A DNA stretch of 64,000 nucleotides from Terriglobia bacterium. GTDB lineage: Bacteria; Acidobacteriota; Terriglobia; Acidiferrales; UBA7541. The stretch spans positions 62,001 through 126,000 of the forward strand of contig JAIQFB010000013.1 of the NCBI GenBank assembly GCA_020073485.1, in the 5' to 3' direction. Shown here piece by piece: positions 1-64,000 of this stretch. A program made the position numbers and the translations under genes. The notes below the pieces were generated by a model that worked only from the letters and a program-made list of their open reading frames with translations, ran no database searches and was not told the origin of the DNA. Within the stretch, counting starts at the first letter, position 1, and every line of letters starts with the position of its first letter.

Positions 1-763
1 TCCGTTCGCTGCGGACAATGATCATGCGGCCGCCGGTTTCGTCCGTGATTTTCTTGGCTGTGCCCTGATCGCCGCCGTCGGCAGCCACCAGCAGGATGTG
101 CACCACCGTATCGGTGCGCTGCGCGGTTTCGATCGCTTCCTGCAGCCGCACTTTGCTGCCGGTATCCTCGCAATCGCTCAGGACCACGATCGCCTTTCTG
201 CCCGCTTCCCCGGAGAGCTTGTCGTGGGAGGCAAGGTACACGGCGTCATAGAAATTCGTTCCGCCGCTGCCGCTGGTGGGCAGGGGCCCCTGCGCGATGA
301 TCACGGAACTTCCGGGCGCGTTGATCTGAGCGCGGTTGATGGCGCGGTCCAGGCGGGCGCGGTCGTCGGTGAAATCGGCGAGCAGGTCGACGTCGGTATC
401 GAAGGTCATGATCATGGCCTCATCGCCCTTGCGCATCACGCGCCCCAGGAAACGCGAGGCCGCTTCCTTGATTCCGGACAGCATGTAGTATTCGCTGCCG
501 CTGGTATCGAGCAGGATCCCGAGGGTGATGGGCAGGTTGGATTCGGCGGAAAAATTGGTTATTTCCTGGAGCTGGCCATCCTCATAGACCTGGAAGTCAT
601 CTTTAGTTAGGCCGGTGATGATGGCCTTGTGCTTGTCGCGCACGGTGGCGAACAGGTTGACCAGGTTGACTTCGACGCGGATCTGTCCTGGCGGCGCGGC
701 GCTGACGATGCCCGCGGCCATTGCCGTCACGCACAGAATCGAAAGGATAGCTCGAATCCGCAT
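1..763 (-). CDS. Secreted VWA-domain protein, 3' end beyond window
   Basis: The minus-strand frame opens at an ATG at 763 behind a GGAGGAG ribosome site and runs off the left edge, showing about 254 residues. It begins with a signal peptide (MRIRAILSILCVTAMAAG) followed by a short beta-rich segment (RVEVNLVNLFATVRD). A von Willebrand A domain then carries an intact MIDAS motif DTSGS near residue 86 and a later VVLSDCEDTGS. This layout matches the secreted VWA proteins that are abundant in Acidobacteriota. Such proteins are probably periplasmic or exported adhesion or assembly factors, but the precise role is unknown. It is divergent from the second VWA gene at 1014, with a repeat array between them. 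Confidence 0.85.
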   Translation of the reverse strand, partial: MRIRAILSILCVTAMAAGIVSAAPPGQIRVEVNLVNLFATVRDKHKAIITGLTKDDFQVYEDGQLQEITNFSAESNLPITLGILLDTSGSEYYMLSGIKEAASRFLGRVMRKGDEAMIMTFDTDVDLLADFTDDRARLDRAINRAQINAPGSSVIIAQGPLPTSGSGGTNFYDAVYLASHDKLSGEAGRKAIVVLSDCEDTGSKVRLQEAIETAQRTDTVVHILLVAADGGDQGTAKKITDETGGRMIIVRSER

Positions 764-871
764 TGTATAATCTCCTCCGGCTATGGTTCCGGTTACGGTT
801 TGATCCTGTTGGATGCGGCGCCGAGACAATTAGATGCGCGGGTTCGCTGACCGCCCGCGCGCGATACGGGC

Positions 872-994
872 GCGGGCTCTACTTTTACACTGAACGTCCC
901 GACAGAGTCGAGTCGTGGAGCCCGCCAAAATTCGGGTGTGGGCTCTACTTGGAGCCCGCCGGAATTCGGGTGGGGGCTCTACTTGGAGCCCGCC
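872..994. repeat. Palindromic repeat family 1, three-copy array
   Basis: Three copies of a GC-rich inverted repeat with arms GGGCTCTACTT and GGAGCCCGCC occupy 872-926, 931-960 and 965-994. The first is a 55-nt long form with an extra inner segment CTGAACGTCCCGAC; the other two are 30-nt short forms. Related copies lie at 27287-27341 (long form), 31573-31600 and 43850-43879. All are intergenic. Each can fold into a hairpin. They resemble REP-type elements rather than CRISPR repeats, since there are no unique spacers of constant size. Confidence 0.85.
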
Positions 995-1013
995 GGAATA
1001 TGATAGGAACCCA

Positions 1014-2090
1014 ATGAATTGTACACGAAAATGGCTGGTGGCCGTCTTGTCCGTCGGTTTGTCCGGCGCTGGCTTCGCCGTCCTACGGGCGCAGCAGCCC
1101 CCAGCACAGGGCCCAGCACAGCCGCCATCGCTGAAGGCCGACGAATCCCGTGGAAAAATTGTCTCGAATGTTTCCCTGGTGGTAGTGCCGGTGACGGTAA
1201 AGGACAGCGCCGGGGAACTGGTTACCGACCTCGAGCAGAATGAGTTCCGAATTTTCGAGGACGGCATCGAACAACCCATCTCCGTGTTCTCGGTGGACGC
1301 CTTCCCTTTGTCGGCCGCCGTCTTGATCGACGACGACTTGAAACGAAGCACGGCGGAAAAGGTTCAGAAGACGCTGGAGACGGTCGCGGGCGGGTTCAGT
1401 CCGTCCGACGAGGTTTCCTTGTGGCGGTTCGACAATGTTCCCGAATCTATTTCTGATTTCATCGGCACCAACGACGCGCTGCTCACCGAGCTCAAGCGCA
1501 TCGACCTGAGCAGTTCGTTCCCCGGCATCGGTTCGGCGCCCATGACCAACGGGCCGCACGTGAACACGGCGCAGCCGCCGGGGCCAGCCGCGATTCCTTC
1601 GATGGCCGCCGGGCATCCCAACAACAAGCACATCAACGACGTGATTTACGCCGCCGCCGAACAGTTGCGCGACCGCGGCCGTGAACGCCGAAAAATTATT
1701 TTCTTGATCTCGGACGGCCAGAACGCCAAGAACAATACGCACAGCTACGACGACACGCTCAAGCTGCTGCTCTCGGCGGACATTTCCGTGTACGCGGTAG
1801 GCGTCGGCGAGGCCAATCTCAATCGCGGGATCACGTTTCTGGGAAACAATATTCTCGCCAAGTACGCGCACTCGACCGGAGGCGACATTTTTTACGGCGG
1901 CATCAGCCGCGAGGAACTCGAAGGCCTCTACGCGCGCGTCACGGAGCAGGCGCGCAACCAGTACACCCTCGCTTACTCCGGCGCGAAGACCGATCGCTCC
2001 AAGCCCTATCACACGATCGAGGTGCGCGTGAGGCGGCCGGGATTGTCGTTGCTCACGCGCGACGGCTACTACCTGAGCGACAAGCCCTGA
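1014..2090 (+). CDS. Secreted VWA-domain protein with degenerate MIDAS
   Basis: This is a 358-residue protein starting at the ATG at 1014; the frame stays open upstream to 915 but that part is repeat DNA. It has an N-terminal signal peptide (MNCTRKWLVAVLSVGLSGAG), a beta-rich linker (SNVSLVVVPVTVKD) and a VWA domain. The position that normally reads DxSxS reads D-D-D-L-K at residues 106-110, so both metal-coordinating serines are missing. The later aspartate region (ISDGQNAKNN) is retained. The family is typical of Acidobacteriota. It probably folds as a VWA domain but may not bind metal in the usual way. The neighbouring VWA gene on the other strand keeps an intact motif. Confidence 0.85.
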   Translation: MNCTRKWLVAVLSVGLSGAGFAVLRAQQPPAQGPAQPPSLKADESRGKIVSNVSLVVVPVTVKDSAGELVTDLEQNEFRIFEDGIEQPISVFSVDAFPLSAAVLIDDDLKRSTAEKVQKTLETVAGGFSPSDEVSLWRFDNVPESISDFIGTNDALLTELKRIDLSSSFPGIGSAPMTNGPHVNTAQPPGPAAIPSMAAGHPNNKHINDVIYAAAEQLRDRGRERRKIIFLISDGQNAKNNTHSYDDTLKLLLSADISVYAVGVGEANLNRGITFLGNNILAKYAHSTGGDIFYGGISREELEGLYARVTEQARNQYTLAYSGAKTDRSKPYHTIEVRVRRPGLSLLTRDGYYLSDKP

Positions 2091-2125
2091 TATTCAATTG
2101 GAACATTTCTCGTCCTCCAAACGAT

Positions 2126-2207
2126 CGTCATTCCGAGCGAAGGGAGGAATCTCTCTTTCTTTTGAATTTTCGACCCGGAGGGATTCCTCGCCTCGCTCGG
2201 AATGACG
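2126..2207. repeat. Palindromic repeat family 3, copy 1
   Basis: The ends CGTCATTCCGAGCGA and TCGCTCGGAATGACG are inverted, and an inner GGATTCCTC pairs with GAGGAATC. Other copies are at 17896-17984 and 60928-61016. The element is about 85 nt, non-coding and always intergenic; terminal inverted repeats give it a MITE-like or REP-like look. Confidence 0.8.
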
Positions 2208-2429
2208 ATTTTAGGTTCTTGTGAATTCTGAAGCCGGTGAGGCAACCTGCTCGGAAATTTCAAAACCACGCAAGCTGAAGCTTGCGCCTCTAATCCCGCC
2301 GCGCCATCCTGGGCCGCATCTAGCTGGGAAAATGCTGCACAACTCTCGCAAAATCGCGCAATTTATTTTCCGAAAAAATCTTTTTCCGCTCGATCATCTA
2401 TTTCGATACCGCCGCTCCGGAATTTCTTC
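2208..2429. other. Intergenic stretch, no gene seen
   Basis: No convincing coding frame. A short perfect hairpin with arms CGCAAGC and GCTTGCG lies at 2269-2286. The stretch 2345-2400 is unusually AT-rich for this window and leads into the small-RNA promoter. Confidence 0.5.
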
Positions 2430-2458
2430 TTGACTTCCCCGACGTTCGCTCGTAAAAC
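2430..2458 (+). promoter_or_regulatory. Sigma70-type promoter of predicted small RNA
   Basis: TTGACT at 2430-2435, a 17-base spacer and TAAAAC at 2453-2458 give a near-consensus housekeeping promoter. The predicted start is near 2465. No gene in the right orientation follows except the structured region that ends in the terminator at 2619-2654. Confidence 0.6.
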
Positions 2459-2464
2459 GACGGT

Positions 2465-2654
2465 AGCGAGTTTGCTTCGCGTCCGGTTTCTGATTGAACC
2501 CCACGCGAATGAAGAATTGCTCGCTGCTCCGAGGGGAGATTGGTTTACGGAGCGAATGCGCGCAGGCCCAACAGGAAACGCAGGCTACCGAGACCGGTCC
2601 ACGGATACGTTTCCAAGCGGGGCGCCCCAATAAAGTCGAGGCGCCCCGTTTTTT
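2465..2654 (+). ncRNA. Predicted ~190-nt structured small RNA
   Basis: The transcript predicted between the promoter at 2430-2458 and the terminator at 2619-2654 has no good coding frame but clear stems. AGCGAG (2465-2470) pairs with CTCGCT (2520-2525). Inside it TTCGCGT (2476-2482) pairs with ACGCGAA (2503-2509), with GGTT/AACC at the tip. A second hairpin pairs GCTCCG (2526-2531) with CGGAGC (2548-2553). A third pairs GGAAACG (2574-2580) with CGTTTCC (2608-2614), with ACCG/CGGT inside. The size is that of 6S RNA, but three consecutive hairpins do not match the single long 6S rod, and I see no SRP, tmRNA or RNase P signature. The class is unknown. Confidence 0.55.
2619..2654 (+). terminator. 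Intrinsic terminator of predicted small RNA
   Basis: GGGGCGCC at 2619-2626 pairs perfectly with GGCGCCCC at 2640-2647 and is followed by G and six T at 2649-2654. The T run lies only on the plus strand, so it serves a rightward transcript, not the leftward helicase gene that ends at 2703. Confidence 0.8.
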
Positions 2655-2702
2655 ATCTCTCCTTAATTTTCCAGGAAATCGATCCATGCACGCGGGGGCT
2701 GA

Positions 2703-5700
2703 TTATTCTTCTCCCGAAGCGCTGGCCGCGGCGCCTTGCTCTCGCGCCGGGCAGATGGACTCGTAATCGCAGAACTTGCAGGCGAAGCCCGGCTTCGCCG
2801 GAAAATTGCCGGCGCGGATGTCCGCGGCCGCTTCCTGAATTTCCGCGCGCACTTTTTTGAGTTGCTTTTCATCGCGCGTCGCGCTCACGGCGTGGTTGTT
2901 CTGCAGATAGTGCAATGTGAGGCGCGCGGGATTCCAATCGAAAACTTCGCGGGCCGCCAGGGCATAGACGCTGAGCTGAACGTCTTTTTTCGCCTTCTCC
3001 TCGTTGCGCGGTTTTCCCGTTTTGTAATCGACGATTTCTTCCTCGCCGGGAGCGATGCGACTGACCTGGTCCATACGGCCGGTGAGGACCACGTTGTTTT
3101 CCATGGGCAGGTCGAACGTTTTCTCCTGCGCGATCACATTGGGGGGCGATGCGAGCGTCGTTGCGTAAAAGGCGCGCAACTGCGTCACGCCGTCTTTCTT
3201 GTATTCCTGTTCCTGGTAGTCGTCCTCGAATCCCGCCGAGGTCCACTCCAGCTCGAATTTGCGTTCCACTTCCTCGAACGGGAGGATGTGGCCGGCAGCC
3301 AGTTCGCTCATGAAATATTTGATCGTATTGTGCATCACGCTGCCGAAACTCATGGCCGCCGCCGGGCCGCCGCGCAGGCCCCACGCGCCGTTGAACAGAT
3401 ATTTTTGCGGGCAGGACTCCAGCGTGCCGATCGCCGAGGGGCTGAGCTTCAGCGGCTCCGGCACCGGCGGGCGGTAGGTGACGGCCCACTCGCCGATCCG
3501 CGAGCCGATGCGCGCGCGGCGTTCCGGCAGATCGAAAAGCGCGGGCTCGGGTTCGGCCGGCGCCGGCGGCTCGCTGGCGGCAACGGGAGCAAGCTGTTCG
3601 ACATCCCGGCGCTTGATTTGCGCGTCCATCAGGATGTCGTCGAGAAACGGGGAAGGTTTCGAGCGTTTGTTCTCGACCGTGTTCAACGTCAGCCTGTGCC
3701 GCGCGCGCGTCACGGCCACGTAAAATAGACGGCGCTCTTCCTGGATGTGAAAACTTCCCTGCGGCTGCTCTTCCTTCATCAGTGCCGCAGGGAATTCGAG
3801 CACGCGAGGTTTTTCCCCGGCTGGAAATCCGCGCTGCACCAAGTGCAGGACATACACGTGGTCGAATTCCAGGCCCTTCGCGGCGTGCACGGTCATCAAC
3901 TGCACGGCGTCACCTGATTCCTGCTCCAGATTGATCGATCCCCCGGCCTGCTCGAAATAATCCAAGTACTCGACAAGTTCCCGGAGGCGCTGGGTTTCGC
4001 TCTTGGGCTGCCATTCGCGCACAAACTGCGCGAGGCGGTCGAAATATTTGCGGTCTTCTTTCCGGCCTTCTCCAGCGACTGCTGTCGCGATTTCCAGGGC
4101 TTCGGCGAGTTCGTCAAATAATTCCGAGGCCGTGAGTTGCCGGGTTTTTTTTCGCAATGCCGCGATCATCTCGATGAGTTCGCCCAGGCGCCGCTCGCCT
4201 CCGGAGAAGGGAGGCTCGGTGTGTGACGCCTGCATGGTGTCCCACAGGGAAATCCCTTTGCCCTTCGCCGTGCGTTCCAGCAGGCGCACCAGATCGGACG
4301 GTTCGAGGCCCCAGGCCGGCATGGCCAGCACGCGCGCGCAGGCCACGTCATCGTGCGGCTGATCGATCAGGCGGAGATAGGCGATGAGGTCACGCACCAG
4401 GCGATGCGAGAGGATGGAAAGATTCTTGATGACGAAGGGAATTTTGCGTGCCTTGAGCACATCCACGAGTTTGTCGCGGTGCGCGTGGCCGCGGTAGAGC
4501 ACCGCGAACGAGCGCCATTTCGCCCCCGCGCGATGCAGGCGCTCGATTTCGCCGGCCACCCACTGCGCCTCGGCTTCGTTTGTCGCGTGCGTGACGATCC
4601 GCACTTTGTTGCCGTCCTCGCGCACTGCCGTGAGCGGGTACTCCGGAATATTCACCGGCTTTTCATTGTGCCGGATGGCCTGGCCCGCGACGCGGAGAAT
4701 TCGGCCGGAGGAACGGTAATTGAGCGTGAGCGGCCGCAGCAGATCGCGATGGGCGTCGGGCGAGCCCGTGGCAAATCGATTGAGAAAAATCGTAAAGCTG
4801 CCGAACGACGCGCCGCGAAAGCGGTAAATTGCCTGGCGATGATCGCCGACCACGACCAGATTCGGACGCTCGCCGCCGAGCAGCCAGAGCAATTCGAGTT
4901 GCGCGATGTTCGTATCCTGGAATTCGTCGACCAGGATGTAGCGGTAGCGCGCGCGGAGCGATTCGCGCAGGGCGGCGTCCTCGCGCAGGCGCACGACGGC
5001 GTCCATGATCTGCGTGCCGAAGGTCAGCAGTTTGCGGTCGCGCAGAAGCAAGTCGCTGGCGCGGTAGGCCCGCGCGATTTCCAGCAGCTTGGCGATTTCC
5101 TCGTCGCGGACGGCGCGCTCGGGTTCGTCCAGGGCGCCGCGCACGCGGCGAAAGCTTTCCGCCTGCGCGTCGGCATAGCGCTGGTAATCATCGGGCGAAA
5201 CCAATTCATCCTGGCAGCGCGAGAAGAATTCCACGAAGTCGCCGAGGAATTGTCCCGGCTCGGCGAGCCGCCGGAAGTGATCGAGCTGCAGCAGGGGCAG
5301 GTTGCGCCGCAGCAGGATCCAGTGATCCACTTTGTCGATGGGTTTGAGTTCGGGATTGACTTCCTGCAGCAGGGCGTTACAAAACGCATGAAAGGTGCTG
5401 AGCGTCACGCGCTCGGCGCGCTCGGCATCGGCTTCGCCGCGGTCGCGAGCGGCGGCCACCACGCGATGCTTCATCTCGGATGCCGCTTTGTCGGTGAACG
5501 TCAGTCCCAGGATTTCCTGGCCCGTGAGACCGGGCTGCGTGTCCAGCAGGTGGCGGATGCGCTCGGTGATCACACGCGTTTTTCCCGTGCCCGCGCCGGC
5601 CACCACCACCAGCGGCCCCTCGCCATGATGCACGGCGGCGCGCTGCTCCGGATTCAGCTGAATTCCGGGCGATGGAACGCCGGCATGTTCAAACAGATCG

Positions 5701-5705
5701 GCCAT
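2703..5705 (-). CDS. UvrD/AddA-like helicase fused to Fe-S PD-(D/E)XK nuclease
   Basis: This 1000-residue protein is a superfamily-1 DNA helicase. It has Walker A GAGTGKT (Lys42), the DEFQDT motif II near 265, the YRSS motif, TVHAAKGLEFDHV and VAVTRARHRL. The C-terminal ~250 residues are a RecB-type nuclease with GRMDQV, IVDYKTGK and QLSVYAL, bracketed by one Cys (LESCPQKY) and the cluster CKFCDYESIC, the four-cysteine arrangement of AddB-like 4Fe-4S nucleases. It likely processes DNA ends in recombination repair. The start at 5705 has GGGGAG upstream; the frame is open a further 49 codons without a better start. It is divergent from a small-protein gene, with an operator-like palindrome between them. 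Confidence 0.85.
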   Translation of the reverse strand: MADLFEHAGVPSPGIQLNPEQRAAVHHGEGPLVVVAGAGTGKTRVITERIRHLLDTQPGLTGQEILGLTFTDKAASEMKHRVVAAARDRGEADAERAERVTLSTFHAFCNALLQEVNPELKPIDKVDHWILLRRNLPLLQLDHFRRLAEPGQFLGDFVEFFSRCQDELVSPDDYQRYADAQAESFRRVRGALDEPERAVRDEEIAKLLEIARAYRASDLLLRDRKLLTFGTQIMDAVVRLREDAALRESLRARYRYILVDEFQDTNIAQLELLWLLGGERPNLVVVGDHRQAIYRFRGASFGSFTIFLNRFATGSPDAHRDLLRPLTLNYRSSGRILRVAGQAIRHNEKPVNIPEYPLTAVREDGNKVRIVTHATNEAEAQWVAGEIERLHRAGAKWRSFAVLYRGHAHRDKLVDVLKARKIPFVIKNLSILSHRLVRDLIAYLRLIDQPHDDVACARVLAMPAWGLEPSDLVRLLERTAKGKGISLWDTMQASHTEPPFSGGERRLGELIEMIAALRKKTRQLTASELFDELAEALEIATAVAGEGRKEDRKYFDRLAQFVREWQPKSETQRLRELVEYLDYFEQAGGSINLEQESGDAVQLMTVHAAKGLEFDHVYVLHLVQRGFPAGEKPRVLEFPAALMKEEQPQGSFHIQEERRLFYVAVTRARHRLTLNTVENKRSKPSPFLDDILMDAQIKRRDVEQLAPVAASEPPAPAEPEPALFDLPERRARIGSRIGEWAVTYRPPVPEPLKLSPSAIGTLESCPQKYLFNGAWGLRGGPAAAMSFGSVMHNTIKYFMSELAAGHILPFEEVERKFELEWTSAGFEDDYQEQEYKKDGVTQLRAFYATTLASPPNVIAQEKTFDLPMENNVVLTGRMDQVSRIAPGEEEIVDYKTGKPRNEEKAKKDVQLSVYALAAREVFDWNPARLTLHYLQNNHAVSATRDEKQLKKVRAEIQEAAADIRAGNFPAKPGFACKFCDYESICPAREQGAAASASGEE

Positions 5706-5813
5706 CAAGGGCTCCCCGGCAACAGTAGCACAGGATTTCGCACCGCGCTCAAGCGCCGAATGGTATGCATTTAGGCAAATAATTGTGTTGCAACATACCT
5801 CTGTTGTGTTAGT

Positions 5814-5827
5814 GTACGGAACCGTAC
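5814..5827. promoter_or_regulatory. Operator-like palindrome in helicase/small-ORF divergent region
   Basis: GTACGG-AA-CCGTAC is a perfect 14-bp palindrome. Extended, AGTGTACGNNACCGTAC recurs at 7111-7127 in the promoter of the XRE-S24 repressor gene; I found no other copy in the window. It lies 64 bases before the small-protein start at 5878 and 109 bases from the helicase start at 5705. The likely binder is the S24 repressor; this is inference. Confidence 0.6.
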
Positions 5828-5877
5828 CCTTTCCTCGGACGCCCATGTCCATAGACCAGTACGATTGGAGATTTCCA

Positions 5878-6063
5878 ATGTCTCACCGGAGGAATCCCGA
5901 TCTGCCGTACGAAACCCCCATTGAGCGCATCTTTCACAAAGTCGTGGGGCGAAAGATGACTGCCTTTGAGAGGATCTGTTTTCACCTCAAACGCAGGATC
6001 AAGCCGCCGCCTCGCGACGGCACAGCCGAGCACAAGACCGCGAAAGCCAATCGCGCAAAATGA
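5878..6063 (+). CDS. Small conserved-looking protein, paralog A
   Basis: A 61-residue basic protein. The start at 5878 is chosen because GGAG sits seven bases upstream; two upstream in-frame ATGs lack a ribosome site. The core ETPIERIFHKVVGRKMTAFE, followed by a FHL and a KPPPRDG element, matches the protein at 8320 at most positions (ETPxExIFxKVxGRxMTAxE, FHL, KPxPRxG). Two copies with independent ribosome sites argue that both are real genes. I do not recognise the family and see no membrane segment. The operator-like palindrome upstream suggests control by the neighbouring S24 repressor. Confidence 0.65.
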   Translation: MSHRRNPDLPYETPIERIFHKVVGRKMTAFERICFHLKRRIKPPPRDGTAEHKTAKANRAK

Positions 6064-6279
6064 CCCTTCACCAGGGCGCACAGACAAGAAGCATTGCCGC
6101 GTCACTCCCTTCCGCGGCGCACTCGCGTGAGTTATGCTCTGAACCACGATACACAATCAGCCATTCGCCTCCAGGCATGTCCCGAAATAAAAAATCTGCA
6201 GAAAAATCGAGGCCTGCATGGCCCGCGCTTTACAACGTCGTTGAGGTTTTCAAGATGAAGAAGCGGGTGAACGGAGGAA
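6064..6279. other. Intergenic, nothing recognised
   Basis: The 216 bases between the tail of the small-protein gene and the 3' end of the leftward repressor gene hold no convincing gene. I see no strong hairpin followed by a T run. Confidence 0.4.
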
Positions 6280-7095
6280 TCAACTCTCTTTCCCGATCCA
6301 CCAGAGAACCTTGGCAAGAATGAGCCACTTTTCTTTCCCATTCAGCACGATCGGTTCGTACTCCCTGTTTTCCGGCTGCAGCAGTTCCGCCTGGCCGTAG
6401 CGCTTCAGGCGCGACACCGTCAATCCTTTGTTCTTGTTCCAGCCGATCACAATTTGGCCTTCCAGCTTGGACCGGTCGTGCTGCGAGGAGTCCACTGCAA
6501 GGATGTAGCCTTCGTGGATTAATGGCGCCATCGAGTTGCCGCTGACCCGCAAGCACGTGGAAGTGGAAGGATTTGGGCACCATTCATTGGGCGCGGCAAT
6601 AGCGCTTTCCACCGGGGCGTCGTCCAGCACCGGCGAGATGTCCCCTTTTCCCCCGTGCGATGCCACGACGACTTTGAGCAAGGGAACGGCGACAAGCTGC
6701 GGAAGCTTCGATTTCTTGCGCCCGCTGCCAGCAGTAGCAATCCGCAGATTGACCATATTGCTTCGCCCCAGGCGCTTTCGGAAGTTCGGCAGGACGCGCA
6801 TCAGGTCTTCGTTCCCCAGCCCTGCCCGGGCCCAGAAATACCAGCACAGGGGATCGCCCGCGAGATTGCCGAGATCGATGTAACTGGCCGCCGTGGGCTC
6901 CTGGGCGGCGCGTTCCCAGCGGGAGATGGCCATGGCAGACATACGCAGGCGCTGGCCGAAATCGGTCTGGCTCAGATTCAGGCTATGGCGCAAATCGGAA
7001 ATCTTTTGAGCCCACTCCTGTTGCCCTTCGTCACGGGATTTGTTCGGCGGTCTTTGCATGGAGGTATTGCCGTTCCGCAGGCCGGCGGCTGGCAT
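6280..7095 (-). CDS. XRE-family repressor with S24 (LexA-like) domain
   Basis: A 271-residue transcriptional regulator. Residues about 28-80 form an XRE helix-turn-helix (ISDLRHSLNLSQTDFGQRL, then AISRWERAAQEPT). The C-terminal part is a peptidase S24 fold with the Ser-Met pair SGNSMAP (Ser188) and the general-base lysine in TVSRLKRY (Lys231). No Ala-Gly or Cys-Gly bond sits at the usual distance before the serine, so self-cleavage is uncertain. Start 7095 has GGGAAAG close upstream; Met13 (7059) is an alternative. True LexA is encoded separately at 21462. It probably represses itself and nearby genes through the AGTGTACGNNACCGTAC site. Confidence 0.8.
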   Translation of the reverse strand: MPAAGLRNGNTSMQRPPNKSRDEGQQEWAQKISDLRHSLNLSQTDFGQRLRMSAMAISRWERAAQEPTAASYIDLGNLAGDPLCWYFWARAGLGNEDLMRVLPNFRKRLGRSNMVNLRIATAGSGRKKSKLPQLVAVPLLKVVVASHGGKGDISPVLDDAPVESAIAAPNEWCPNPSTSTCLRVSGNSMAPLIHEGYILAVDSSQHDRSKLEGQIVIGWNKNKGLTVSRLKRYGQAELLQPENREYEPIVLNGKEKWLILAKVLWWIGKES

Positions 7096-7110
7096 CGCTT
7101 TCCCGAAAGC

Positions 7111-7138
7111 AGTGTACGTTACCGTACTGAATTTGCAA
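7111..7138 (-). promoter_or_regulatory. Repressor promoter with embedded operator
   Basis: On the minus strand TTGCAA (7138-7133), a 16-base spacer and TACACT (7116-7111) form a plausible promoter for the S24 repressor gene. The near-palindrome GTACGTTACCGTAC (7114-7127) occupies the spacer and touches the -10. Bound repressor would block RNA polymerase, the usual design of an autoregulated repressor. Confidence 0.55.
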
Positions 7139-7287
7139 ACAGGGTCCGCCGCGCGGGCTTATCGTTTAAGACTAGCGTCACAAGTTAAATCGGAGTACTG
7201 TCGGAGAGTCTCGTTGGCACCTTTTCGCGGTACCCGTTGGCTGCGGATCCTTGCAAAATCAGACGACTCCGGTTGCGCAAGGATTCG

Positions 7288-8055
7288 ATGACCAGAGCAT
7301 TCGCGCGGCTTGGCAATACAACTTCGCTCAAGTCCGGGATTCATCCATTTCCGGGACAACCCGTCCACAATCTCATCCTGGGCGGCTTGCCTAGACGGGA
7401 ACGCGAAGCGGTAGCCGCCAAGCTGCAGTTTATCGAATTTCCAACCCATTGTGTGCTGAACGAAATCGCCGGACCGATTCGCTACGGCTACTTCATCGAC
7501 AGTGGCCTGGCGTCCATTTTGAACGTAACGTCGGAGGGAAAGAGCGTGGAAGTCGGGCTCACGGGCAAGGAAGGCTTTGTCGGCCTGCCGCTGATCGTTG
7601 GGTTCGATACCAGTCCGACCCGCGCGGTGACCCAGATTGCCGGGACGGCATTCCGTGTAAGCGCGAGGGACTTGAAGAGCCTGTTTCGCGATTGCCCGCA
7701 ATTGCTGAAATTGCTGCACCGCTATTCCCAGGAATTCGCCTTGCAGATCACGCAGGTTGCCGCCTGCAACCGGCTGCATCGCGTGGACCAGCGTCTGGCG
7801 CGGTGGTTCCTGATGAGCCAGGACCGCCTGGGCGGCTCGAGCTTCCTGCTGACGCAGGAATTTCTTTCGCACATGCTGGGCACGCGGCGCGCCAGCGTCA
7901 CGACGGCCGCCGGCGTCCTGCATAAGGCCGGGTTCATCACATACCGACGCGGCAAAGTGACCATCGAAGACCGCGCCGGGCTGGAAAAGGCCGCCTGCGG
8001 ATGCTACGCGTCCCTCACGCGGCAGTTGAAACAATGGCGCGGCAAGCCGCGCTAG
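7288..8055 (+). CDS. Crp/Fnr-family transcriptional regulator
   Basis: A 255-residue protein with an N-terminal cyclic-nucleotide-binding-like beta barrel (LQFIEFPTHCVLNEIAGPIRY onward, then GKSVEVGLTGKEGFVGL) and a C-terminal Crp-type helix-turn-helix (LTQEFLSHMLGTRRASVTTA, with recognition-helix RRASVT). It lacks the N-terminal cysteine cluster of Fnr, so it is not an oxygen sensor of that type; the ligand is unknown. The start at 7288 is preferred because AAGGA lies five bases upstream; the frame is open 17 codons further. It is divergent from the S24 repressor and followed by a strong hairpin. Confidence 0.85.
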   Translation: MTRAFARLGNTTSLKSGIHPFPGQPVHNLILGGLPRREREAVAAKLQFIEFPTHCVLNEIAGPIRYGYFIDSGLASILNVTSEGKSVEVGLTGKEGFVGLPLIVGFDTSPTRAVTQIAGTAFRVSARDLKSLFRDCPQLLKLLHRYSQEFALQITQVAACNRLHRVDQRLARWFLMSQDRLGGSSFLLTQEFLSHMLGTRRASVTTAAGVLHKAGFITYRRGKVTIEDRAGLEKAACGCYASLTRQLKQWRGKPR

Positions 8056-8064
8056 TTCCGTTTT

Positions 8065-8110
8065 CCCGTTCCGGGGAAGGCGCCGCCGTGGCGGCCTGCT
8101 CCGGAACGGG
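8065..8110 (+). terminator. Strong hairpin after regulator gene
   Basis: CCCGTTCCGG (8065-8074) pairs with CCGGAACGGG (8101-8110), with an inner GCCGCC/GGCGGC stem. It begins ten bases after the stop codon at 8055. No T run follows, so it may be an mRNA 3'-end stabiliser or a Rho-assisted stop rather than a classical terminator. Confidence 0.5.
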
Positions 8111-8319
8111 CGAGGCCGCCGGCGTCAGCCATCATTATCTGCTATCTTCCATCTTATAGTAATTATGGTATTGTCATATAAACAATATGTGATATCCTGA
8201 GGTCACGAAACATGACTGTGACGGAATTCGCGATGGGGCATGAGCTGCGTCATATCGTGGTTTTATCAAATCTAACATATTGACTAGGGTATAGGCATGC
8301 TAGCAGCGGGAGAGGACAA
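8111..8319. promoter_or_regulatory. AT-rich upstream region of paralog B
   Basis: This stretch is markedly AT-rich compared with its surroundings (8135-8200 and 8255-8290). It holds the imperfect inverted repeats TCATAT/ATATGTGA around 8176-8195 and GTCAC/GTGAC around 8204-8222, plausible protein-binding sites. No copy of the AGTGTACGNNACCGTAC operator is present. I could not define a convincing -35/-10 pair. Confidence 0.35.
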
Positions 8320-8505
8320 ATGTCGAGCCGAGCGGCGGTTGCGGATTCAAAGGAAACCCCGATGGAGCACATCTTCTATAAGGTCACCGGAAGGAGGATG
8401 ACTGCACGGGAGAAGGCCCTGTTCCATTTGAATGGCGACAGCAAACCTTCTCCGCGAAACGGCTCCCGTACAGCCGGCTCGCACAGGAATACTCAGCGAA
8501 ATTGA
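8320..8505 (+). CDS. Small conserved-looking protein, paralog B
   Basis: A 61-residue protein beginning at an ATG with GGAGAGG five bases upstream. Its middle (ETPMEHIFYKVTGRRMTARE, then FHL and KPSPRNG) aligns without gaps to the protein at 5878, while the N-terminal ten and C-terminal fifteen residues differ. That pattern, core conserved and ends free, is what purifying selection would leave. Function unknown. It sits alone between the Crp-type regulator and the thiolase gene, after an AT-rich regulatory-looking region. Confidence 0.65.
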   Translation: MSSRAAVADSKETPMEHIFYKVTGRRMTAREKALFHLNGDSKPSPRNGSRTAGSHRNTQRN

Positions 8506-8592
8506 CCGGGTATCGGCCCTCGCCTATACTCCTTGCAGGAAGCGCCACACGGCCGTGAGGCGCTCTCCCCGAATTGTATTCCGGAGACCACG

Positions 8593-9771
8593 ATGGTCCA
8601 GGCTGTTATCCTCAGCGCCGTTCGCACACCGATCGGAAAATTCCAGGGCGGACTGGCGCCTCTATCCGCTCCGCAATTGGGCGCGAAAGCGGTGGCCGAA
8701 GCCGTGCGCCGCGCCGGTATCGATCCGCATGCCGTGGACGAAATCATCATGGGCAACGTGCTGCAGGCCGGGCTGGGCCAGAATCCGGCGCGACAGGCAG
8801 GTTTAGGGGGCGGGCTCGGCATGCACGTCGCGGCCTTGACCATCAACAAAGTCTGCGGCTCGGGCCTTAAGGCCGTGGGACTGGCGGCGCAGAGCGTGCT
8901 GTTGGGCGAGGCGGAAATCGTGGTGGCGGGCGGAATGGAGTCAATGTCGAACGCGCCGTACCTGTTGCCGGGCGCACGCACCGGCTACCGCTTCGGCAAC
9001 GCGGAAGTCGTGGACTCGATGGTGCACGACGGCCTGTGGGATGCGTACAACGATTTCCACATGGGCATCACCGCCGAACTCGTCGCCGAAAAATACGGCA
9101 TCACCCGCCAGGAGCAGGATCAATTTGCACTCGAAAGCCACCAGCGCGCCGTGCGCGCACGGAAATCCTGCTTCATCGAATCGCAGATTGTGCCCGTCGA
9201 AATCCCGCAGAAGAAAGGCGAGCCCGTCGTCATCAAGTATGACGAATCGCCGCGCGAGGACGCCTCGCTCGAAGCGCTCGCGAAATTGAAGCCTGCGTTT
9301 AAGAAGGATGGCACAGTCACGGCGGGAAATGCTCCGGGAACTAACGACGGGGCGGTGGCGGTGGTGGTCACCAGCGAGGGTAACGCCGCGCGACTGGGGA
9401 AAACGCCGATGGCGCGCATCGTCGCGCAATCGGTGAGCGGCGTCGATCCCAAATGGATCATGGAGGCGCCCGTCTTCGCGGTCGAAAAGCTGCTTGAAAA
9501 AACTGGCTGGGACCGCGATCAGATTGATCTGTACGAATTGAACGAAGCCTTTGCCGCCGCGGCGATTGCCGTGACGCGCAAGCTGCGGCTCGACCCCGCA
9601 AAAGTGAACGTAAATGGCGGTGCGGTCGCCCTCGGCCATCCCATCGGCGCCTCCGGCGCGCGGATTCTTACCACGCTGTTGTACGAAATGCAGCGCCGCA
9701 ACGTGCATCGCGGAATTGCCGCGCTGTGCCTGGGCGGCGGCAACGCCGTGGCGCTGGCTGTTGAGCGGTAG
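8593..9771 (+). CDS. Acetyl-CoA acetyltransferase (thiolase II type)
   Basis: A 392-residue thiolase, the usual length. The acyl-accepting cysteine is in NKVCGSG (Cys88), the catalytic histidine in [16 protein letters not shown] and the second cysteine in CLGGGNA near the C-terminus. It condenses two acetyl-CoA to acetoacetyl-CoA or cleaves 3-ketoacyl-CoA in the cytoplasm. Start 8593 follows CCGGAGA. The 3-hydroxyacyl-CoA dehydrogenase 2 kb downstream on the same strand could act on its product, suggesting a short-chain acyl-CoA pathway, though unrelated genes and a minus-strand gene lie between. Confidence 0.93.
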
Positions 9772-9784
9772 GCTTCCACCAGGG

Positions 9785-9853
9785 CAGGGTTCAGCCTGTC
9801 TGGTTTTAATTTTGCAGATTCAAAAAAGAGAGACAGGCTGAAGCCTGTCCCGC
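9785..9853. repeat. Palindromic repeat family 2, copy 1
   Basis: TTCAGCCTGTC and GACAGGCTGAAGCCTGTCC lie in inverted orientation about 30 bases apart. The second arm is itself a small palindrome (ACAGGCTgaAGCCTGT). Other copies are at 13356-13432 and 53299-53376. All are between genes. Confidence 0.8.
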
Positions 9854-9933
9854 TGTCGCTTTACAAAGGCATCCCGTTTTTGCAATGAAATGTTAAATTC
9901 AGGGCCTGCCGGGGACATTCCCCTACTACATCC

Positions 9934-10452
9934 ATGACCGACGACTCTCTTGCACTCCTGTGGCGCGGCTGTGATCCCGCGAAATTCACGGCGCTGCAAG
10001 CGGCCTTGCGCGACGAGGAAATCCGTTTCTGGCACACGCAGGTCTACGATCCCGCGGGCGGCTTTCTTTCTTCGCGGCCGTACTATCTGGAGGCGGTTCC
10101 CGGTTTTGAAATTCGTGTGCGGGCCTCGGACTTCGAACGCGCGAGTAGCGCTTTGACCTGGGTCGAGAGCAAAGCCAAGGATGCGGAAATCTCCAGCGGT
10201 TCCTCCGCGCTTCACGACGATTCTCTCGATTCCAAATTGAGTCTGCCCTACGATTGGGACCCGCAGGAAGCGACTTCCGAAGTCTGGAGTGGAGAAGAAG
10301 AGTCCATGGGCGAATACCTGGCCAGCGCCCTGCGCGAAAACGGCCTTCCCAGCCGCATTCCCGATGAACCGGGGCACCGCGCGCGGCTCTGCGTGCGCCC
10401 CGGGGATGCACGCAGAGCCCGGGAGATTGTCCGCCAGATTACGGGCGAGTAA
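9934..10452 (+). CDS. Hypothetical protein, two-module, paralog of 11113 product
   Basis: A 172-residue acidic cytoplasmic protein without signal peptide. The C-terminal ~60 residues (SEVWSGEEESMGEYLASALR, then a segment ending in RREIVRQ-like ARRAREIVRQITGE) align with the C-terminal part of the protein at 11113 (VEVWNGDKEEFADTLTACLR, RAREIVREV). The N-terminal part (ALLWRGCDPAKFTALQAALR) looks like a diverged copy of the same module, and this copy lacks the zinc ribbon of the paralog. The modules recall DUF2007-like putative signalling domains, but I am not sure. Its 3' end overlaps the leftward DNA-repair gene by 14 bases. Confidence 0.7.
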   Translation: MTDDSLALLWRGCDPAKFTALQAALRDEEIRFWHTQVYDPAGGFLSSRPYYLEAVPGFEIRVRASDFERASSALTWVESKAKDAEISSGSSALHDDSLDSKLSLPYDWDPQEATSEVWSGEEESMGEYLASALRENGLPSRIPDEPGHRARLCVRPGDARRAREIVRQITGE

Positions 10453-11032
10453 TTTCCCAAAATGTTCTTTGTAATTTTGGAAGCGAGGGCGGTTCGAGCG
10501 TTACTCCCTCGAGGGCCAGAATTCTTGCCTTTGTGAGCCTTCCCCCGGGCGCTGAAAAACCTCCCGCTTTGCCGCCCGCGGCCAGGACCCGGTGGCAGGG
10601 AATAATCAGCGGGATGGGATTCCGACCGAGCGCTTGTCCCACAGCCCGGGCCGCCGCGGGCTGTTTCAATAATTTTGCAATCTCTCCGTAAGTCCGCGTC
10701 TCTCCCGCTGGAATATCGCGCGCCGCTTCGTAGACTCTCCGCGCGAATGAGCCGGCGTCCTCGAGGTCCAAAGGGACGTCGCGAAAATCCTGCGGTTTGC
10801 CTTCGAGGTGCAGGCGCACTCGTTTCATCACGACGTCAATCATCGCGGGAGGTTTTGCAGGCTGGTATGCACCGCAAACACGCTCCATCCTGATCTGTGT
10901 CAATTTCTCGGAAGACTCCGGCAGTTGAAAGAACGCCACAGCGGGCAGGGAAGAGGAATCCCCGTTTTCGGTCCAGGCAATTCCGCACGAACCCAGCGTG
11001 GTTTCAAACAGGCAGTAGGGGGCGCGCTTCAT
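10439..11032 (-). CDS. ogt: Methylated-DNA--[protein]-cysteine S-methyltransferase
   Basis: A 197-residue suicide DNA-repair protein that takes alkyl groups from O6-alkylguanine onto its own cysteine. The active-site motif IPCHRV is present (Cys146), preceded by the DNA-binding segment ARAVGQALGRNPIP and followed by the GGFSAPGG...K loop. It lacks the Ada N-terminal domain, as in Ogt. No strong ribosome site is visible at 11032. It lies convergent with the gene ending at 10452, between two paralogous unknown genes. Confidence 0.92.
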   Translation of the reverse strand: MKRAPYCLFETTLGSCGIAWTENGDSSSLPAVAFFQLPESSEKLTQIRMERVCGAYQPAKPPAMIDVVMKRVRLHLEGKPQDFRDVPLDLEDAGSFARRVYEAARDIPAGETRTYGEIAKLLKQPAAARAVGQALGRNPIPLIIPCHRVLAAGGKAGGFSAPGGRLTKARILALEGVTLEPPSLPKLQRTFWEITRP

Positions 11033-11112
11033 ATTCAGAACTCAGAGCGGCATTGTACTTTGCCGGAGTTTCTCCTTCAACCTGCCTCGAACTGCGGTAG
11101 AATCCCGGTCCC

Positions 11113-11751
11113 ATGTTCTGCCCGAGCTGCAAATGCGAATACATTCGCGGCGTGACGCAATGCGCCGATTGCGGTGTTCCTCTTGTCGACACGCTGGAAT
11201 CACCGGAAGCAACTCCCGCCGAAGATGTCCGAATAGTTGCAATTTGGAAGGGTAAGGGTCCCGCCGAATTCGAAAGAACCCAAGAAGCGCTCGAAGGCGC
11301 CGGCGTGCCATTCACTGTTCATGATGCCAAGAGCTCCTTTAGTCTTGTTTCAACCGACCCAACCATGGAAATTTGGGTTTCCGAGAGGGATCAAGAGAGG
11401 GCAAGAAAGGTTGTTCTCGATTTGGAGGGGCGCATATATCCCGACGAATTGACGCCGGAAGAAATCGAATCCCTCGAGCTTCCGGAATCCGATGAACCGG
11501 ACAGCGGCGATCAAACCAGCGAGCCGGAGAATCTGCCGGAGAATTGGTACGAAGACGAGCCTGTCGTCGAAGTTTGGAATGGCGATAAGGAAGAGTTCGC
11601 CGATACGTTGACGGCCTGCCTGAGGGAAATCGGGATCACATCGCACAAGCTTTCCGAGGCAGGCCAATGCCGCCTTGTGGTGCGTCCGGAACAGGAGACC
11701 CGTGCCAGGGAAATTGTCCGCGAGGTGGTCGAGGCAAGTCCACCGGAATAG
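11113..11751 (+). CDS. Zinc-ribbon protein with two repeated modules
   Basis: A 212-residue protein. The N-terminus is a zinc ribbon with CPSC at residues 3-6 and CADC about 14 residues later. Two related modules follow, one beginning VRIVAIWKGKGPAEFERTQE and one beginning VVEVWNGDKEEFADTLTACL, joined by an acidic linker. The second module matches the protein at 9934. This looks like a duplicated small alpha/beta domain with a metal-binding head; function unknown. The dehydrogenase gene follows 88 bases later on the same strand, so co-transcription is possible. Confidence 0.75.
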   Translation: MFCPSCKCEYIRGVTQCADCGVPLVDTLESPEATPAEDVRIVAIWKGKGPAEFERTQEALEGAGVPFTVHDAKSSFSLVSTDPTMEIWVSERDQERARKVVLDLEGRIYPDELTPEEIESLELPESDEPDSGDQTSEPENLPENWYEDEPVVEVWNGDKEEFADTLTACLREIGITSHKLSEAGQCRLVVRPEQETRAREIVREVVEASPPE

Positions 11752-11839
11752 CGGCGCTCGGTATCCGGCCTGCATAGGTGTTTCCTTTGCCTCCTTTACT
11801 TCCTATACTTCCTCAACATACTGCACCTCGGGAGAAACC

Positions 11840-12697
11840 ATGACCCTCGACACCATCTGTACCGTGGCCGTGCTCGGCGCAGGCACCATGGGCAACGGCA
11901 TCGCCCACGTGTTCGCGCGCTCGGGGTACGACGTGATCCTGCGCGACGTCGAGGCAGCCTTCCTTGACCGCGCCATGAGCGCCATCTCGAAAAATCTGGA
12001 CCGTGAAATCAAGAAGGGAAAAATCGCCGAGGGCGACAAGCCGGCAATTCTCGGGCGAATACACGCCACCACAGATTTTTCAGAAATCGCCCGCGCCGAT
12101 TTTGTAGTCGAAGCCGTGCCCGAGCGGCTGGATCTCAAGATGTCCGTCTTGCGCGAAGCCGATCAGTTGCTGCGCCCGGAAGCTATCGTGGCGTCCAATA
12201 CCTCGTCGATTTCCGTGACCACGCTGGCCGCCGCCACCACGCGCCCCGACCGTTTCATCGGCATGCACTTCATGAATCCGGTGCCGGTGATGGAATTGGT
12301 CGAAGTGATCCGCGCGCTGCAAACCAGCGACGACACATTTCGCGCCACGATGGCTCTGTGCGAGCGGCTCGCCAAGAAACCCGTGGCCGTGAACGACGCC
12401 CCGGGCTTTGTCTCCAACCGCGTCCTGATGCCCATGATCAATGAAGCCGCCTTCGCCGTGATGGAAGGCGTCGCCACCGCCGAAGCGGTCGACGCCATCT
12501 TGAAACTCGGCATGAGTCACCCCATGGGCCCGCTGGAACTCGCCGATTTCATTGGCCTGGACGTGTGCGTCAATATTCTCGACGTGCTGCACACGGGTTT
12601 CGGCGATTCCAAATACCGCGCGTGTCCCCTACTGCGAAAGATGGTGGCGGCGGGATGGCTGGGGCGCAAGAGCGGGCGCGGCTTTTACACGTATTGA
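11840..12697 (+). CDS. 3-hydroxybutyryl-CoA (3-hydroxyacyl-CoA) dehydrogenase
   Basis: A 285-residue NAD-dependent dehydrogenase. It has the Rossmann motif VLGAGTMGNGIAHVFA at the N-terminus, the segment SNTSSISVTTLA, the catalytic histidine in GMHFMNPVPVMELVE and the C-terminal helical domain (NRVLMPMINEAAFAVMEG, GMSHPMGPLELADFIGLD). Length matches stand-alone Hbd/PaaH enzymes rather than FadB fusions. It interconverts 3-hydroxyacyl- and 3-ketoacyl-CoA. Start 11840 is set by CGGGAG six bases upstream; the frame is open 55 codons further but without homologous sequence. Confidence 0.93.
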   Translation: MTLDTICTVAVLGAGTMGNGIAHVFARSGYDVILRDVEAAFLDRAMSAISKNLDREIKKGKIAEGDKPAILGRIHATTDFSEIARADFVVEAVPERLDLKMSVLREADQLLRPEAIVASNTSSISVTTLAAATTRPDRFIGMHFMNPVPVMELVEVIRALQTSDDTFRATMALCERLAKKPVAVNDAPGFVSNRVLMPMINEAAFAVMEGVATAEAVDAILKLGMSHPMGPLELADFIGLDVCVNILDVLHTGFGDSKYRACPLLRKMVAAGWLGRKSGRGFYTY

Positions 12698-12799
12698 AGG
12701 GAAGCCAGCGAGAAAAAATTATCGCTCCCGCCGGATGCGGTATAGAATACGAACCATCTCGTGCGGTCAAATCGGAATTTCCAGTCGATGGAGAGTGCC

Positions 12800-13354
12800 A
12801 TGAAGACATTATGGATGGGTGCCGCGATTCTGTGCGCCGCGTTGATCGGACTTCCTCGCCCGGCTCACGCCCAATCGGCGCAAGCCCTGCCCATTCCCGG
12901 CGTTGAGGCGGCCATTGATTTCCCCGGCGAAAACGAAGTGCCCGATGTAAACATGGTCTACAAGGTGGCCTTCGATATCGGCAAGTCCTCTCCAAAGATC
13001 GACGAAGTGAATCCAGGCCTGCTCAAGATCGCCGAATATTACAACACCCTGGCCAAACATGGCGTCCCGGCCGATCACAGAAAGTTCGTCGTGGTATTTC
13101 ACCAGAAAGGATCCGAGTTCGCTCTGATCAATTCGGTCTACAAGGCGCGCAACGACGGCCACGACAATCCCAACATTGCCTTGATCCAGAGCATGAAGAA
13201 AGCCGGGGTCGATTTCCGCGTATGCGGCCAGGGCGTATTGGGAATGAAGGTCGAGCAGTCGGCCATTATGCCCGAGGTACAAGTGGATCTGTGGGCCATG
13301 GTGACGCTGATGAACTTTTCGATGAAGGGATACACGCGGGTGAGCATGGGGTAA
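12800..13354 (+). CDS. Secreted DsrE-like protein
   Basis: A 184-residue protein with a clear signal peptide (MKTLWMGAAILCAALIGLPR, then PAHAQ cleavage-like end). The mature part has the DsrE/DsrF-like fold pattern: VYKVAFDIG, KFVVVFHQKGSEFALI, and a single conserved-type cysteine in FRVCGQG. Periplasmic DsrE-family proteins are common but mostly uncharacterised; sulfur relay is possible but unproven. Start 12800 has GGAGAG five bases upstream; ATGs at 12761 and 12788 would bury the signal peptide. A repeat follows immediately. Confidence 0.75.
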   Translation: MKTLWMGAAILCAALIGLPRPAHAQSAQALPIPGVEAAIDFPGENEVPDVNMVYKVAFDIGKSSPKIDEVNPGLLKIAEYYNTLAKHGVPADHRKFVVVFHQKGSEFALINSVYKARNDGHDNPNIALIQSMKKAGVDFRVCGQGVLGMKVEQSAIMPEVQVDLWAMVTLMNFSMKGYTRVSMG

Positions 13355-13355
13355 G

Positions 13356-13432
13356 TAGGACAGGCTTCAACCTGTCGGATTCGAGTTGGCATCGAGGAAA
13401 ATCAGAAGAGACAGGCAGAAGCCTGTCCTGCC
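13356..13432. repeat. Palindromic repeat family 2, copy 2
   Basis: TAGGACAGGCTTCAACCTGTCGG at the left and GACAGGCAGAAGCCTGTCC at the right form the same two-hairpin layout as copies at 9785-9853 and 53299-53376. It starts one base after the upstream stop codon. Confidence 0.8.
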
Positions 13433-13592
13433 AAGAGTCGAAAATAGTATTTGCTTTTTCTTCGCCTTGTGGTATCTTGCCTCCCGAAATGAACACGCGC
13501 CGTCCAGGACGGTTTATAGTAGACTCCGCGGAGCAGTTTCGCGTCCCCCGCAGAGTCACGAGACGTGACAACTCAGTTTTCGAGGTGCACAG

Positions 13593-14705
13593 ATGACAGA
13601 CGAAAAAGCAAAAATGCTGGAAGCGGCGATTGCGCAGATCGAAAAGCAGCACGGCAAGGGCGCCATCATGCGCCTGGGCAACCGCGACGTGCTCGTGCCG
13701 GTCAGCGTGATCCCCACGGGGGCGCTATCCATTGATGCGGCTCTGGGCGTCGGCGGCGTGCCGCGCGGCCGCGTGATTGAAATTTACGGCCCGGAATCGG
13801 GCGGCAAGACCACGCTCACGCTGCACATCATTGCCGAAGCGCAAAAAATGGGCGGTCAGGCGGCGTTCATCGACGCCGAACACGCGCTGGATCCGATCTA
13901 CGCGCGCAAGCTGGGCGTGGACGTGGACAATCTTCTGGTGTCGCAGCCGGATAACGGCGAGCAGGCCCTGGAAATTGCCGAGGCCCTGATCCGTTCCAAC
14001 GGCGTGGACATTATCGTGGTGGACTCGGTGGCCGCGCTGGTGCCGCGCGCTGAACTCGAGGGCGACATGGGCGATCCGCAGATGGGCTTGCAGGCGCGCT
14101 TGATGTCGCAGGCGCTCAGGAAGCTCACCGCCATCGTATCCAAGTCCCGCACCTGCCTGATTTTTATCAACCAGATCCGCGAAAAAATCGGCGTGATGTT
14201 CGGCAACCCCGAAACTACCACTGGCGGCCGTGCGCTGAAGTTCTATTCCTCGATCCGCCTGGACATTCGCCGCATTCAGTCCATCAAGGAAGGCGACCGC
14301 GTGATCGGTTCGCGCACCCGCGCCAAAGTCGTCAAGAACAAGGTGGCCGCGCCGTTCCGCGAGGCCGAATTCGACATTCTTTACGGCGAAGGCGTTTCGC
14401 GCGAGGGTGACCTGATCGACCTGGGCGTGGAGCACGGCATCCTGGAAAAATCCGGCACCTGGATTTCCTTCGGCACCGAACGGCTCGGCCAGGGGCGCGA
14501 AAACGCCCGCGTGTTCCTGAAAGAACACACCGACATCCGCGGTAAGCTCGAAAACACGCTGCGGAAGAAGATGGGTATTCCGCTGCCCAACGCGGCGAAT
14601 GCCGCTCCTGCTCCCGCGTCCGCAACGCCTTCGGCCGAAAAACCTGCCGTCCAGGCGGCGGCTGCGGCGGCCAGTTCCGCGGGGAAACCGCGGCCCACGC
14701 GATAG
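13593..14705 (+). CDS. recA: Recombinase RecA
   Basis: A 370-residue RecA. The Walker A motif GPESGGKT is at residues 66-73, followed by the standard core ([19 protein letters not shown], the L2-type segment [32 protein letters not shown]). The tail is rich in Ala and Pro. It catalyses strand exchange and activates LexA cleavage. The start has GAGGTG five bases upstream. A weak promoter candidate is TTGCTT (13451) with TATCTT (13473), giving a long leader; a TATAGT also occurs at 13515. I found no recognisable LexA box by eye. A hairpin follows the stop. Confidence 0.97.
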
Positions 14706-14733
14706 TTCAAGGTAATTAAAGTCATCCGGATTT

Positions 14734-14761
14734 CGCTGCCCGGCATCTCCGCCGGGCAGCG
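14734..14761 (+). terminator. Hairpin terminator after recA
   Basis: CGCTGCCCGGC (14734-14744) pairs perfectly with GCCGGGCAGCG (14751-14761) around a six-base loop. Only a short GGTTTTG follows, so the T tract is weak, but position 29 bases after the stop codon fits a terminator. Confidence 0.65.
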
Positions 14762-15025
14762 GAACTGGTTTTGAAACATCCCCTCTTTAGTTGTGTTTCC
14801 TCTTGAACCAGATTCCTACCTGTGGCACAGTCTGTTCCCCGCCACGGCGCCGTTACGTGGCGTGTTTTCAGTCTAGTACGAAAGTACTGCAAACGGCCCG
14901 TTGCGTGATAGTACCTAATAGCGGAGATTGACTATTGCCTTCGAGCAAGAATGTTTCCTAAAATGAGTCTCTTAGCTCGATGCGCGTAATGGGAGCGCGA
15001 AAGCGGTCCGGAACGGAACTTTGAA
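14762..15025. other. Intergenic region with short hairpins
   Basis: No coding frame. Three small inverted repeats follow each other: GCCACG/CGTGGC (14841-14861), AGTAC-GAAA-GTACT (14875-14888, a GAAA tetraloop) and an imperfect GCAAACGG/CCCGTTGC near 14890-14905. They may form a structured leader for the transpeptidase gene. TTGACT occurs at 14928 but I see no -10 at proper spacing. Confidence 0.4.
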
Positions 15026-16138
15026 ATGAATTCCAGCCCGAATTATTTGCGGAATATTGCCTTGATTCTTTGCTTCCTCACGACGGGGAGCTTATCCGCA
15101 TTTCCGGCCGGCAAGCCGCGGCCCGCGCTTCGCACCACGGTTCGGCACCATACGGTTTCGCGCTATAACGACGCCTCCATTCTTGCCGCTTCCTTGAAAG
15201 ACGATATCACCACGTATGACGACCCGGCCGTGAGGGCCGCTGCGATCGCAGCGATGGGGCGCTACAACGGCTCGGTGGTCGCCATCGATCCATCGAGCGG
15301 GCGCATTCTTTCCGTGGTGAATCAGAAGCTCGCGTTTGGCTCCGGCTTCATTCCGTGCTCGACGATCAAGCCCGTCATTGCCGTGGCTGCTTTGCAGGAA
15401 GGCGTCGTGACCCGCGACACCATGATCCGTGTTGCGGCCCGCAAATATTTGAATCTGACCGAAGCCCTGGCGCACTCCAACAACGCGTTTTTTGAGGAAC
15501 TCGGCCGCCGCATGGGATTTGATACGGTTTCACATTACGGCCGCCTGTTGGGATTGGGCGAGTTGGCCGGATACCAGATTCCCGAGGAGCATCCGGGAGG
15601 ATTTCCTTCGGCGCCGCCGGCCAATGGCGGAGTGGCGCGCATGTCGAGCTTCGGCGAAGGCATCCAGATGACGCCCCTGCAGCTGGGTGCGCTGGCCAGC
15701 AGCATCGCCAACGGCGGAACGCTCTATTATCTGCAATATCCCCGGACTCCCGAAGAGCAGACGAATTTCACGCCGCGCGTGAAGCGCAACCTCAACATCG
15801 AAGCGTTGCTGCCCGAAGTTCGCGACGGCATGCTCGCCGCCGTGCTCTACGGCACCGCCCGATTGAGCTATATTTCCGAAGACGAGCAGGCTGCCGGCAA
15901 GACCGGTACGTGCTCGGAGGACGGTTCGCGGCTGGGCTGGTTTGTTTCCTACGCGGATCAAACGCACCCGAAGATCGTTCTGGTCATTCTGATGCGCGGC
16001 CACAGCAGTGCCATCAAGGGTCCCATGGCCGCCGGGGTCGCCGGGCGCATCTACCGCAAGCTGAACGACGAGAATTATTTCGGCACGCGCAGCGCGGAAG
16101 TTCGCACACCCTCCGGGGCAATCGGTTCGCGGCAGTAG
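15026..16138 (+). CDS. Stand-alone penicillin-binding transpeptidase
   Basis: A 370-residue exported protein with a signal sequence (ALILCFLTTGSLSAFPA) and a penicillin-binding transpeptidase domain only. The active-site motifs are all present: S-T-I-K at 112-115, S-N-N at 151-153 and K-T-G-T at 292-295. It should crosslink peptidoglycan in the periplasm, or act as a serine beta-lactamase or sensor relative. No transglycosylase or dimerisation domain precedes it, so it is shorter than typical high-molecular-weight PBPs. An M23 peptidase gene follows on the same strand. Confidence 0.85.
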   Translation: MNSSPNYLRNIALILCFLTTGSLSAFPAGKPRPALRTTVRHHTVSRYNDASILAASLKDDITTYDDPAVRAAAIAAMGRYNGSVVAIDPSSGRILSVVNQKLAFGSGFIPCSTIKPVIAVAALQEGVVTRDTMIRVAARKYLNLTEALAHSNNAFFEELGRRMGFDTVSHYGRLLGLGELAGYQIPEEHPGGFPSAPPANGGVARMSSFGEGIQMTPLQLGALASSIANGGTLYYLQYPRTPEEQTNFTPRVKRNLNIEALLPEVRDGMLAAVLYGTARLSYISEDEQAAGKTGTCSEDGSRLGWFVSYADQTHPKIVLVILMRGHSSAIKGPMAAGVAGRIYRKLNDENYFGTRSAEVRTPSGAIGSRQ

Positions 16139-16479
16139 CTATTTCTTCCAGCGAAATTTCAAGCTGTGGATGCGCAGTTTCACGTCCGCGATTCCAAATG
16201 CACAATTCGACTTAGGGAATTGCGTTCTATTCTCGAGATTTGAAATTTCAAATTTGGGATTTCAAATTTCCACCTCAAAAATCGCATCGCTGCCTGTTCA
16301 CGCACTTTCCTCCGCAACGCAAAACGCTTCCTCCGCGCTGTTGACTTTGACGAGCAGGGGCACGCAATTTTCCGTTGGGAGGAAATTTGGAATGCGTTAC
16401 GCTGTACAACTTCGGGCCGGCGGAAAATTCATCGGGCAGGTCCGGAGAACGAATTCTCATCGCGTACTCGGGGGATCGA
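16139..16479. other. Intergenic region with AT-rich perfect palindrome
   Basis: A perfect 16-bp palindrome ATTTGAAATTTCAAAT lies at 16238-16253 and a partial repeat of it (ATTTCAAATTT) follows at 16259. The frame of the next gene is open back to 16375 but shows no export signal or homologous features there. Nothing else was recognised. Confidence 0.5.
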
Positions 16480-17778
16480 GTGAGCCGCTGGTTTTTAATC
16501 GCAGGTTTAAGTGTTTTGACAGTTGGAGCCGTTGTTGACGCAGAAGCGGTTCATGTTCGCCGCGCCGCGGAGCGCGCCTTCCAGGATCAGGCGAGCCTTG
16601 CGGCGGCCGACGCGGCACACACTCGCGCGCAAGTCGTGCTGTATTCCGAAAACCGCGTGTCTCCAGGAAAAACATTCACGGATTCGCTGAAGATGTACGG
16701 AGTCGAACCCGCCGCGATCGCCGCCATCGTCGGATCAGCGCAGCCGGTCTACGATCTGCGCCACGTGCGCGCCGGCAACCGCCTGTTCATCGGACGATCG
16801 GTGACCGGCGAATTGCGCGGCCTGCGTTACCAGATCGATCCGGGCAAGATGCTGGACGTGAAATCCGCCGGACCGGGATTTGCCGCGGCGATCAGCGAAA
16901 TTCCTTCGCGCACCCAGGCGGAAACGATCAGCGGGCAAATTCGCGATTCCTTGTTCAACGCCGTGGCAGATGCCGGCGAGTCGCCCGAGCTGGCTTATCG
17001 CCTCGCGCAGATCTTCGGCTACGACCTGGATTTCTATACCGATCCGCGGCACGGTGACACCTTCCGCGTGGTCGTCGAAAAGACAAAATATCTGGACGGC
17101 AAGACCGCAGGATACGGGCGCATCCTCGCCGCGGAGTACGACAATGACGGGCATCCCTACCAGGCGCTGCTGTTTCACGATCCCGCCGGAAATCCCGCGT
17201 ACTATTCGCCCGACGGCAAGTCCTTGCAGAAAGCGTTCCTGCGCTCGCCCTTGAAATTCGCCGCGCCCATCACGTCCCATTTTTCGCTTAGCCGGTTCCA
17301 TCCGATCCTGAAAACCTACCGCCCGCATCTGGGCATTGATTACGGAGCGCCCACCGGCACGCCTGTGCAGACCATCGGCGCGGGCCGCGTGGTTTTCGCC
17401 GGGCGCAAGGGCGGCGACGGCAACATGGTTCACATCGCGCACTCCAACGGCTATGAAACGATGTACCTGCACCTGTCGCGCATCCTGGTGCGCGCCGGTG
17501 CGCGCGTCCAGTTGGGGCAGACGATTGGCCTCGTCGGCATGACGGGCCTGGCTACCGGGCCGCATCTCGATTTTCGCATCCTGCAGCACGGCGAATTCCG
17601 CAACTTTCTGGCGCTGCACCTGCCGCCATCGGATCCGGTCGCGCGCCGCGATTGGGATTCATTCGCGTCGCTGCGCGATCAATGGGTGCCGCTGCTGACC
17701 GCCGCGCCCGAAGCGCACACGGCGATGGCCCAGCCCGCCGAATCGTCCCCCGCGCTCATGTCCACCGGCAGCCGGTAA
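16480..17778 (+). CDS. Membrane-anchored M23-family metallopeptidase homolog
   Basis: With the GTG at 16480 (CGGGGGA upstream) the protein has 432 residues and starts with a membrane anchor (WFLIAGLSVLTVGAVV). A middle region (SLKMYGVEPAAIAAIV, then VRAGNRLFI) resembles the regulatory N-domains of peptidoglycan endopeptidases. The C-terminal M23/LytM domain has HLGIDYG (His about 283, Asp about 287). The second motif reads GPHLDF where the family usually has HxH, so an aspartate replaces the second histidine, normally a zinc ligand. It may use Asp or be a non-catalytic regulator. It follows a transpeptidase gene and probably serves cell-wall remodelling. Confidence 0.82.
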   Translation: MSRWFLIAGLSVLTVGAVVDAEAVHVRRAAERAFQDQASLAAADAAHTRAQVVLYSENRVSPGKTFTDSLKMYGVEPAAIAAIVGSAQPVYDLRHVRAGNRLFIGRSVTGELRGLRYQIDPGKMLDVKSAGPGFAAAISEIPSRTQAETISGQIRDSLFNAVADAGESPELAYRLAQIFGYDLDFYTDPRHGDTFRVVVEKTKYLDGKTAGYGRILAAEYDNDGHPYQALLFHDPAGNPAYYSPDGKSLQKAFLRSPLKFAAPITSHFSLSRFHPILKTYRPHLGIDYGAPTGTPVQTIGAGRVVFAGRKGGDGNMVHIAHSNGYETMYLHLSRILVRAGARVQLGQTIGLVGMTGLATGPHLDFRILQHGEFRNFLALHLPPSDPVARRDWDSFASLRDQWVPLLTAAPEAHTAMAQPAESSPALMSTGSR

Positions 17779-17895
17779 TTCGGCTTCTCATAGTTAACTC
17801 GCTTAGAGAGTGATTCATTCACGCCAGGGCGCCGAAGCTCGCAGGGCTGCTCCTGGTAGCGCAGGCTTCAGAGGGTGCGGAGCACCTCATAACGC

Positions 17896-17984
17896 CATCA
17901 TTTCGAGGCGTGTTTTTCGCCGAGGAATCCCTCTTTTCCCGAGCTTTGGTCGAAGAGGGATTCCTCGCTTCGCTCGGAATGACG
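17896..17984. repeat. Palindromic repeat family 3, copy 2
   Basis: The right arm AAGAGGGATTCCTCGCTTCG with GCTCGGAATGACG is almost identical to the copy at 60928-61016; the left arm is CATTTCGAGG followed by GAGGAATCCCTCTT. The surrounding 17779-18078 holds no gene. Confidence 0.8.
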
Positions 17985-18078
17985 AAAAGTAGAAGGTCTT
18001 TCGCACACTGTTCATTCCGCGCGGTCTGAATTTCGCACGCGCAAAATCTAAACCGTTCAGGCTGAAGCCCACGCTACC

Positions 18079-18112
18079 AAAAAAAGGCGGCCCGATGTCT
18101 CGGGCCGCCTTT
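18079..18112 (-). terminator. Terminator of korAB
   Basis: GGCGGCCCG (18086-18094) and CGGGCCGCC (18101-18109) form a 9-bp stem. Seven A at 18079-18085 give a U7 tail on the leftward transcript, which fits the korB gene ending at 18150. On the plus strand only three T follow. Confidence 0.88.
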
Positions 18113-18149
18113 GAAAGTTAGATGCGGAACGTTTGAACCAGCGAGCTGT

Positions 18150-19178
18150 CTACCGGACTTCCCAGGTATCGCCGGAACGCAGCAGCTTGGAGAGGTCTCC
18201 CGGGCCGCGCTTGGCGATGACATCCTGAATTTGCTTGGCCATCACGTCCTCGTAGCGGTCGCGATCCCAGGAACGCAGCACGCCGATGGGAGTGGGGAAG
18301 CCGGGCTTTTCTTCCATCTGCGCGAGCAGGAAGGCGTAAGCCGGATTCGGGTGGTGCTCGTCGTGAACCAGGATGTCCTTTTCGGTGAGTCCGTTGCCGT
18401 TGCCTAGGTGCACGACTTCGGTTTCCATGCCATTGAGGCGGATGCCCTTGTCGCGGTTCTTGCCGAAGATCAGGGGCTTGCCGTGCTCGAGCTGCACGAC
18501 GTGTTCGCTGCGCGCTTCTTTTTCCGTCAGGTCGAACCACGCGCCGTCGTTAAAGATGTTGCAGTTCTGGAGGATTTCCACGTAGGCCGAGCCGCTGTGC
18601 GCCGCGGTCTTGCGCAGCGTGTCTTTCAGGTGCTGCTGGAACACGTCCACGGAGCGCGCGACGAACGAGGTGTCTGCGCCAATGACCAGGGCCAACGGAT
18701 TGAACGGCCGGTCGGTGGTGCCGAACGGGGTGGATTTTGTTTTCTTGCCGAATTCCGAAGTGGGCGAGTACTGCCCTTTCGTCAATCCGTAAATCTTATT
18801 GTTGAACATCAGCACCTTGATGCCGACGTTGCGCCGCAGCATGTGGATGGTGTGGTTGCCGCCGATGGCGAGCGAGTCGCCGTCGCCGGTCGCCAGCCAC
18901 ACTTCGAGTTCGGGATGCGAGATCTTCACGCCCGTGGCCACCGCGGGCCCGCGGCCGTGAATCGTGTGAAAGCCGTAGGTGTTCATGTAATACGGGAAGC
19001 GGCTCGAGCAGCCGATTCCGGAAATCACCACGAACTTTTCCCGCGGAATCCCCAGTTCAGGGAACACGCTCTGCACGGCGGAGAGAATCGCGTAATCTCC
19101 ACACCCAGGACACCAGCGGACTTCCTGGTCCGTCTGAAAATCCTTTTTCGTAAGTACTGGAATCGTCGCCGTCGTCAT
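18150..19178 (-). CDS. korB: 2-oxoacid:ferredoxin oxidoreductase, beta (TPP) subunit
   Basis: A 342-residue thiamine-diphosphate subunit. Motifs visible are WCPGCGDYAI near residue 22, the TPP/Mg site ATGDGDSLAIGGNHTIH, and NNKIYGLTKGQYSPTS. With the alpha-gamma subunit it oxidises a 2-oxoacid (most likely 2-oxoglutarate) with CoA, passing electrons to ferredoxin. It is the second gene of a two-gene operon, 30 bases after korA, closed by a strong terminator. 2-oxoglutarate rather than pyruvate is inferred from the two-subunit layout; it cannot be proved from sequence by eye. Confidence 0.9.
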   Translation of the reverse strand: MTTATIPVLTKKDFQTDQEVRWCPGCGDYAILSAVQSVFPELGIPREKFVVISGIGCSSRFPYYMNTYGFHTIHGRGPAVATGVKISHPELEVWLATGDGDSLAIGGNHTIHMLRRNVGIKVLMFNNKIYGLTKGQYSPTSEFGKKTKSTPFGTTDRPFNPLALVIGADTSFVARSVDVFQQHLKDTLRKTAAHSGSAYVEILQNCNIFNDGAWFDLTEKEARSEHVVQLEHGKPLIFGKNRDKGIRLNGMETEVVHLGNGNGLTEKDILVHDEHHPNPAYAFLLAQMEEKPGFPTPIGVLRSWDRDRYEDVMAKQIQDVIAKRGPGDLSKLLRSGDTWEVR

Positions 19179-19208
19179 TTTTCTGGTCTCCAGATTTTCT
19201 ATCGGGCC

Positions 19209-21065
19209 TTAGCCCAGGATTTCTTCGATCTTTCCTTCGATTTCCGATTGCTTGAAGGGCTGGCCCTGAATCTTGTTGTAGCCTTGTGCGTCCACCAGGA
19301 ATTTTGCGCGCAGGATCATCGATAGCTGGCCCATGTTCATTTCGGGGACTAGCACCTGGCGGTAGCGTCCCATCACTTCGCCGAGGTTCTTCGGCAGGGG
19401 ATTCAGGTGCCGCAGATGCACGTGGCCGATGCGATGTCCTTTGGCGCGAGCCGCCTTGAGCCCCGCGGTAATGGCGCCGTAGGTCGAGCCCCAGGCGACG
19501 ATCAGCAGATCGCCGTCGGGATCGCCGGCCGGAACCACATCCGGAATGTCCTGGGCGATGCCTTCGACTTTGGCCGCGCGGATTCGAACCATCTTTTCGT
19601 GGTTCATGGGCTCGTAGTTGACGTTACCGGTGACGTCCTGCTTCTCGATGCCGCCGATGCGGTGTTCGAGTCCCGGCGTCCCCGGAATGGCCCACGGACG
19701 AGCCAGAGTCTGGGGATCGCGTTTGTAGGGAAGGAATCCGACCGGGTCGGTGGCAAATTTCACCTGAATTCCGGGGATCTCGTCCACATTCGGAATGCGC
19801 CAGGGCTCGGCGCCATTGGCCAAATATCCGTCGGAAAGCACGATAACGGGAATCATGTACTTCAGCGCAATGCGGCAGGCTTCCACGGCCACCCAGAAGC
19901 AGTCACCCGGCGTAGACGCCGCGATCACCGGAATCGGCGCTTCCGAGTTGCGTCCAAACATGGCTTGCAGCAGGTCGGCCTGCTCGGTCTTGGTTGGAAG
20001 TCCGGTGGAGGGGCCGCCGCGCTGGATGTCGCAAATCACCACGGGCAATTCGGTCATGATGGCCAGGCCCATGGCTTCGGTCTTCAGAGCCATGCCGGGG
20101 CCGGAAGTGGTCGTGAGCGCGAGAGAGCCGGAGTAGGCGGCGCCTATGGCTGAGGTGATGGCCGCAATTTCATCTTCGGCCTGGAAGGTCATCACGCCGA
20201 AATTCTTGTACATGGAAAGTTCGTGCAGAATGTCGGACGCCGGAGTGATGGGATAGGAGCCGAGGAAGAGCGGAAGGCCCGCCTTCTGCGACGCCGCCAC
20301 GAATCCCATGGCCAGCGCCTGATTTCCGCTGAGGTTTCGGTACGTGCCGGGAGTCAGCTTGGCGGGCGGGATTTCGTAGCTGACCTGGAACGCTTCGGTC
20401 GCTTCGCAATAGTTGTAGCCCGCGCGCATGGCCATCTTGTTGGCTTCCACCAGCAAGGGCTTGGTCTTGAACTTATCCTCGATCCATTTGTAGGTCAGGT
20501 CCATCGTGCGGTTGTAAAGCCAGTAGGACATGCCCAGGGCGAAGAAATTTTTGCAGCGGTCCATGGACTTGGCATCGAGGCCCAGTTCCGCCAGCGCCGC
20601 GCGCGTCAGCCGCTCCAGGTCCACCGCGAACAAACGGTAGCCGTCGAGCGAATGATCTTCGAGCGGGTTCGAGGCGACGTCCGCCTTGCGCAGGTCGGCG
20701 ACGGTAAAGGCATCGCGATTCACGATCAGGATGCCGTTCATCTTCAGATCTTTGATATTGGTCTTGAGCGCGGCCGGGTTCATGGCCACCAGCACGTCCA
20801 CCGAATCGCCTGGTGTGAAGACATCGCTCGAAGAGAACTGAATTTGGAATCCGCTAACGCCCGGGAGAGTCCCGGCAGGGGCGCGAATTTCGGCGGGGTA
20901 ATCGGGGAACGTAGCGAGGTCATTTCCGTACAGCGCTACGGTATTGGTGAATTGACTTCCGGTAATCTGCATTCCGTCGCCCGAGTCGCCGCAAAAGCGG
21001 AGAACGGCTTTATCGATGACTTCGCGCTTGTGCACGCGGACGACTGGGTCCGTAATGGTAGCCAT
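19209..21065 (-). CDS. korA: 2-oxoacid:ferredoxin oxidoreductase, fused gamma-alpha subunit
   Basis: A 618-residue protein. Residues about 15-195 are the gamma domain (VLRFCGDSGDGMQITGSQFT); residues about 235-618 are the pyrimidine-binding alpha domain (FLGSYPITPASDILHELS, QAEDEIAAITSAIGAAYSG, TTTSGPGMALKTEAMGLA). The N-terminal gamma fusion is the standard layout of KorA-type enzymes, which partner a single beta subunit. It lies upstream of korB in the same transcript. The enzyme links the TCA cycle to ferredoxin and works in aerobes and anaerobes. Confidence 0.9.
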   Translation of the reverse strand: MATITDPVVRVHKREVIDKAVLRFCGDSGDGMQITGSQFTNTVALYGNDLATFPDYPAEIRAPAGTLPGVSGFQIQFSSSDVFTPGDSVDVLVAMNPAALKTNIKDLKMNGILIVNRDAFTVADLRKADVASNPLEDHSLDGYRLFAVDLERLTRAALAELGLDAKSMDRCKNFFALGMSYWLYNRTMDLTYKWIEDKFKTKPLLVEANKMAMRAGYNYCEATEAFQVSYEIPPAKLTPGTYRNLSGNQALAMGFVAASQKAGLPLFLGSYPITPASDILHELSMYKNFGVMTFQAEDEIAAITSAIGAAYSGSLALTTTSGPGMALKTEAMGLAIMTELPVVICDIQRGGPSTGLPTKTEQADLLQAMFGRNSEAPIPVIAASTPGDCFWVAVEACRIALKYMIPVIVLSDGYLANGAEPWRIPNVDEIPGIQVKFATDPVGFLPYKRDPQTLARPWAIPGTPGLEHRIGGIEKQDVTGNVNYEPMNHEKMVRIRAAKVEGIAQDIPDVVPAGDPDGDLLIVAWGSTYGAITAGLKAARAKGHRIGHVHLRHLNPLPKNLGEVMGRYRQVLVPEMNMGQLSMILRAKFLVDAQGYNKIQGQPFKQSEIEGKIEEILG

Positions 21066-21406
21066 GTCTTATTAAGACTCCAATCCTGGATTATATTTTT
21101 AAACCACCCGGTATGCCCCAAGAAGGATCCTGTTTCGCCGGGCTGGTCGCAGTGGCGACAGCCCGTACCCGTTTCGCCGGGCCCCAACTTCGGCCCGCAC
21201 CCGCGCAAGCAAAAAGCAAAGTTCCCCAGAGGGCTTCCAATTAGAAAGCATAACATATTGACCGTAGCTGTGTAACGGGAACGCAAAAGTTCCGTGTCGC
21301 TAATTGAACATTGGCGAAGAAAACGTTTTGGAATAGAACGCGTTGGCGGAGGTGCGGTGGATTTGCCGCCGCCGGGGGCGGTAAAGAAAAAAATCGCGCA
21401 AAGGTG
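21066..21406. other. Divergent korA/lexA intergenic region
   Basis: About 340 bases with no gene. A short repeated segment GTTTCGCCGGGC occurs twice (near 21131 and 21171). An AT-rich patch just upstream of korA (21067-21105) probably contains its promoter, but no clear pair of boxes was found. Confidence 0.4.
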
Positions 21407-21436
21407 TTGATTTTTCGCTTTTACTTCGCCTATGAT
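21407..21436 (+). promoter_or_regulatory. Probable lexA promoter
   Basis: TTGATT at 21407-21412, an 18-base spacer and TATGAT at 21431-21436 fit a sigma70 promoter giving a leader of about 20 bases. I see no CTGT-N8-ACAG or GAAC-N4-GTTC SOS box overlapping it, so the LexA site in this lineage must differ or lie elsewhere. Confidence 0.55.
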
Positions 21437-21461
21437 GTGCGTGCCCAGCAAGGAGCGATCG

Positions 21462-22088
21462 ATGACATTGACGAAGCGGCAAAAGGAAGTCCTGGATTTT
21501 CTGGTCGGCTTTCACAACAAGCACGGCTACTCGCCAAGCTTTGAGGAAATCGCGCGCTCGCTGAAACTGACTTCGCTGGCCACCGTGCACAAGCACATCA
21601 CCACGCTGGAGCGCAAAGGCTTCGTGCGGCGCGGCTACAACCAGAGCCGGTCGATTGAAGTGATGCAGCTACCGAAGCCGGTGCGCGAGCAGGTGCACGA
21701 CCGCAACTCCGCCATCGAATTGCCGATGATGGGACGCATCGCCGCGGGCCGTCCGCTTGAAGCCGTGCAGGACAACGAAACCCTTTCGCTCGGCGAATTC
21801 GCTCGCTCGGACAAAACATTCGTGCTGCAAGTGCGCGGCAGTTCCATGATCGACGATCATATTCTGAACGGCGATTACGTGGTGATCGAGCCGACGCAAG
21901 TCGCCAATCCCGGAGAAATCGTCGTCGCGCTGGTGAACAACGACGAAGCCACGCTAAAGCGCTACTACCGCGAACCGGGCGGGAAAATCCGCCTGCAGCC
22001 CGCGAACTCGGAAATGGCGCCTATCTTTGTTTCGGCGAATGACGTGAAGATCCAGGGGCGCGTCGTGGGCGTGCTGCGGAAATATTAA
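21462..22088 (+). CDS. lexA: SOS repressor LexA
   Basis: A 208-residue LexA. The winged helix-turn-helix is at the N-terminus (TLTKRQKEVLDFL, YSPSFEEIARSLKLTSLATV). An Ala-Gly cleavage bond is in GRIAAGRP near residue 94, the catalytic serine in VRGSSMIDD near 125 and the lysine in EATLKRYY near 165. It represses DNA-damage genes and cleaves itself when RecA filaments form. Start 21462 is set by AAGGAG seven bases upstream rather than the ATG at 21432. A second LexA-like repressor with an XRE head is encoded at 6280. Confidence 0.95.
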   Translation: MTLTKRQKEVLDFLVGFHNKHGYSPSFEEIARSLKLTSLATVHKHITTLERKGFVRRGYNQSRSIEVMQLPKPVREQVHDRNSAIELPMMGRIAAGRPLEAVQDNETLSLGEFARSDKTFVLQVRGSSMIDDHILNGDYVVIEPTQVANPGEIVVALVNNDEATLKRYYREPGGKIRLQPANSEMAPIFVSANDVKIQGRVVGVLRKY

Positions 22089-22206
22089 ATTTTCCCCGAG
22101 TTGTTCGTTCAGCCTGGGCACGCGTTCCAGATCGAATCATCGAAAATCTGTTGCGCTCATCGCACGATTCTTGTAGTGTTCAAGACCTCAGCCGGGCTCC
22201 CAGCCC

Positions 22207-22317
22207 GTGTTACTTAAAGGAACACCACGCCCGTATTTTTATCCGTTCCAAATGTGTGCAGAGCGATACAGTAATTTGCACCCCGGTCTGCACCGGCTTC
22301 TACTTAAGGTGTTCTTG
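22207..22317 (+). promoter_or_regulatory. Possible structured leader of bactofilin gene
   Basis: GTGTT (22207-22211) can pair with AACAC (22221-22225), but the same segment GAACACC (22220-22226) can instead pair with GGTGTTC (22308-22314) just before the ribosome site at about 22321-22327. A CCGG/CCGG hairpin lies between. Mutually exclusive stems suggest post-transcriptional control; this is inference from hand-found pairings only. Confidence 0.3.
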
Positions 22318-22336
22318 ACCGAGGAGGCCAAGACGA

Positions 22337-22909
22337 ATGTGGGGAAACAAAAAACCAGATACACCGCAACCGACGACCGCTCAAGCTCCGGCACCACCAG
22401 CACCGGTAGCAAAGCCGGCTTCGGCAAAAACGGAGGGAATAGCCATGAGCACTGATGCCATGCGTCCGCTAAGCACTTCACCGTCCGGTTCAACCGCACG
22501 GCTCGGTGCCAGCTTGCATGTGAAGGGCGAAATATCCGGGAACGAAGACCTGCATATTGACGGCAGCGTCGAAGGGCTTGTTCAGCTCGAAGACCGCAAG
22601 CTGACCGTGGGCGCCAGCGCCAAGCTGACCGCCGACGTGGTGGCTCGCGAAGTCGTCGTGTATGGCAGCGTGAAGGGCAATCTGCGGGCCCGCGACCGCA
22701 TCGAAATCAAGAAGGATGGGTCGGTGGTTGGGGACCTCACCACCGCGCGCATCATGATTGAGGACGGCGCGTACTTCAAGGGCTCGATCGAGATCGATCG
22801 GTCGGCTTCCTCGAGCGACACCGACCTCGAAAAGCCTTCGTACACGCGAGCCTCGACGGTCTCGGCCGCGACGACTCCGGCGCACGTGCCGGCGAAGTCA
22901 TCCACCTAG
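22337..22909 (+). CDS. Bactofilin-family cytoskeletal protein
   Basis: A 190-residue protein with a disordered Pro/Ala-rich head (residues 1-50), a bactofilin core of repeating short beta strands (ASLHVKGEISGNEDLHIDGS, then GLVQLEDRKLTVG, VVVYGSVKGNL, IEIKKDGSVVGDL) and a Ser/Thr-rich tail. Bactofilins polymerise without nucleotide into filaments at the membrane and help set cell shape or position cell-wall enzymes. GAGGAGG lies about nine bases before the ATG. The gene stands alone after lexA. Confidence 0.88.
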   Translation: MWGNKKPDTPQPTTAQAPAPPAPVAKPASAKTEGIAMSTDAMRPLSTSPSGSTARLGASLHVKGEISGNEDLHIDGSVEGLVQLEDRKLTVGASAKLTADVVAREVVVYGSVKGNLRARDRIEIKKDGSVVGDLTTARIMIEDGAYFKGSIEIDRSASSSDTDLEKPSYTRASTVSAATTPAHVPAKSST

Positions 22910-23195
22910 ATTAGTTCTGAGTCTTTTGCGCCCGCCCGCGGTGCCGCGCCCTGACGCGTCGCACCGCGCGGCGACCGGCGTGCTGCCTGCGATTTGTCTT
23001 TCCAGGCATTTCTACTTTTCCGCTTCGCGCCCCCGCGCCGTTGTGCTAACGTACCCCACGTATGCTCCTGATTCGGCGTAATCCGCGCCTGTGGCCTTGT
23101 TTCTGCGCCTGTTGTAGCGACTGCAACCGGAGATGGCGGCCTGTGCGGGGAATCGGGCAGTAATCGAGTTTCTTGAACCAGGGATTCTTCAGCGG
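22910..23195. other. Intergenic region leading to orphan terminator
   Basis: No coding frame is convincing. A hairpin TTGTAG/CTGCAA lies at about 23112-23126. A TATGCT at 23061 could be a -10 element, but no -35 stands at correct spacing. The region may be an independent small RNA or the leader of cysK. Confidence 0.35.
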
Positions 23196-23224
23196 CCTGC
23201 GATCTCCAGATTGCAGGTTTTTTT
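23196..23224 (+). terminator. Strong intrinsic terminator 133 bases upstream of cysK
   Basis: CCTGCGATC (23196-23204), loop TCCA and GATTGCAGG (23209-23217) form a 9-bp stem followed by seven T. It lies 287 bases after bactofilin and 133 before cysK, so it ends the bactofilin mRNA, a separate small RNA, or an attenuated cysK leader. Confidence 0.85.
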
Positions 23225-23313
23225 GTTTGCGGGGCCGGGAAATGCGCGCCGGAGGCCAGGAATCAGTGAATCGGTGCATGCGAACCAGTGACGGATGGAC
23301 TTGTGCGGGATAA

Positions 23314-23331
23314 GGGTTCTTACGGGAACCC
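23314..23331 (+). promoter_or_regulatory. Hairpin upstream of cysK ribosome site
   Basis: GGGTTC (23314-23319) pairs with GAACCC (23326-23331). It ends about 15 bases before the AAGGAA ribosome site of cysK, and so could modulate translation start. Confidence 0.4.
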
Positions 23332-23356
23332 CGCTTCCGATAAAAAGGAAATTAAA

Positions 23357-24325
23357 ATGAAAATCGCAAACGATATTACCGAACTGATAGGGAACACGCC
23401 GCTGGTGCGGTTGAATAAGGTTTCGGCCGGCAGCAAGGCCACGTTGCTGGCCAAACTCGAAGGGTTCAATCCGAATGCCAGCGTCAAGGACCGCATCGGG
23501 GTCAGCCTGATCGCGGAAGCCGAGCGCGCCGGAAAAATCCAGCCCGGAAAGACGGTGCTTATCGAGCCGACCAGCGGCAACACGGGCATTGCTCTTGCTT
23601 TCGTGGCCGCCGTGAAGGGCTACAAGTTGATCCTGACCATGCCAGATACGATGAGCCTGGAGCGCCGCGTATTGCTCAAGGCTTTTGGCGCCGAAATCGT
23701 TCTCACTCCCGGGCCCAAAGGGATGAACGCGTCGATCCAGAAAGCGCAAGAAATCCTTGCGGTAACCCCGAACGGCCACATCCTGCAGCAATTTGATAAT
23801 CCGGCAAATCCCAAGATTCATTTTGAGACCACCGGCCCGGAAATCTGGAACGACACCGACGGCAAGGTCGACGTCCTCATTTCCGGCGTCGGGACGGGCG
23901 GCACAATTACCGGAGTCTGCGAATATATCAAGCCGAAGAAGCCTTCCTTTAAGGCCATCGCCGTGGAGCCCACGGAAAGTCCGGTGCTTTCCGGAGGGGC
24001 GCCGTCACCGCACAAGATTCAGGGGATCGGCGCGGGATTTGTGCCCAAGATTTTGCGGACCGATTACATTGATGAGGTGGTTCAAGTATCGAGCCCCGAT
24101 GCGGTCGAAATGGCGCGCCGGCTGGCCCTGGAAGAGGGCCTGCTCGTGGGAATTTCCTCGGGAGCGGCGGTGGTTGCCGCGCTGCGCGTCGCCGGTCGCG
24201 AAGAAAACGCCGGCAAACTCATTGTGGTGGTATTGCCGGACTATGGAGAACGCTACTTAACAAGCATTTTGTTTGAAAACCTGACCAACGAAGCGCGCGC
24301 CATGACCGCTGCCGCGGGGCAGTGA
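23357..24325 (+). CDS. cysK: Cysteine synthase A (O-acetylserine sulfhydrylase)
   Basis: A 322-residue PLP enzyme making cysteine from O-acetylserine and sulfide. The PLP lysine is in NASVKDRIG (Lys44), the phosphate/substrate loop in [12 protein letters not shown], and the glycine-rich cofactor loop in [11 protein letters not shown]. Start 23357 has AAGGAA six bases upstream. The next gene, cysE, makes its substrate and begins 12 bases after the stop, so the two form an operon and the proteins probably form the cysteine synthase complex. Confidence 0.95.
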
Positions 24326-24336
24326 CGGGAAATCCG

Positions 24337-25044
24337 ATGGGTTCATCCTTGCATACGGTACGAGAGGAAGTTGCGTCGATCCTGGAACGCGACCCGGCGG
24401 CCAAATCGCGGCTGGAAGTCCTGCTGTGTTACTCGGGCTTGCATGCGGTCGTCTTCTACCGATTTACGCACTGGCTTTGGAACCGCAATTTCCGGCTACT
24501 GGCCCGATGGCTCTCCCAGGTCGCGCGGTTCCTGACGGGCATCGAGATTCATCCGGCCGCGCAAATCGGGCGCCGATTGTTCATCGATCATGGTATGGGC
24601 GTGGTGATCGGTGAAACCGCGATTGTCGGCGAAGACGTAACGATCTATCAGGGCGCGACGCTCGGCGGCACGGGCAAGGAAAAGCTCAAACGGCATCCTA
24701 CTCTCGGTAACGGAGTCGTCGTCGGCGCCGGGGCCAAAATCCTCGGCAACATAATGGTCGGAAACGATTGCCGGATTGGCGCCGGCTCGGTGGTGCTGCG
24801 CGATGTCCCCGAAGGTTCGACCGTCGTAGGCGTGCCGGGACATATTGTTCTGCGGCACGGCCAACGCGTCATTCTCACCGACCCGAAGCAGATCAGCGAT
24901 CCTCTTTCCGATGCCTTAGCCGCCGTGGCCACTCACGTCAAAGATTTGCGGGAGCGGGTTCACAAGCTGGAGGGAAACCAGACGCCCGAGCCGCGCACTC
25001 CCGAAGAACTGCAGGCTGTTATTGAGATGGATTATCAGATATAA
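24337..25044 (+). CDS. cysE: Serine O-acetyltransferase
   Basis: A 235-residue enzyme with the N-terminal helical SAT domain ([20 protein letters not shown]) and the left-handed beta-helix of hexapeptide repeats ([59 protein letters not shown]). It acetylates serine using acetyl-CoA. The ATG at 24337 has GGGAAA upstream; a GTG at 24322 overlapping the cysK stop is an alternative. The C-terminus ends in Ile, as the CysK-binding tails of this family do. Confidence 0.93.
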
Positions 25045-25122
25045 AAGTGCCTCCGTAATTTCATGCGGCGGCTCAGCTGACGCGCCGACTTCCAGTTCCT
25101 GGGCCGTCAGGAATGCATTCAA

Positions 25123-25151
25123 TTGACAAAACTGATCTTACCCATTATTGT
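25123..25151 (+). promoter_or_regulatory. Promoter of rplM-rpsI
   Basis: TTGACA (25123-25128), 17-base spacer, TATTGT (25146-25151): an almost ideal housekeeping promoter 39 bases before the rplM start, fitting a highly expressed ribosomal operon. Confidence 0.85.
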
Positions 25152-25189
25152 TTACGTTTGACTATTCATGGAAAGGTGTGACTGAGCAC

Positions 25190-25639
25190 ATGCGCACGTA
25201 CGTACCCCGGGGACGGGACACCGAAACGATCGAGCAGGGCGGCGGCTGGTTTGTATTGGACGCTTCAGGATTGGTGATGGGCCGCGTGGCCACGCGCATT
25301 GCGCGCATCCTGATCGGCAAGGACAAGGCCAACTACACTCCGAATCTGGACTGTGGCGATCACGTCGTGGTGATCAACGCCGACAAGATCCGGCTCACCG
25401 GCAACAAGCTGGAACAGAAGATCTATCGTCATCACAGCGGATATCCCGGCGGACTGAAGGAAGTGCCGGCCAAGCGCCTGCGTCCGACGCGTGCGGATTG
25501 GATGCTGCGCGAAGCGGTGCTGGGCATGCTCCCGAAGAACAAGCTGCGGGCGCTGCGCGCCAAGAAATTGCGGATTTATCTGGACGACAAAGGTTTGCAG
25601 CGGCACACGGGTCAAAAACCGCAACTCCTCCCACAGTAG
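25190..25639 (+). CDS. rplM: Ribosomal protein uL13
   Basis: A 149-residue large-subunit protein starting MRTYVPRG, with WFVLDASGLVMGRVATRIA, GDHVVVINADKIRLTGNK, YRHHSGYPGGLKE and GMLPKNKLRALRAKKLRIY, all standard L13 features. The ATG at 25190 is chosen from the conserved N-terminus; a GTG at 25178 is possible. rpsI follows 61 bases later, the normal pair. Confidence 0.96.
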   Translation: MRTYVPRGRDTETIEQGGGWFVLDASGLVMGRVATRIARILIGKDKANYTPNLDCGDHVVVINADKIRLTGNKLEQKIYRHHSGYPGGLKEVPAKRLRPTRADWMLREAVLGMLPKNKLRALRAKKLRIYLDDKGLQRHTGQKPQLLPQ

Positions 25640-25700
25640 AGGACAACGGCGACACCCATTCACTATTGATTTTTTTCAGGTTTCGGTTTGAGGAGGAAAG

Positions 25701-26120
25701 TTGAGTTCCAGCGGACAGCCTGTTGAGGGCGCGAAGCAAGTATTCTACGGCACCGGCCGTCGCAAGGAATCGGTCGCGCGGGTATTCCTGACGTTCGGCA
25801 CCGGCAAAATTACCATCAATGGCCGCACGACGGACCAGTATTTTCACAACGTGAACTGGCTGAATCGCGCGGTCGAGCCGTTAAAGTTCACTGAAACAGT
25901 GGGCTCGGTGGACATTATGGCTACAGTGAACGGCGGCGGCGTGGGCGGCCAATCCGGCGCGTTCCGCATGGGCCTTTCCCGCGCGCTGTCGCTGTTCAAT
26001 CCGGAGCTGCGAGCGGGCTTGCGCAAGAACGGATTCTTGACGCGCGATTCGCGAATGAAGGAACGCAAGAAGTACGGGCAGAAAGGCGCCCGCAAGCGCT
26101 TCCAGTTCAGCAAGCGCTAA
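25701..26120 (+). CDS. rpsI: Ribosomal protein uS9
   Basis: A 139-residue small-subunit protein. It starts at a TTG (25701) directly after AGGAGGAAAG. Conserved parts are YGTGRRKESVARVFL, VNGGGVGGQSGAFRMGLSRAL and the basic tail KKYGQKGARKRFQFSKR that reaches the P-site tRNA. It is the second gene of rplM-rpsI. Confidence 0.96.
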   Translation: MSSSGQPVEGAKQVFYGTGRRKESVARVFLTFGTGKITINGRTTDQYFHNVNWLNRAVEPLKFTETVGSVDIMATVNGGGVGGQSGAFRMGLSRALSLFNPELRAGLRKNGFLTRDSRMKERKKYGQKGARKRFQFSKR

Positions 26121-26304
26121 ATCCTTAAGGCGTCGCTGCGTCGACAGCCTGACGGAAACCTAACGAGTTTCTGGCCCGTCCCGCCCCGCGGGAAGGGCCA
26201 AATTCACGGCCGGCAAGGAGCCGGCAATAGGATGTTCGGTCCCGGAGTTCGGGTGTCTCTCCACGATCCGGGGCTTGCAAACATCTATCTCCTGAGGAGG
26301 AAAT
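26121..26304 (+). promoter_or_regulatory. Structured rpsB leader region
   Basis: Three hairpins follow one another: TGGCCC...GGGCCA enclosing CCCGC/GCGGG (about 26171-26199), GCCGGC-AAGGA-GCCGGC (about 26208-26224) and CCCGGAG/TTCGGG (about 26242-26254). S2 operons of many bacteria are controlled by an mRNA leader that binds S2; this could be one, but I cannot match a known consensus by eye. Confidence 0.4.
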
Positions 26305-27204
26305 TTGGCAGTTGAAATTACGATGAAAGAATTACTGGAGGCCGGAGTTCATTTTGGCCACCAGACCCGCCGCTGGAATCCGAAGATGAAGGAGTATATC
26401 TTCGGTGAACGCAATGGAATCCACATCATTGATCTTCAAAAAACACTGAAGCTGTTCCGGGAAGCCGCGCGCTTTGTAGGCGACCTGAGCAGCAACGGCA
26501 AGACAGTCCTGTTCATCGGGACCAAGCGCCAGGCTCAGGAATCGGTGGCCGAAGAGGCCAACCGCTGCGGCATGTTCTACGTAAATCACCGCTGGCTGGG
26601 CGGCACGCTCACCAACTGGTCTACGCTGCAGAAATCGATCAAGCGCCTGAAGACGCTGAAAGCCATGACCGAAGACGGTCGCATGGCGCAACTCTCGAAG
26701 AAGGAATCGGCGCGGCTTGACCGCGAAATGAAGCACCTCAAGCAGAATCTTTCCGGCGTGGAAAATATGTCGGCGCTGCCGGATGCCATGTTCGTGATCG
26801 ATTCCCACGCCGAAGCCATCGCGGTGCGCGAAGCGCGGCGCATGGGCGTGCCCGTGGTCTCGATCGTGGACACCAACTGCGATCCCGATCAGGTGGATTG
26901 GGTCATTCCCGGCAACGATGACGCGCTGCGCGCCATCAAGTTGTTTACCTCGAAAATTTCCGACGCCGTGATCGAAGGCCGCCACGCTTACGAGCGCTCG
27001 CAGATCGCCGACCAGAAGGCCGCCACGGACGCCGCCGAGGCCGGTGAAAAGGTCGATTACGTGGACACCAGCGCCTACGAGTCCTACGAGAAACAGGAAG
27101 GCGATTTTGTCGAGCCCACGGCGGAAATTCTCGCCGAGCCGTTTGCCGCTGAACCCGAACCCGAGCCGGAAGCGGATAAATCCGTCAAAGGCGCCTCGGA
27201 ATAG
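26305..27204 (+). CDS. rpsB: Ribosomal protein uS2
   Basis: A 299-residue S2 protein starting at TTG (26305) behind GAGGAGG. Conserved parts are [43 protein letters not shown] and [20 protein letters not shown]. The family is usually about 230-260 residues; here the last ~50 are an acidic, disordered extension ([11 protein letters not shown]). It heads the rpsB-tsf-pyrH-frr group. Confidence 0.96.
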
Positions 27205-27286
27205 CAAAAGCGCGGGCCCGCAGCGCGGGGTTTATGCGTGAAATTGTGTTCCACGCACAACAAAATTCTAAGGGAAGGAATAGATT

Positions 27287-27341
27287 GCGGGTTCTACCAT
27301 TACGCTGAACGTCCCGACCTGGTCGGGACGTGGAGCCCGCC
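27287..27341. repeat. Palindromic repeat family 1, long-form copy
   Basis: A 55-nt element with outer arms GCGGGTTCTACC / GTGGAGCCCGCC and a perfect inner palindrome ACGTCCCGAC-CTG-GTCGGGACGT. It aligns base for base with the long copy at 872-926 and lies between rpsB and tsf. Confidence 0.85.
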
Positions 27342-27354
27342 GGATTAAAGAGCG

Positions 27355-28020
27355 ATGACAAATCCATCCGAAGCAGTCAATATTTCAGCGCAGTTGGTGA
27401 AAGAGTTGCGCGAGCGCACCGGCGCGGGCTTCGCCGATTGCCGTTCCGCGCTGGTCGACGCCAAGGGCAACATCGAAGGCGCGATCGACGTCCTTCGGAA
27501 AAAAGGGCAGGCTGCGGCGCAGAAGAAAGCGGCGCGGCAGGCCACCGAAGGCCTGGTCGGCCACTACATTCATGCGGGCGGAAAAATCGGAGTCATCATC
27601 GAAGTGAATTGCGAATCCGATTTCGTCGCGCGCACCGAGGATTTTCAGCGCCTCTGCCACGACGTGGCCATGCACATCGCCGCGCTCGACACGAGATACG
27701 TGCGGCGTGAGGACGTGACCCAGGAAATTCTCGACCGCGAGCGCGAGATCTACAAGGCGCAGGCCCGCGCCACGGGCAAGCCCGAACCGGTCATCGAAAA
27801 AATCGTGAACGGCAAGATGGAGAAGTTCTACGAGGAAAATTGCCTCTACGAACAGCACTTCATCAAGGACGAATCGGTCACCGTGGGCGAACTGGTCAGC
27901 CAGATGATCCACAAGCTGGGCGAAAACATTTCCATCCGCCGCTACGTGCGTTTCAAAGTGGGAGAGAGCACGGGAACTTCGAGCGAGCCGCCCTCGGCCG
28001 CCGCGGCGCCAGCGAATTAA
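27355..28020 (+). CDS. tsf: Elongation factor Ts
   Basis: A 221-residue nucleotide-exchange factor for EF-Tu. The N-terminal UBA-like module carries LVKELRERTGAGFADCRSAL, followed by IEGAIDVLRKKG and the conserved VNCESDFVARTEDFQ. The single-core-domain length matches the shorter Ts form found in many bacteria. It lies 150 bases after rpsB, with a repeat between. Confidence 0.95.
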   Translation: MTNPSEAVNISAQLVKELRERTGAGFADCRSALVDAKGNIEGAIDVLRKKGQAAAQKKAARQATEGLVGHYIHAGGKIGVIIEVNCESDFVARTEDFQRLCHDVAMHIAALDTRYVRREDVTQEILDREREIYKAQARATGKPEPVIEKIVNGKMEKFYEENCLYEQHFIKDESVTVGELVSQMIHKLGENISIRRYVRFKVGESTGTSSEPPSAAAAPAN

Positions 28021-28127
28021 GCGCCTGGCCGCGATTTTGCGCGGCTCGGCCGTCCGGAACTTCTTGATTCGCGCGCTGCGAGAATAATTCTTCCCGGGCC
28101 GTGCGGTCGGGAACAATCTTTGCTAAA

Positions 28128-28901
28128 ATGCCCGCCGACAGCATGAGCCCAGACGACCGCACATCCAATCCAAGCAGTACCTCACCGGCGCCGGTTTACC
28201 AACGCATTGTTCTGAAACTTTCCGGCGAATCCTTTCAGGGTTCGCAGGGATTTGGCATCGACGCTGAAACCGTCCACAGCATTGCCCGCGAGGTGAAGGA
28301 AGTCAACGACCTGGGCATCCAGATGGCGATCATCGTCGGGGGCGGAAACATTTTCCGCGGTACGCGCCAGAAATCTCTTTCCATCGATCGCGCCACCGGG
28401 GACTACATGGGCATGCTGGCCACGGTCATCAACGGCCTGGCCCTGCAGGACGCGCTCGAGAAGCAAGGCGTGCTCACGCGGCTGCTGAGCGCGATCGAAA
28501 TGCATGAGGTCGCCGAGCCGTTCATCCGCCGGCGCGCCATGCGGCACCTGGAAAAGGGGCGCGTGGTAATTTTTGCGGCGGGCACCGGCAACCCCTATTT
28601 TTCCACCGACACTGCGGCCGCGCTGCGCGCCATGGAAATCAAGGCGCATGTGATTTTGAAAGCCACGCGGGTCGATGGCATTTACGACGCCGACCCGGAA
28701 AAAGTTCCCGGCGCGAAAATGTTCGATCGCATCACCTATCTGGACGTGATTCAAAAAGGCCTGACGGTCATGGACTCGACCGCCATTTCCCTGTGCATGG
28801 ATAACCGCATGCCGATCATTATTTTTAATATGAACAAGGCAGGAAATATCCGCCGCGTGGTCATGGGCGAAAAAGTGGGCTCGACCGTAACGGCAGGCTG
28901 A
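28128..28901 (+). CDS. pyrH: Uridylate kinase
   Basis: A 257-residue UMP kinase of the amino-acid-kinase fold: [20 protein letters not shown] at the start, [49 protein letters not shown] and [11 protein letters not shown]. It phosphorylates UMP to UDP. The N-terminus is uncertain: ATGs at 28128 and 28143 both lack a strong ribosome site. Position between tsf and frr is the bacterial norm. Confidence 0.94.
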
Positions 28902-28927
28902 CCCAAAATCATTCTGGAGTAAAAGCG

Positions 28928-29503
28928 ATGAGCACGATTGCCAGCAGCAAGGACGCGATGGCGCAAGCGCGCACGCGGATGGAAAAAGCGGTCGAGGATT
29001 TTCGCAAGGAACTCGCCGGCCTGCGCACCGGCCGCGCCAACGTCAGCTTGCTCGACCACATTCGCGTCGACTACCACGGCACGTCGATGCCGGTGAATCA
29101 GCTCGGATCGCTTTCCGTGCCCGAGCCCACCATGATCGTGATATCCCCGTGGGATCCGGGCGCGGTGCCGCTGATCGACAAGGCCATCCGCACTTCCGAT
29201 CTGGGCCTGAATCCGACCAACGACGGCAAAGTCGTGCGCGTGCCGATTCCTCCGCTGACCGAGGACCGACGCAAGGACATCGTCAAGCACATGCACAAAG
29301 TCCTGGAAAATCACCGCACCGCCGTGCGCAACATCCGCCGCGACATCAAGGAAGCGATCGACAAACTCGAGAAGGACAAAAAGATCAGCCAGGACGAGCA
29401 GAAACGCTCCCTCGATGAACTCGAAAAGCTGACGCATTCCGAAACCAAGAAGATCGAAGACCTGGCCGCGGTGAAGGAAAAGGAACTGCTGGAAGTAAAG
29501 TAA
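28928..29503 (+). CDS. frr: Ribosome recycling factor
   Basis: A 191-residue factor that, with EF-G, splits the post-termination ribosome. Conserved parts are RTGRANVSLLDHIRVDYHGT, PVNQLGSLSVPEP, the hinge region and KLTHSETKKIEDLAAVKEKELLEV at the C-terminus. The start at 28928 gives a few extra residues compared with the usual 185; Met11 is an alternative. Confidence 0.95.
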   Translation: MSTIASSKDAMAQARTRMEKAVEDFRKELAGLRTGRANVSLLDHIRVDYHGTSMPVNQLGSLSVPEPTMIVISPWDPGAVPLIDKAIRTSDLGLNPTNDGKVVRVPIPPLTEDRRKDIVKHMHKVLENHRTAVRNIRRDIKEAIDKLEKDKKISQDEQKRSLDELEKLTHSETKKIEDLAAVKEKELLEVK

Positions 29504-29549
29504 GTTCTGCGCGCTGGGTTCGAGAATTTTGATTTTTTGGGGGGGGGGG

Positions 29550-29579
29550 CCGCACCCTTGTAACTTTCAAGGGTGCGGG
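29550..29579. repeat. REP-like palindrome, left of RAYT gene
   Basis: CCGCACCCTTG (29550-29560) pairs with CAAGGGTGCGG (29568-29578). The RAYT stop codon lies in its loop. A run of 11 G (29539-29549) adjoins it. The same palindrome is at 30111-30140 on the other side of the transposase gene. Confidence 0.85.
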
Positions 29580-30100
29580 TTTAGATTCCATTCCACAGGC
29601 TCGTCCCAGCGATCAATAGCAATCAATCCTCTCTCCCCGTTCGCGTAGCGCGACCAACTACTCCATGGCCAATCCCTTGGATGAACTACAAGATTTCTCT
29701 TCACCGGATTCAACTGCATGTACTCCAGTTTTTCGGTGATCTTTTTCCCGCTGCAGACATTGAAATCGTAGAAACGCCTTTGCCAGAAATGCCGTTCGTC
29801 AGTGGAAGTATCGCCGCCCCGTCTTCTTGGGAGCAGTTTCCTTGATATGCGCTGCTTCAGTACTTGCAGCGTCTTGGATGGATTACTTTTGCCCGGTTCT
29901 GTGATGAGGAGGTGAACGTGCTCTGGCATGACGACGTAACCGACGAGGCGGAATGCGTATTGAGTGCGCATTTCATCAAGTTCGCGCACAAAACAGTTGC
30001 GGGCTTCAGCGGTTTCGAGCAGCGGGCGCCTACCGAAACAGCTGAATGTGATGAAGTGGAGGTCACCTTCTCCGTAACGGCGCTGTAGTGGGTTGCGCAT
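29567..30100 (-). CDS. REP-associated tyrosine transposase (RAYT, Y1/TnpA-REP type)
   Basis: A 177-residue single-strand DNA transposase of the HUH superfamily. The HUH motif is PEHVHLLI (His61, His63), the catalytic tyrosine is likely Tyr127 in LEYMQLNPVKR, and the C-terminus has DWPWSSWSRYANGE. Start 30100 was chosen because upstream in-frame codons run through the flanking palindrome. RAYTs act on REP palindromes; here matching palindromes CCGCACCCTTG/CAAGGGTGCGG sit at each side, one overlapping the gene's stop. It separates the frr gene from the rpsL operon and is probably domesticated or recently moved. Confidence 0.88.
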   Translation of the reverse strand: MRNPLQRRYGEGDLHFITFSCFGRRPLLETAEARNCFVRELDEMRTQYAFRLVGYVVMPEHVHLLITEPGKSNPSKTLQVLKQRISRKLLPRRRGGDTSTDERHFWQRRFYDFNVCSGKKITEKLEYMQLNPVKRNLVVHPRDWPWSSWSRYANGERGLIAIDRWDEPVEWNLNPHP

Positions 30101-30110
30101 GGAATCAAAA

Positions 30111-30140
30111 CCCGCACCCTTGAAAAACACAAGGGTGCGG
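30111..30140. repeat. REP-like palindrome, right of RAYT gene
   Basis: CCGCACCCTTG (30112-30122) and CAAGGGTGCGG (30130-30140) around a seven-base A-rich loop. It begins eleven bases upstream of the transposase start and matches the left copy in both arms, differing only in the loop. Confidence 0.85.
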
Positions 30141-30217
30141 CACCCCAGCCTACTACCTCCAAAGGTTAGTATGCGAATGGTATACTCCGTCAATTCGTGA
30201 AAGCACAAGGATTCAAG

Positions 30218-30758
30218 ATGCTCATTCCTTGTGGTCATCGTCAGGGGACGAACGGTGCGAACAGTGCTTTCGCTATGTTTGCTGCGGCCTCCTTGGGGAA
30301 GTGGATCACGTCTAAGGGGCGAAGGGCCAAGGCGAATCGGGTAAGGTCAGGTTACTTATTCTCTCCGGTCCCGGCAGTCGAGGTCCTTTGGACCCTCTGC
30401 TTTGGGATGGCAGTGGCGTTCGTTTACTATGGGTTCCGGTCTCCATCCGACCACACCGTTGTACTCATAGGGCTGGTTTTCATGGTCTTCACGGCGGTTA
30501 CCTGGCCCGAGAACATCTGGTTCCTGGAATCGGCGGCTCGTCAGCGGTTCTGGTATGGGAGATAGAAAACCATCCCCCGGGGCGGATATGGGGGGAGTTG
30601 TTGAAAAGAAAGATGGTTGCGTAGTTCTTAGAAGCCCGCGCGGGAATATTCGATTCTCGACCTATCATAGTGGCTGGGACCTATTTTTGCTGGAAGGGAG
30701 GCGCCATTGCCCCCGCGTAACAGCTCACTTGGTGAATGTACGGCTTCCGCTCATCTAG
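30218..30758 (+). pseudogene. Decayed two-helix membrane protein with PH-like tail
   Basis: From an ATG at 30218 (AAGGA six bases upstream) the frame encodes two membrane helices (VEVLWTLCFGMAVAFVYYGF and HTVVLIGLVFMVFTAVTWP), then RQRFWYGR and a TAG stop at 30563-30565. Reading through gives KTIPRGG, and a different frame (from 30555) continues with VVEKKDGCVVLRSPRGNIRF, YHSGWDLFLLEGRRHCPR, which looks like the C-terminal beta sheet of a bacterial PH-like domain. The simplest reading is a Trp-to-stop change plus a frameshift in the G/C-rich run 30571-30600. The GC content is lower than in its neighbours. It lies beside a transposase. Confidence 0.6.
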
Positions 30759-30855
30759 GCGCCCATTCTAACGGCACGAAACACGGTTAAATAGCAGACG
30801 GGGCCTGCGCAGAAATTTCGGGAGAAGTTTTCCACTGCCATTCTCAGATTTTTGT

Positions 30856-30884
30856 TTGACATAGGTTCTTATTGTGCCTATACT
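30856..30884 (+). promoter_or_regulatory. Promoter of the rpsL operon
   Basis: TTGACA (30856-30861), 17-base spacer and TATACT (30879-30884): near-consensus. The start would be about 30891, giving a leader of roughly 300 bases before rpsL. Confidence 0.88.
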
Positions 30885-30890
30885 AACGGC

Positions 30891-31188
30891 TTCGTCAGGG
30901 ATAGTTTTGCCCTGTAGGTGAAAGGGAAGGTCTTCAAGCCCCGGAACAATGCAGGACGGATCGGGGTAAGAAGAGCGGCCGGAATGGGACGCCAGTCCCG
31001 CAAAGCCGAGTAACCCTCTCCGCTTCGACCAGAAAGTATCTGCTCACTGGTAGTAGTGCGGGGATAGCTGTCGGGTGCTCCGGTAACGCTCCTGTGCCCT
31101 TTCTTTGCGTGAACTCCACGACACGCTGCATTGCGGAAATCCGCGAAGCAGAATGTGAAGTGAATACTAGCTCGTTTGAGGGAGAGCC
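30891..31188 (+). promoter_or_regulatory. Long structured leader of rpsL operon
   Basis: About 300 bases without a good coding frame. Pairings found by hand: CAGGG/CCCTG near 30897-30914; CTTC (30932-30935) plus CCCCG (30939-30943) with CGGGG (30962-30966) plus GAAG (30970-30973); GGGAC-GCCA-GTCCC (30986-30999). The GAAG can instead pair with CTTC near 31022-31025, so alternative folds exist. I checked for cobalamin, c-di-GMP and TPP riboswitch signatures and could not match one. A ribosomal-protein autoregulatory leader is the default guess. Confidence 0.45.
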
Positions 31189-31572
31189 GTGCCGACGTTT
31201 GCACAACTGGTACGAAACGGACGCGATCAGATCCGTACGAAGACGAAGTCGCCTGCGCTGCAGGGATGTCCGGAAAAGCGCGGCGTATGCATCCGCGTCT
31301 ATACGCAGACGCCGAAGAAGCCCAACTCCGCCTTGCGTAAAGTCGCCCGCGCCCGCCTGACCAACAGCATCGAAGTCACCACCTACATTCCCGGGATCGG
31401 CCACAACCTGCAGGAGCACTCGATCGTGCTCGTGCGCGGCGGCCGCGTGAAGGACCTGCCCGGCGTGCGGTATCACGTGATCCGCGGAACGCTCGACGCC
31501 GCCGGCGTTGAGAACCGCAAGCAGGGGCGCTCGAAATACGGCGCCAAGCGGCCCAAGGCCGCACAGAAGTAG
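31189..31572 (+). CDS. rpsL: Ribosomal protein uS12
   Basis: A 127-residue decoding-site protein. It starts at GTG (31189) with GGGAGAG upstream. Conserved parts are [51 protein letters not shown] and the basic tail. The residues around PKKPNSALR are of the streptomycin-sensitive type. It opens the fourteen-gene translation/transcription run that ends with rpoC. Confidence 0.97.
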
Positions 31573-31600
31573 CGGGTGCGGGCTCAGCTTGGAGCCCGCT
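31573..31600. repeat. Palindromic repeat family 1, short-form copy
   Basis: GCGGGTGCGGGCTCAGCTTG followed by GAGCCCGCT, a short-form member directly after the rpsL stop and inside an operon. Confidence 0.75.
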
Positions 31601-31616
31601 GGGAGAGGGTAATAGG

Positions 31617-32087
31617 ATGCCACGAAAAGGATTCGTACCACGGCGTGAAGTTCCGGCCGACTCGGTGTTCGGCAGCGACCTGGTGCAGAAGTTCATCAAC
31701 TCGATGATGTGGGACGGCAAGCGCTCGAACGCTCAGCGCATTTTCTATGGCGCCATGGACCAGATCCAGGCCAAGACCAACGACGATCCGCTCAAGGTAT
31801 TCAAAAAGGCCGTCGAAAACGTCAAGCCCGTGCTGGAAGTGAAGACGCGGCGTGTGGGCGGCGCGAACTACCAGGTTCCGGTCGAGGTCAATCCGTTCCG
31901 CCGGCAGTCGCTCGCCATTCGCTGGCTGCTGCTGTACGCGCGCACGCGGTCGGGCAAGACCATGACCGACAAGCTAGCCGAAGAGCTTCTGGATGCGTCC
32001 AACGCCCGCGGCGGCGCCATGAAGAAGAAGGAAGACGTGCACCGCATGGCCGAGGCCAACAAGGCGTTCGCGCACTATCGCTGGTAA
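31617..32087 (+). CDS. rpsG: Ribosomal protein uS7
   Basis: A 156-residue 30S assembly initiator. Features: [59 protein letters not shown], and the C-terminal helix ending AFAHYRW. The repeat before it separates it from rpsL by 44 bases, but both are surely in one transcript. Confidence 0.97.
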
Positions 32088-32166
32088 TTGATTTTTTGTT
32101 CTGGAAATCGTCAGGGGATTTGGGTGGTTTGGCAGATTCAGGGGAGAAGGTCGCGGTAATCCAATA

Positions 32167-34425
<2,259 letters not shown>

Positions 34426-34492
34426 GGGCGGCGGCAATAGCGATTTTTTTTCAAGTTCAAGTGAACGTACTCCTTGAGGAGCAGACAGAGCA

Positions 34493-35680
<1,188 letters not shown>

Positions 35681-35707
35681 CAGTATTCGGAACGCCGAGG
35701 AAATCCT

Positions 35708-35857
35708 ATGCGCGAAATCATCACATTGCAGTGCAACGATTGCAAAAACCGGAACTACACGACCACCAAGAACCGCAAGAAGCACTCCGACCGGATGGAG
35801 ACGCAGAAGTTTTGCAACACGTGCCGCAAGCACACCGGGCACAAGGAAGTGAAGTAG
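35708..35857 (+). CDS. rpmG: Ribosomal protein bL33, zinc-binding form
   Basis: A 49-residue protein ([20 protein letters not shown] onward). Two CxxC pairs, Cys9/Cys12 and Cys36/Cys39, mark the zinc-binding C+ form. GAGGAA stands five bases before the ATG. It lies between tuf and the tRNA-Trp gene, its usual place. Confidence 0.95.
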
Positions 35858-35863
35858 CCGGAT

Positions 35864-35938
35864 AGGGGAGTAGGTTCAACGGTAGACCATCGGTCTCCAA
35901 AACCGAGAGTGGGGGTTCGAATCCCTCCTCCCCTGCCA
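35864..35938 (+). tRNA. trnW: tRNA-Trp (CCA anticodon)
   Basis: Acceptor stem AGGGGAG pairs with CTCCCCT, followed by discriminator G and encoded CCA (35936-35938). The anticodon arm TCGGT-CTCCAAA-ACCGA shows anticodon CCA. The T arm is GGGGG-TTCGAAT-CCCTC. It starts seven bases after the rpmG stop and lies upstream of secE, a widely conserved position. Confidence 0.96.
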
Positions 35939-36022
35939 CTTCGGCAGCCGGTGGGGCGCGGGATAGAGCGGTCGTTGAATTCGCGGTGATTCGGGGATGC
36001 GGGCCGGAGAGAGCAGCGGACG

Positions 36023-36313
36023 ATGGCAACTCAGGTGGGAAAATTGAAGAGCGAAGACGCACAGAGCGGCAGACCATCGTTCGACGCTTCAGGCTTTGCG
36101 GCCCGGATAGGCGAAGCGCCGCGTCGCTGGCGCGCGTTCCTGCACGATGTGCGCGTGGAAATGCGCCAGGTGACCTGGCCTACGCGGCACGAGGTGTTTG
36201 TCACCACTTGGGTGGTGATCGTGACCGTGGCCTTTTTCGGGATCTATTTTTTCGGCGTGGACAGCGCCGCCAGCTGGATTGTGCAGCGAGCGATTAAGCT
36301 ATTCTCGCACTGA
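36023..36313 (+). CDS. secE: Preprotein translocase subunit SecE
   Basis: A 96-residue single-span SecE. A disordered head is followed by the conserved amphipathic segment RAFLHDVRVEMRQVTWPTR and the membrane helix VFVTTWVVIVTVAFFGIYFF. It clamps SecY in the Sec channel. nusG follows 14 bases later. Confidence 0.95.
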   Translation: MATQVGKLKSEDAQSGRPSFDASGFAARIGEAPRRWRAFLHDVRVEMRQVTWPTRHEVFVTTWVVIVTVAFFGIYFFGVDSAASWIVQRAIKLFSH

Positions 36314-36327
36314 GGGAACGGGTGGAC

Positions 36328-36861
36328 ATGGCAAAGCAGTGGTACATCATCCACACCTATTCTGGATTCGAGAAGAAGGTGAAGGAAAGCCTGGAAAGTC
36401 GCGTGGCGGCGTTCGGGCTGCAGGAAAAGATCGGCCGGATGATGATTCCGACCGAGGATGTGGTGGAAGTGCGTGGCGGCAAGAAGGTGGTTTCCTCGCG
36501 CATGCTCTATCCCGGCTACGTCCTGGTGGAAATGGACATGGACGACTACACCTGGCACGTCGTCCGCAACACGCCGCGGGTTACCGGATTTGTCGGCTCG
36601 GGCGAAACGCCCACGCCGCTGTCCGAGACCGAAGTCGAAAATATTCTGCACCGCGTGACCACGTCCGCGGACCGGCCGAAACCTAAGCTGGTGTTCGAGC
36701 GCAATGAGCAGGTGCGCATCATTGAAGGGCCGTTCGCGAGCTTTACCGGCACGGTCGACGATGTCAATACCGACCGCAGCACTCTAAAGGTTTCGGTCAC
36801 CATTTTCGGCCGCTCGACTCCGGTCGAGCTGGATTTTGTGCAAGTGGAAAAGATCGCTTAG
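36328..36861 (+). CDS. nusG: Transcription antitermination factor NusG
   Basis: A 177-residue NusG: N-terminal NGN domain (WYIIHTYSGFEKKVKESLES, YPGYVLVEMDMDD, HVVRNTPRVTGFVG) and C-terminal KOW domain (EQVRIIEGPFASFTGTVDDV). It binds RNA polymerase and couples it to the ribosome or Rho. A GTG two codons upstream (36322) is an alternative start. Confidence 0.97.
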   Translation: MAKQWYIIHTYSGFEKKVKESLESRVAAFGLQEKIGRMMIPTEDVVEVRGGKKVVSSRMLYPGYVLVEMDMDDYTWHVVRNTPRVTGFVGSGETPTPLSETEVENILHRVTTSADRPKPKLVFERNEQVRIIEGPFASFTGTVDDVNTDRSTLKVSVTIFGRSTPVELDFVQVEKIA

Positions 36862-36903
36862 TCCCACCGCACGGCGGGGCTGGCCGCACACAGGGGAATT
36901 CGC

Positions 36904-37332
36904 ATGGCGAAGAAAGTACAAGCAACCGTAAAGCTCCAATTGCCCGCCGGCAAAGCCACTCCGGCGCCGCCCGTCGGCACCGCTCTCGGTCCGCAGGGCG
37001 TGAATATCATGGATTTCGTGAAGCAATTCAACGCCAAGACTGCCAAGGAACCCGATGGCATGATCATTCCGGCGCTGGTCACAATCTATAGCGACCGCAC
37101 GTTCACGTTCATCACCAAGACGCCTCCGGCTTCCGAGCTCTTAAAGCGCGCCGCCGGAATCGTCAAGGGATCGGCCGAACCCAACCGCACCAAGGTCGGC
37201 AAAGTGACGCGCAAGCAGGTCGAGGAGATTGCCAAGACCAAGTTGCCGGACTTGAATACCACAAGTCTGGACTCGGCTGTGCGCACGGTGATGGGCACGG
37301 CGCGCAACATGGGTCTGGAAGTGGAAGGGTAG
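36904..37332 (+). CDS. rplK: Ribosomal protein uL11
   Basis: A 142-residue protein of the GTPase-associated centre: [52 protein letters not shown] and the C-terminal rRNA-binding part ending [10 protein letters not shown]. Standard length. rplA follows eight bases later. Confidence 0.97.
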
Positions 37333-37340
37333 GAGAAGCA

Positions 37341-38054
37341 ATGGCCAAGAAACCTGGGAAAAATATTACCAAGGCGCGCACCCTGATCGAAGCGCGACCC
37401 TACAAACTGACCGAAGCGTCCGAGGCCATCAAGAAGGCCCACTTCGTCAAATTCGATGAGACCGTCGAGCTGGTCGTGAACCTGGGGATCGACCCCAAGC
37501 ATTCCGACCAGATGGTGCGCGGCACCGTGGTGCTGCCGCACGGCCTGGGAAAGTCCAAGCGCGTGCTGGTCATCGCCACCGGAGAGAAAGTCCGCGAGGC
37601 GCAGGACGCCGGCGCCGATTTTGTGGGCGGCGAGGACATGGTGCAGAAGATCCAGGAAGGCTGGACCGATTTCGACGCCGTGATCGCCACGCCGGACATG
37701 ATGCGTTCCGCGGGTCGGCTGGGGAAAGTGCTCGGCCCGCGCGGCCTGATGCCCAATCCCAAGACCGGCACGGTCACCTTTGAAGTCGCAAATGCAGTGA
37801 AGGAAATCAAGGCCGGAAAAGTGGAATTCCGCGTGGACAAGCAGGGCATTATTCACTCTTCCATTGGCAAAATCAGTTTTGACCCGGGCAAGCTGGCCGA
37901 CAACGCGCACGCCCTGATCGGCGCCATCCTGAAGGCCAAGCCCGCGGCGGCCAAGGGAAAATACGTCAAGAAAGTCACGCTCACGTCCACCATGGGCCCG
38001 GGCATCACCATCGACGAAGCGGAAGTCGAAGCGGCCATCGCGGCCGCGGCTTAA
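37341..38054 (+). CDS. rplA: Ribosomal protein uL1
   Basis: A 237-residue L1-stalk protein. Conserved parts are [33 protein letters not shown], the [15 protein letters not shown] loop and the [15 protein letters not shown] segment. L1 often represses its own operon. A perfect hairpin lies between it and rplJ. Confidence 0.97.
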
Positions 38055-38072
38055 GCGGAGCGGAAATCCCGT

Positions 38073-38093
38073 GGCGCCCGAAAATGGGGCGCC
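38073..38093 (+). promoter_or_regulatory. Hairpin in rplA-rplJ spacer
   Basis: GGCGCCC (38073-38079) pairs with GGGCGCC (38087-38093) around GAAAATG, and CGAAAAT then repeats after the stem. L10 leaders that bind L10-L12 occur in this spacer in many bacteria; a terminator is unlikely because no T run follows. Confidence 0.45.
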
Positions 38094-38136
38094 CGAAAAT
38101 AAAGATCGGCAAAAAGATTAGAAAGCGGAGCAGGTC

Positions 38137-38691
38137 ATGAAAAAGCGCAGTGAAAAACAGGAAGATCTCGACAAACTGAAAACCCAGCTCGCCACGGTAT
38201 CCACCGTGATCCTCTCCACGTTTCAGGGCATCACCGTGGAAGACGATAACAAGCTGCGCCGCGCCGTGCAGGCGGCCGGCGGCCACTACCAGGTCGTGAA
38301 AAACACGCTGGCCGAGCGCGCCGCTACGGGCACCCCGAACGAGGCGCTGCTCAAGGATCTCAAGGGCACCAATTCCATCGCCTACACGGCCACCGACCCT
38401 GTGTCACTGGCCAAGGCGCTCACCAAAATCGCGAAGGACGTTCCGGCGTACCAGTTCCGCGCGGGCATTGTCGAAGGGCGCGTGCTCTCGATCGCGGAAA
38501 TCCAGCAACTGGCGTCGCTGCCGTCGAAGGAAGAATTGATCAGCAAGATCATGTTTCTGCTCGGCGCGCCGGCGCAACGCATCGCCTCGGCGCTGGCCGC
38601 CGTCAACCGCAACCTGGCCGTCACGGTCAGCGAGGCGGTGAAGGCCAACAAGTTCGGATCGGAGTCCGCTCCGGTCGAAACAGCTCAATAA
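38137..38691 (+). CDS. rplJ: Ribosomal protein uL10
   Basis: A 184-residue L10 that holds the L12 dimers. Features are the N-terminal helix (SEKQEDLDKLKTQLATV), VVKNTLAERAATGT and the C-terminal helix that binds L12. The tail after residue 165 is slightly longer than usual. rplL follows after 36 bases. Confidence 0.96.
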   Translation: MKKRSEKQEDLDKLKTQLATVSTVILSTFQGITVEDDNKLRRAVQAAGGHYQVVKNTLAERAATGTPNEALLKDLKGTNSIAYTATDPVSLAKALTKIAKDVPAYQFRAGIVEGRVLSIAEIQQLASLPSKEELISKIMFLLGAPAQRIASALAAVNRNLAVTVSEAVKANKFGSESAPVETAQ

Positions 38692-38727
38692 ACCCTATTG
38701 CATCTAATAAGAGGAGAGGACACAGCA

Positions 38728-39111
38728 ATGGCAAACAAAGTGGAAGCAATTCTCGAGGAAATCAAGGGCCTGACCCTGCTGGAAGCAGCCGATCTGGTCA
38801 AGAAGATGGAAGAGACCTTCGGCGTTTCGGCCGCGGCTGCGGCCCCGGTCATGATGGCCGGCGGAGCGGCGGCCGGCGGAGCGGCCCCGGCCGAAGAGAA
38901 GACGGAGTTCTCGGTTGTGCTCACCGACGTGGGCGCGAACAAGATCAACGTCATCAAGGCCGTCCGTGAAGTCACCAGCCTGGGCCTGAAGGAAGCCAAG
39001 GACCTGGTCGACAGCGCGCCCAAGCCGATCAAAGAGGGCGTGAACAAGGACGAAGCGGCCACCATCAAGAAGAAGTTCGAGGAAGTGGGCGCCAAGGTCG
39101 AAGTCAAGTAA
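38728..39111 (+). CDS. rplL: Ribosomal protein bL12
   Basis: A 127-residue stalk protein with N-terminal dimer domain ([20 protein letters not shown]), an Ala/Gly hinge ([20 protein letters not shown]) and the C-terminal factor-binding domain ([40 protein letters not shown]). The start at 38728 has GAGGAGAGG upstream; an earlier in-frame ATG at 38698 is not used. Confidence 0.97.
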
Positions 39112-39163
39112 CGATTTCGAGTGCCGTTTTCGCGTGCCGATTTCGAGTAGCGTTTTCGAGTAA
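39112..39163. repeat. 13-bp imperfect tandem repeat, four units
   Basis: Units CGATTTCGAGTGC, CGTTTTCGCGTGC, CGATTTCGAGTAG and CGTTTTCGAGTAA follow each other without gaps, beginning right after the rplL stop. Units 1/3 and 2/4 are most alike, suggesting duplication of a 26-bp pair. Confidence 0.85.
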
Positions 39164-39283
39164 CCCAGCAATTCCGGCGCGAGGCGGCCCGACCAGTTCG
39201 GGTCTGCCGCGCCCTGAGGGGTTTGCTTACGCAAGTTCCAAGCCGTGATGTGTCAACCTTGACTAGGTCCCGCCGGGGCCTGT

Positions 39284-39307
39284 GGCGGCAGTGTCTACCC
39301 TGCCGCC
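39284..39307 (+). promoter_or_regulatory. Hairpin upstream of rpoB
   Basis: GGCGGCAG (39284-39291) pairs with CTGCCGCC (39300-39307) in the 241-base rplL-rpoB spacer. An attenuator or processing site at this place would help set less rpoBC than rplJL mRNA, as in other bacteria. No T run follows the stem. Confidence 0.5.
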
Positions 39308-39352
39308 TATCGGCGTCCCGGCCCAACCCTGTGCTTTTTATGAGGTCCTAAT

Positions 39353-43792
<4,440 letters not shown>

Positions 43793-43849
43793 TTTCGGTT
43801 TTCGTGTCCCCGCCGCTTGCCCGGCATGATTCGGGGCAGCGGCGGCGGA

Positions 43850-43879
43850 TTCGGGTGCGGGCTGTACTTGCAGCCCGCC
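43850..43879. repeat. Palindromic repeat family 1, copy between rpoB and rpoC
   Basis: TTCGGGTGCGGGCTGTACTT followed by GCAGCCCGCC. Arms GGGCTG/CAGCCC show a compensatory change from the GGGCTC/GAGCCC of other copies, so the stem itself is kept. Confidence 0.8.
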
Positions 43880-43964
43880 AGTAATAAGTTTTCAGGCTTC
43901 TTTTCTTACTCCCGGTACGCCGGGATGGCTCCGATCGACAAAATCGGAGCAGGAGGGACATACC

Positions 43965-48167
<4,203 letters not shown>

Positions 48168-48191
48168 GCAGTTTCAAACCGGAAAAAATAG

Positions 48192-48222
48192 AAAAGGCGG
48201 CCGGATGTTTCGGCCGCCTTTT
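48192..48222 (+). terminator. Terminator after rpoC
   Basis: AAAAGGCGGCCG (48192-48203) pairs with CGGCCGCCTTTT (48211-48222), 12 bp, followed by CTTGCTT. The A/T ends make it potentially bidirectional. It lies 24 bases after the rpoC stop. Confidence 0.92.
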
Positions 48223-48290
48223 CTTGCTTAAGATGAGCACTCAGGCCAGTCCGTTTTGACAGCCGCTAATTCAGAGCCTAGGCCTGCCTT

Positions 48291-48514
48291 ATGGAACTGA
48301 ATCTCAGCCCCGAGCTCCAAGCAAAGCTAGCCCACATCGCTGCCGAAAATAACAGCGGCGCGGAAGAATGTGTCCGCCAACTCGTAGAGCATTACCTTGA
48401 CCATGATGCTTGGTTCCGCCAAAAGGCGAAAAGGGGGGCAGCCAGTTCGACCAGAAAGAGTTTGTCACCCACGAAGAAATAGGCTCACGCATCAACCAGA
48501 TGTTTCGTACCTAA
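48291..48514 (+). pseudogene. Small antitoxin-like gene with one-base frameshift
   Basis: The first frame gives MELNLSPELQAKLAHIAAEN, GAEECVRQLVEHYLDHDAWF, RQKAKRG, then shifts into AASSTRK and stops at 48480-48482. The -1 frame from the G6 run at 48433-48438 continues sensibly as QFDQKEFVTHEEIGSRINQM with stop at 48512-48514. Together this is a ~74-residue protein of the CopG/ParD-like antitoxin kind, whose tails often read THEEI. One missing G would explain the break: real mutation, assembly error in the homopolymer, or programmed frameshift. No adjacent ParE/RelE toxin is seen in the same orientation. Confidence 0.6.
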
Positions 48515-48563
48515 ATACAGATTCCCGGTTGCTCAATTCAACAAACAGATGTCCCGCTGTCGC

Positions 48564-48881
48564 TCAAGAAGTCCTCGACACCCAAGCCGACTCATCCAGC
48601 GGGCGAACCTGACTCTTCACTGTCGTCTCTTTCAAGTTGCGCACCACACGCAGATCGAATTCCGATTGTAGATTGAGCCAAAAATCGGGCGTGGTCCGGA
48701 AGAAGCGTCCGAGCCGGAGAGCCATTTCCGGGGAGATGCCTCGCTCTTCATGGACGATATCGTAGACGGTCGGCGCGGGGACGTGCAGAGCCAGAGCCAG
48801 CTTGTTTGCGTTCAGGCGAAGCGGTTCCATGAACTCTTCCCGAAGAATTTCCCCTGGATGAATCGGTTTAAGTCTAGCCAT
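48564..48881 (-). CDS. higA: HigA-type antitoxin (XRE family)
   Basis: A 105-residue protein beginning MARLKPIHPGEILREEFMEP, the hallmark start of HigA/VapI proteins, followed by an XRE helix-turn-helix (LNANKLALALHVPAPTVYDI, RGISPEMALRLGRFF) and TTPDFWLNLQSEFDL. It neutralises the upstream HigB-like toxin and binds the promoter. It follows higB by 14 bases, the toxin-first order typical of this family. Confidence 0.9.
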   Translation of the reverse strand: MARLKPIHPGEILREEFMEPLRLNANKLALALHVPAPTVYDIVHEERGISPEMALRLGRFFRTTPDFWLNLQSEFDLRVVRNLKETTVKSQVRPLDESAWVSRTS

Positions 48882-48895
48882 ATGTTTCTCTCCCT

Positions 48896-49174
48896 TTAGT
48901 GATAGTCCACAATCTCCACATTGTGAGCGTCACCATCTCTCCACACAAAGCAGATGCGCCACTGGTCGTTGATGCTGATACTGTGTTGCCCTTCGCGGTC
49001 TCCCTCCAGCGCGTGAAGCCTGTTGCCGGGAGGCGCTTTCAAATCCATCAGACGTTTGGTCGCGTGCAGCATCAACAATTTCCGCCGCGCGGGCTGCCGG
49101 ATGTTCACGAATCTAGGGACGTTCTCATCGTAGAAGAGCTTCTCGGTGTCAGCGCATCCAAAGGACTTAATCAC
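48896..49174 (-). CDS. higB: HigB-type toxin (RelE superfamily)
   Basis: A 92-residue ribosome-dependent mRNA interferase candidate. It starts at GTG (49174) with MIKSFGCADTEKLFYDENVP and has PARRKLLMLHATKRLMDLKA, PPGNRLHALEGDREGQHSIS and NDQWRICFVWRDGDAHNVEI, the standard HigB pattern with the conserved WRI-F core. Length is normal. It is followed by the antitoxin gene in one operon and preceded by a tandem operator-like repeat. Confidence 0.9.
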   Translation of the reverse strand: MIKSFGCADTEKLFYDENVPRFVNIRQPARRKLLMLHATKRLMDLKAPPGNRLHALEGDREGQHSISINDQWRICFVWRDGDAHNVEIVDYH

Positions 49175-49187
49175 ACCCTTAGGATAT

Positions 49188-49215
49188 AATGTTGCGCATT
49201 AAATGTCACGCATTA
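49188..49215 (-). promoter_or_regulatory. Tandem operator-like repeats before higBA
   Basis: AATGTTGCGCATTA (49188-49201) and AATGTCACGCATTA (49202-49215) abut exactly and differ at two positions; each is also a palindrome AATG-N5-CATT. They lie 14 bases upstream of the higB start and overlap the AT-rich promoter area, as expected for HigA autoregulation. Confidence 0.65.
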
Positions 49216-49454
49216 TCCAGGTATCTCGCGGGCGCGCAGCGCGTGCCAAACCTTCTGCCAGGATGATCTCTCGTCCCCACTCTCCCTTCGCGGGGCTCAG
49301 CGCAAGCCGCCCTCCCCCTTCCTGTTATCCACTTCGCTAAGACATCCCTCCGCTTCCGTTGCCCCCGTCCTCGATTGCCCCCATAATTTTTGAGCAAGGT
49401 TGTCCTCCTTGCGTGTCACTGGCCAGAGAGGGCCTTTCCAGCAAAGAATTGCCG
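49216..49454. other. Intergenic region, no gene recognised
   Basis: Nothing convincing. The kinase frame is open back to 49359 but without a ribosome site or conserved residues. No clear promoter was found. Confidence 0.4.
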
Positions 49455-52112
49455 ATGCGCAAAAATTCCACTCCGCGACCCGACTCTTCGGCCGAATCCG
49501 CTTCGTCGCCCCTGGAACGCGACCGGCTTACACGCCGCGAGCGAGGCGTCTGGCGGGCGGCGCTATTGCTTCTTGGCGCCATGGCTGTGGCACTGGCGAT
49601 TACCTCCTGGGACGGCAACCCCCCGATGCCCCATCGTCTGGAGGCGCTGCCGGTGGGGCTGGTCGTGCTGGTAGCTCTGTTTGCCGCCTATGCCTGGAGC
49701 AAGACCAACGAAATCGCGGAGTTGCGCGGGCTGGTCCGCGGGATTGAGCAACGCTCCCACTCGGGGAAGGACGAGGAAAAGCTCGACCAGGTTTTTTCGC
49801 TGATTTCCAAGTCGCAGCAGGGCTATCGCGACCTCATCGACACCTTTGAAGACCTTCTGTTTTCGCTTTCCCTGGACGGCAAAGTCCTCGCCGTTAACAA
49901 GAGCTTCGCCGACCTGCTCAACCTTTCCTTCGCGGAAGTGATTGGCCGCCGCGTGGATGAATTCCTGGAACTTCCGGACTCGGGCGACCGCCTCGCATTG
50001 GAGCAATGGCTCCCGCGGCTTCTGCAGCGGCGCCGTTGGAACGGCGTGATCCGGGTGCGCGTGAAGAAAACTGGGGCCATCCATTATTTTGATTGCGTCC
50101 TGCACGCCATCGTGCGGGGCGACGCCGTGCACGGGGTTGGCGGGCTCGCTCGCGATATCACGCAGGAGCGCCTGAACGAAACGCGTTTCACGGAATTGTT
50201 TCATACGTTGCGCGAGGGCGTTTATCTGGCCTCCTCGGACGACCGCATCACCGAAGTGAATCCGGCGCTGGCGCAGATGCTTGGTTTCGCGCAAAAAGAA
50301 GATATGACGAACCTGGAAATTTCGTCGCTGTACGCGAATGCCGCCGACCGGGAGGGCGAACGCCGCAAGCTGAGCGAAGCCGGATACCTGGGCGCCAATG
50401 AGGTGACTCTAAAACACCACGAGGATGGGCGTCAGATCGTGGCCATGCACACGACGGCGGTCATTCGCGATCCCGCCGGAAACTTTGTGCGCTGCCAGGG
50501 AACTTTTGTGGACGTCACCGAACAGCGCGAGATGGAGCGCCGCCTGCACCGCGAGCAGGAATTCGCGCGACGCCTGATGGATAGTTTCCCCGATGTGGTG
50601 ATCGCCCTGGATCGCGATGCGCGCTACACGTTTGCCAGTCCCCAAATTTACGAAGTTCTCGGATACCGCCCCGAAGAGCTGATCGGCAAGCGCGTGGGCG
50701 GCCGCAGCGATCCTCACGACCGGGCCGCGATGCTGGACCTGTTCGACAGCCTGATCTCGAAGCGGCTCTCCGACGGCCAGATCGAGTACCGCACACAGCA
50801 CAGAAACGGCGAGTGGCGCGTGTTTCGCGCCTCCGCCCGGCCGCTGCATGATGAGACTGGCGCGATTACCGGAGTCATCGCCTCCGCGCGTGATATCACC
50901 GAGCAGCAGAAACTGCAGCAGCAGCTGATCCAGTCCGAGCGCCTCGCCGCCATGGGCCAGATGATTGCCGGAGTGGCCCACGAACTCAACAATCCCCTGA
51001 CCGCGATTCTGGGCGTCACCGAACTGTTGCGCGATAAATCCGCCGATGAAACCTCGCGCCGCCAGTTGGACCTGGCTCACCTGCAGGCGCGGCGCGCCAC
51101 GCACATTGTACAGAGCCTGCTTGTTTTTTCGCGTCCCGCCACGCCGCGCAGCACCCTGCTCCACCTGCCCGACTTGCTGCAACGCACCCTGCAGCTCCAT
51201 GAGCATTCCCTGCGCGTGAACAATATCCGCGTGGATCTGGTAGCCCGGCCGGACCTGCCCACGGTCCTGGGCGATTCCAATCAGCTGACGCAGGTATTCC
51301 TGAATCTCATCGTGAACGCCGAGCAGGCTATCCGCGAAGTCCGCGAACAGGGCACACTGCGGATTCGCCTGGGAGTGGTGGGCGACCGCGTGCTGATCAC
51401 GTTTCAGGACGATGGCGTGGGGATTCGCCGCGAAGCGCTGCCGCGCATATTCGATCCGTTCTTTACCACCAAGCGCCCCGGCCGCGGCACCGGCCTCGGG
51501 CTCAGCATCTGCATGGCGATTATTCGCGAACACAATGGGGATATTTCCGCGCAGCCGCTGTCCGACGGCGGCTCGGTCTTTACCGTGTCGTTGCCCGTTT
51601 GCACCCAGTCGGTGGCCCTGGTCGAACCCGTTTCCGCGCCTGCCGCCAGCCACGTCGAAACCATTGCGCCGCCCGCGGTTGCCTTGGGAGGGAAGAGAAT
51701 CCTGGTCGTGGACGACGAAGAAAGCATCTTGGAACTTGTGTCCGACACGCTGGGTGCCCGCGGGTATTCGGTGGATCGCGCCGCAACCTGCGAATATGCG
51801 CTGGAGCTGGCCGGCCGGAATTCGTACAACGCGATTTTGTGCGACCTGAACCTGGGGTCCGAGGCCGGGCACATCGTATCCGGGTTCGATCTTCACGACC
51901 GCATCTGTGAAAAGACACAGGCGCGTTCCGGGGCCCGTCCGCATTTCATTTTTATGAGTGGCGACCTGGTGGAGGCCGCCATCGGCGAACAGGCCGGCCG
52001 CGAGGGAAACCGCTTCCTGCAAAAACCGTTCCGCATCGCGGAGTTGCTGGCGTTGCTGGAGGAATTGCCCGCCGCGGACGCCGTCCTGCAGCCGAAGAAT
52101 AGTTCCACGTAG
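49455..52112 (+). CDS. Membrane hybrid sensor histidine kinase with PAS domains
   Basis: An 885-residue protein. Two membrane helices (AALLLLGAMAVALAIT about 35-52; LPVGLVVLVALFAAYAW about 64-80) with almost no periplasmic loop are followed by three PAS-like modules (about 130-240, 245-360, 370-490). Next come HisKA with phospho-acceptor His in GVAHELNNPLTAIL (about 508), HATPase (NLIVNAEQ, FQDDGVGI, GRGTGLGLSI) and a C-terminal receiver (VVDDEES, CDLNLG, LQKPF). The short loop suggests cytoplasmic signal sensing. No response regulator with an output domain lies beside it, so its partner is elsewhere. Start 49455 lacks a strong ribosome site. Confidence 0.9.
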   Translation: MRKNSTPRPDSSAESASSPLERDRLTRRERGVWRAALLLLGAMAVALAITSWDGNPPMPHRLEALPVGLVVLVALFAAYAWSKTNEIAELRGLVRGIEQRSHSGKDEEKLDQVFSLISKSQQGYRDLIDTFEDLLFSLSLDGKVLAVNKSFADLLNLSFAEVIGRRVDEFLELPDSGDRLALEQWLPRLLQRRRWNGVIRVRVKKTGAIHYFDCVLHAIVRGDAVHGVGGLARDITQERLNETRFTELFHTLREGVYLASSDDRITEVNPALAQMLGFAQKEDMTNLEISSLYANAADREGERRKLSEAGYLGANEVTLKHHEDGRQIVAMHTTAVIRDPAGNFVRCQGTFVDVTEQREMERRLHREQEFARRLMDSFPDVVIALDRDARYTFASPQIYEVLGYRPEELIGKRVGGRSDPHDRAAMLDLFDSLISKRLSDGQIEYRTQHRNGEWRVFRASARPLHDETGAITGVIASARDITEQQKLQQQLIQSERLAAMGQMIAGVAHELNNPLTAILGVTELLRDKSADETSRRQLDLAHLQARRATHIVQSLLVFSRPATPRSTLLHLPDLLQRTLQLHEHSLRVNNIRVDLVARPDLPTVLGDSNQLTQVFLNLIVNAEQAIREVREQGTLRIRLGVVGDRVLITFQDDGVGIRREALPRIFDPFFTTKRPGRGTGLGLSICMAIIREHNGDISAQPLSDGGSVFTVSLPVCTQSVALVEPVSAPAASHVETIAPPAVALGGKRILVVDDEESILELVSDTLGARGYSVDRAATCEYALELAGRNSYNAILCDLNLGSEAGHIVSGFDLHDRICEKTQARSGARPHFIFMSGDLVEAAIGEQAGREGNRFLQKPFRIAELLALLEELPAADAVLQPKNSST

Positions 52113-52271
52113 CCGCCTCGTACCTCTTCAAGCCGGAAATGCCTCAAACACCTTTCAAGAGTAAAGGCCGTCATGCCCAAGGTCATTGCGCATGGCATGC
52201 AAAATCATGGAAGGCCTATGGGCGGAAGCACAGACCAAGCTTCATTTAAGAAAGAGATGAAATTCCAGAAT

Positions 52272-53186
52272 CTATTTTGAGGGTTTCGCCCCTGGCAAAT
52301 CGATCCCGAAATCCCATACGTATCCGCTGGCGCCCTCGTCGGTCATTTCGATGAAGGCGTATTCGCCGGGCTCCAGGCGCTGCTCGACGGTATAGCGGAA
52401 GACGCCGCGTGCCGGGGTCCACGTCTGGATCGCGATGTCGTTGGCTTTGTGTTTTTCCTCGCCGGTGAAGCGGACGCTGATGTTGTCGAGGACGCGGTGG
52501 CCTCCCTTGACCTGCGCGCGCAGCAGATGGAAACGCGGCTCACGCTCATCGGAAGGGCGCATGAAGAATTCAGGTTCGGCCGTCTTGAGCCGCAGGGCCG
52601 CCCGCTCGCCGGGGATTTCCATCGTTTTTTTGCCGGGGATGAACGGCACTCCGGTCATGATTTTTTCGACTTCGCGGCCCGCGGAGATCTTCACGTCCGC
52701 ATTGCTCTGCTTCATTTGGCGTACTTGACTGTCGCGGTCCAGCGCGTAGAACCCAACTCCGTCCGGCAGAAACAGTCCCGGCTTGATCTGCAAGCTCAGG
52801 TCCACGTCGATGTCCTTGGTGCGTTCAGCCACATCGGAAGCGTGAATTTTCGCCTTGAGCGCGGCGTCCTGCGCGGCCTGTTCGGCTTCGGATTTGTGCG
52901 TTGCGTCCCAATCGACCAGCGCGGCGGGAATTTCCTCCCAGTCCGAGCGCTCCAGGCTCCAGTAGCGCACGCGGTCGCCCTCCACCGAATATTCGCGCGC
53001 CAACTGAAACGTCCCATCCTTCAGAATGAGCTTCTTGCCCTTGGGGAGGGGAACACTCATGGATCCGGGTTTGGGAGCGGCTTGGGAGTTCGCACCCTGC
53101 CGCGCGGAGAGCGAGTCCGGCAGGCAGATCGACGCCGGCAGCAGTGCTGTCAGAAGGAACAGGATCAGCGTGGGGGGCTTTTTCAT
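52272..53186 (-). CDS. Secreted protein of unknown function
   Basis: A 304-residue exported protein: signal peptide MKKPPTLILFLLTALLPASI, linker, then SVPLPKGKKLILKDGTFQLA and a charged helical stretch (HKSEAEQAAQDAALKAKIHA), followed by a beta-rich C-terminal half. The segment KKLILKDGTFQLAREYSVEG looks like a small strand pair found in periplasmic proteins of this phylum. I do not recognise a family. Start 53186 is preferred because it places the signal peptide at the N-terminus; the frame is open 54 codons upstream. Confidence 0.7.
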   Translation of the reverse strand: MKKPPTLILFLLTALLPASICLPDSLSARQGANSQAAPKPGSMSVPLPKGKKLILKDGTFQLAREYSVEGDRVRYWSLERSDWEEIPAALVDWDATHKSEAEQAAQDAALKAKIHASDVAERTKDIDVDLSLQIKPGLFLPDGVGFYALDRDSQVRQMKQSNADVKISAGREVEKIMTGVPFIPGKKTMEIPGERAALRLKTAEPEFFMRPSDEREPRFHLLRAQVKGGHRVLDNISVRFTGEEKHKANDIAIQTWTPARGVFRYTVEQRLEPGEYAFIEMTDEGASGYVWDFGIDLPGAKPSK

Positions 53187-53298
53187 GGCTCTGATTTTCC
53201 TGGCTTCTGCTCCATTACTTACGATGCGGGCCCGGGCGCGCAGGTTTTTCCGAATGGATTGAGGATAACGCCGGGGCACGCAGCGCGCAACGCCGGAG

Positions 53299-53376
53299 TA
53301 GGACAGGTTTGAGCCTGTCGGTCTTGGCTCAAGATTAGCAAGATCCAAACCGACAGGCTGAAGCCTGTCCTGCCGG
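53299..53376. repeat. Palindromic repeat family 2, copy 3
   Basis: TAGGACAGGTTTGAGCCTGT then CGG on the left, CCGACAGGCTGAAGCCTGTC then CTGCCGG on the right. The two halves are inverted copies, so the element can fold into two small hairpins or one large one. Confidence 0.82.
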
Positions 53377-53434
53377 AGCAGGCACCCAAAATCGAAATGG
53401 AATTTGCGGGATTAGTGGAGATGCTCCCCGCGCG

Positions 53435-53653
53435 TTAGTGCTCGCAGCGAGGATGCAAGATGGCGAGAACGCTGAGATCGGCGTTGGTAAAGAGTCGGCG
53501 CTCGCTCTGGCCACCGGTGGCTTCGGCGGCGCGTACGATCGAGCCCAGATGTTTGCTGCGGGCAACTCCGTGAAGATGCTCAAGGCAGATTCCCGTCAGC
53601 CGGGAAGTTTCTTCCTCGGTAAAAATCTTTTGGCTCGATTTGATCGTGACCAT
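53435..53653 (-). CDS. Small MerR-like helix-turn-helix protein
   Basis: A 72-residue protein with AGGAG five bases before its ATG. IFTEEETSRLTGICLEHLHG reads as a MerR-type winged helix start (the RLTGI element), followed by LRRL-like and RRLFTNADLSVLAILHP, the usual second half. The family normally has a dimerisation or sensor part that is missing here, so it is a minimal DNA-binding protein, perhaps excisionase-like or a remnant. It stands alone near a repeat. Confidence 0.6.
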   Translation of the reverse strand: MVTIKSSQKIFTEEETSRLTGICLEHLHGVARSKHLGSIVRAAEATGGQSERRLFTNADLSVLAILHPRCEH

Positions 53654-53893
53654 GGGTCTCCTGAGCTACTCCGGCGGGCTCTGCTTCACACAGACGGGCC
53701 AGCCAGATGCATCCGCACGAGAAATTTCGAGCAATCTTCCTTCCGTTCCCACAGTCTACGTCTGTCAAATTCATGGAAAGTTACAAGCGGATTAAATATA
53801 AGGATTTAGAGGAGCGAGGGTACTGGAAGAAGCACTGGCTGCGGAAAGAAATGGGACTCCTGGTTTGAAATTAATGCCATTTTCTGTAGCCGG
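53654..53893. other. Intergenic region with possible 31-codon gene remnant
   Basis: A plus-strand frame 53773-53868 reads MESYKRIKYKDLEERGYWKK and continues HWLRKEMGLLV before a stop. The KYKDLEERG pattern recalls AlpA-type small DNA-binding proteins, so it could be a truncated remnant. Support is weak: no clear ribosome site and very short. Confidence 0.25.
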
Positions 53894-54415
53894 CTATGAA
53901 CTTTTGTGCACTTTCCTGACCTCGTCCAGTTGTTTTGCGTGCCTCACGTCGTGCGCTGCCAGCAATCGAAACCAATCGTAATAGTGCAGGCTGCCCAAAA
54001 ACGGGTGCTGCAACCGGTAGCGGCGTAGATTCTTCTCCCGGCCCGCCTCCAGCAGCGAAAAGGTGCGTGTGCGCTGGTCGGCGAGCCGCGACAACATCAC
54101 ATCGCGATCGTCCAGCAGCAGAGTGTCCAGAGGAATGGGCGTTGCCACGCGCCTGCCGCGCCACGCCACCAGCGCCACAGGCACATGAAATCGTTTCAAC
54201 AGGGGAACCGCAACGGGAGGTTTGCGAGTGATCTTCGCGGTGGCACCCGTCATGAGCGTTTCCACCATGGTTACATGCGCCACGATTTCCGCGGCCGACC
54301 AGGCGCCTTCTTTTGGCGGCGTTCGCCAGTGCGGCCCCGGGATCCTGCGTGCAGCCGCCTCAAATCTTTCCCTTGTACGGTGCAGGCGTTCCATCAGTGG
54401 GCCCAGGTTCATCAT
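53894..54415 (-). CDS. DinB-like (YfiT/DinB superfamily) protein
   Basis: A 173-residue four-helix-bundle protein. The three metal-binding-type histidines appear in AEIVAHVTMVE near residue 47 and in AAHDVRHAKQLDEV near 155-159. The WSAAEIVAHV pattern is typical of the superfamily, which includes thiol-dependent S-transferases and many uncharacterised members. Substrate unknown. It lies just downstream of gatA on the same strand, 11 bases away, and is probably co-transcribed by read-through. Confidence 0.75.
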   Translation of the reverse strand: MMNLGPLMERLHRTRERFEAAARRIPGPHWRTPPKEGAWSAAEIVAHVTMVETLMTGATAKITRKPPVAVPLLKRFHVPVALVAWRGRRVATPIPLDTLLLDDRDVMLSRLADQRTRTFSLLEAGREKNLRRYRLQHPFLGSLHYYDWFRLLAAHDVRHAKQLDEVRKVHKSS

Positions 54416-54426
54416 TGCTAAGTCGG

Positions 54427-55872
54427 CTATAAGTCCGATCCACCGGCGCGCTCGAAGGCATGGGCCACGTGCAGGACGCGGTCCTCGCCAAAGGCCGGGC
54501 CGTAGACCTGCAGGCCGATCGGCAAGCCTTTGGACGTCTTGCCGCTGGGGACGGAAATGCCCGGAACGCCCGCCATGGATCCTGTAACTGTGTAGCTATC
54601 AGCAAGATACATCTGAAGCGGGTTGGCCGTCCTTTCCCCCAGCCGGAACGGAGGAACCGGGGAAGTAGGCGTAACGATGACGTCTGCTTTTTCAAATGCT
54701 TCCCGGAAATCGTGTGCGATCAGCGCGCGGATCTTCTGTCCTTTTAAATAGTACGCGTCATAGTAGCCCGCGGAGAGCACATAGGTACCCAGGACGATGC
54801 GGCGCTTCACTTCGGGGCCAAAGCCCCGGCCACGCGTTTTTTGGTACATCTCAATCAGCGTCGCTCCCGGGACGCGCGGGCCGTAGCGCACGCCGTCGTA
54901 GCGCGCCAGATTCGAGCTCGCCTCGGCGGTTGCGAGGATATAGTAGGCCGCAATGGCGTAGTCCGTATTCGGCATGCGAATCGACACGCGCTTGCAGCCG
55001 AGTTTTTCGAGCAGACGAATTCCCGCCTCGATTTTTTGCCGGACTTCCGGGTCGATTCCCTCGCCGAAATAATCGTCGGGGATGCCCATGCGAAGCCCGT
55101 GCAGAGGGCGATCGAGTCCCGCCAAATAATCGGGCACAGCCGCGCCCGAAGAAGTCGCATCGCGAGGGTCCCGCCCGGCGATCACGGACATTACGCTGGC
55201 CGCGTCGCGCACGGTGTGCGCGAACGGACCGATGCGATCGAGCGACGATGCGTAGGCGATCAGGCCATACCGCGAAACGCGGCCATAACTCGGATTCATC
55301 GCCGGCACACCGCAAAACGAGCCGGGCTGCCGAATCGAGCCGCCTGTGTCGGTGCCCAGGGAAACGACGGTCAGGTTGGCAGCTACCGCCGCGGCCGAGC
55401 CTCCGCTGGATCCTCCGGGAACGTGATCGGGGGCCACAGGGTTGCGTACCGGGCCATAGGCGGAGTTTTCGTTCGAGCTGCCCATGGCGAATTCGTCGCA
55501 GTTGGTCTTGCCGAGAATGATAGCCCCGGCGCTTTCCAGGCGCGTTACGGCTGTGGCGTCATACGGGGGCTTGTATCCCGCCAAAATGCGCGAGCCGCAC
55601 GTGGTGGGAATGCCTCGCGTGCTGATGACGTCCTTCACGGCCAGCGGCACGCCAGCCAGTGGCGGAAGCGCGTCGCCTGCGGCGATGGCGGCATCGATTT
55701 TATCGGCCTGGGCGTAAGCGCGTTCGGGCGAAAGCGCGAGGTAAATGTTGAATTTGGGATTGGCCTGCTCGATGCGCGCGTAGAATTCCTTCACCAGTTC
55801 GCGCGCGGAAATTTTCCTCGAGTCCAGCGCCGACCGGACATCCGGAATCGTCCATGTGGTTAGGGCGCTCAC
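54427..55872 (-). CDS. gatA: Asp-tRNA(Asn)/Glu-tRNA(Gln) amidotransferase subunit A
   Basis: A 481-residue amidase-signature enzyme that releases ammonia for tRNA-dependent amidation. The Ser-cisSer-Lys triad is in AVKDVISTRG, PGGSSGGSAAAVAA and TDTGGSIRQPGSFCG. Length is standard. It begins at GTG (55872) overlapping the gatC stop by four bases, so the two are translationally coupled. gatB is not in this window. Its presence suggests Asn-tRNA or Gln-tRNA is made indirectly. Confidence 0.95.
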   Translation of the reverse strand: MSALTTWTIPDVRSALDSRKISARELVKEFYARIEQANPKFNIYLALSPERAYAQADKIDAAIAAGDALPPLAGVPLAVKDVISTRGIPTTCGSRILAGYKPPYDATAVTRLESAGAIILGKTNCDEFAMGSSNENSAYGPVRNPVAPDHVPGGSSGGSAAAVAANLTVVSLGTDTGGSIRQPGSFCGVPAMNPSYGRVSRYGLIAYASSLDRIGPFAHTVRDAASVMSVIAGRDPRDATSSGAAVPDYLAGLDRPLHGLRMGIPDDYFGEGIDPEVRQKIEAGIRLLEKLGCKRVSIRMPNTDYAIAAYYILATAEASSNLARYDGVRYGPRVPGATLIEMYQKTRGRGFGPEVKRRIVLGTYVLSAGYYDAYYLKGQKIRALIAHDFREAFEKADVIVTPTSPVPPFRLGERTANPLQMYLADSYTVTGSMAGVPGISVPSGKTSKGLPIGLQVYGPAFGEDRVLHVAHAFERAGGSDL

Positions 55873-56168
55873 TTTTCGATCACCCGAGGCACGCGGAAAT
55901 AGGGGGCTTCGGGATCCGGGGCTCCCTCGAGAACTTCGGTGATGATGTCGGCGCGCACGACGACGTCTTCGCGCAAGGGCACATCATCGGCGGAGGCGGC
56001 CACCACCTGCGTCATGGGTTCGACATTGGACGTGTCAATCTCATTCAGCTTATCGATGTAGGTGAGGATATCGTCGAGCTGGCCGCGATAGGTTTCTACC
56101 TCGGCGTCGGTCAGTTCCAGATTGGCCAGCGCCGCTACTTTCAACACGTCATCCCTGCTGATCTTCAT
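55869..56168 (-). CDS. gatC: Asp-tRNA(Asn)/Glu-tRNA(Gln) amidotransferase subunit C
   Basis: A 99-residue protein with KISRDDVLKVAALANLELTD, QLDDILTYIDKLNEIDTSNV, EPMTQV, LREDVV and PYFRVPRVIE, the complete GatC pattern. It stabilises GatA-GatB. Start 56168 has GAGGGCAG upstream. It overlaps gatA by four bases. Confidence 0.95.
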   Translation of the reverse strand: MKISRDDVLKVAALANLELTDAEVETYRGQLDDILTYIDKLNEIDTSNVEPMTQVVAASADDVPLREDVVVRADIITEVLEGAPDPEAPYFRVPRVIEK

Positions 56169-56759
56169 GACTCTGCCCTCACGAATCAAAGGGGAGATTC
56201 TAGCACAGCCGCTCGGGGCTCCCAGCCGCCGCAAGGGCCATAAATGCTGCCTGAGGGCACTTTCTTGCCTAGTACTAGGACCCAGGTAACAAAAAATATG
56301 ATGCCCCTCGCCTATCGCTCCATCCCTAAACGCCTGTCTACAATGTGTTTGGAGGGAATGAGATCTGAGCCCCTCCAGTGGCGTTTCGGTCCCCGCATTG
56401 CCGGATATCGGGAAGGCCAGGGATCGAAACCAGTTCTGAGATTTGCCCTAACGGGCAGTAGAGGCCTAAAGCGCATATCCATGAACCTGATCACGCCAGC
56501 CATCGACGCGTTTTTGGCCTCCGGAACATGCGCGGTGCTGATCAGCCTTCTGGTGATCAAGATCAGGCAGAGGAATCGAAGAATGATGATCCGGCCAGGA
56601 ACCAACGCCCATTACGCCGCGATTGTTCGCCTGGCGAAGAGTTCCGGGCAGGAGCACAAACCGATAGTTGCTTCGCACCACCAGCTGGCACCCAGCCTGC
56701 CATCCGGACTTGTTTCGCGAAACGGATTTGACCGTGTTCCACGAGAGAGGGAGAAAACC
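56169..56759. other. Divergent gatC/ATPase intergenic region
   Basis: The 590 bases before the AAA ATPase keep an open plus-strand frame from 56244, including a hydrophobic run near 56515-56570 (TCAVLISLLVIKI). No ribosome site precedes any ATG in it, so I treat it as leader, though an N-terminal extension with a membrane helix cannot be excluded. No clear promoter was found. Confidence 0.35.
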
Positions 56760-58577
56760 ATGGAGCGGGAAACCTTCGAGAACCAATTGGCCACACCCCT
56801 GAATTTTCAGGACGCGGGTATTTCAAGCGGAACTTCGCTAGAAGCCAGTCCATTCCTGCACGAGGCGCCGCAAGCTGGCATGACAAAGGAAACTCTCCTG
56901 CCGTCCTTGTCGCCGTCGGCAGCAGCGGAAGAGACGCCCACCTCGCCGGTCGAGGTGCGCATCGTGGACATGGATGTGCGCCCGCAGCCGGCAATGGCGT
57001 CCACACCCGAACCCTCCCAGGACCATGAAAGCGAGTTCGACTTTGACGCGTTCGCCGTGAATTCGGACGAGGAGCGTGCCAGCGCCGAGGCGACGTCAAC
57101 CGCACTTTGCGTGTGGGAGGGCGAAACCCGCACCGAATGTGTAACGGATGGCCTGAATGAAGATGAGTTCGATCCCACTGTGATGTACGCGGCCCAGGAA
57201 CTTCCCCCAATGCAGGAAGTCCGCAATTATCTGGCGGTGGACGAAGAAGCCGAGGCCACCGGGAATTTCGAACGGTCGGAGGAATCCTGGGCTGCGGAAC
57301 TGCATACGCCGGAGCCGATCGCGTATGTTCCCGCCGAAGCAAAACCGGCGGCGCCGAACCTGCTGTCCTTCCACGGATTGAAGCAGCAGCCATTTGACGT
57401 CACTCCGGACCCGTCCTATCTCTATTTCAGCCCATCGCATCGCGAGGCGTTGGAATCAATTTCGGAGGGTATCGAAAATTTCCGCGGGTTCATGACCCTG
57501 GTGGCCGAGCCGGGCATGGGCAAGACGACTCTGCTGAACAAATTGATGGAGGAATGGAGCGCATCCGCGCGCGTCGTGTTCCTGTTCCAGACGCAGTGCA
57601 ACTCGAACGAGTTGCTGGCGTTCATCCTGAATGAATTGGAAGTCGATCACGCCGGAATGGACGTGGTGGCCATGCACCGGGCGCTGAACCAGGTGCTGCT
57701 GGAAGAGATGCTGCGGGGACGCCGGTTCGTGCTGATCGTGGACGAAGGGCAGAACCTGCAGGATTCGGTGCTGGAAACGATTCGCCTGCTTTCCGATTTT
57801 GAGACCGCGCATTCCAAGTTGATTCAAATTGTGCTGGCCGGGCAGCCGCAGATGGTGGACACGCTGTTGCGACCAAATCTGGTGCAACTGCGCCAGCGCA
57901 TCGCGGTGCTTTCCAGCCTGAAGTCGCTGACCGCAGCCGAGACCTCCGAATACGTCGAGCACCGCCTGCGCGCGGCGGGATGGAAGGGCGAATCTTTGTT
58001 CACGCCCGAGGCGTTGCAATCCATTGCGGAACTGAGCGGCGGCGTTCCGCGGACGATCAACAATCTGTGCTTCAATGCGCTGCTCAAGGCGTTCACGCGC
58101 CGGCAGGAAATCGTTGACGCCGAGATCGTGAAGAAAATCGCCGGGAAGCTTCATCTGGAAGCGCTGGCCCGGCCCGCCGAAAAAGTTGCGGTTGTTGAAG
58201 CGTCCCCCGCGCCCGCTCCGGAAGCAACCGCCGAAGGCAGCACCGCGGAAATTATCCGCGCTCTGACCGCCGTCATCGCAGCGGCAGCGGCCCGTCCGGT
58301 TACGGAAACGCCGCGGCCGGTCGCCGAAGCCGAGCCCGCCGCCAAGGTGGAATCGAAACCGGGCCTGGTGGTGACCGGAAAGCTGATCGAGAAGATAAAG
58401 TGCCAGGGCTGGAGCAAGAAGCACGAATACCGGCTCGACGTTTCCTTCGAGCGCGACCCGCTCACGGGCGTCAGCGTTGCCGAACGCCACTGGTGCTGCT
58501 ATTTCTACGTTGGCGAAGAAGAGGCCTCCGGATTGCAGATCGGCAAGCCGATCAGCGTACGGATTGAGCAGGACTAG
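56760..58577 (+). CDS. ExeA/GspA-like AAA ATPase with long disordered N-terminus
   Basis: A 605-residue protein. The first ~195 residues are acidic and low-complexity. FHGLKQQPFDVTPDPSYLYF opens the AAA_22-type domain, with Walker A EPGMGKTT near 250, Walker B FVLIVDEGQN near 323 and the arginine-rich sensor segment. ExeA-type ATPases work with secretion or exopolysaccharide systems, and relatives occur in exosortase loci. Here no such partner is in the window. The C-terminal ~70 residues (GKLIEKIKCQGWSKKHEYRL onward) form a beta-rich domain I do not recognise. GAGAGGGAG precedes the ATG. Confidence 0.82.
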   Translation: MERETFENQLATPLNFQDAGISSGTSLEASPFLHEAPQAGMTKETLLPSLSPSAAAEETPTSPVEVRIVDMDVRPQPAMASTPEPSQDHESEFDFDAFAVNSDEERASAEATSTALCVWEGETRTECVTDGLNEDEFDPTVMYAAQELPPMQEVRNYLAVDEEAEATGNFERSEESWAAELHTPEPIAYVPAEAKPAAPNLLSFHGLKQQPFDVTPDPSYLYFSPSHREALESISEGIENFRGFMTLVAEPGMGKTTLLNKLMEEWSASARVVFLFQTQCNSNELLAFILNELEVDHAGMDVVAMHRALNQVLLEEMLRGRRFVLIVDEGQNLQDSVLETIRLLSDFETAHSKLIQIVLAGQPQMVDTLLRPNLVQLRQRIAVLSSLKSLTAAETSEYVEHRLRAAGWKGESLFTPEALQSIAELSGGVPRTINNLCFNALLKAFTRRQEIVDAEIVKKIAGKLHLEALARPAEKVAVVEASPAPAPEATAEGSTAEIIRALTAVIAAAAARPVTETPRPVAEAEPAAKVESKPGLVVTGKLIEKIKCQGWSKKHEYRLDVSFERDPLTGVSVAERHWCCYFYVGEEEASGLQIGKPISVRIEQD

Positions 58578-58624
58578 ACTGGGCAAGATTCCAGATTGGC
58601 GGCTCGCGGCGATTGGGAATTGCG

Positions 58625-59019
58625 TTATCGGCCCGCGGCTTTTGACCCGGGAGAGGGTAAAGCGCGGAGCCATTGCTGCGCCTGCGCCAGGTCTCGAAAT
58701 GGCTCCACGGTGCAGATGTCTTCAACCAGCATCTGGAGCATGCGCATCATCCCATAGGCTACGTCGGTGGAAACGACAATCGCCGTGGGGCCAGTTTGCT
58801 TTTTTGCGATAACTTGCCCAGCAAACCGACAACTTCGCGCACATCTCCCGGTGAAAGCTGCACAACGGCGCCGCGGCCATCGATGAGCTCGCGGTAAGGT
58901 AGCAGCGCGTCTTTCTGCTCCTTGAGCAGGTGCGCGCGGACTTCCGCGATGGTCACTGTGCCCGAAGCAATCGTATGCAGTTCGTTGTACTGCTGGTCCA
59001 GGCGACATTCGATACTCAT
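58625..59019 (-). pseudogene. STAS-like protein gene broken by one-base frameshift
   Basis: The first frame (from ATG 59019) gives MSIECRLDQQYNELHTIASG, then RAHLLKEQKDALLPYREL, SPGDVREVVGLLGKLSQ. At an A6 run near 58799-58804 the sense moves to the -1 frame and continues KKQTGPTAIVVSTDVAYGMM, VEDICTVEPFRDLAQAQQWL and stops at 58625. The joined ~130-residue product resembles SpoIIAA/STAS-like proteins. One missing A explains the break: mutation, assembly error in a homopolymer, or slippage. Both halves look conserved in style, so decay is recent if real. Confidence 0.6.
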
Positions 59020-59115
59020 CGCAAGCAATCCTTTTTCAATCCAAGCTGGCGGAACTTAGGACGCTCCGTGAATCCTCAAGTTTCGCAAACTTTCGGAGTG
59101 TCTCGGACAAATGAA

Positions 59116-60876
59116 TCACGCAAGGAGCGCGGGCTTCTTCAAATAGCGGTCCACGATGGCGTCGGCGGTGCGGTAGGTGAGGGCCAGGATCGTGGGTGTG
59201 GGATTGGAGGAGCCGGAATTCGGGAACGTGGAAGCGCCGATGACGAAGAGGTTGTGGATTTCCCAGTGTTGCTGGTAGGAGTTGACCACGCCCAGGTCGG
59301 GGGATTTTGCCATCATCGTGCCGCCCTGGACGTGCGTGGACTGGTAGCGGACGACGTCGTAATCGCCGTAGCCGGGGAAGGGATTCACTTCCTTGGCGCC
59401 CATGGCGTGGCCGATCTCGACCATTTTTGCGTTCATGAACTCGGCCATTTTGCGTTCGTTGTCCTGCCAGTTCATGGTCATGCGCAGCAGGGGATCGCCC
59501 AGGGGATTTTTGTAGATCGGGTCGAGATCAAAGCGGTTGCCCTTGTGGGGGACCTGCTCACCGGAAAAGGCGATGACGCCGGTGCGATCGAAATATTCGA
59601 TGGAGGTTTTCTTCCAGGCGGCGCCCCAGCGCGGCAGTTTCATGGAGCGCGGCGTGGTGCCGAAGGTCGAGAGCGGCTGCGTACCCACACTCATGGCGCC
59701 GATCATGCCGCCGCGGATGAAGGGAAGATGGGTGTGGTCGAGAACGTCGGCGTCGAAATCGGAGATGCGCACGCCGGTGCCGCCCGCGCCCATGAATTTG
59801 TTCAACGGCTTTTCAAGAAACGCCTGCACGCCGAAGGACACCTGATGCGTGAGATTCTTGCCGAGGGTTCCTTTTCCGGTGGCAGGATCGTAAGGCGTGC
59901 CGAGGCCGGAGAGAAGCAGCAGGTGGTTATTGCCGAGCGTGTAGGAAGCCAGGACGACCAGATCGGCGGGCTGGAAAATTTCCTCGCCGGATTCATCGAT
60001 GTAGGTGACGCCGCGCGCTTTTGCGCCGTTTGGCGTGGAGTCATGCAGGATGCGCTTCACCGTTGCGTTGGTGCGCAGGGTAACGGTTTTACGCTGTCGC
60101 ACGATGGGGAGCAGGACGTTGGTCGGCTGCGCCTTGGCATTGATCATGCACGGGGTGCGCTCGCAGAAGCCGCAGAAGGCACAGGCGGGGCGCGAGATGC
60201 CGTCCGGGTTCGTATACTCCTCGCTGGTTACGGCGGTGGCGTTATTGTAGGGATGATAGCCGAGCGATTTGGCGCCGCCGCGGAAGAGTTCGCTGAAATA
60301 GGGCGTGATGGTCGGCGGCATGGGATATTCGGAGCTGCGCCACCCCTCGAAAATGTTTCCGCCATCGATTTTTTTTCCGTTCAGATTTCCGGCCTTGCCG
60401 CACACGCCGACTTCGCGCTCCGAGCGCGCGTAGTAGGGTTCCACCTCATCGTAGGTGACGGGCCAATCCTGCATGGTGTGGTCTTCGGGCAATTTTCCGG
60501 CGCCATACCGTTCCACGGTCTTGGATTGCAGCGCGAAGCAATCCGGCATCAGCCGCGGAAAGACCGCGCCCCAGTGCTCGCCGGTGCCGCCGACTCCCGA
60601 GCCGGGAAGGAAAGCGCCGTACTGGCGGATGGGAAGCGAGCGTTCCTTGTCGTGATGGCGAATGGTCACCGCTTCGCGCGACGGGTCCTGCATCATGTGC
60701 ATGCGCACGAAGTAGTCCAGTTCGTCCATGCCGCTGGAGTATTCGGGGATGCGTGAGCGGCCGCGCTCCAGAACGACGATCGAGACCGGCGAGCGCGCGC
60801 TAAGTTCCTTGGCCATGAGCAGGCCGGTCCAGCCGCCACCGATGATTACCACGTCCGCTGAGGGGAGAGTTTTCAT
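59116..60876 (-). CDS. GMC-family FAD oxidoreductase (gluconate dehydrogenase-like large subunit)
   Basis: A 586-residue flavoprotein. The FAD motif VVIIGGGWTGLLMAKEL is at the N-terminus, then GSGVGGTGEHWGAVFPRL and the C-terminal VQGGTMMAKSPDLGVVNSYQ, PNSGSSNPTPTILALTYR, with His in the active-site part (YQSTHVQGG). It has CAFCGFCERTPC, a cysteine cluster not part of the basic GMC fold. It lies downstream of a gene for a subunit-3-like protein with a Tat signal; that pair matches periplasmic membrane-bound sugar/gluconate dehydrogenases. Substrate unknown; the third, cytochrome c subunit is not adjacent. Confidence 0.88.
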   Translation of the reverse strand: MKTLPSADVVIIGGGWTGLLMAKELSARSPVSIVVLERGRSRIPEYSSGMDELDYFVRMHMMQDPSREAVTIRHHDKERSLPIRQYGAFLPGSGVGGTGEHWGAVFPRLMPDCFALQSKTVERYGAGKLPEDHTMQDWPVTYDEVEPYYARSEREVGVCGKAGNLNGKKIDGGNIFEGWRSSEYPMPPTITPYFSELFRGGAKSLGYHPYNNATAVTSEEYTNPDGISRPACAFCGFCERTPCMINAKAQPTNVLLPIVRQRKTVTLRTNATVKRILHDSTPNGAKARGVTYIDESGEEIFQPADLVVLASYTLGNNHLLLLSGLGTPYDPATGKGTLGKNLTHQVSFGVQAFLEKPLNKFMGAGGTGVRISDFDADVLDHTHLPFIRGGMIGAMSVGTQPLSTFGTTPRSMKLPRWGAAWKKTSIEYFDRTGVIAFSGEQVPHKGNRFDLDPIYKNPLGDPLLRMTMNWQDNERKMAEFMNAKMVEIGHAMGAKEVNPFPGYGDYDVVRYQSTHVQGGTMMAKSPDLGVVNSYQQHWEIHNLFVIGASTFPNSGSSNPTPTILALTYRTADAIVDRYLKKPALLA

Positions 60877-60927
60877 TGTGCGTTTTTTCGACGGGCTCCA
60901 AAAGTCTGCCGAGCGATCCAGGCTGTA

Positions 60928-61016
60928 GTCATTCCGGCGTTCGGCGCGTGCCAGGGAATCACTCCTTCTTCCAACGCGCAATCCAAGAGGGATTCCTCGC
61001 TTCGCTCGGAATGACT
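60928..61016. repeat. Palindromic repeat family 3, copy 3
   Basis: TAGTCATTCCGGCGTTCGGC at the left and CAAGAGGGATTCCTCGCTTC then GCTCGGAATGACT at the right. It lies inside the presumed operon of the dehydrogenase subunits, so it is transcribed and may form an mRNA hairpin. Confidence 0.8.
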
Positions 61017-61041
61017 GTCCAAATAAAATTTCCGCAAACCG

Positions 61042-61725
61042 CTAGGCCGTGCCCGCGTCCTCGTCTTCGCTCGGGCGGACTTTCCGGTGGAGCACCTGCT
61101 CCAGACTTACGGGCTTGGGGCGGAACGCTTCGCCGAAATGTTTGTCCACTTCGTCGTAATTGCTCATGCGCGGGCCGGGGAAACCGACCATTTGCCAGCC
61201 GACCATGTCCACGTTGCCGCCATGCACGGGATCGCTGAACATGCCTTCGATGGTGTTCTGGCGCAGCAGGGCGAACAGGTGCGTGTCCTCGATTTGCTGC
61301 AGGTTTTTGTCCTGCTCCGCGGGAGACAAGCTGTCGAAGCCTTTCAGGCCCTTCAGTCCCTCGCGATAAGTTTCGCGCGGGGTGGCCTTGCCCTGGTAGC
61401 CGAATTCGCGCGCGGCGTTTTCGTCGAACGGTCCCTGCGCGTAGCGGTAACGGTCGCGACCCCAGGGGCCGGCGAGTTGGCGGTCGATGAAGATCACGAC
61501 GCCGGCTTCCTTGGCGCCGGGCCCGGAATCGTCGCTGGGAAAAATTCGCGCGGCTGCCGCCGCGACGATCATGGCTTCTTCCTCGGTGAAAAAACGCAGC
61601 GGAATTTTCAGGGTCTGTGTGGATTTTTCCTGCGCGAAAATGCGCGAGGCCTTGCGATCGAGCGAATATACCAAGACGCCGCCGATGCTGGCCGCGGACA
61701 GGATCAGGAATTGGCGACGGCGCAT
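61042..61725 (-). CDS. Gluconate 2-dehydrogenase subunit 3-like protein
   Basis: A 227-residue exported protein. MRRRQFLILSAASIGGVLVY is a twin-arginine (Tat) signal, and FFTEEEAMIVAAAAARIFPS is the hallmark start of the subunit-3 family, followed by DPVHGGNVDMVGWQMVGFPG. It escorts or anchors the FAD subunit to the periplasm, since the large subunit itself has no signal peptide. It is the first gene of the two-gene unit, with 165 bases and a repeat between it and the FAD subunit. Confidence 0.88.
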   Translation of the reverse strand: MRRRQFLILSAASIGGVLVYSLDRKASRIFAQEKSTQTLKIPLRFFTEEEAMIVAAAAARIFPSDDSGPGAKEAGVVIFIDRQLAGPWGRDRYRYAQGPFDENAAREFGYQGKATPRETYREGLKGLKGFDSLSPAEQDKNLQQIEDTHLFALLRQNTIEGMFSDPVHGGNVDMVGWQMVGFPGPRMSNYDEVDKHFGEAFRPKPVSLEQVLHRKVRPSEDEDAGTA

Positions 61726-61834
61726 GGGCCGGAGTGTACCATAATCAACACGTGCCAGGAATTCCGTACTTTCCTCATAACAGTTCCGTTAGTCTGGAAG
61801 ACGGGTCAAACAAAAGAAAATCTTTGGAGGAATC

Positions 61835-62725
61835 ATGAATCGCTTTGTGACTCGCGCATTGATCGCGGGCCTTGTTTTCGGCGGAACATTCGGCGCGTTG
61901 CGAATCGGGCGCGCGGCTGCGGACGGCGTCGAATCGACGGTTTTGCAGGCCGATAAATCCTTGCTGGAGGCTCTAGGAAAATCCGACAAGACGGCGGTCG
62001 GTAAACTACTGGACGCGAATTTTGCGTGGACCGATACGGATGGGAAGACGCACACACAGGCGGAAGTGCTCGGCAACCTGAAGGCCTATGCCGAGGACAA
62101 CTTGGGCGACGCGGAAGTGAAAACACATTTCTACGGCGAGGTGGAAACGGTGGCCGGCGAGCACCACGGCGCGCGCTTCCTGCGGGTGTGGGTGAAGCGC
62201 CCGGCGGGCTGGCGTGAATTCCTGGAGCTTGATACGCAGATGCCGTCCAAGGCTGCGACGTTCGGTGGGCAGAGGTCCACAGGACAGGGCGACTGCGAGA
62301 ATCCCTGCCGCACCGTACCTTACAAACCGACGACGGCCATGGACAAGGCCATTCTTGAGGACTGGCAAAAAACGAAGATGGAGGAGTGGAAGCCCGACGC
62401 CGCGGACTGGCCGAACCACATCGCCGACGAATTCCTGATCATCAACAGCACATCGGTGCGCACGAAGGCGGAGCGCGTGGTGATCGCCCAGGAACAGCAG
62501 AAATCCGGAGTGGGCGCGCCGGGCGATCCCATCACGGCGATGGAGATTCACGATTTCGGAGACGCCTGCGCCGTCATGATTTCACACCACGTGCCGTATC
62601 GCGGCGGAAAGCCGTATTACAACGTGCGCGTGTGGACGCTGCGGGACGGGCGATGGCAACTGGCCATCAGCCAACAGACGACGATTCAGTCCGGCGCGGC
62701 CGTGGCTGCGGTGGCAACGAAGTAG
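61835..62725 (+). CDS. Secreted protein with NTF2-like modules, paralog 1
   Basis: A 296-residue protein with a signal peptide (FVTRALIAGLVFGGTFGALR). LQADKSLLEALGKSDKTAVG then LLDANFAWTDTDGK is the start of an NTF2/DUF4440-type module, followed by CENPCRTVPYKPTT and a second domain (FLIINSTSVRTKAERVVIAQ, FGDACAVMISHHVPYRG, VRVWTLRDGRWQLAISQQTT). It shares layout and the C-x-N-P-C motif with the next gene. Function unknown; it is probably a periplasmic ligand-binding or stress protein. A strong terminator follows. Confidence 0.78.
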   Translation: MNRFVTRALIAGLVFGGTFGALRIGRAAADGVESTVLQADKSLLEALGKSDKTAVGKLLDANFAWTDTDGKTHTQAEVLGNLKAYAEDNLGDAEVKTHFYGEVETVAGEHHGARFLRVWVKRPAGWREFLELDTQMPSKAATFGGQRSTGQGDCENPCRTVPYKPTTAMDKAILEDWQKTKMEEWKPDAADWPNHIADEFLIINSTSVRTKAERVVIAQEQQKSGVGAPGDPITAMEIHDFGDACAVMISHHVPYRGGKPYYNVRVWTLRDGRWQLAISQQTTIQSGAAVAAVATK

Positions 62726-62753
62726 AAAAGTTTCTTCGATAAGAGAACAACAG

Positions 62754-62795
62754 CGGGGGAGAATGTCCGATTCGGGATCTCCCCCGTTTGCTTTT
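62754..62795 (+). terminator. Terminator after paralog 1
   Basis: CGGGGGAGA (62754-62762) pairs with TCTCCCCCG (62778-62786), followed by TTTGCTTTT. It shows that the two tandem paralogs are at least partly separate transcription units. Confidence 0.88.
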
Positions 62796-62897
62796 CGTAG
62801 GGCAGTCATTTAACTGGCGGCAGGCAAGAACCTTGCGGGCGGCGCTTGCGGCGGTCTAGAATCCCTGACACGGAAGAAATAATTCTGAGGAGGCAAC

Positions 62898-63800
62898 ATG
62901 AAACGTTGGATGACCAAAGCGCTTGCGATCGGACTTGTGTGCGCTGGCGCCGGGGCTTTGCTGGCGGTGAAGCGCGCCGCGGCAGTGGCTGCGGACGACC
63001 CCGCCACGGCGGACAAAGCGGTTTTTGCGGCGCTCTCCAAGGGCGATTTGACCGCCGCCAATAAATACCTGGACCCGGATTTCAGCTGGATCGATGGCGA
63101 AGGCATCATGTGGGCCAAGGAAGATGCATTCCGCGCGAAGCTCAAGCCGCTGATCGCTAGCGCGAGCGATGCCAAGATTATCGAGCACAAGTACGGAAAG
63201 AGCGTGGTTTGGATCCAGTGGAGCCAGGGCAATAATTATTCGGCGCATTTTTGGGTGAAGCGCGCGACAGGATGGAAGCTACTGCATGCGACGGAAATCG
63301 CCGCCGTGGCAAAACGAGATTTCAAGACTGTCGAGCCGACCTACGAAATCCCCTGCAACAATCCGTGCAAGGCCGTCCCCTACAAGCCGCTGACGCCCGG
63401 TGAAAAAGCGGCGCTGGATGAATGGCAGGAGCAGGAATCCGCGCAGGCCATGTGGGAAAAGCACGTTTCCGACAGCATGGACCAGCGTGTGGTTTCCACC
63501 TATGGCGGGGCGTCGCCCTCGAAGGCGGACCGCATCGCGGGCATGAACAAACGCCGGATGGCGAATCCGAATACTCCCAAAGTCGGCGCGGCGCCGGCGT
63601 TGTGGATCCGCACGTGGGATTTTGGCGACGCCGTGGTGATGGTGGCGTGCCAGCCGACGTACGGTGACAAGGCGTACTGGTCCAGCCGCGTGCTCGCGCC
63701 GAATCCGGACGGGCTGTGGATGATGATGGAGAGCTACCACAACTACATCAAGGCGTCGCCGGTAATGACGGCTACGCCGGACCAGCCGGATTTGAATTAA
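62898..63800 (+). CDS. Secreted protein with NTF2-like modules, paralog 2
   Basis: A 300-residue protein with a signal peptide (MTKALAIGLVCAGAGALLAV). ADKAVFAALSKGDLTAANKY, LDPDFSWIDGEG begins an NTF2/DUF4440-type module, followed by CNNPCKAVPYKPLT and a second beta-rich domain (LWIRTWDFGDAVVMVACQPT, VLAPNPDGLWMMMESYHNYI). Relative to paralog 1 the order of parts is the same but identity is low apart from the cysteine motif, so the duplication is old. GAGGAGG stands about eight bases before the ATG. Function unknown. Confidence 0.78.
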   Translation: MKRWMTKALAIGLVCAGAGALLAVKRAAAVAADDPATADKAVFAALSKGDLTAANKYLDPDFSWIDGEGIMWAKEDAFRAKLKPLIASASDAKIIEHKYGKSVVWIQWSQGNNYSAHFWVKRATGWKLLHATEIAAVAKRDFKTVEPTYEIPCNNPCKAVPYKPLTPGEKAALDEWQEQESAQAMWEKHVSDSMDQRVVSTYGGASPSKADRIAGMNKRRMANPNTPKVGAAPALWIRTWDFGDAVVMVACQPTYGDKAYWSSRVLAPNPDGLWMMMESYHNYIKASPVMTATPDQPDLN

Positions 63801-63832
63801 CGCGACGGCTTGGCGGTCTAGCAATGTTGCAA

Positions 63833-63862
63833 CAGGGGCATTCGCCGTGGCGGATGCCCCTG
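63833..63862 (+). terminator. Long hairpin after paralog 2
   Basis: CAGGGGCAT-T-CGCC and GGCG-G-ATGCCCCTG form a near-continuous 14-bp inverted repeat. It could end both the rightward gene and the leftward gene whose stop is at 63879; T tracts are short on both sides. Confidence 0.65.
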
Positions 63863-63878
63863 CTCGTTTATAGGCTGA

Positions 63879-64000
63879 TTAACTCTGTTTGGAATTGCCG
63901 TCGCCCATCAACAATAAACTGCGTTGCGAAAACGGGACGTACAGCAGCGCGGCGGTGACGGCGAGCGCGAGGCCCGTGCTGATCTGGTCCAGGAGCAGGA
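63879..64000 (-). CDS. C-terminus of a membrane protein, 5' part beyond window
   Basis: The minus-strand frame entering at the right edge encodes 40 residues, LLLDQISTGLALAVTAALLY then VPFSQRSLLLMGDGNSKQS, and stops at 63881-63879. The hydrophobic run reads as a last membrane helix followed by a short tail. Too little is visible to name the family. Confidence 0.6.
   Translation of the reverse strand, partial: LLLDQISTGLALAVTAALLYVPFSQRSLLLMGDGNSKQS

Follow-up and report, generated by a model that had tools for sequence, protein, structure and literature searches.

The stretch of DNA analyzed here, 64,000 nucleotides long, from an uncultured acidobacterium of soil, and referred to as the window, carries a short unit at positions 2430 to 2654 that lies between a VWFA protein gene and a convergent helicase gene. 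In the following, g1 denotes the genus of the window and f1 its family, which comprises 13 genera (g1 to g13), and G and L numbers denote genomes and loci. The features at the locus are as follows.

1014 to 2090, + strand: VWFA protein of the Acidobacteria type (TIGR03436), upstream of the unit, matched above the curated cut-off
2430 to 2458, + strand: promoter TTGACT-N17-TAAAAC, read from the sequence and recurring at the matching place across genus and family
2465 to 2654, + strand: predicted transcript of about 190 nt, noncoding in g1, with homologs in all six g1 genomes searched
2465 to 2525, + strand: stem 1, AGCGAG(T)/(G)CTCGCT, arms 2465 to 2470 with 2520 to 2525, with one compensatory change from C-G to U-A
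2526 to 2553, + strand: stem 2, GCTCCG/CGGAGC, arms 2526 to 2531 with 2548 to 2553, paired in 100% of cells in six genomes
2532 to 2539, + strand: AGGGGAGA element, from an alignment of 36 units
2556 to 2562, + strand: AUGCGCG, better conserved than any other element of the RNA across the family
2574 to 2614, + strand: stem 3, GGAAACG/CGTTTCC, arms 2574 to 2580 with 2608 to 2614, paired in 95% of cells in g1
2618 to 2654, + strand: intrinsic terminator with a 9-bp GC-rich stem, a 13-base loop, and T6, read from the sequence
2703 to 5852, − strand: UvrD/PcrA/Rep-like helicase with a C-terminal Cas4/AddB-like nuclease region, convergent with the unit, all NCBIfam matches below the curated cut-offs

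The −35 hexamer (TTGACT, 2430 to 2435) and the −10 hexamer (TAAAAC, 2453 to 2458) are separated by a spacer of 17. The initial annotation called this promoter near consensus; the hexamers and their spacing are indeed present, but the −35 matches the consensus at five of six positions and the −10 at only four of six, with the final T missing. Hexamers and spacing are seen again in related genera in the alignment of 36 units, an agreement that partly reflects the choice of rows, since these were picked by a promoter-like pattern, and the −10 is poor in one g1 genome (G003). The start of the predicted transcript is set by the promoter and its end by the T-run, and the roughly 190 bases between them, predicted to be transcribed, had been placed correctly. 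The GC-rich stem is formed by the arms CGGGGCGCC and GGCGCCCCG (2618 to 2626 with 2640 to 2648) and is followed by T6 at 2649 to 2654, as reported; homologs retain the terminator with its sequence altered. A stringent scan of positions 2000 to 3200 listed no promoter (0.4 expected), so that TTGACT/TAAAAC is not among its hits, and two other terminator-like sites (2.2 expected) without that of the unit, which falls outside the scan because its 13-base loop exceeds the loop limit of 8. No gene in the same orientation follows the unit, the next one being the convergent helicase gene. Sequence and conservation both point to a unit with its own promoter and terminator.

Further features surround the unit. 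A long inverted repeat at 2126 to 2207 (CGTCATTCCGAGCGAAGG...CCTCGCTCGGAATGACG) has the appearance of a dispersed palindrome of the REP/MITE type, direct repeats with a length of about 35 bases (TGGAGCCCGCC.GAATTCGGGTG.GGGCTCTACT) occupy positions 916 to 995 immediately 5′ of the VWFA gene, and positions 6280 to 7095 encode an HTH protein whose C-terminal region resembles LexA/UmuD, for which all matches fall below the curated cut-offs.

No Rfam family matched the unit at or above its gathering threshold, and the only match of Rfam 15 in the window is a tRNA at 35864 to 35935. A relaxed search of the unit retrieved three matches with E values of 1.2 to 7.7, far under the thresholds. The likeness to 6S RNA is one of size, near 190 nt; as for the earlier remark that the fold does not recall 6S, RF00013 has no match at the locus and scores above its cut-off elsewhere in the same genome; it does so in 12 of the 13 genomes searched, that of the window included. 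The covariance-model searches thus rule out that the unit is 6S RNA or a member of another Rfam family. The models of Acido-1 (RF01686) and Acido-Lenti-1 (RF01687) are presumably within the release searched, and the unit has no match to either even at E values up to 10. These two resemble the unit in being candidate acidobacterial noncoding RNAs; the part of PMC2864571 that names them records them as Acidobacteria RNAs submitted to Rfam as RF01686 and RF01687.

A DNA search of 61 genomes retrieved matches at an E value of ≤0.01 in eight, namely, the six g1 genomes, a genome from a different genus (G017), and G009; the last was judged to be chance, as it lacks the motif and adjoins neither a helicase nor a VWFA match. 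Low-scoring matches of the first model mostly reflected shared terminators and were counted as homologs only with a helicase or VWFA neighbor. The unit is found in 11 of the 13 genera of the family (6/6 g1 genomes searched and 10/12 other genera), and its usual position is between the 3′ end of the UvrD-like helicase gene and the VWFA gene, which lies near the unit in many relatives. Of the 89 family genomes searched, 87 had a helicase match, and the regions downstream of the helicase were collected from 84 of these (G076, G098, and G099 left out). A pattern consisting of the promoter plus either ATGCGC or a Lys-rich open reading frame (ORF) was found in 46 of these 84. The pattern missed two g1 genomes with TTGCGC (G003 and G004) and G007, in which the −35 differs, and it retrieved no unit in g12 (0/5) or g9 (0/1). 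In g6 (2/2), the unit is next to a VWFA gene, at a distance of about 2.5 kb from the helicase, and in g5 it is present in 14 of 35, many g5 regions having different neighbors.

A sequence-only model of the 36 units matched 39 places in 38 of the 399 genomes of the class at an E value of <1e-5, all of them in f1. All 36 genomes used for training are among the 38, G106 being matched at two contig ends, and the remaining two are G007 and G008, which were outside the model. Among 95 genomes of the order, no match outside f1 was better than an E value of 0.02, in searches that can miss weak relatives since filters are strict and few candidates are scored per genome; matches of the model in f9 (E values of 1.7e-4 to 0.03, four genomes) were rejected as one coding-like region. 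Synteny and the recovery of G007 and G008 from outside the training set rule out chance similarity of the units.

The 36 units were aligned from the promoter to 12 bases beyond the start of AUGCGC, one of 37 rows (G067) having been removed as a spurious chance match. The distance from the G-rich element to the AUG is 20 to 26 nt in 35 of 38 units, 33 in g6, and 37 in g11. Because two patterns, a promoter-like one and [AT]TGCGC[GA], had been used to choose the rows, conservation of those columns follows partly from that choice. A count free of it was made on the 56 of 84 regions that have a VWFA match and an intergenic distance of 150 nt or more, 33 of them outside g5 and 23 in g5. Outside g5, ATGCGCG is present on the transcript strand in 29 of 33 helicase-VWFA intergenic regions versus 1 of 33 on the opposite strand; in g5, the corresponding counts are 1/23 and 3/23. 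Within g1, the 34-nt core (AGGGGAGA, hairpin, and AUGCGCG) has a mean identity of 93%, compared with 54% at the four-fold sites of the helicase gene, and is higher in all 15 pairs, which argues that the core is under selection in this genus. Against the four-fold sites of the VWFA gene, the values are 93% versus 48% in g1 (higher in 10/10 pairs) and 88% versus 46% in g4 (higher in 36/36 pairs), with about 7 of the 34 core columns belonging to the rule that selected rows outside g1. The same ungapped comparison gave no clear excess in g3 (2/6 pairs), g7 (0/1), or g8 (1/1).

The three successive stems with 6- to 7-bp arms proposed initially are all present, and in the six g1 genomes they are formed in 96.6% of cells, versus 32 to 47% for slid partners. 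The loop of stem 1 contains an insert that is absent from four of the six g1 members. In stem 2, one of the six pairs varies in these genomes, on one side only; its loop contains AGGGGAGA, and its 3′ arm contains a Shine-Dalgarno-like GGAG. Stem 3 has no compensatory pair in g1. The compensatory changes anticipated for these stems amount to 1 of 20 pairs altered on both sides, a weak result that 91 of 500 shuffles equal, and structural support within g1, consisting of this one pair, is modest. Folding of 2465 to 2654 gives a z of −2.58, with 2 of 200 shuffles as good. With the terminator excluded (2465 to 2613), z is −0.83 and 36 of 200 shuffles are as good, so that fold stability outside the terminator is at chance level, and an argument for structure from fold energy alone was discarded as uninformative once the terminator is removed. 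The minimum free energy fold of the window's single sequence leaves stems 2 and 3 unformed; both are formed in a consensus fold of seven homologs, built on a rough alignment and with a slightly unfavorable covariation term (+1.56). In g4, a distinct hairpin, GUUCC/GGAAC, surrounds AUGCGCG and is formed in 98.2% of cells in 11 genomes. It shows two compensatory pairs, a number reached by 3 of 500 shuffles, both pairs coming from the single genome G105. Hairpins near the motifs vary by genus, and the common feature of the family, judged from the alignments, is two linear motifs rather than one fold.

The description of the unit as a new small RNA stands in that the unit is conserved, stand-alone, and without an Rfam match. 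It missed the version in the sister genera and is half the story, because the corresponding unit in other genera of f1 encodes a micropeptide. A Lys-rich ORF lies in these units (for example, MKKVPKKEKKKGK, MKKATKKAKKGSKKGC, MAKKAKKAAKTAKKGSKC, and MKKKGKKDEKKGPKKGK); the coding genera are g2, g5, g10, g11, and g13, the peptides have 13 to 18 amino acids within the family, and differences in ORF length are whole codons in the alignment. In 39 same-genus pairs of micro-ORFs of equal length, which are not independent of one another, 135 differences are synonymous versus 115 nonsynonymous (5 to 0 in the g13 pair and 0 to 2 in the g10 pair), and the neutral synonymous fraction is 0.17. These counts indicate that the micropeptide of the sister genera is under protein-level selection.

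Peptide and AUGCGCG occur together in g2, g10, g11, and g13; the peptide occurs without AUGCGCG in g5, and the motif occurs without the peptide in g1, g3, g4, g6, g7, and g8. Among the 38 units with the motif, a Lys-rich ORF is present in 7 (two each in g2, g10, and g13 and one in g11) and lacking in 31 (6 in g1, 1 in g2, 5 in g3, 12 in g4, 2 in g6, 3 in g7, and 2 in g8). The retention of AUGCGCG in six genera that lack the ORF, with strong constraint on the core in two of them (g1 and g4), points to an RNA element conserved independently of the ORF. In g2, g10, and g13, AUGCGCG overlaps a second start codon that is out of frame (AUGCGCGAUGAAG or AUGCGCGAUGGCU; L007/L035, L036, L037, L038, L042, and L146), which may set two start codons in competition where the micropeptide begins; in the g11 unit (L043), the AUGCGCG start and the micropeptide start are in frame.

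None of the six g1 genomes has a Lys-rich ORF in the unit. A relocated micropeptide was sought by a pattern search of the six genomes and rejected, none of its six matches being genuine. The model of coding units, described below, has no match at an E value of ≤0.01 in the window's own genome or in four of the five other g1 genomes, with seven candidates scored per genome, and its weak matches within f1 (G003, G030, G109, G033, and G110) were inspected and none is a micropeptide. Read from AUGCGC, synonymous differences number 2 of 75 in g1, 18 of 71 in g3, 90 of 368 in g4, 2 of 4 in g7, and 1 of 8 in g8; the expected fractions of 0.24 to 0.30 (0.26 in g1, 0.27 in g3, and 0.30 in g4) are exceeded only by the tiny g7 sample. 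The codon-difference and ORF tests support, for g1, the claim that no frame is protein coding. In g3 and g4, frame 0 exceeds both alternative frames, which hints weakly at coding in these genera.

With a model built from 21 coding units, 161 of the 399 genomes of the class gave matches at an E value of ≤0.01, many of these matches being partial, due to Lys codons, and of little meaning. From the top of the list, 23 matches outside f1 were inspected (1 in f2, 1 in f6, 15 in f7, 2 in f11, and 4 in f15). The loci L226 and L228 to L249 of these five families hold Lys/Ala-rich micro-ORFs, such as MKNATKKAAKKAPAKKAAAKKKK, with a Shine-Dalgarno-like site and mostly a TTGAC promoter. A complete Lys-rich ORF is present in 22 of the 23, that of G242 extending beyond the stretch, and TTGAC stands at the promoter place in 21; since the model favors Lys codons, the ORF in its matches is not independent evidence. 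GGGAGA precedes the start in 15/15 units of f7 and 2/2 of f11. The AGGGGAGA element is similar to this Shine-Dalgarno-like site 5′ of the micropeptide start in other families and would correspond to it. Both neighbors are kept only in the f2 unit, and two f15 loci show weak VWFA matches. In the f2 genome (G037, of the same order), the unit between the helicase and VWFA genes encodes MKKKAAKKKKK. Three such peptides have no match in Pfam or NCBIfam, a weak negative at this length. The Lys/Ala-rich micropeptides probably constitute one family across the Terriglobia, and the unit of the window has the same arrangement of promoter and terminator between helicase and VWFA genes as the micropeptide gene of the family and class.

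The history of the ORF was traced on a midpoint-rooted tree of the VWFA protein with 56 rows, 21 of them unlabelled. The labels for presence and absence of the ORF need three changes on this tree, at least two of which are forced by well-supported branches. One change is that of G018 (g2), which has a stop immediately 3′ of the start codon. The other changes involve two larger groups that lack the ORF, one made up of g1 and g7 (support of 85/58) and one of g3, g4, and g8 (100/99), which flank the coding genus g5. Because the forks between the groups without the ORF are not all firm, the ORF could have been lost once and regained in g5, although it seems less likely that similar Lys-rich peptides arose repeatedly. 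The peptide is favored as the ancestral state because the f2 unit, outside f1 and at the matching place, still codes for it. The ancestor would have carried both the peptide and the RNA element, and the peptide would then have been lost in several lineages that kept the RNA.

We consider it rather probable that the g1 unit functions as a small noncoding RNA gene, equipped with a promoter and a terminator of its own, and that it descends from a micropeptide gene whose coding capacity it no longer has. It could instead still make a peptide from the AUG of AUGCGCG (M-R-...), in which case the conservation would mark a translation start region. The AUG is kept in four of the six g1 members, the other two having UUG, also a start codon; GGAG lies just 5′ of it, and the synonymous fraction of frame 0 is 0.25 versus 0.06 and 0.03 in g3 and 0.24 versus 0.12 and 0.17 in g4. 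These g3 and g4 fractions are, however, not above the neutral expectation (0.27 and 0.30), and frame 0 of g1 has only the 2 synonymous differences in 75. Compared with G005, its nearest relative, the window is moreover frameshifted about ten codons in, and the frame passes the terminator in five of the six g1 genomes and stops within the terminator loop in that of the window; continued translation is accordingly rated improbable. Still less probable is that the unit is a relic of the micropeptide gene in the course of decay, persisting merely for want of time to disappear. The missing ORF, the variation of lengths and stems between genomes, and the turnover of terminator sequences would suit a relic, but a core 93% identical, against 54% at the four-fold sites of the neighboring gene, and a motif that persists in six genera without the ORF would not.

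For a functional noncoding RNA, the favored reading of its action, and the least certain part of the proposal, is that the remaining RNA would act in trans as a regulator. AUGCGCG and its flanks might pair with mRNAs or be held by an RNA-binding protein. Given a functional RNA, pairing with mRNAs is a reasonable possibility that we would stop short of calling likely. An antisense search with 13-mers, allowing one mismatch, gave 15 to 33 matches per genome in the six g1 genomes and no usable target signal, and no targets are named because this background is too high. The main rival is a decoy or sponge that would bind a protein or the 30S subunit through GGA loops and Shine-Dalgarno-like sites, with no base pairing. 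The second hairpin, with AGGGGAGA in its loop and GGAG in its stem, would fit such a role, as would the spacing of 20 to 26 nt between the G-rich element and the AUG in 35 of the 38 units. The hairpin context of the motifs changes among genera, however, and we regard a decoy as unlikely, if less so than a surviving peptide or a relic.

The nearest precedent for a regulatory RNA with this history is SgrS/SgrT of enteric bacteria, a terminator-bearing gene for a small RNA that in some species also contains a short ORF, whereas other species have lost the ORF and retained the RNA. The sections of PMC4021124 on sgrT describe a Yersinia SgrS without the sgrT ORF and O157:H7 strains with an altered sgrT start codon, and dual-function small RNAs are catalogued in PMC5521070. 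SgrS/SgrT differs in belonging to another phylum and in the size of SgrT, about 40 residues compared with the 13 to 18 Lys-rich residues in f1. In g5, furthermore, the peptide is kept and the RNA motif is gone, the reverse of the SgrS/SgrT case. A small ORF under protein-level selection, one mark of a dual-function RNA, is found in the sister genera and not in g1. In the literature on acidobacterial dual-function RNAs and Lys-rich small proteins, nothing on the unit appeared among the matches listed.

More tentatively, the units may represent an undescribed dual-function RNA family of the Acidobacteriota, with functions sorted between lineages that would keep both, the peptide only (one large genus), or the RNA only (several, including g1), and with a peptide drawn from an unannotated micropeptide family spread across the Terriglobia. 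Among the bacteria that carry the peptide version, some may be culturable. If this reading is right, these 11 genera, with the unit mostly at one genomic place, would constitute a natural experiment on how a peptide-coding RNA gene splits its two jobs, and they would point to Lys-rich peptides that form an unannotated family in a major phylum of soil bacteria and whose promoters look strong.
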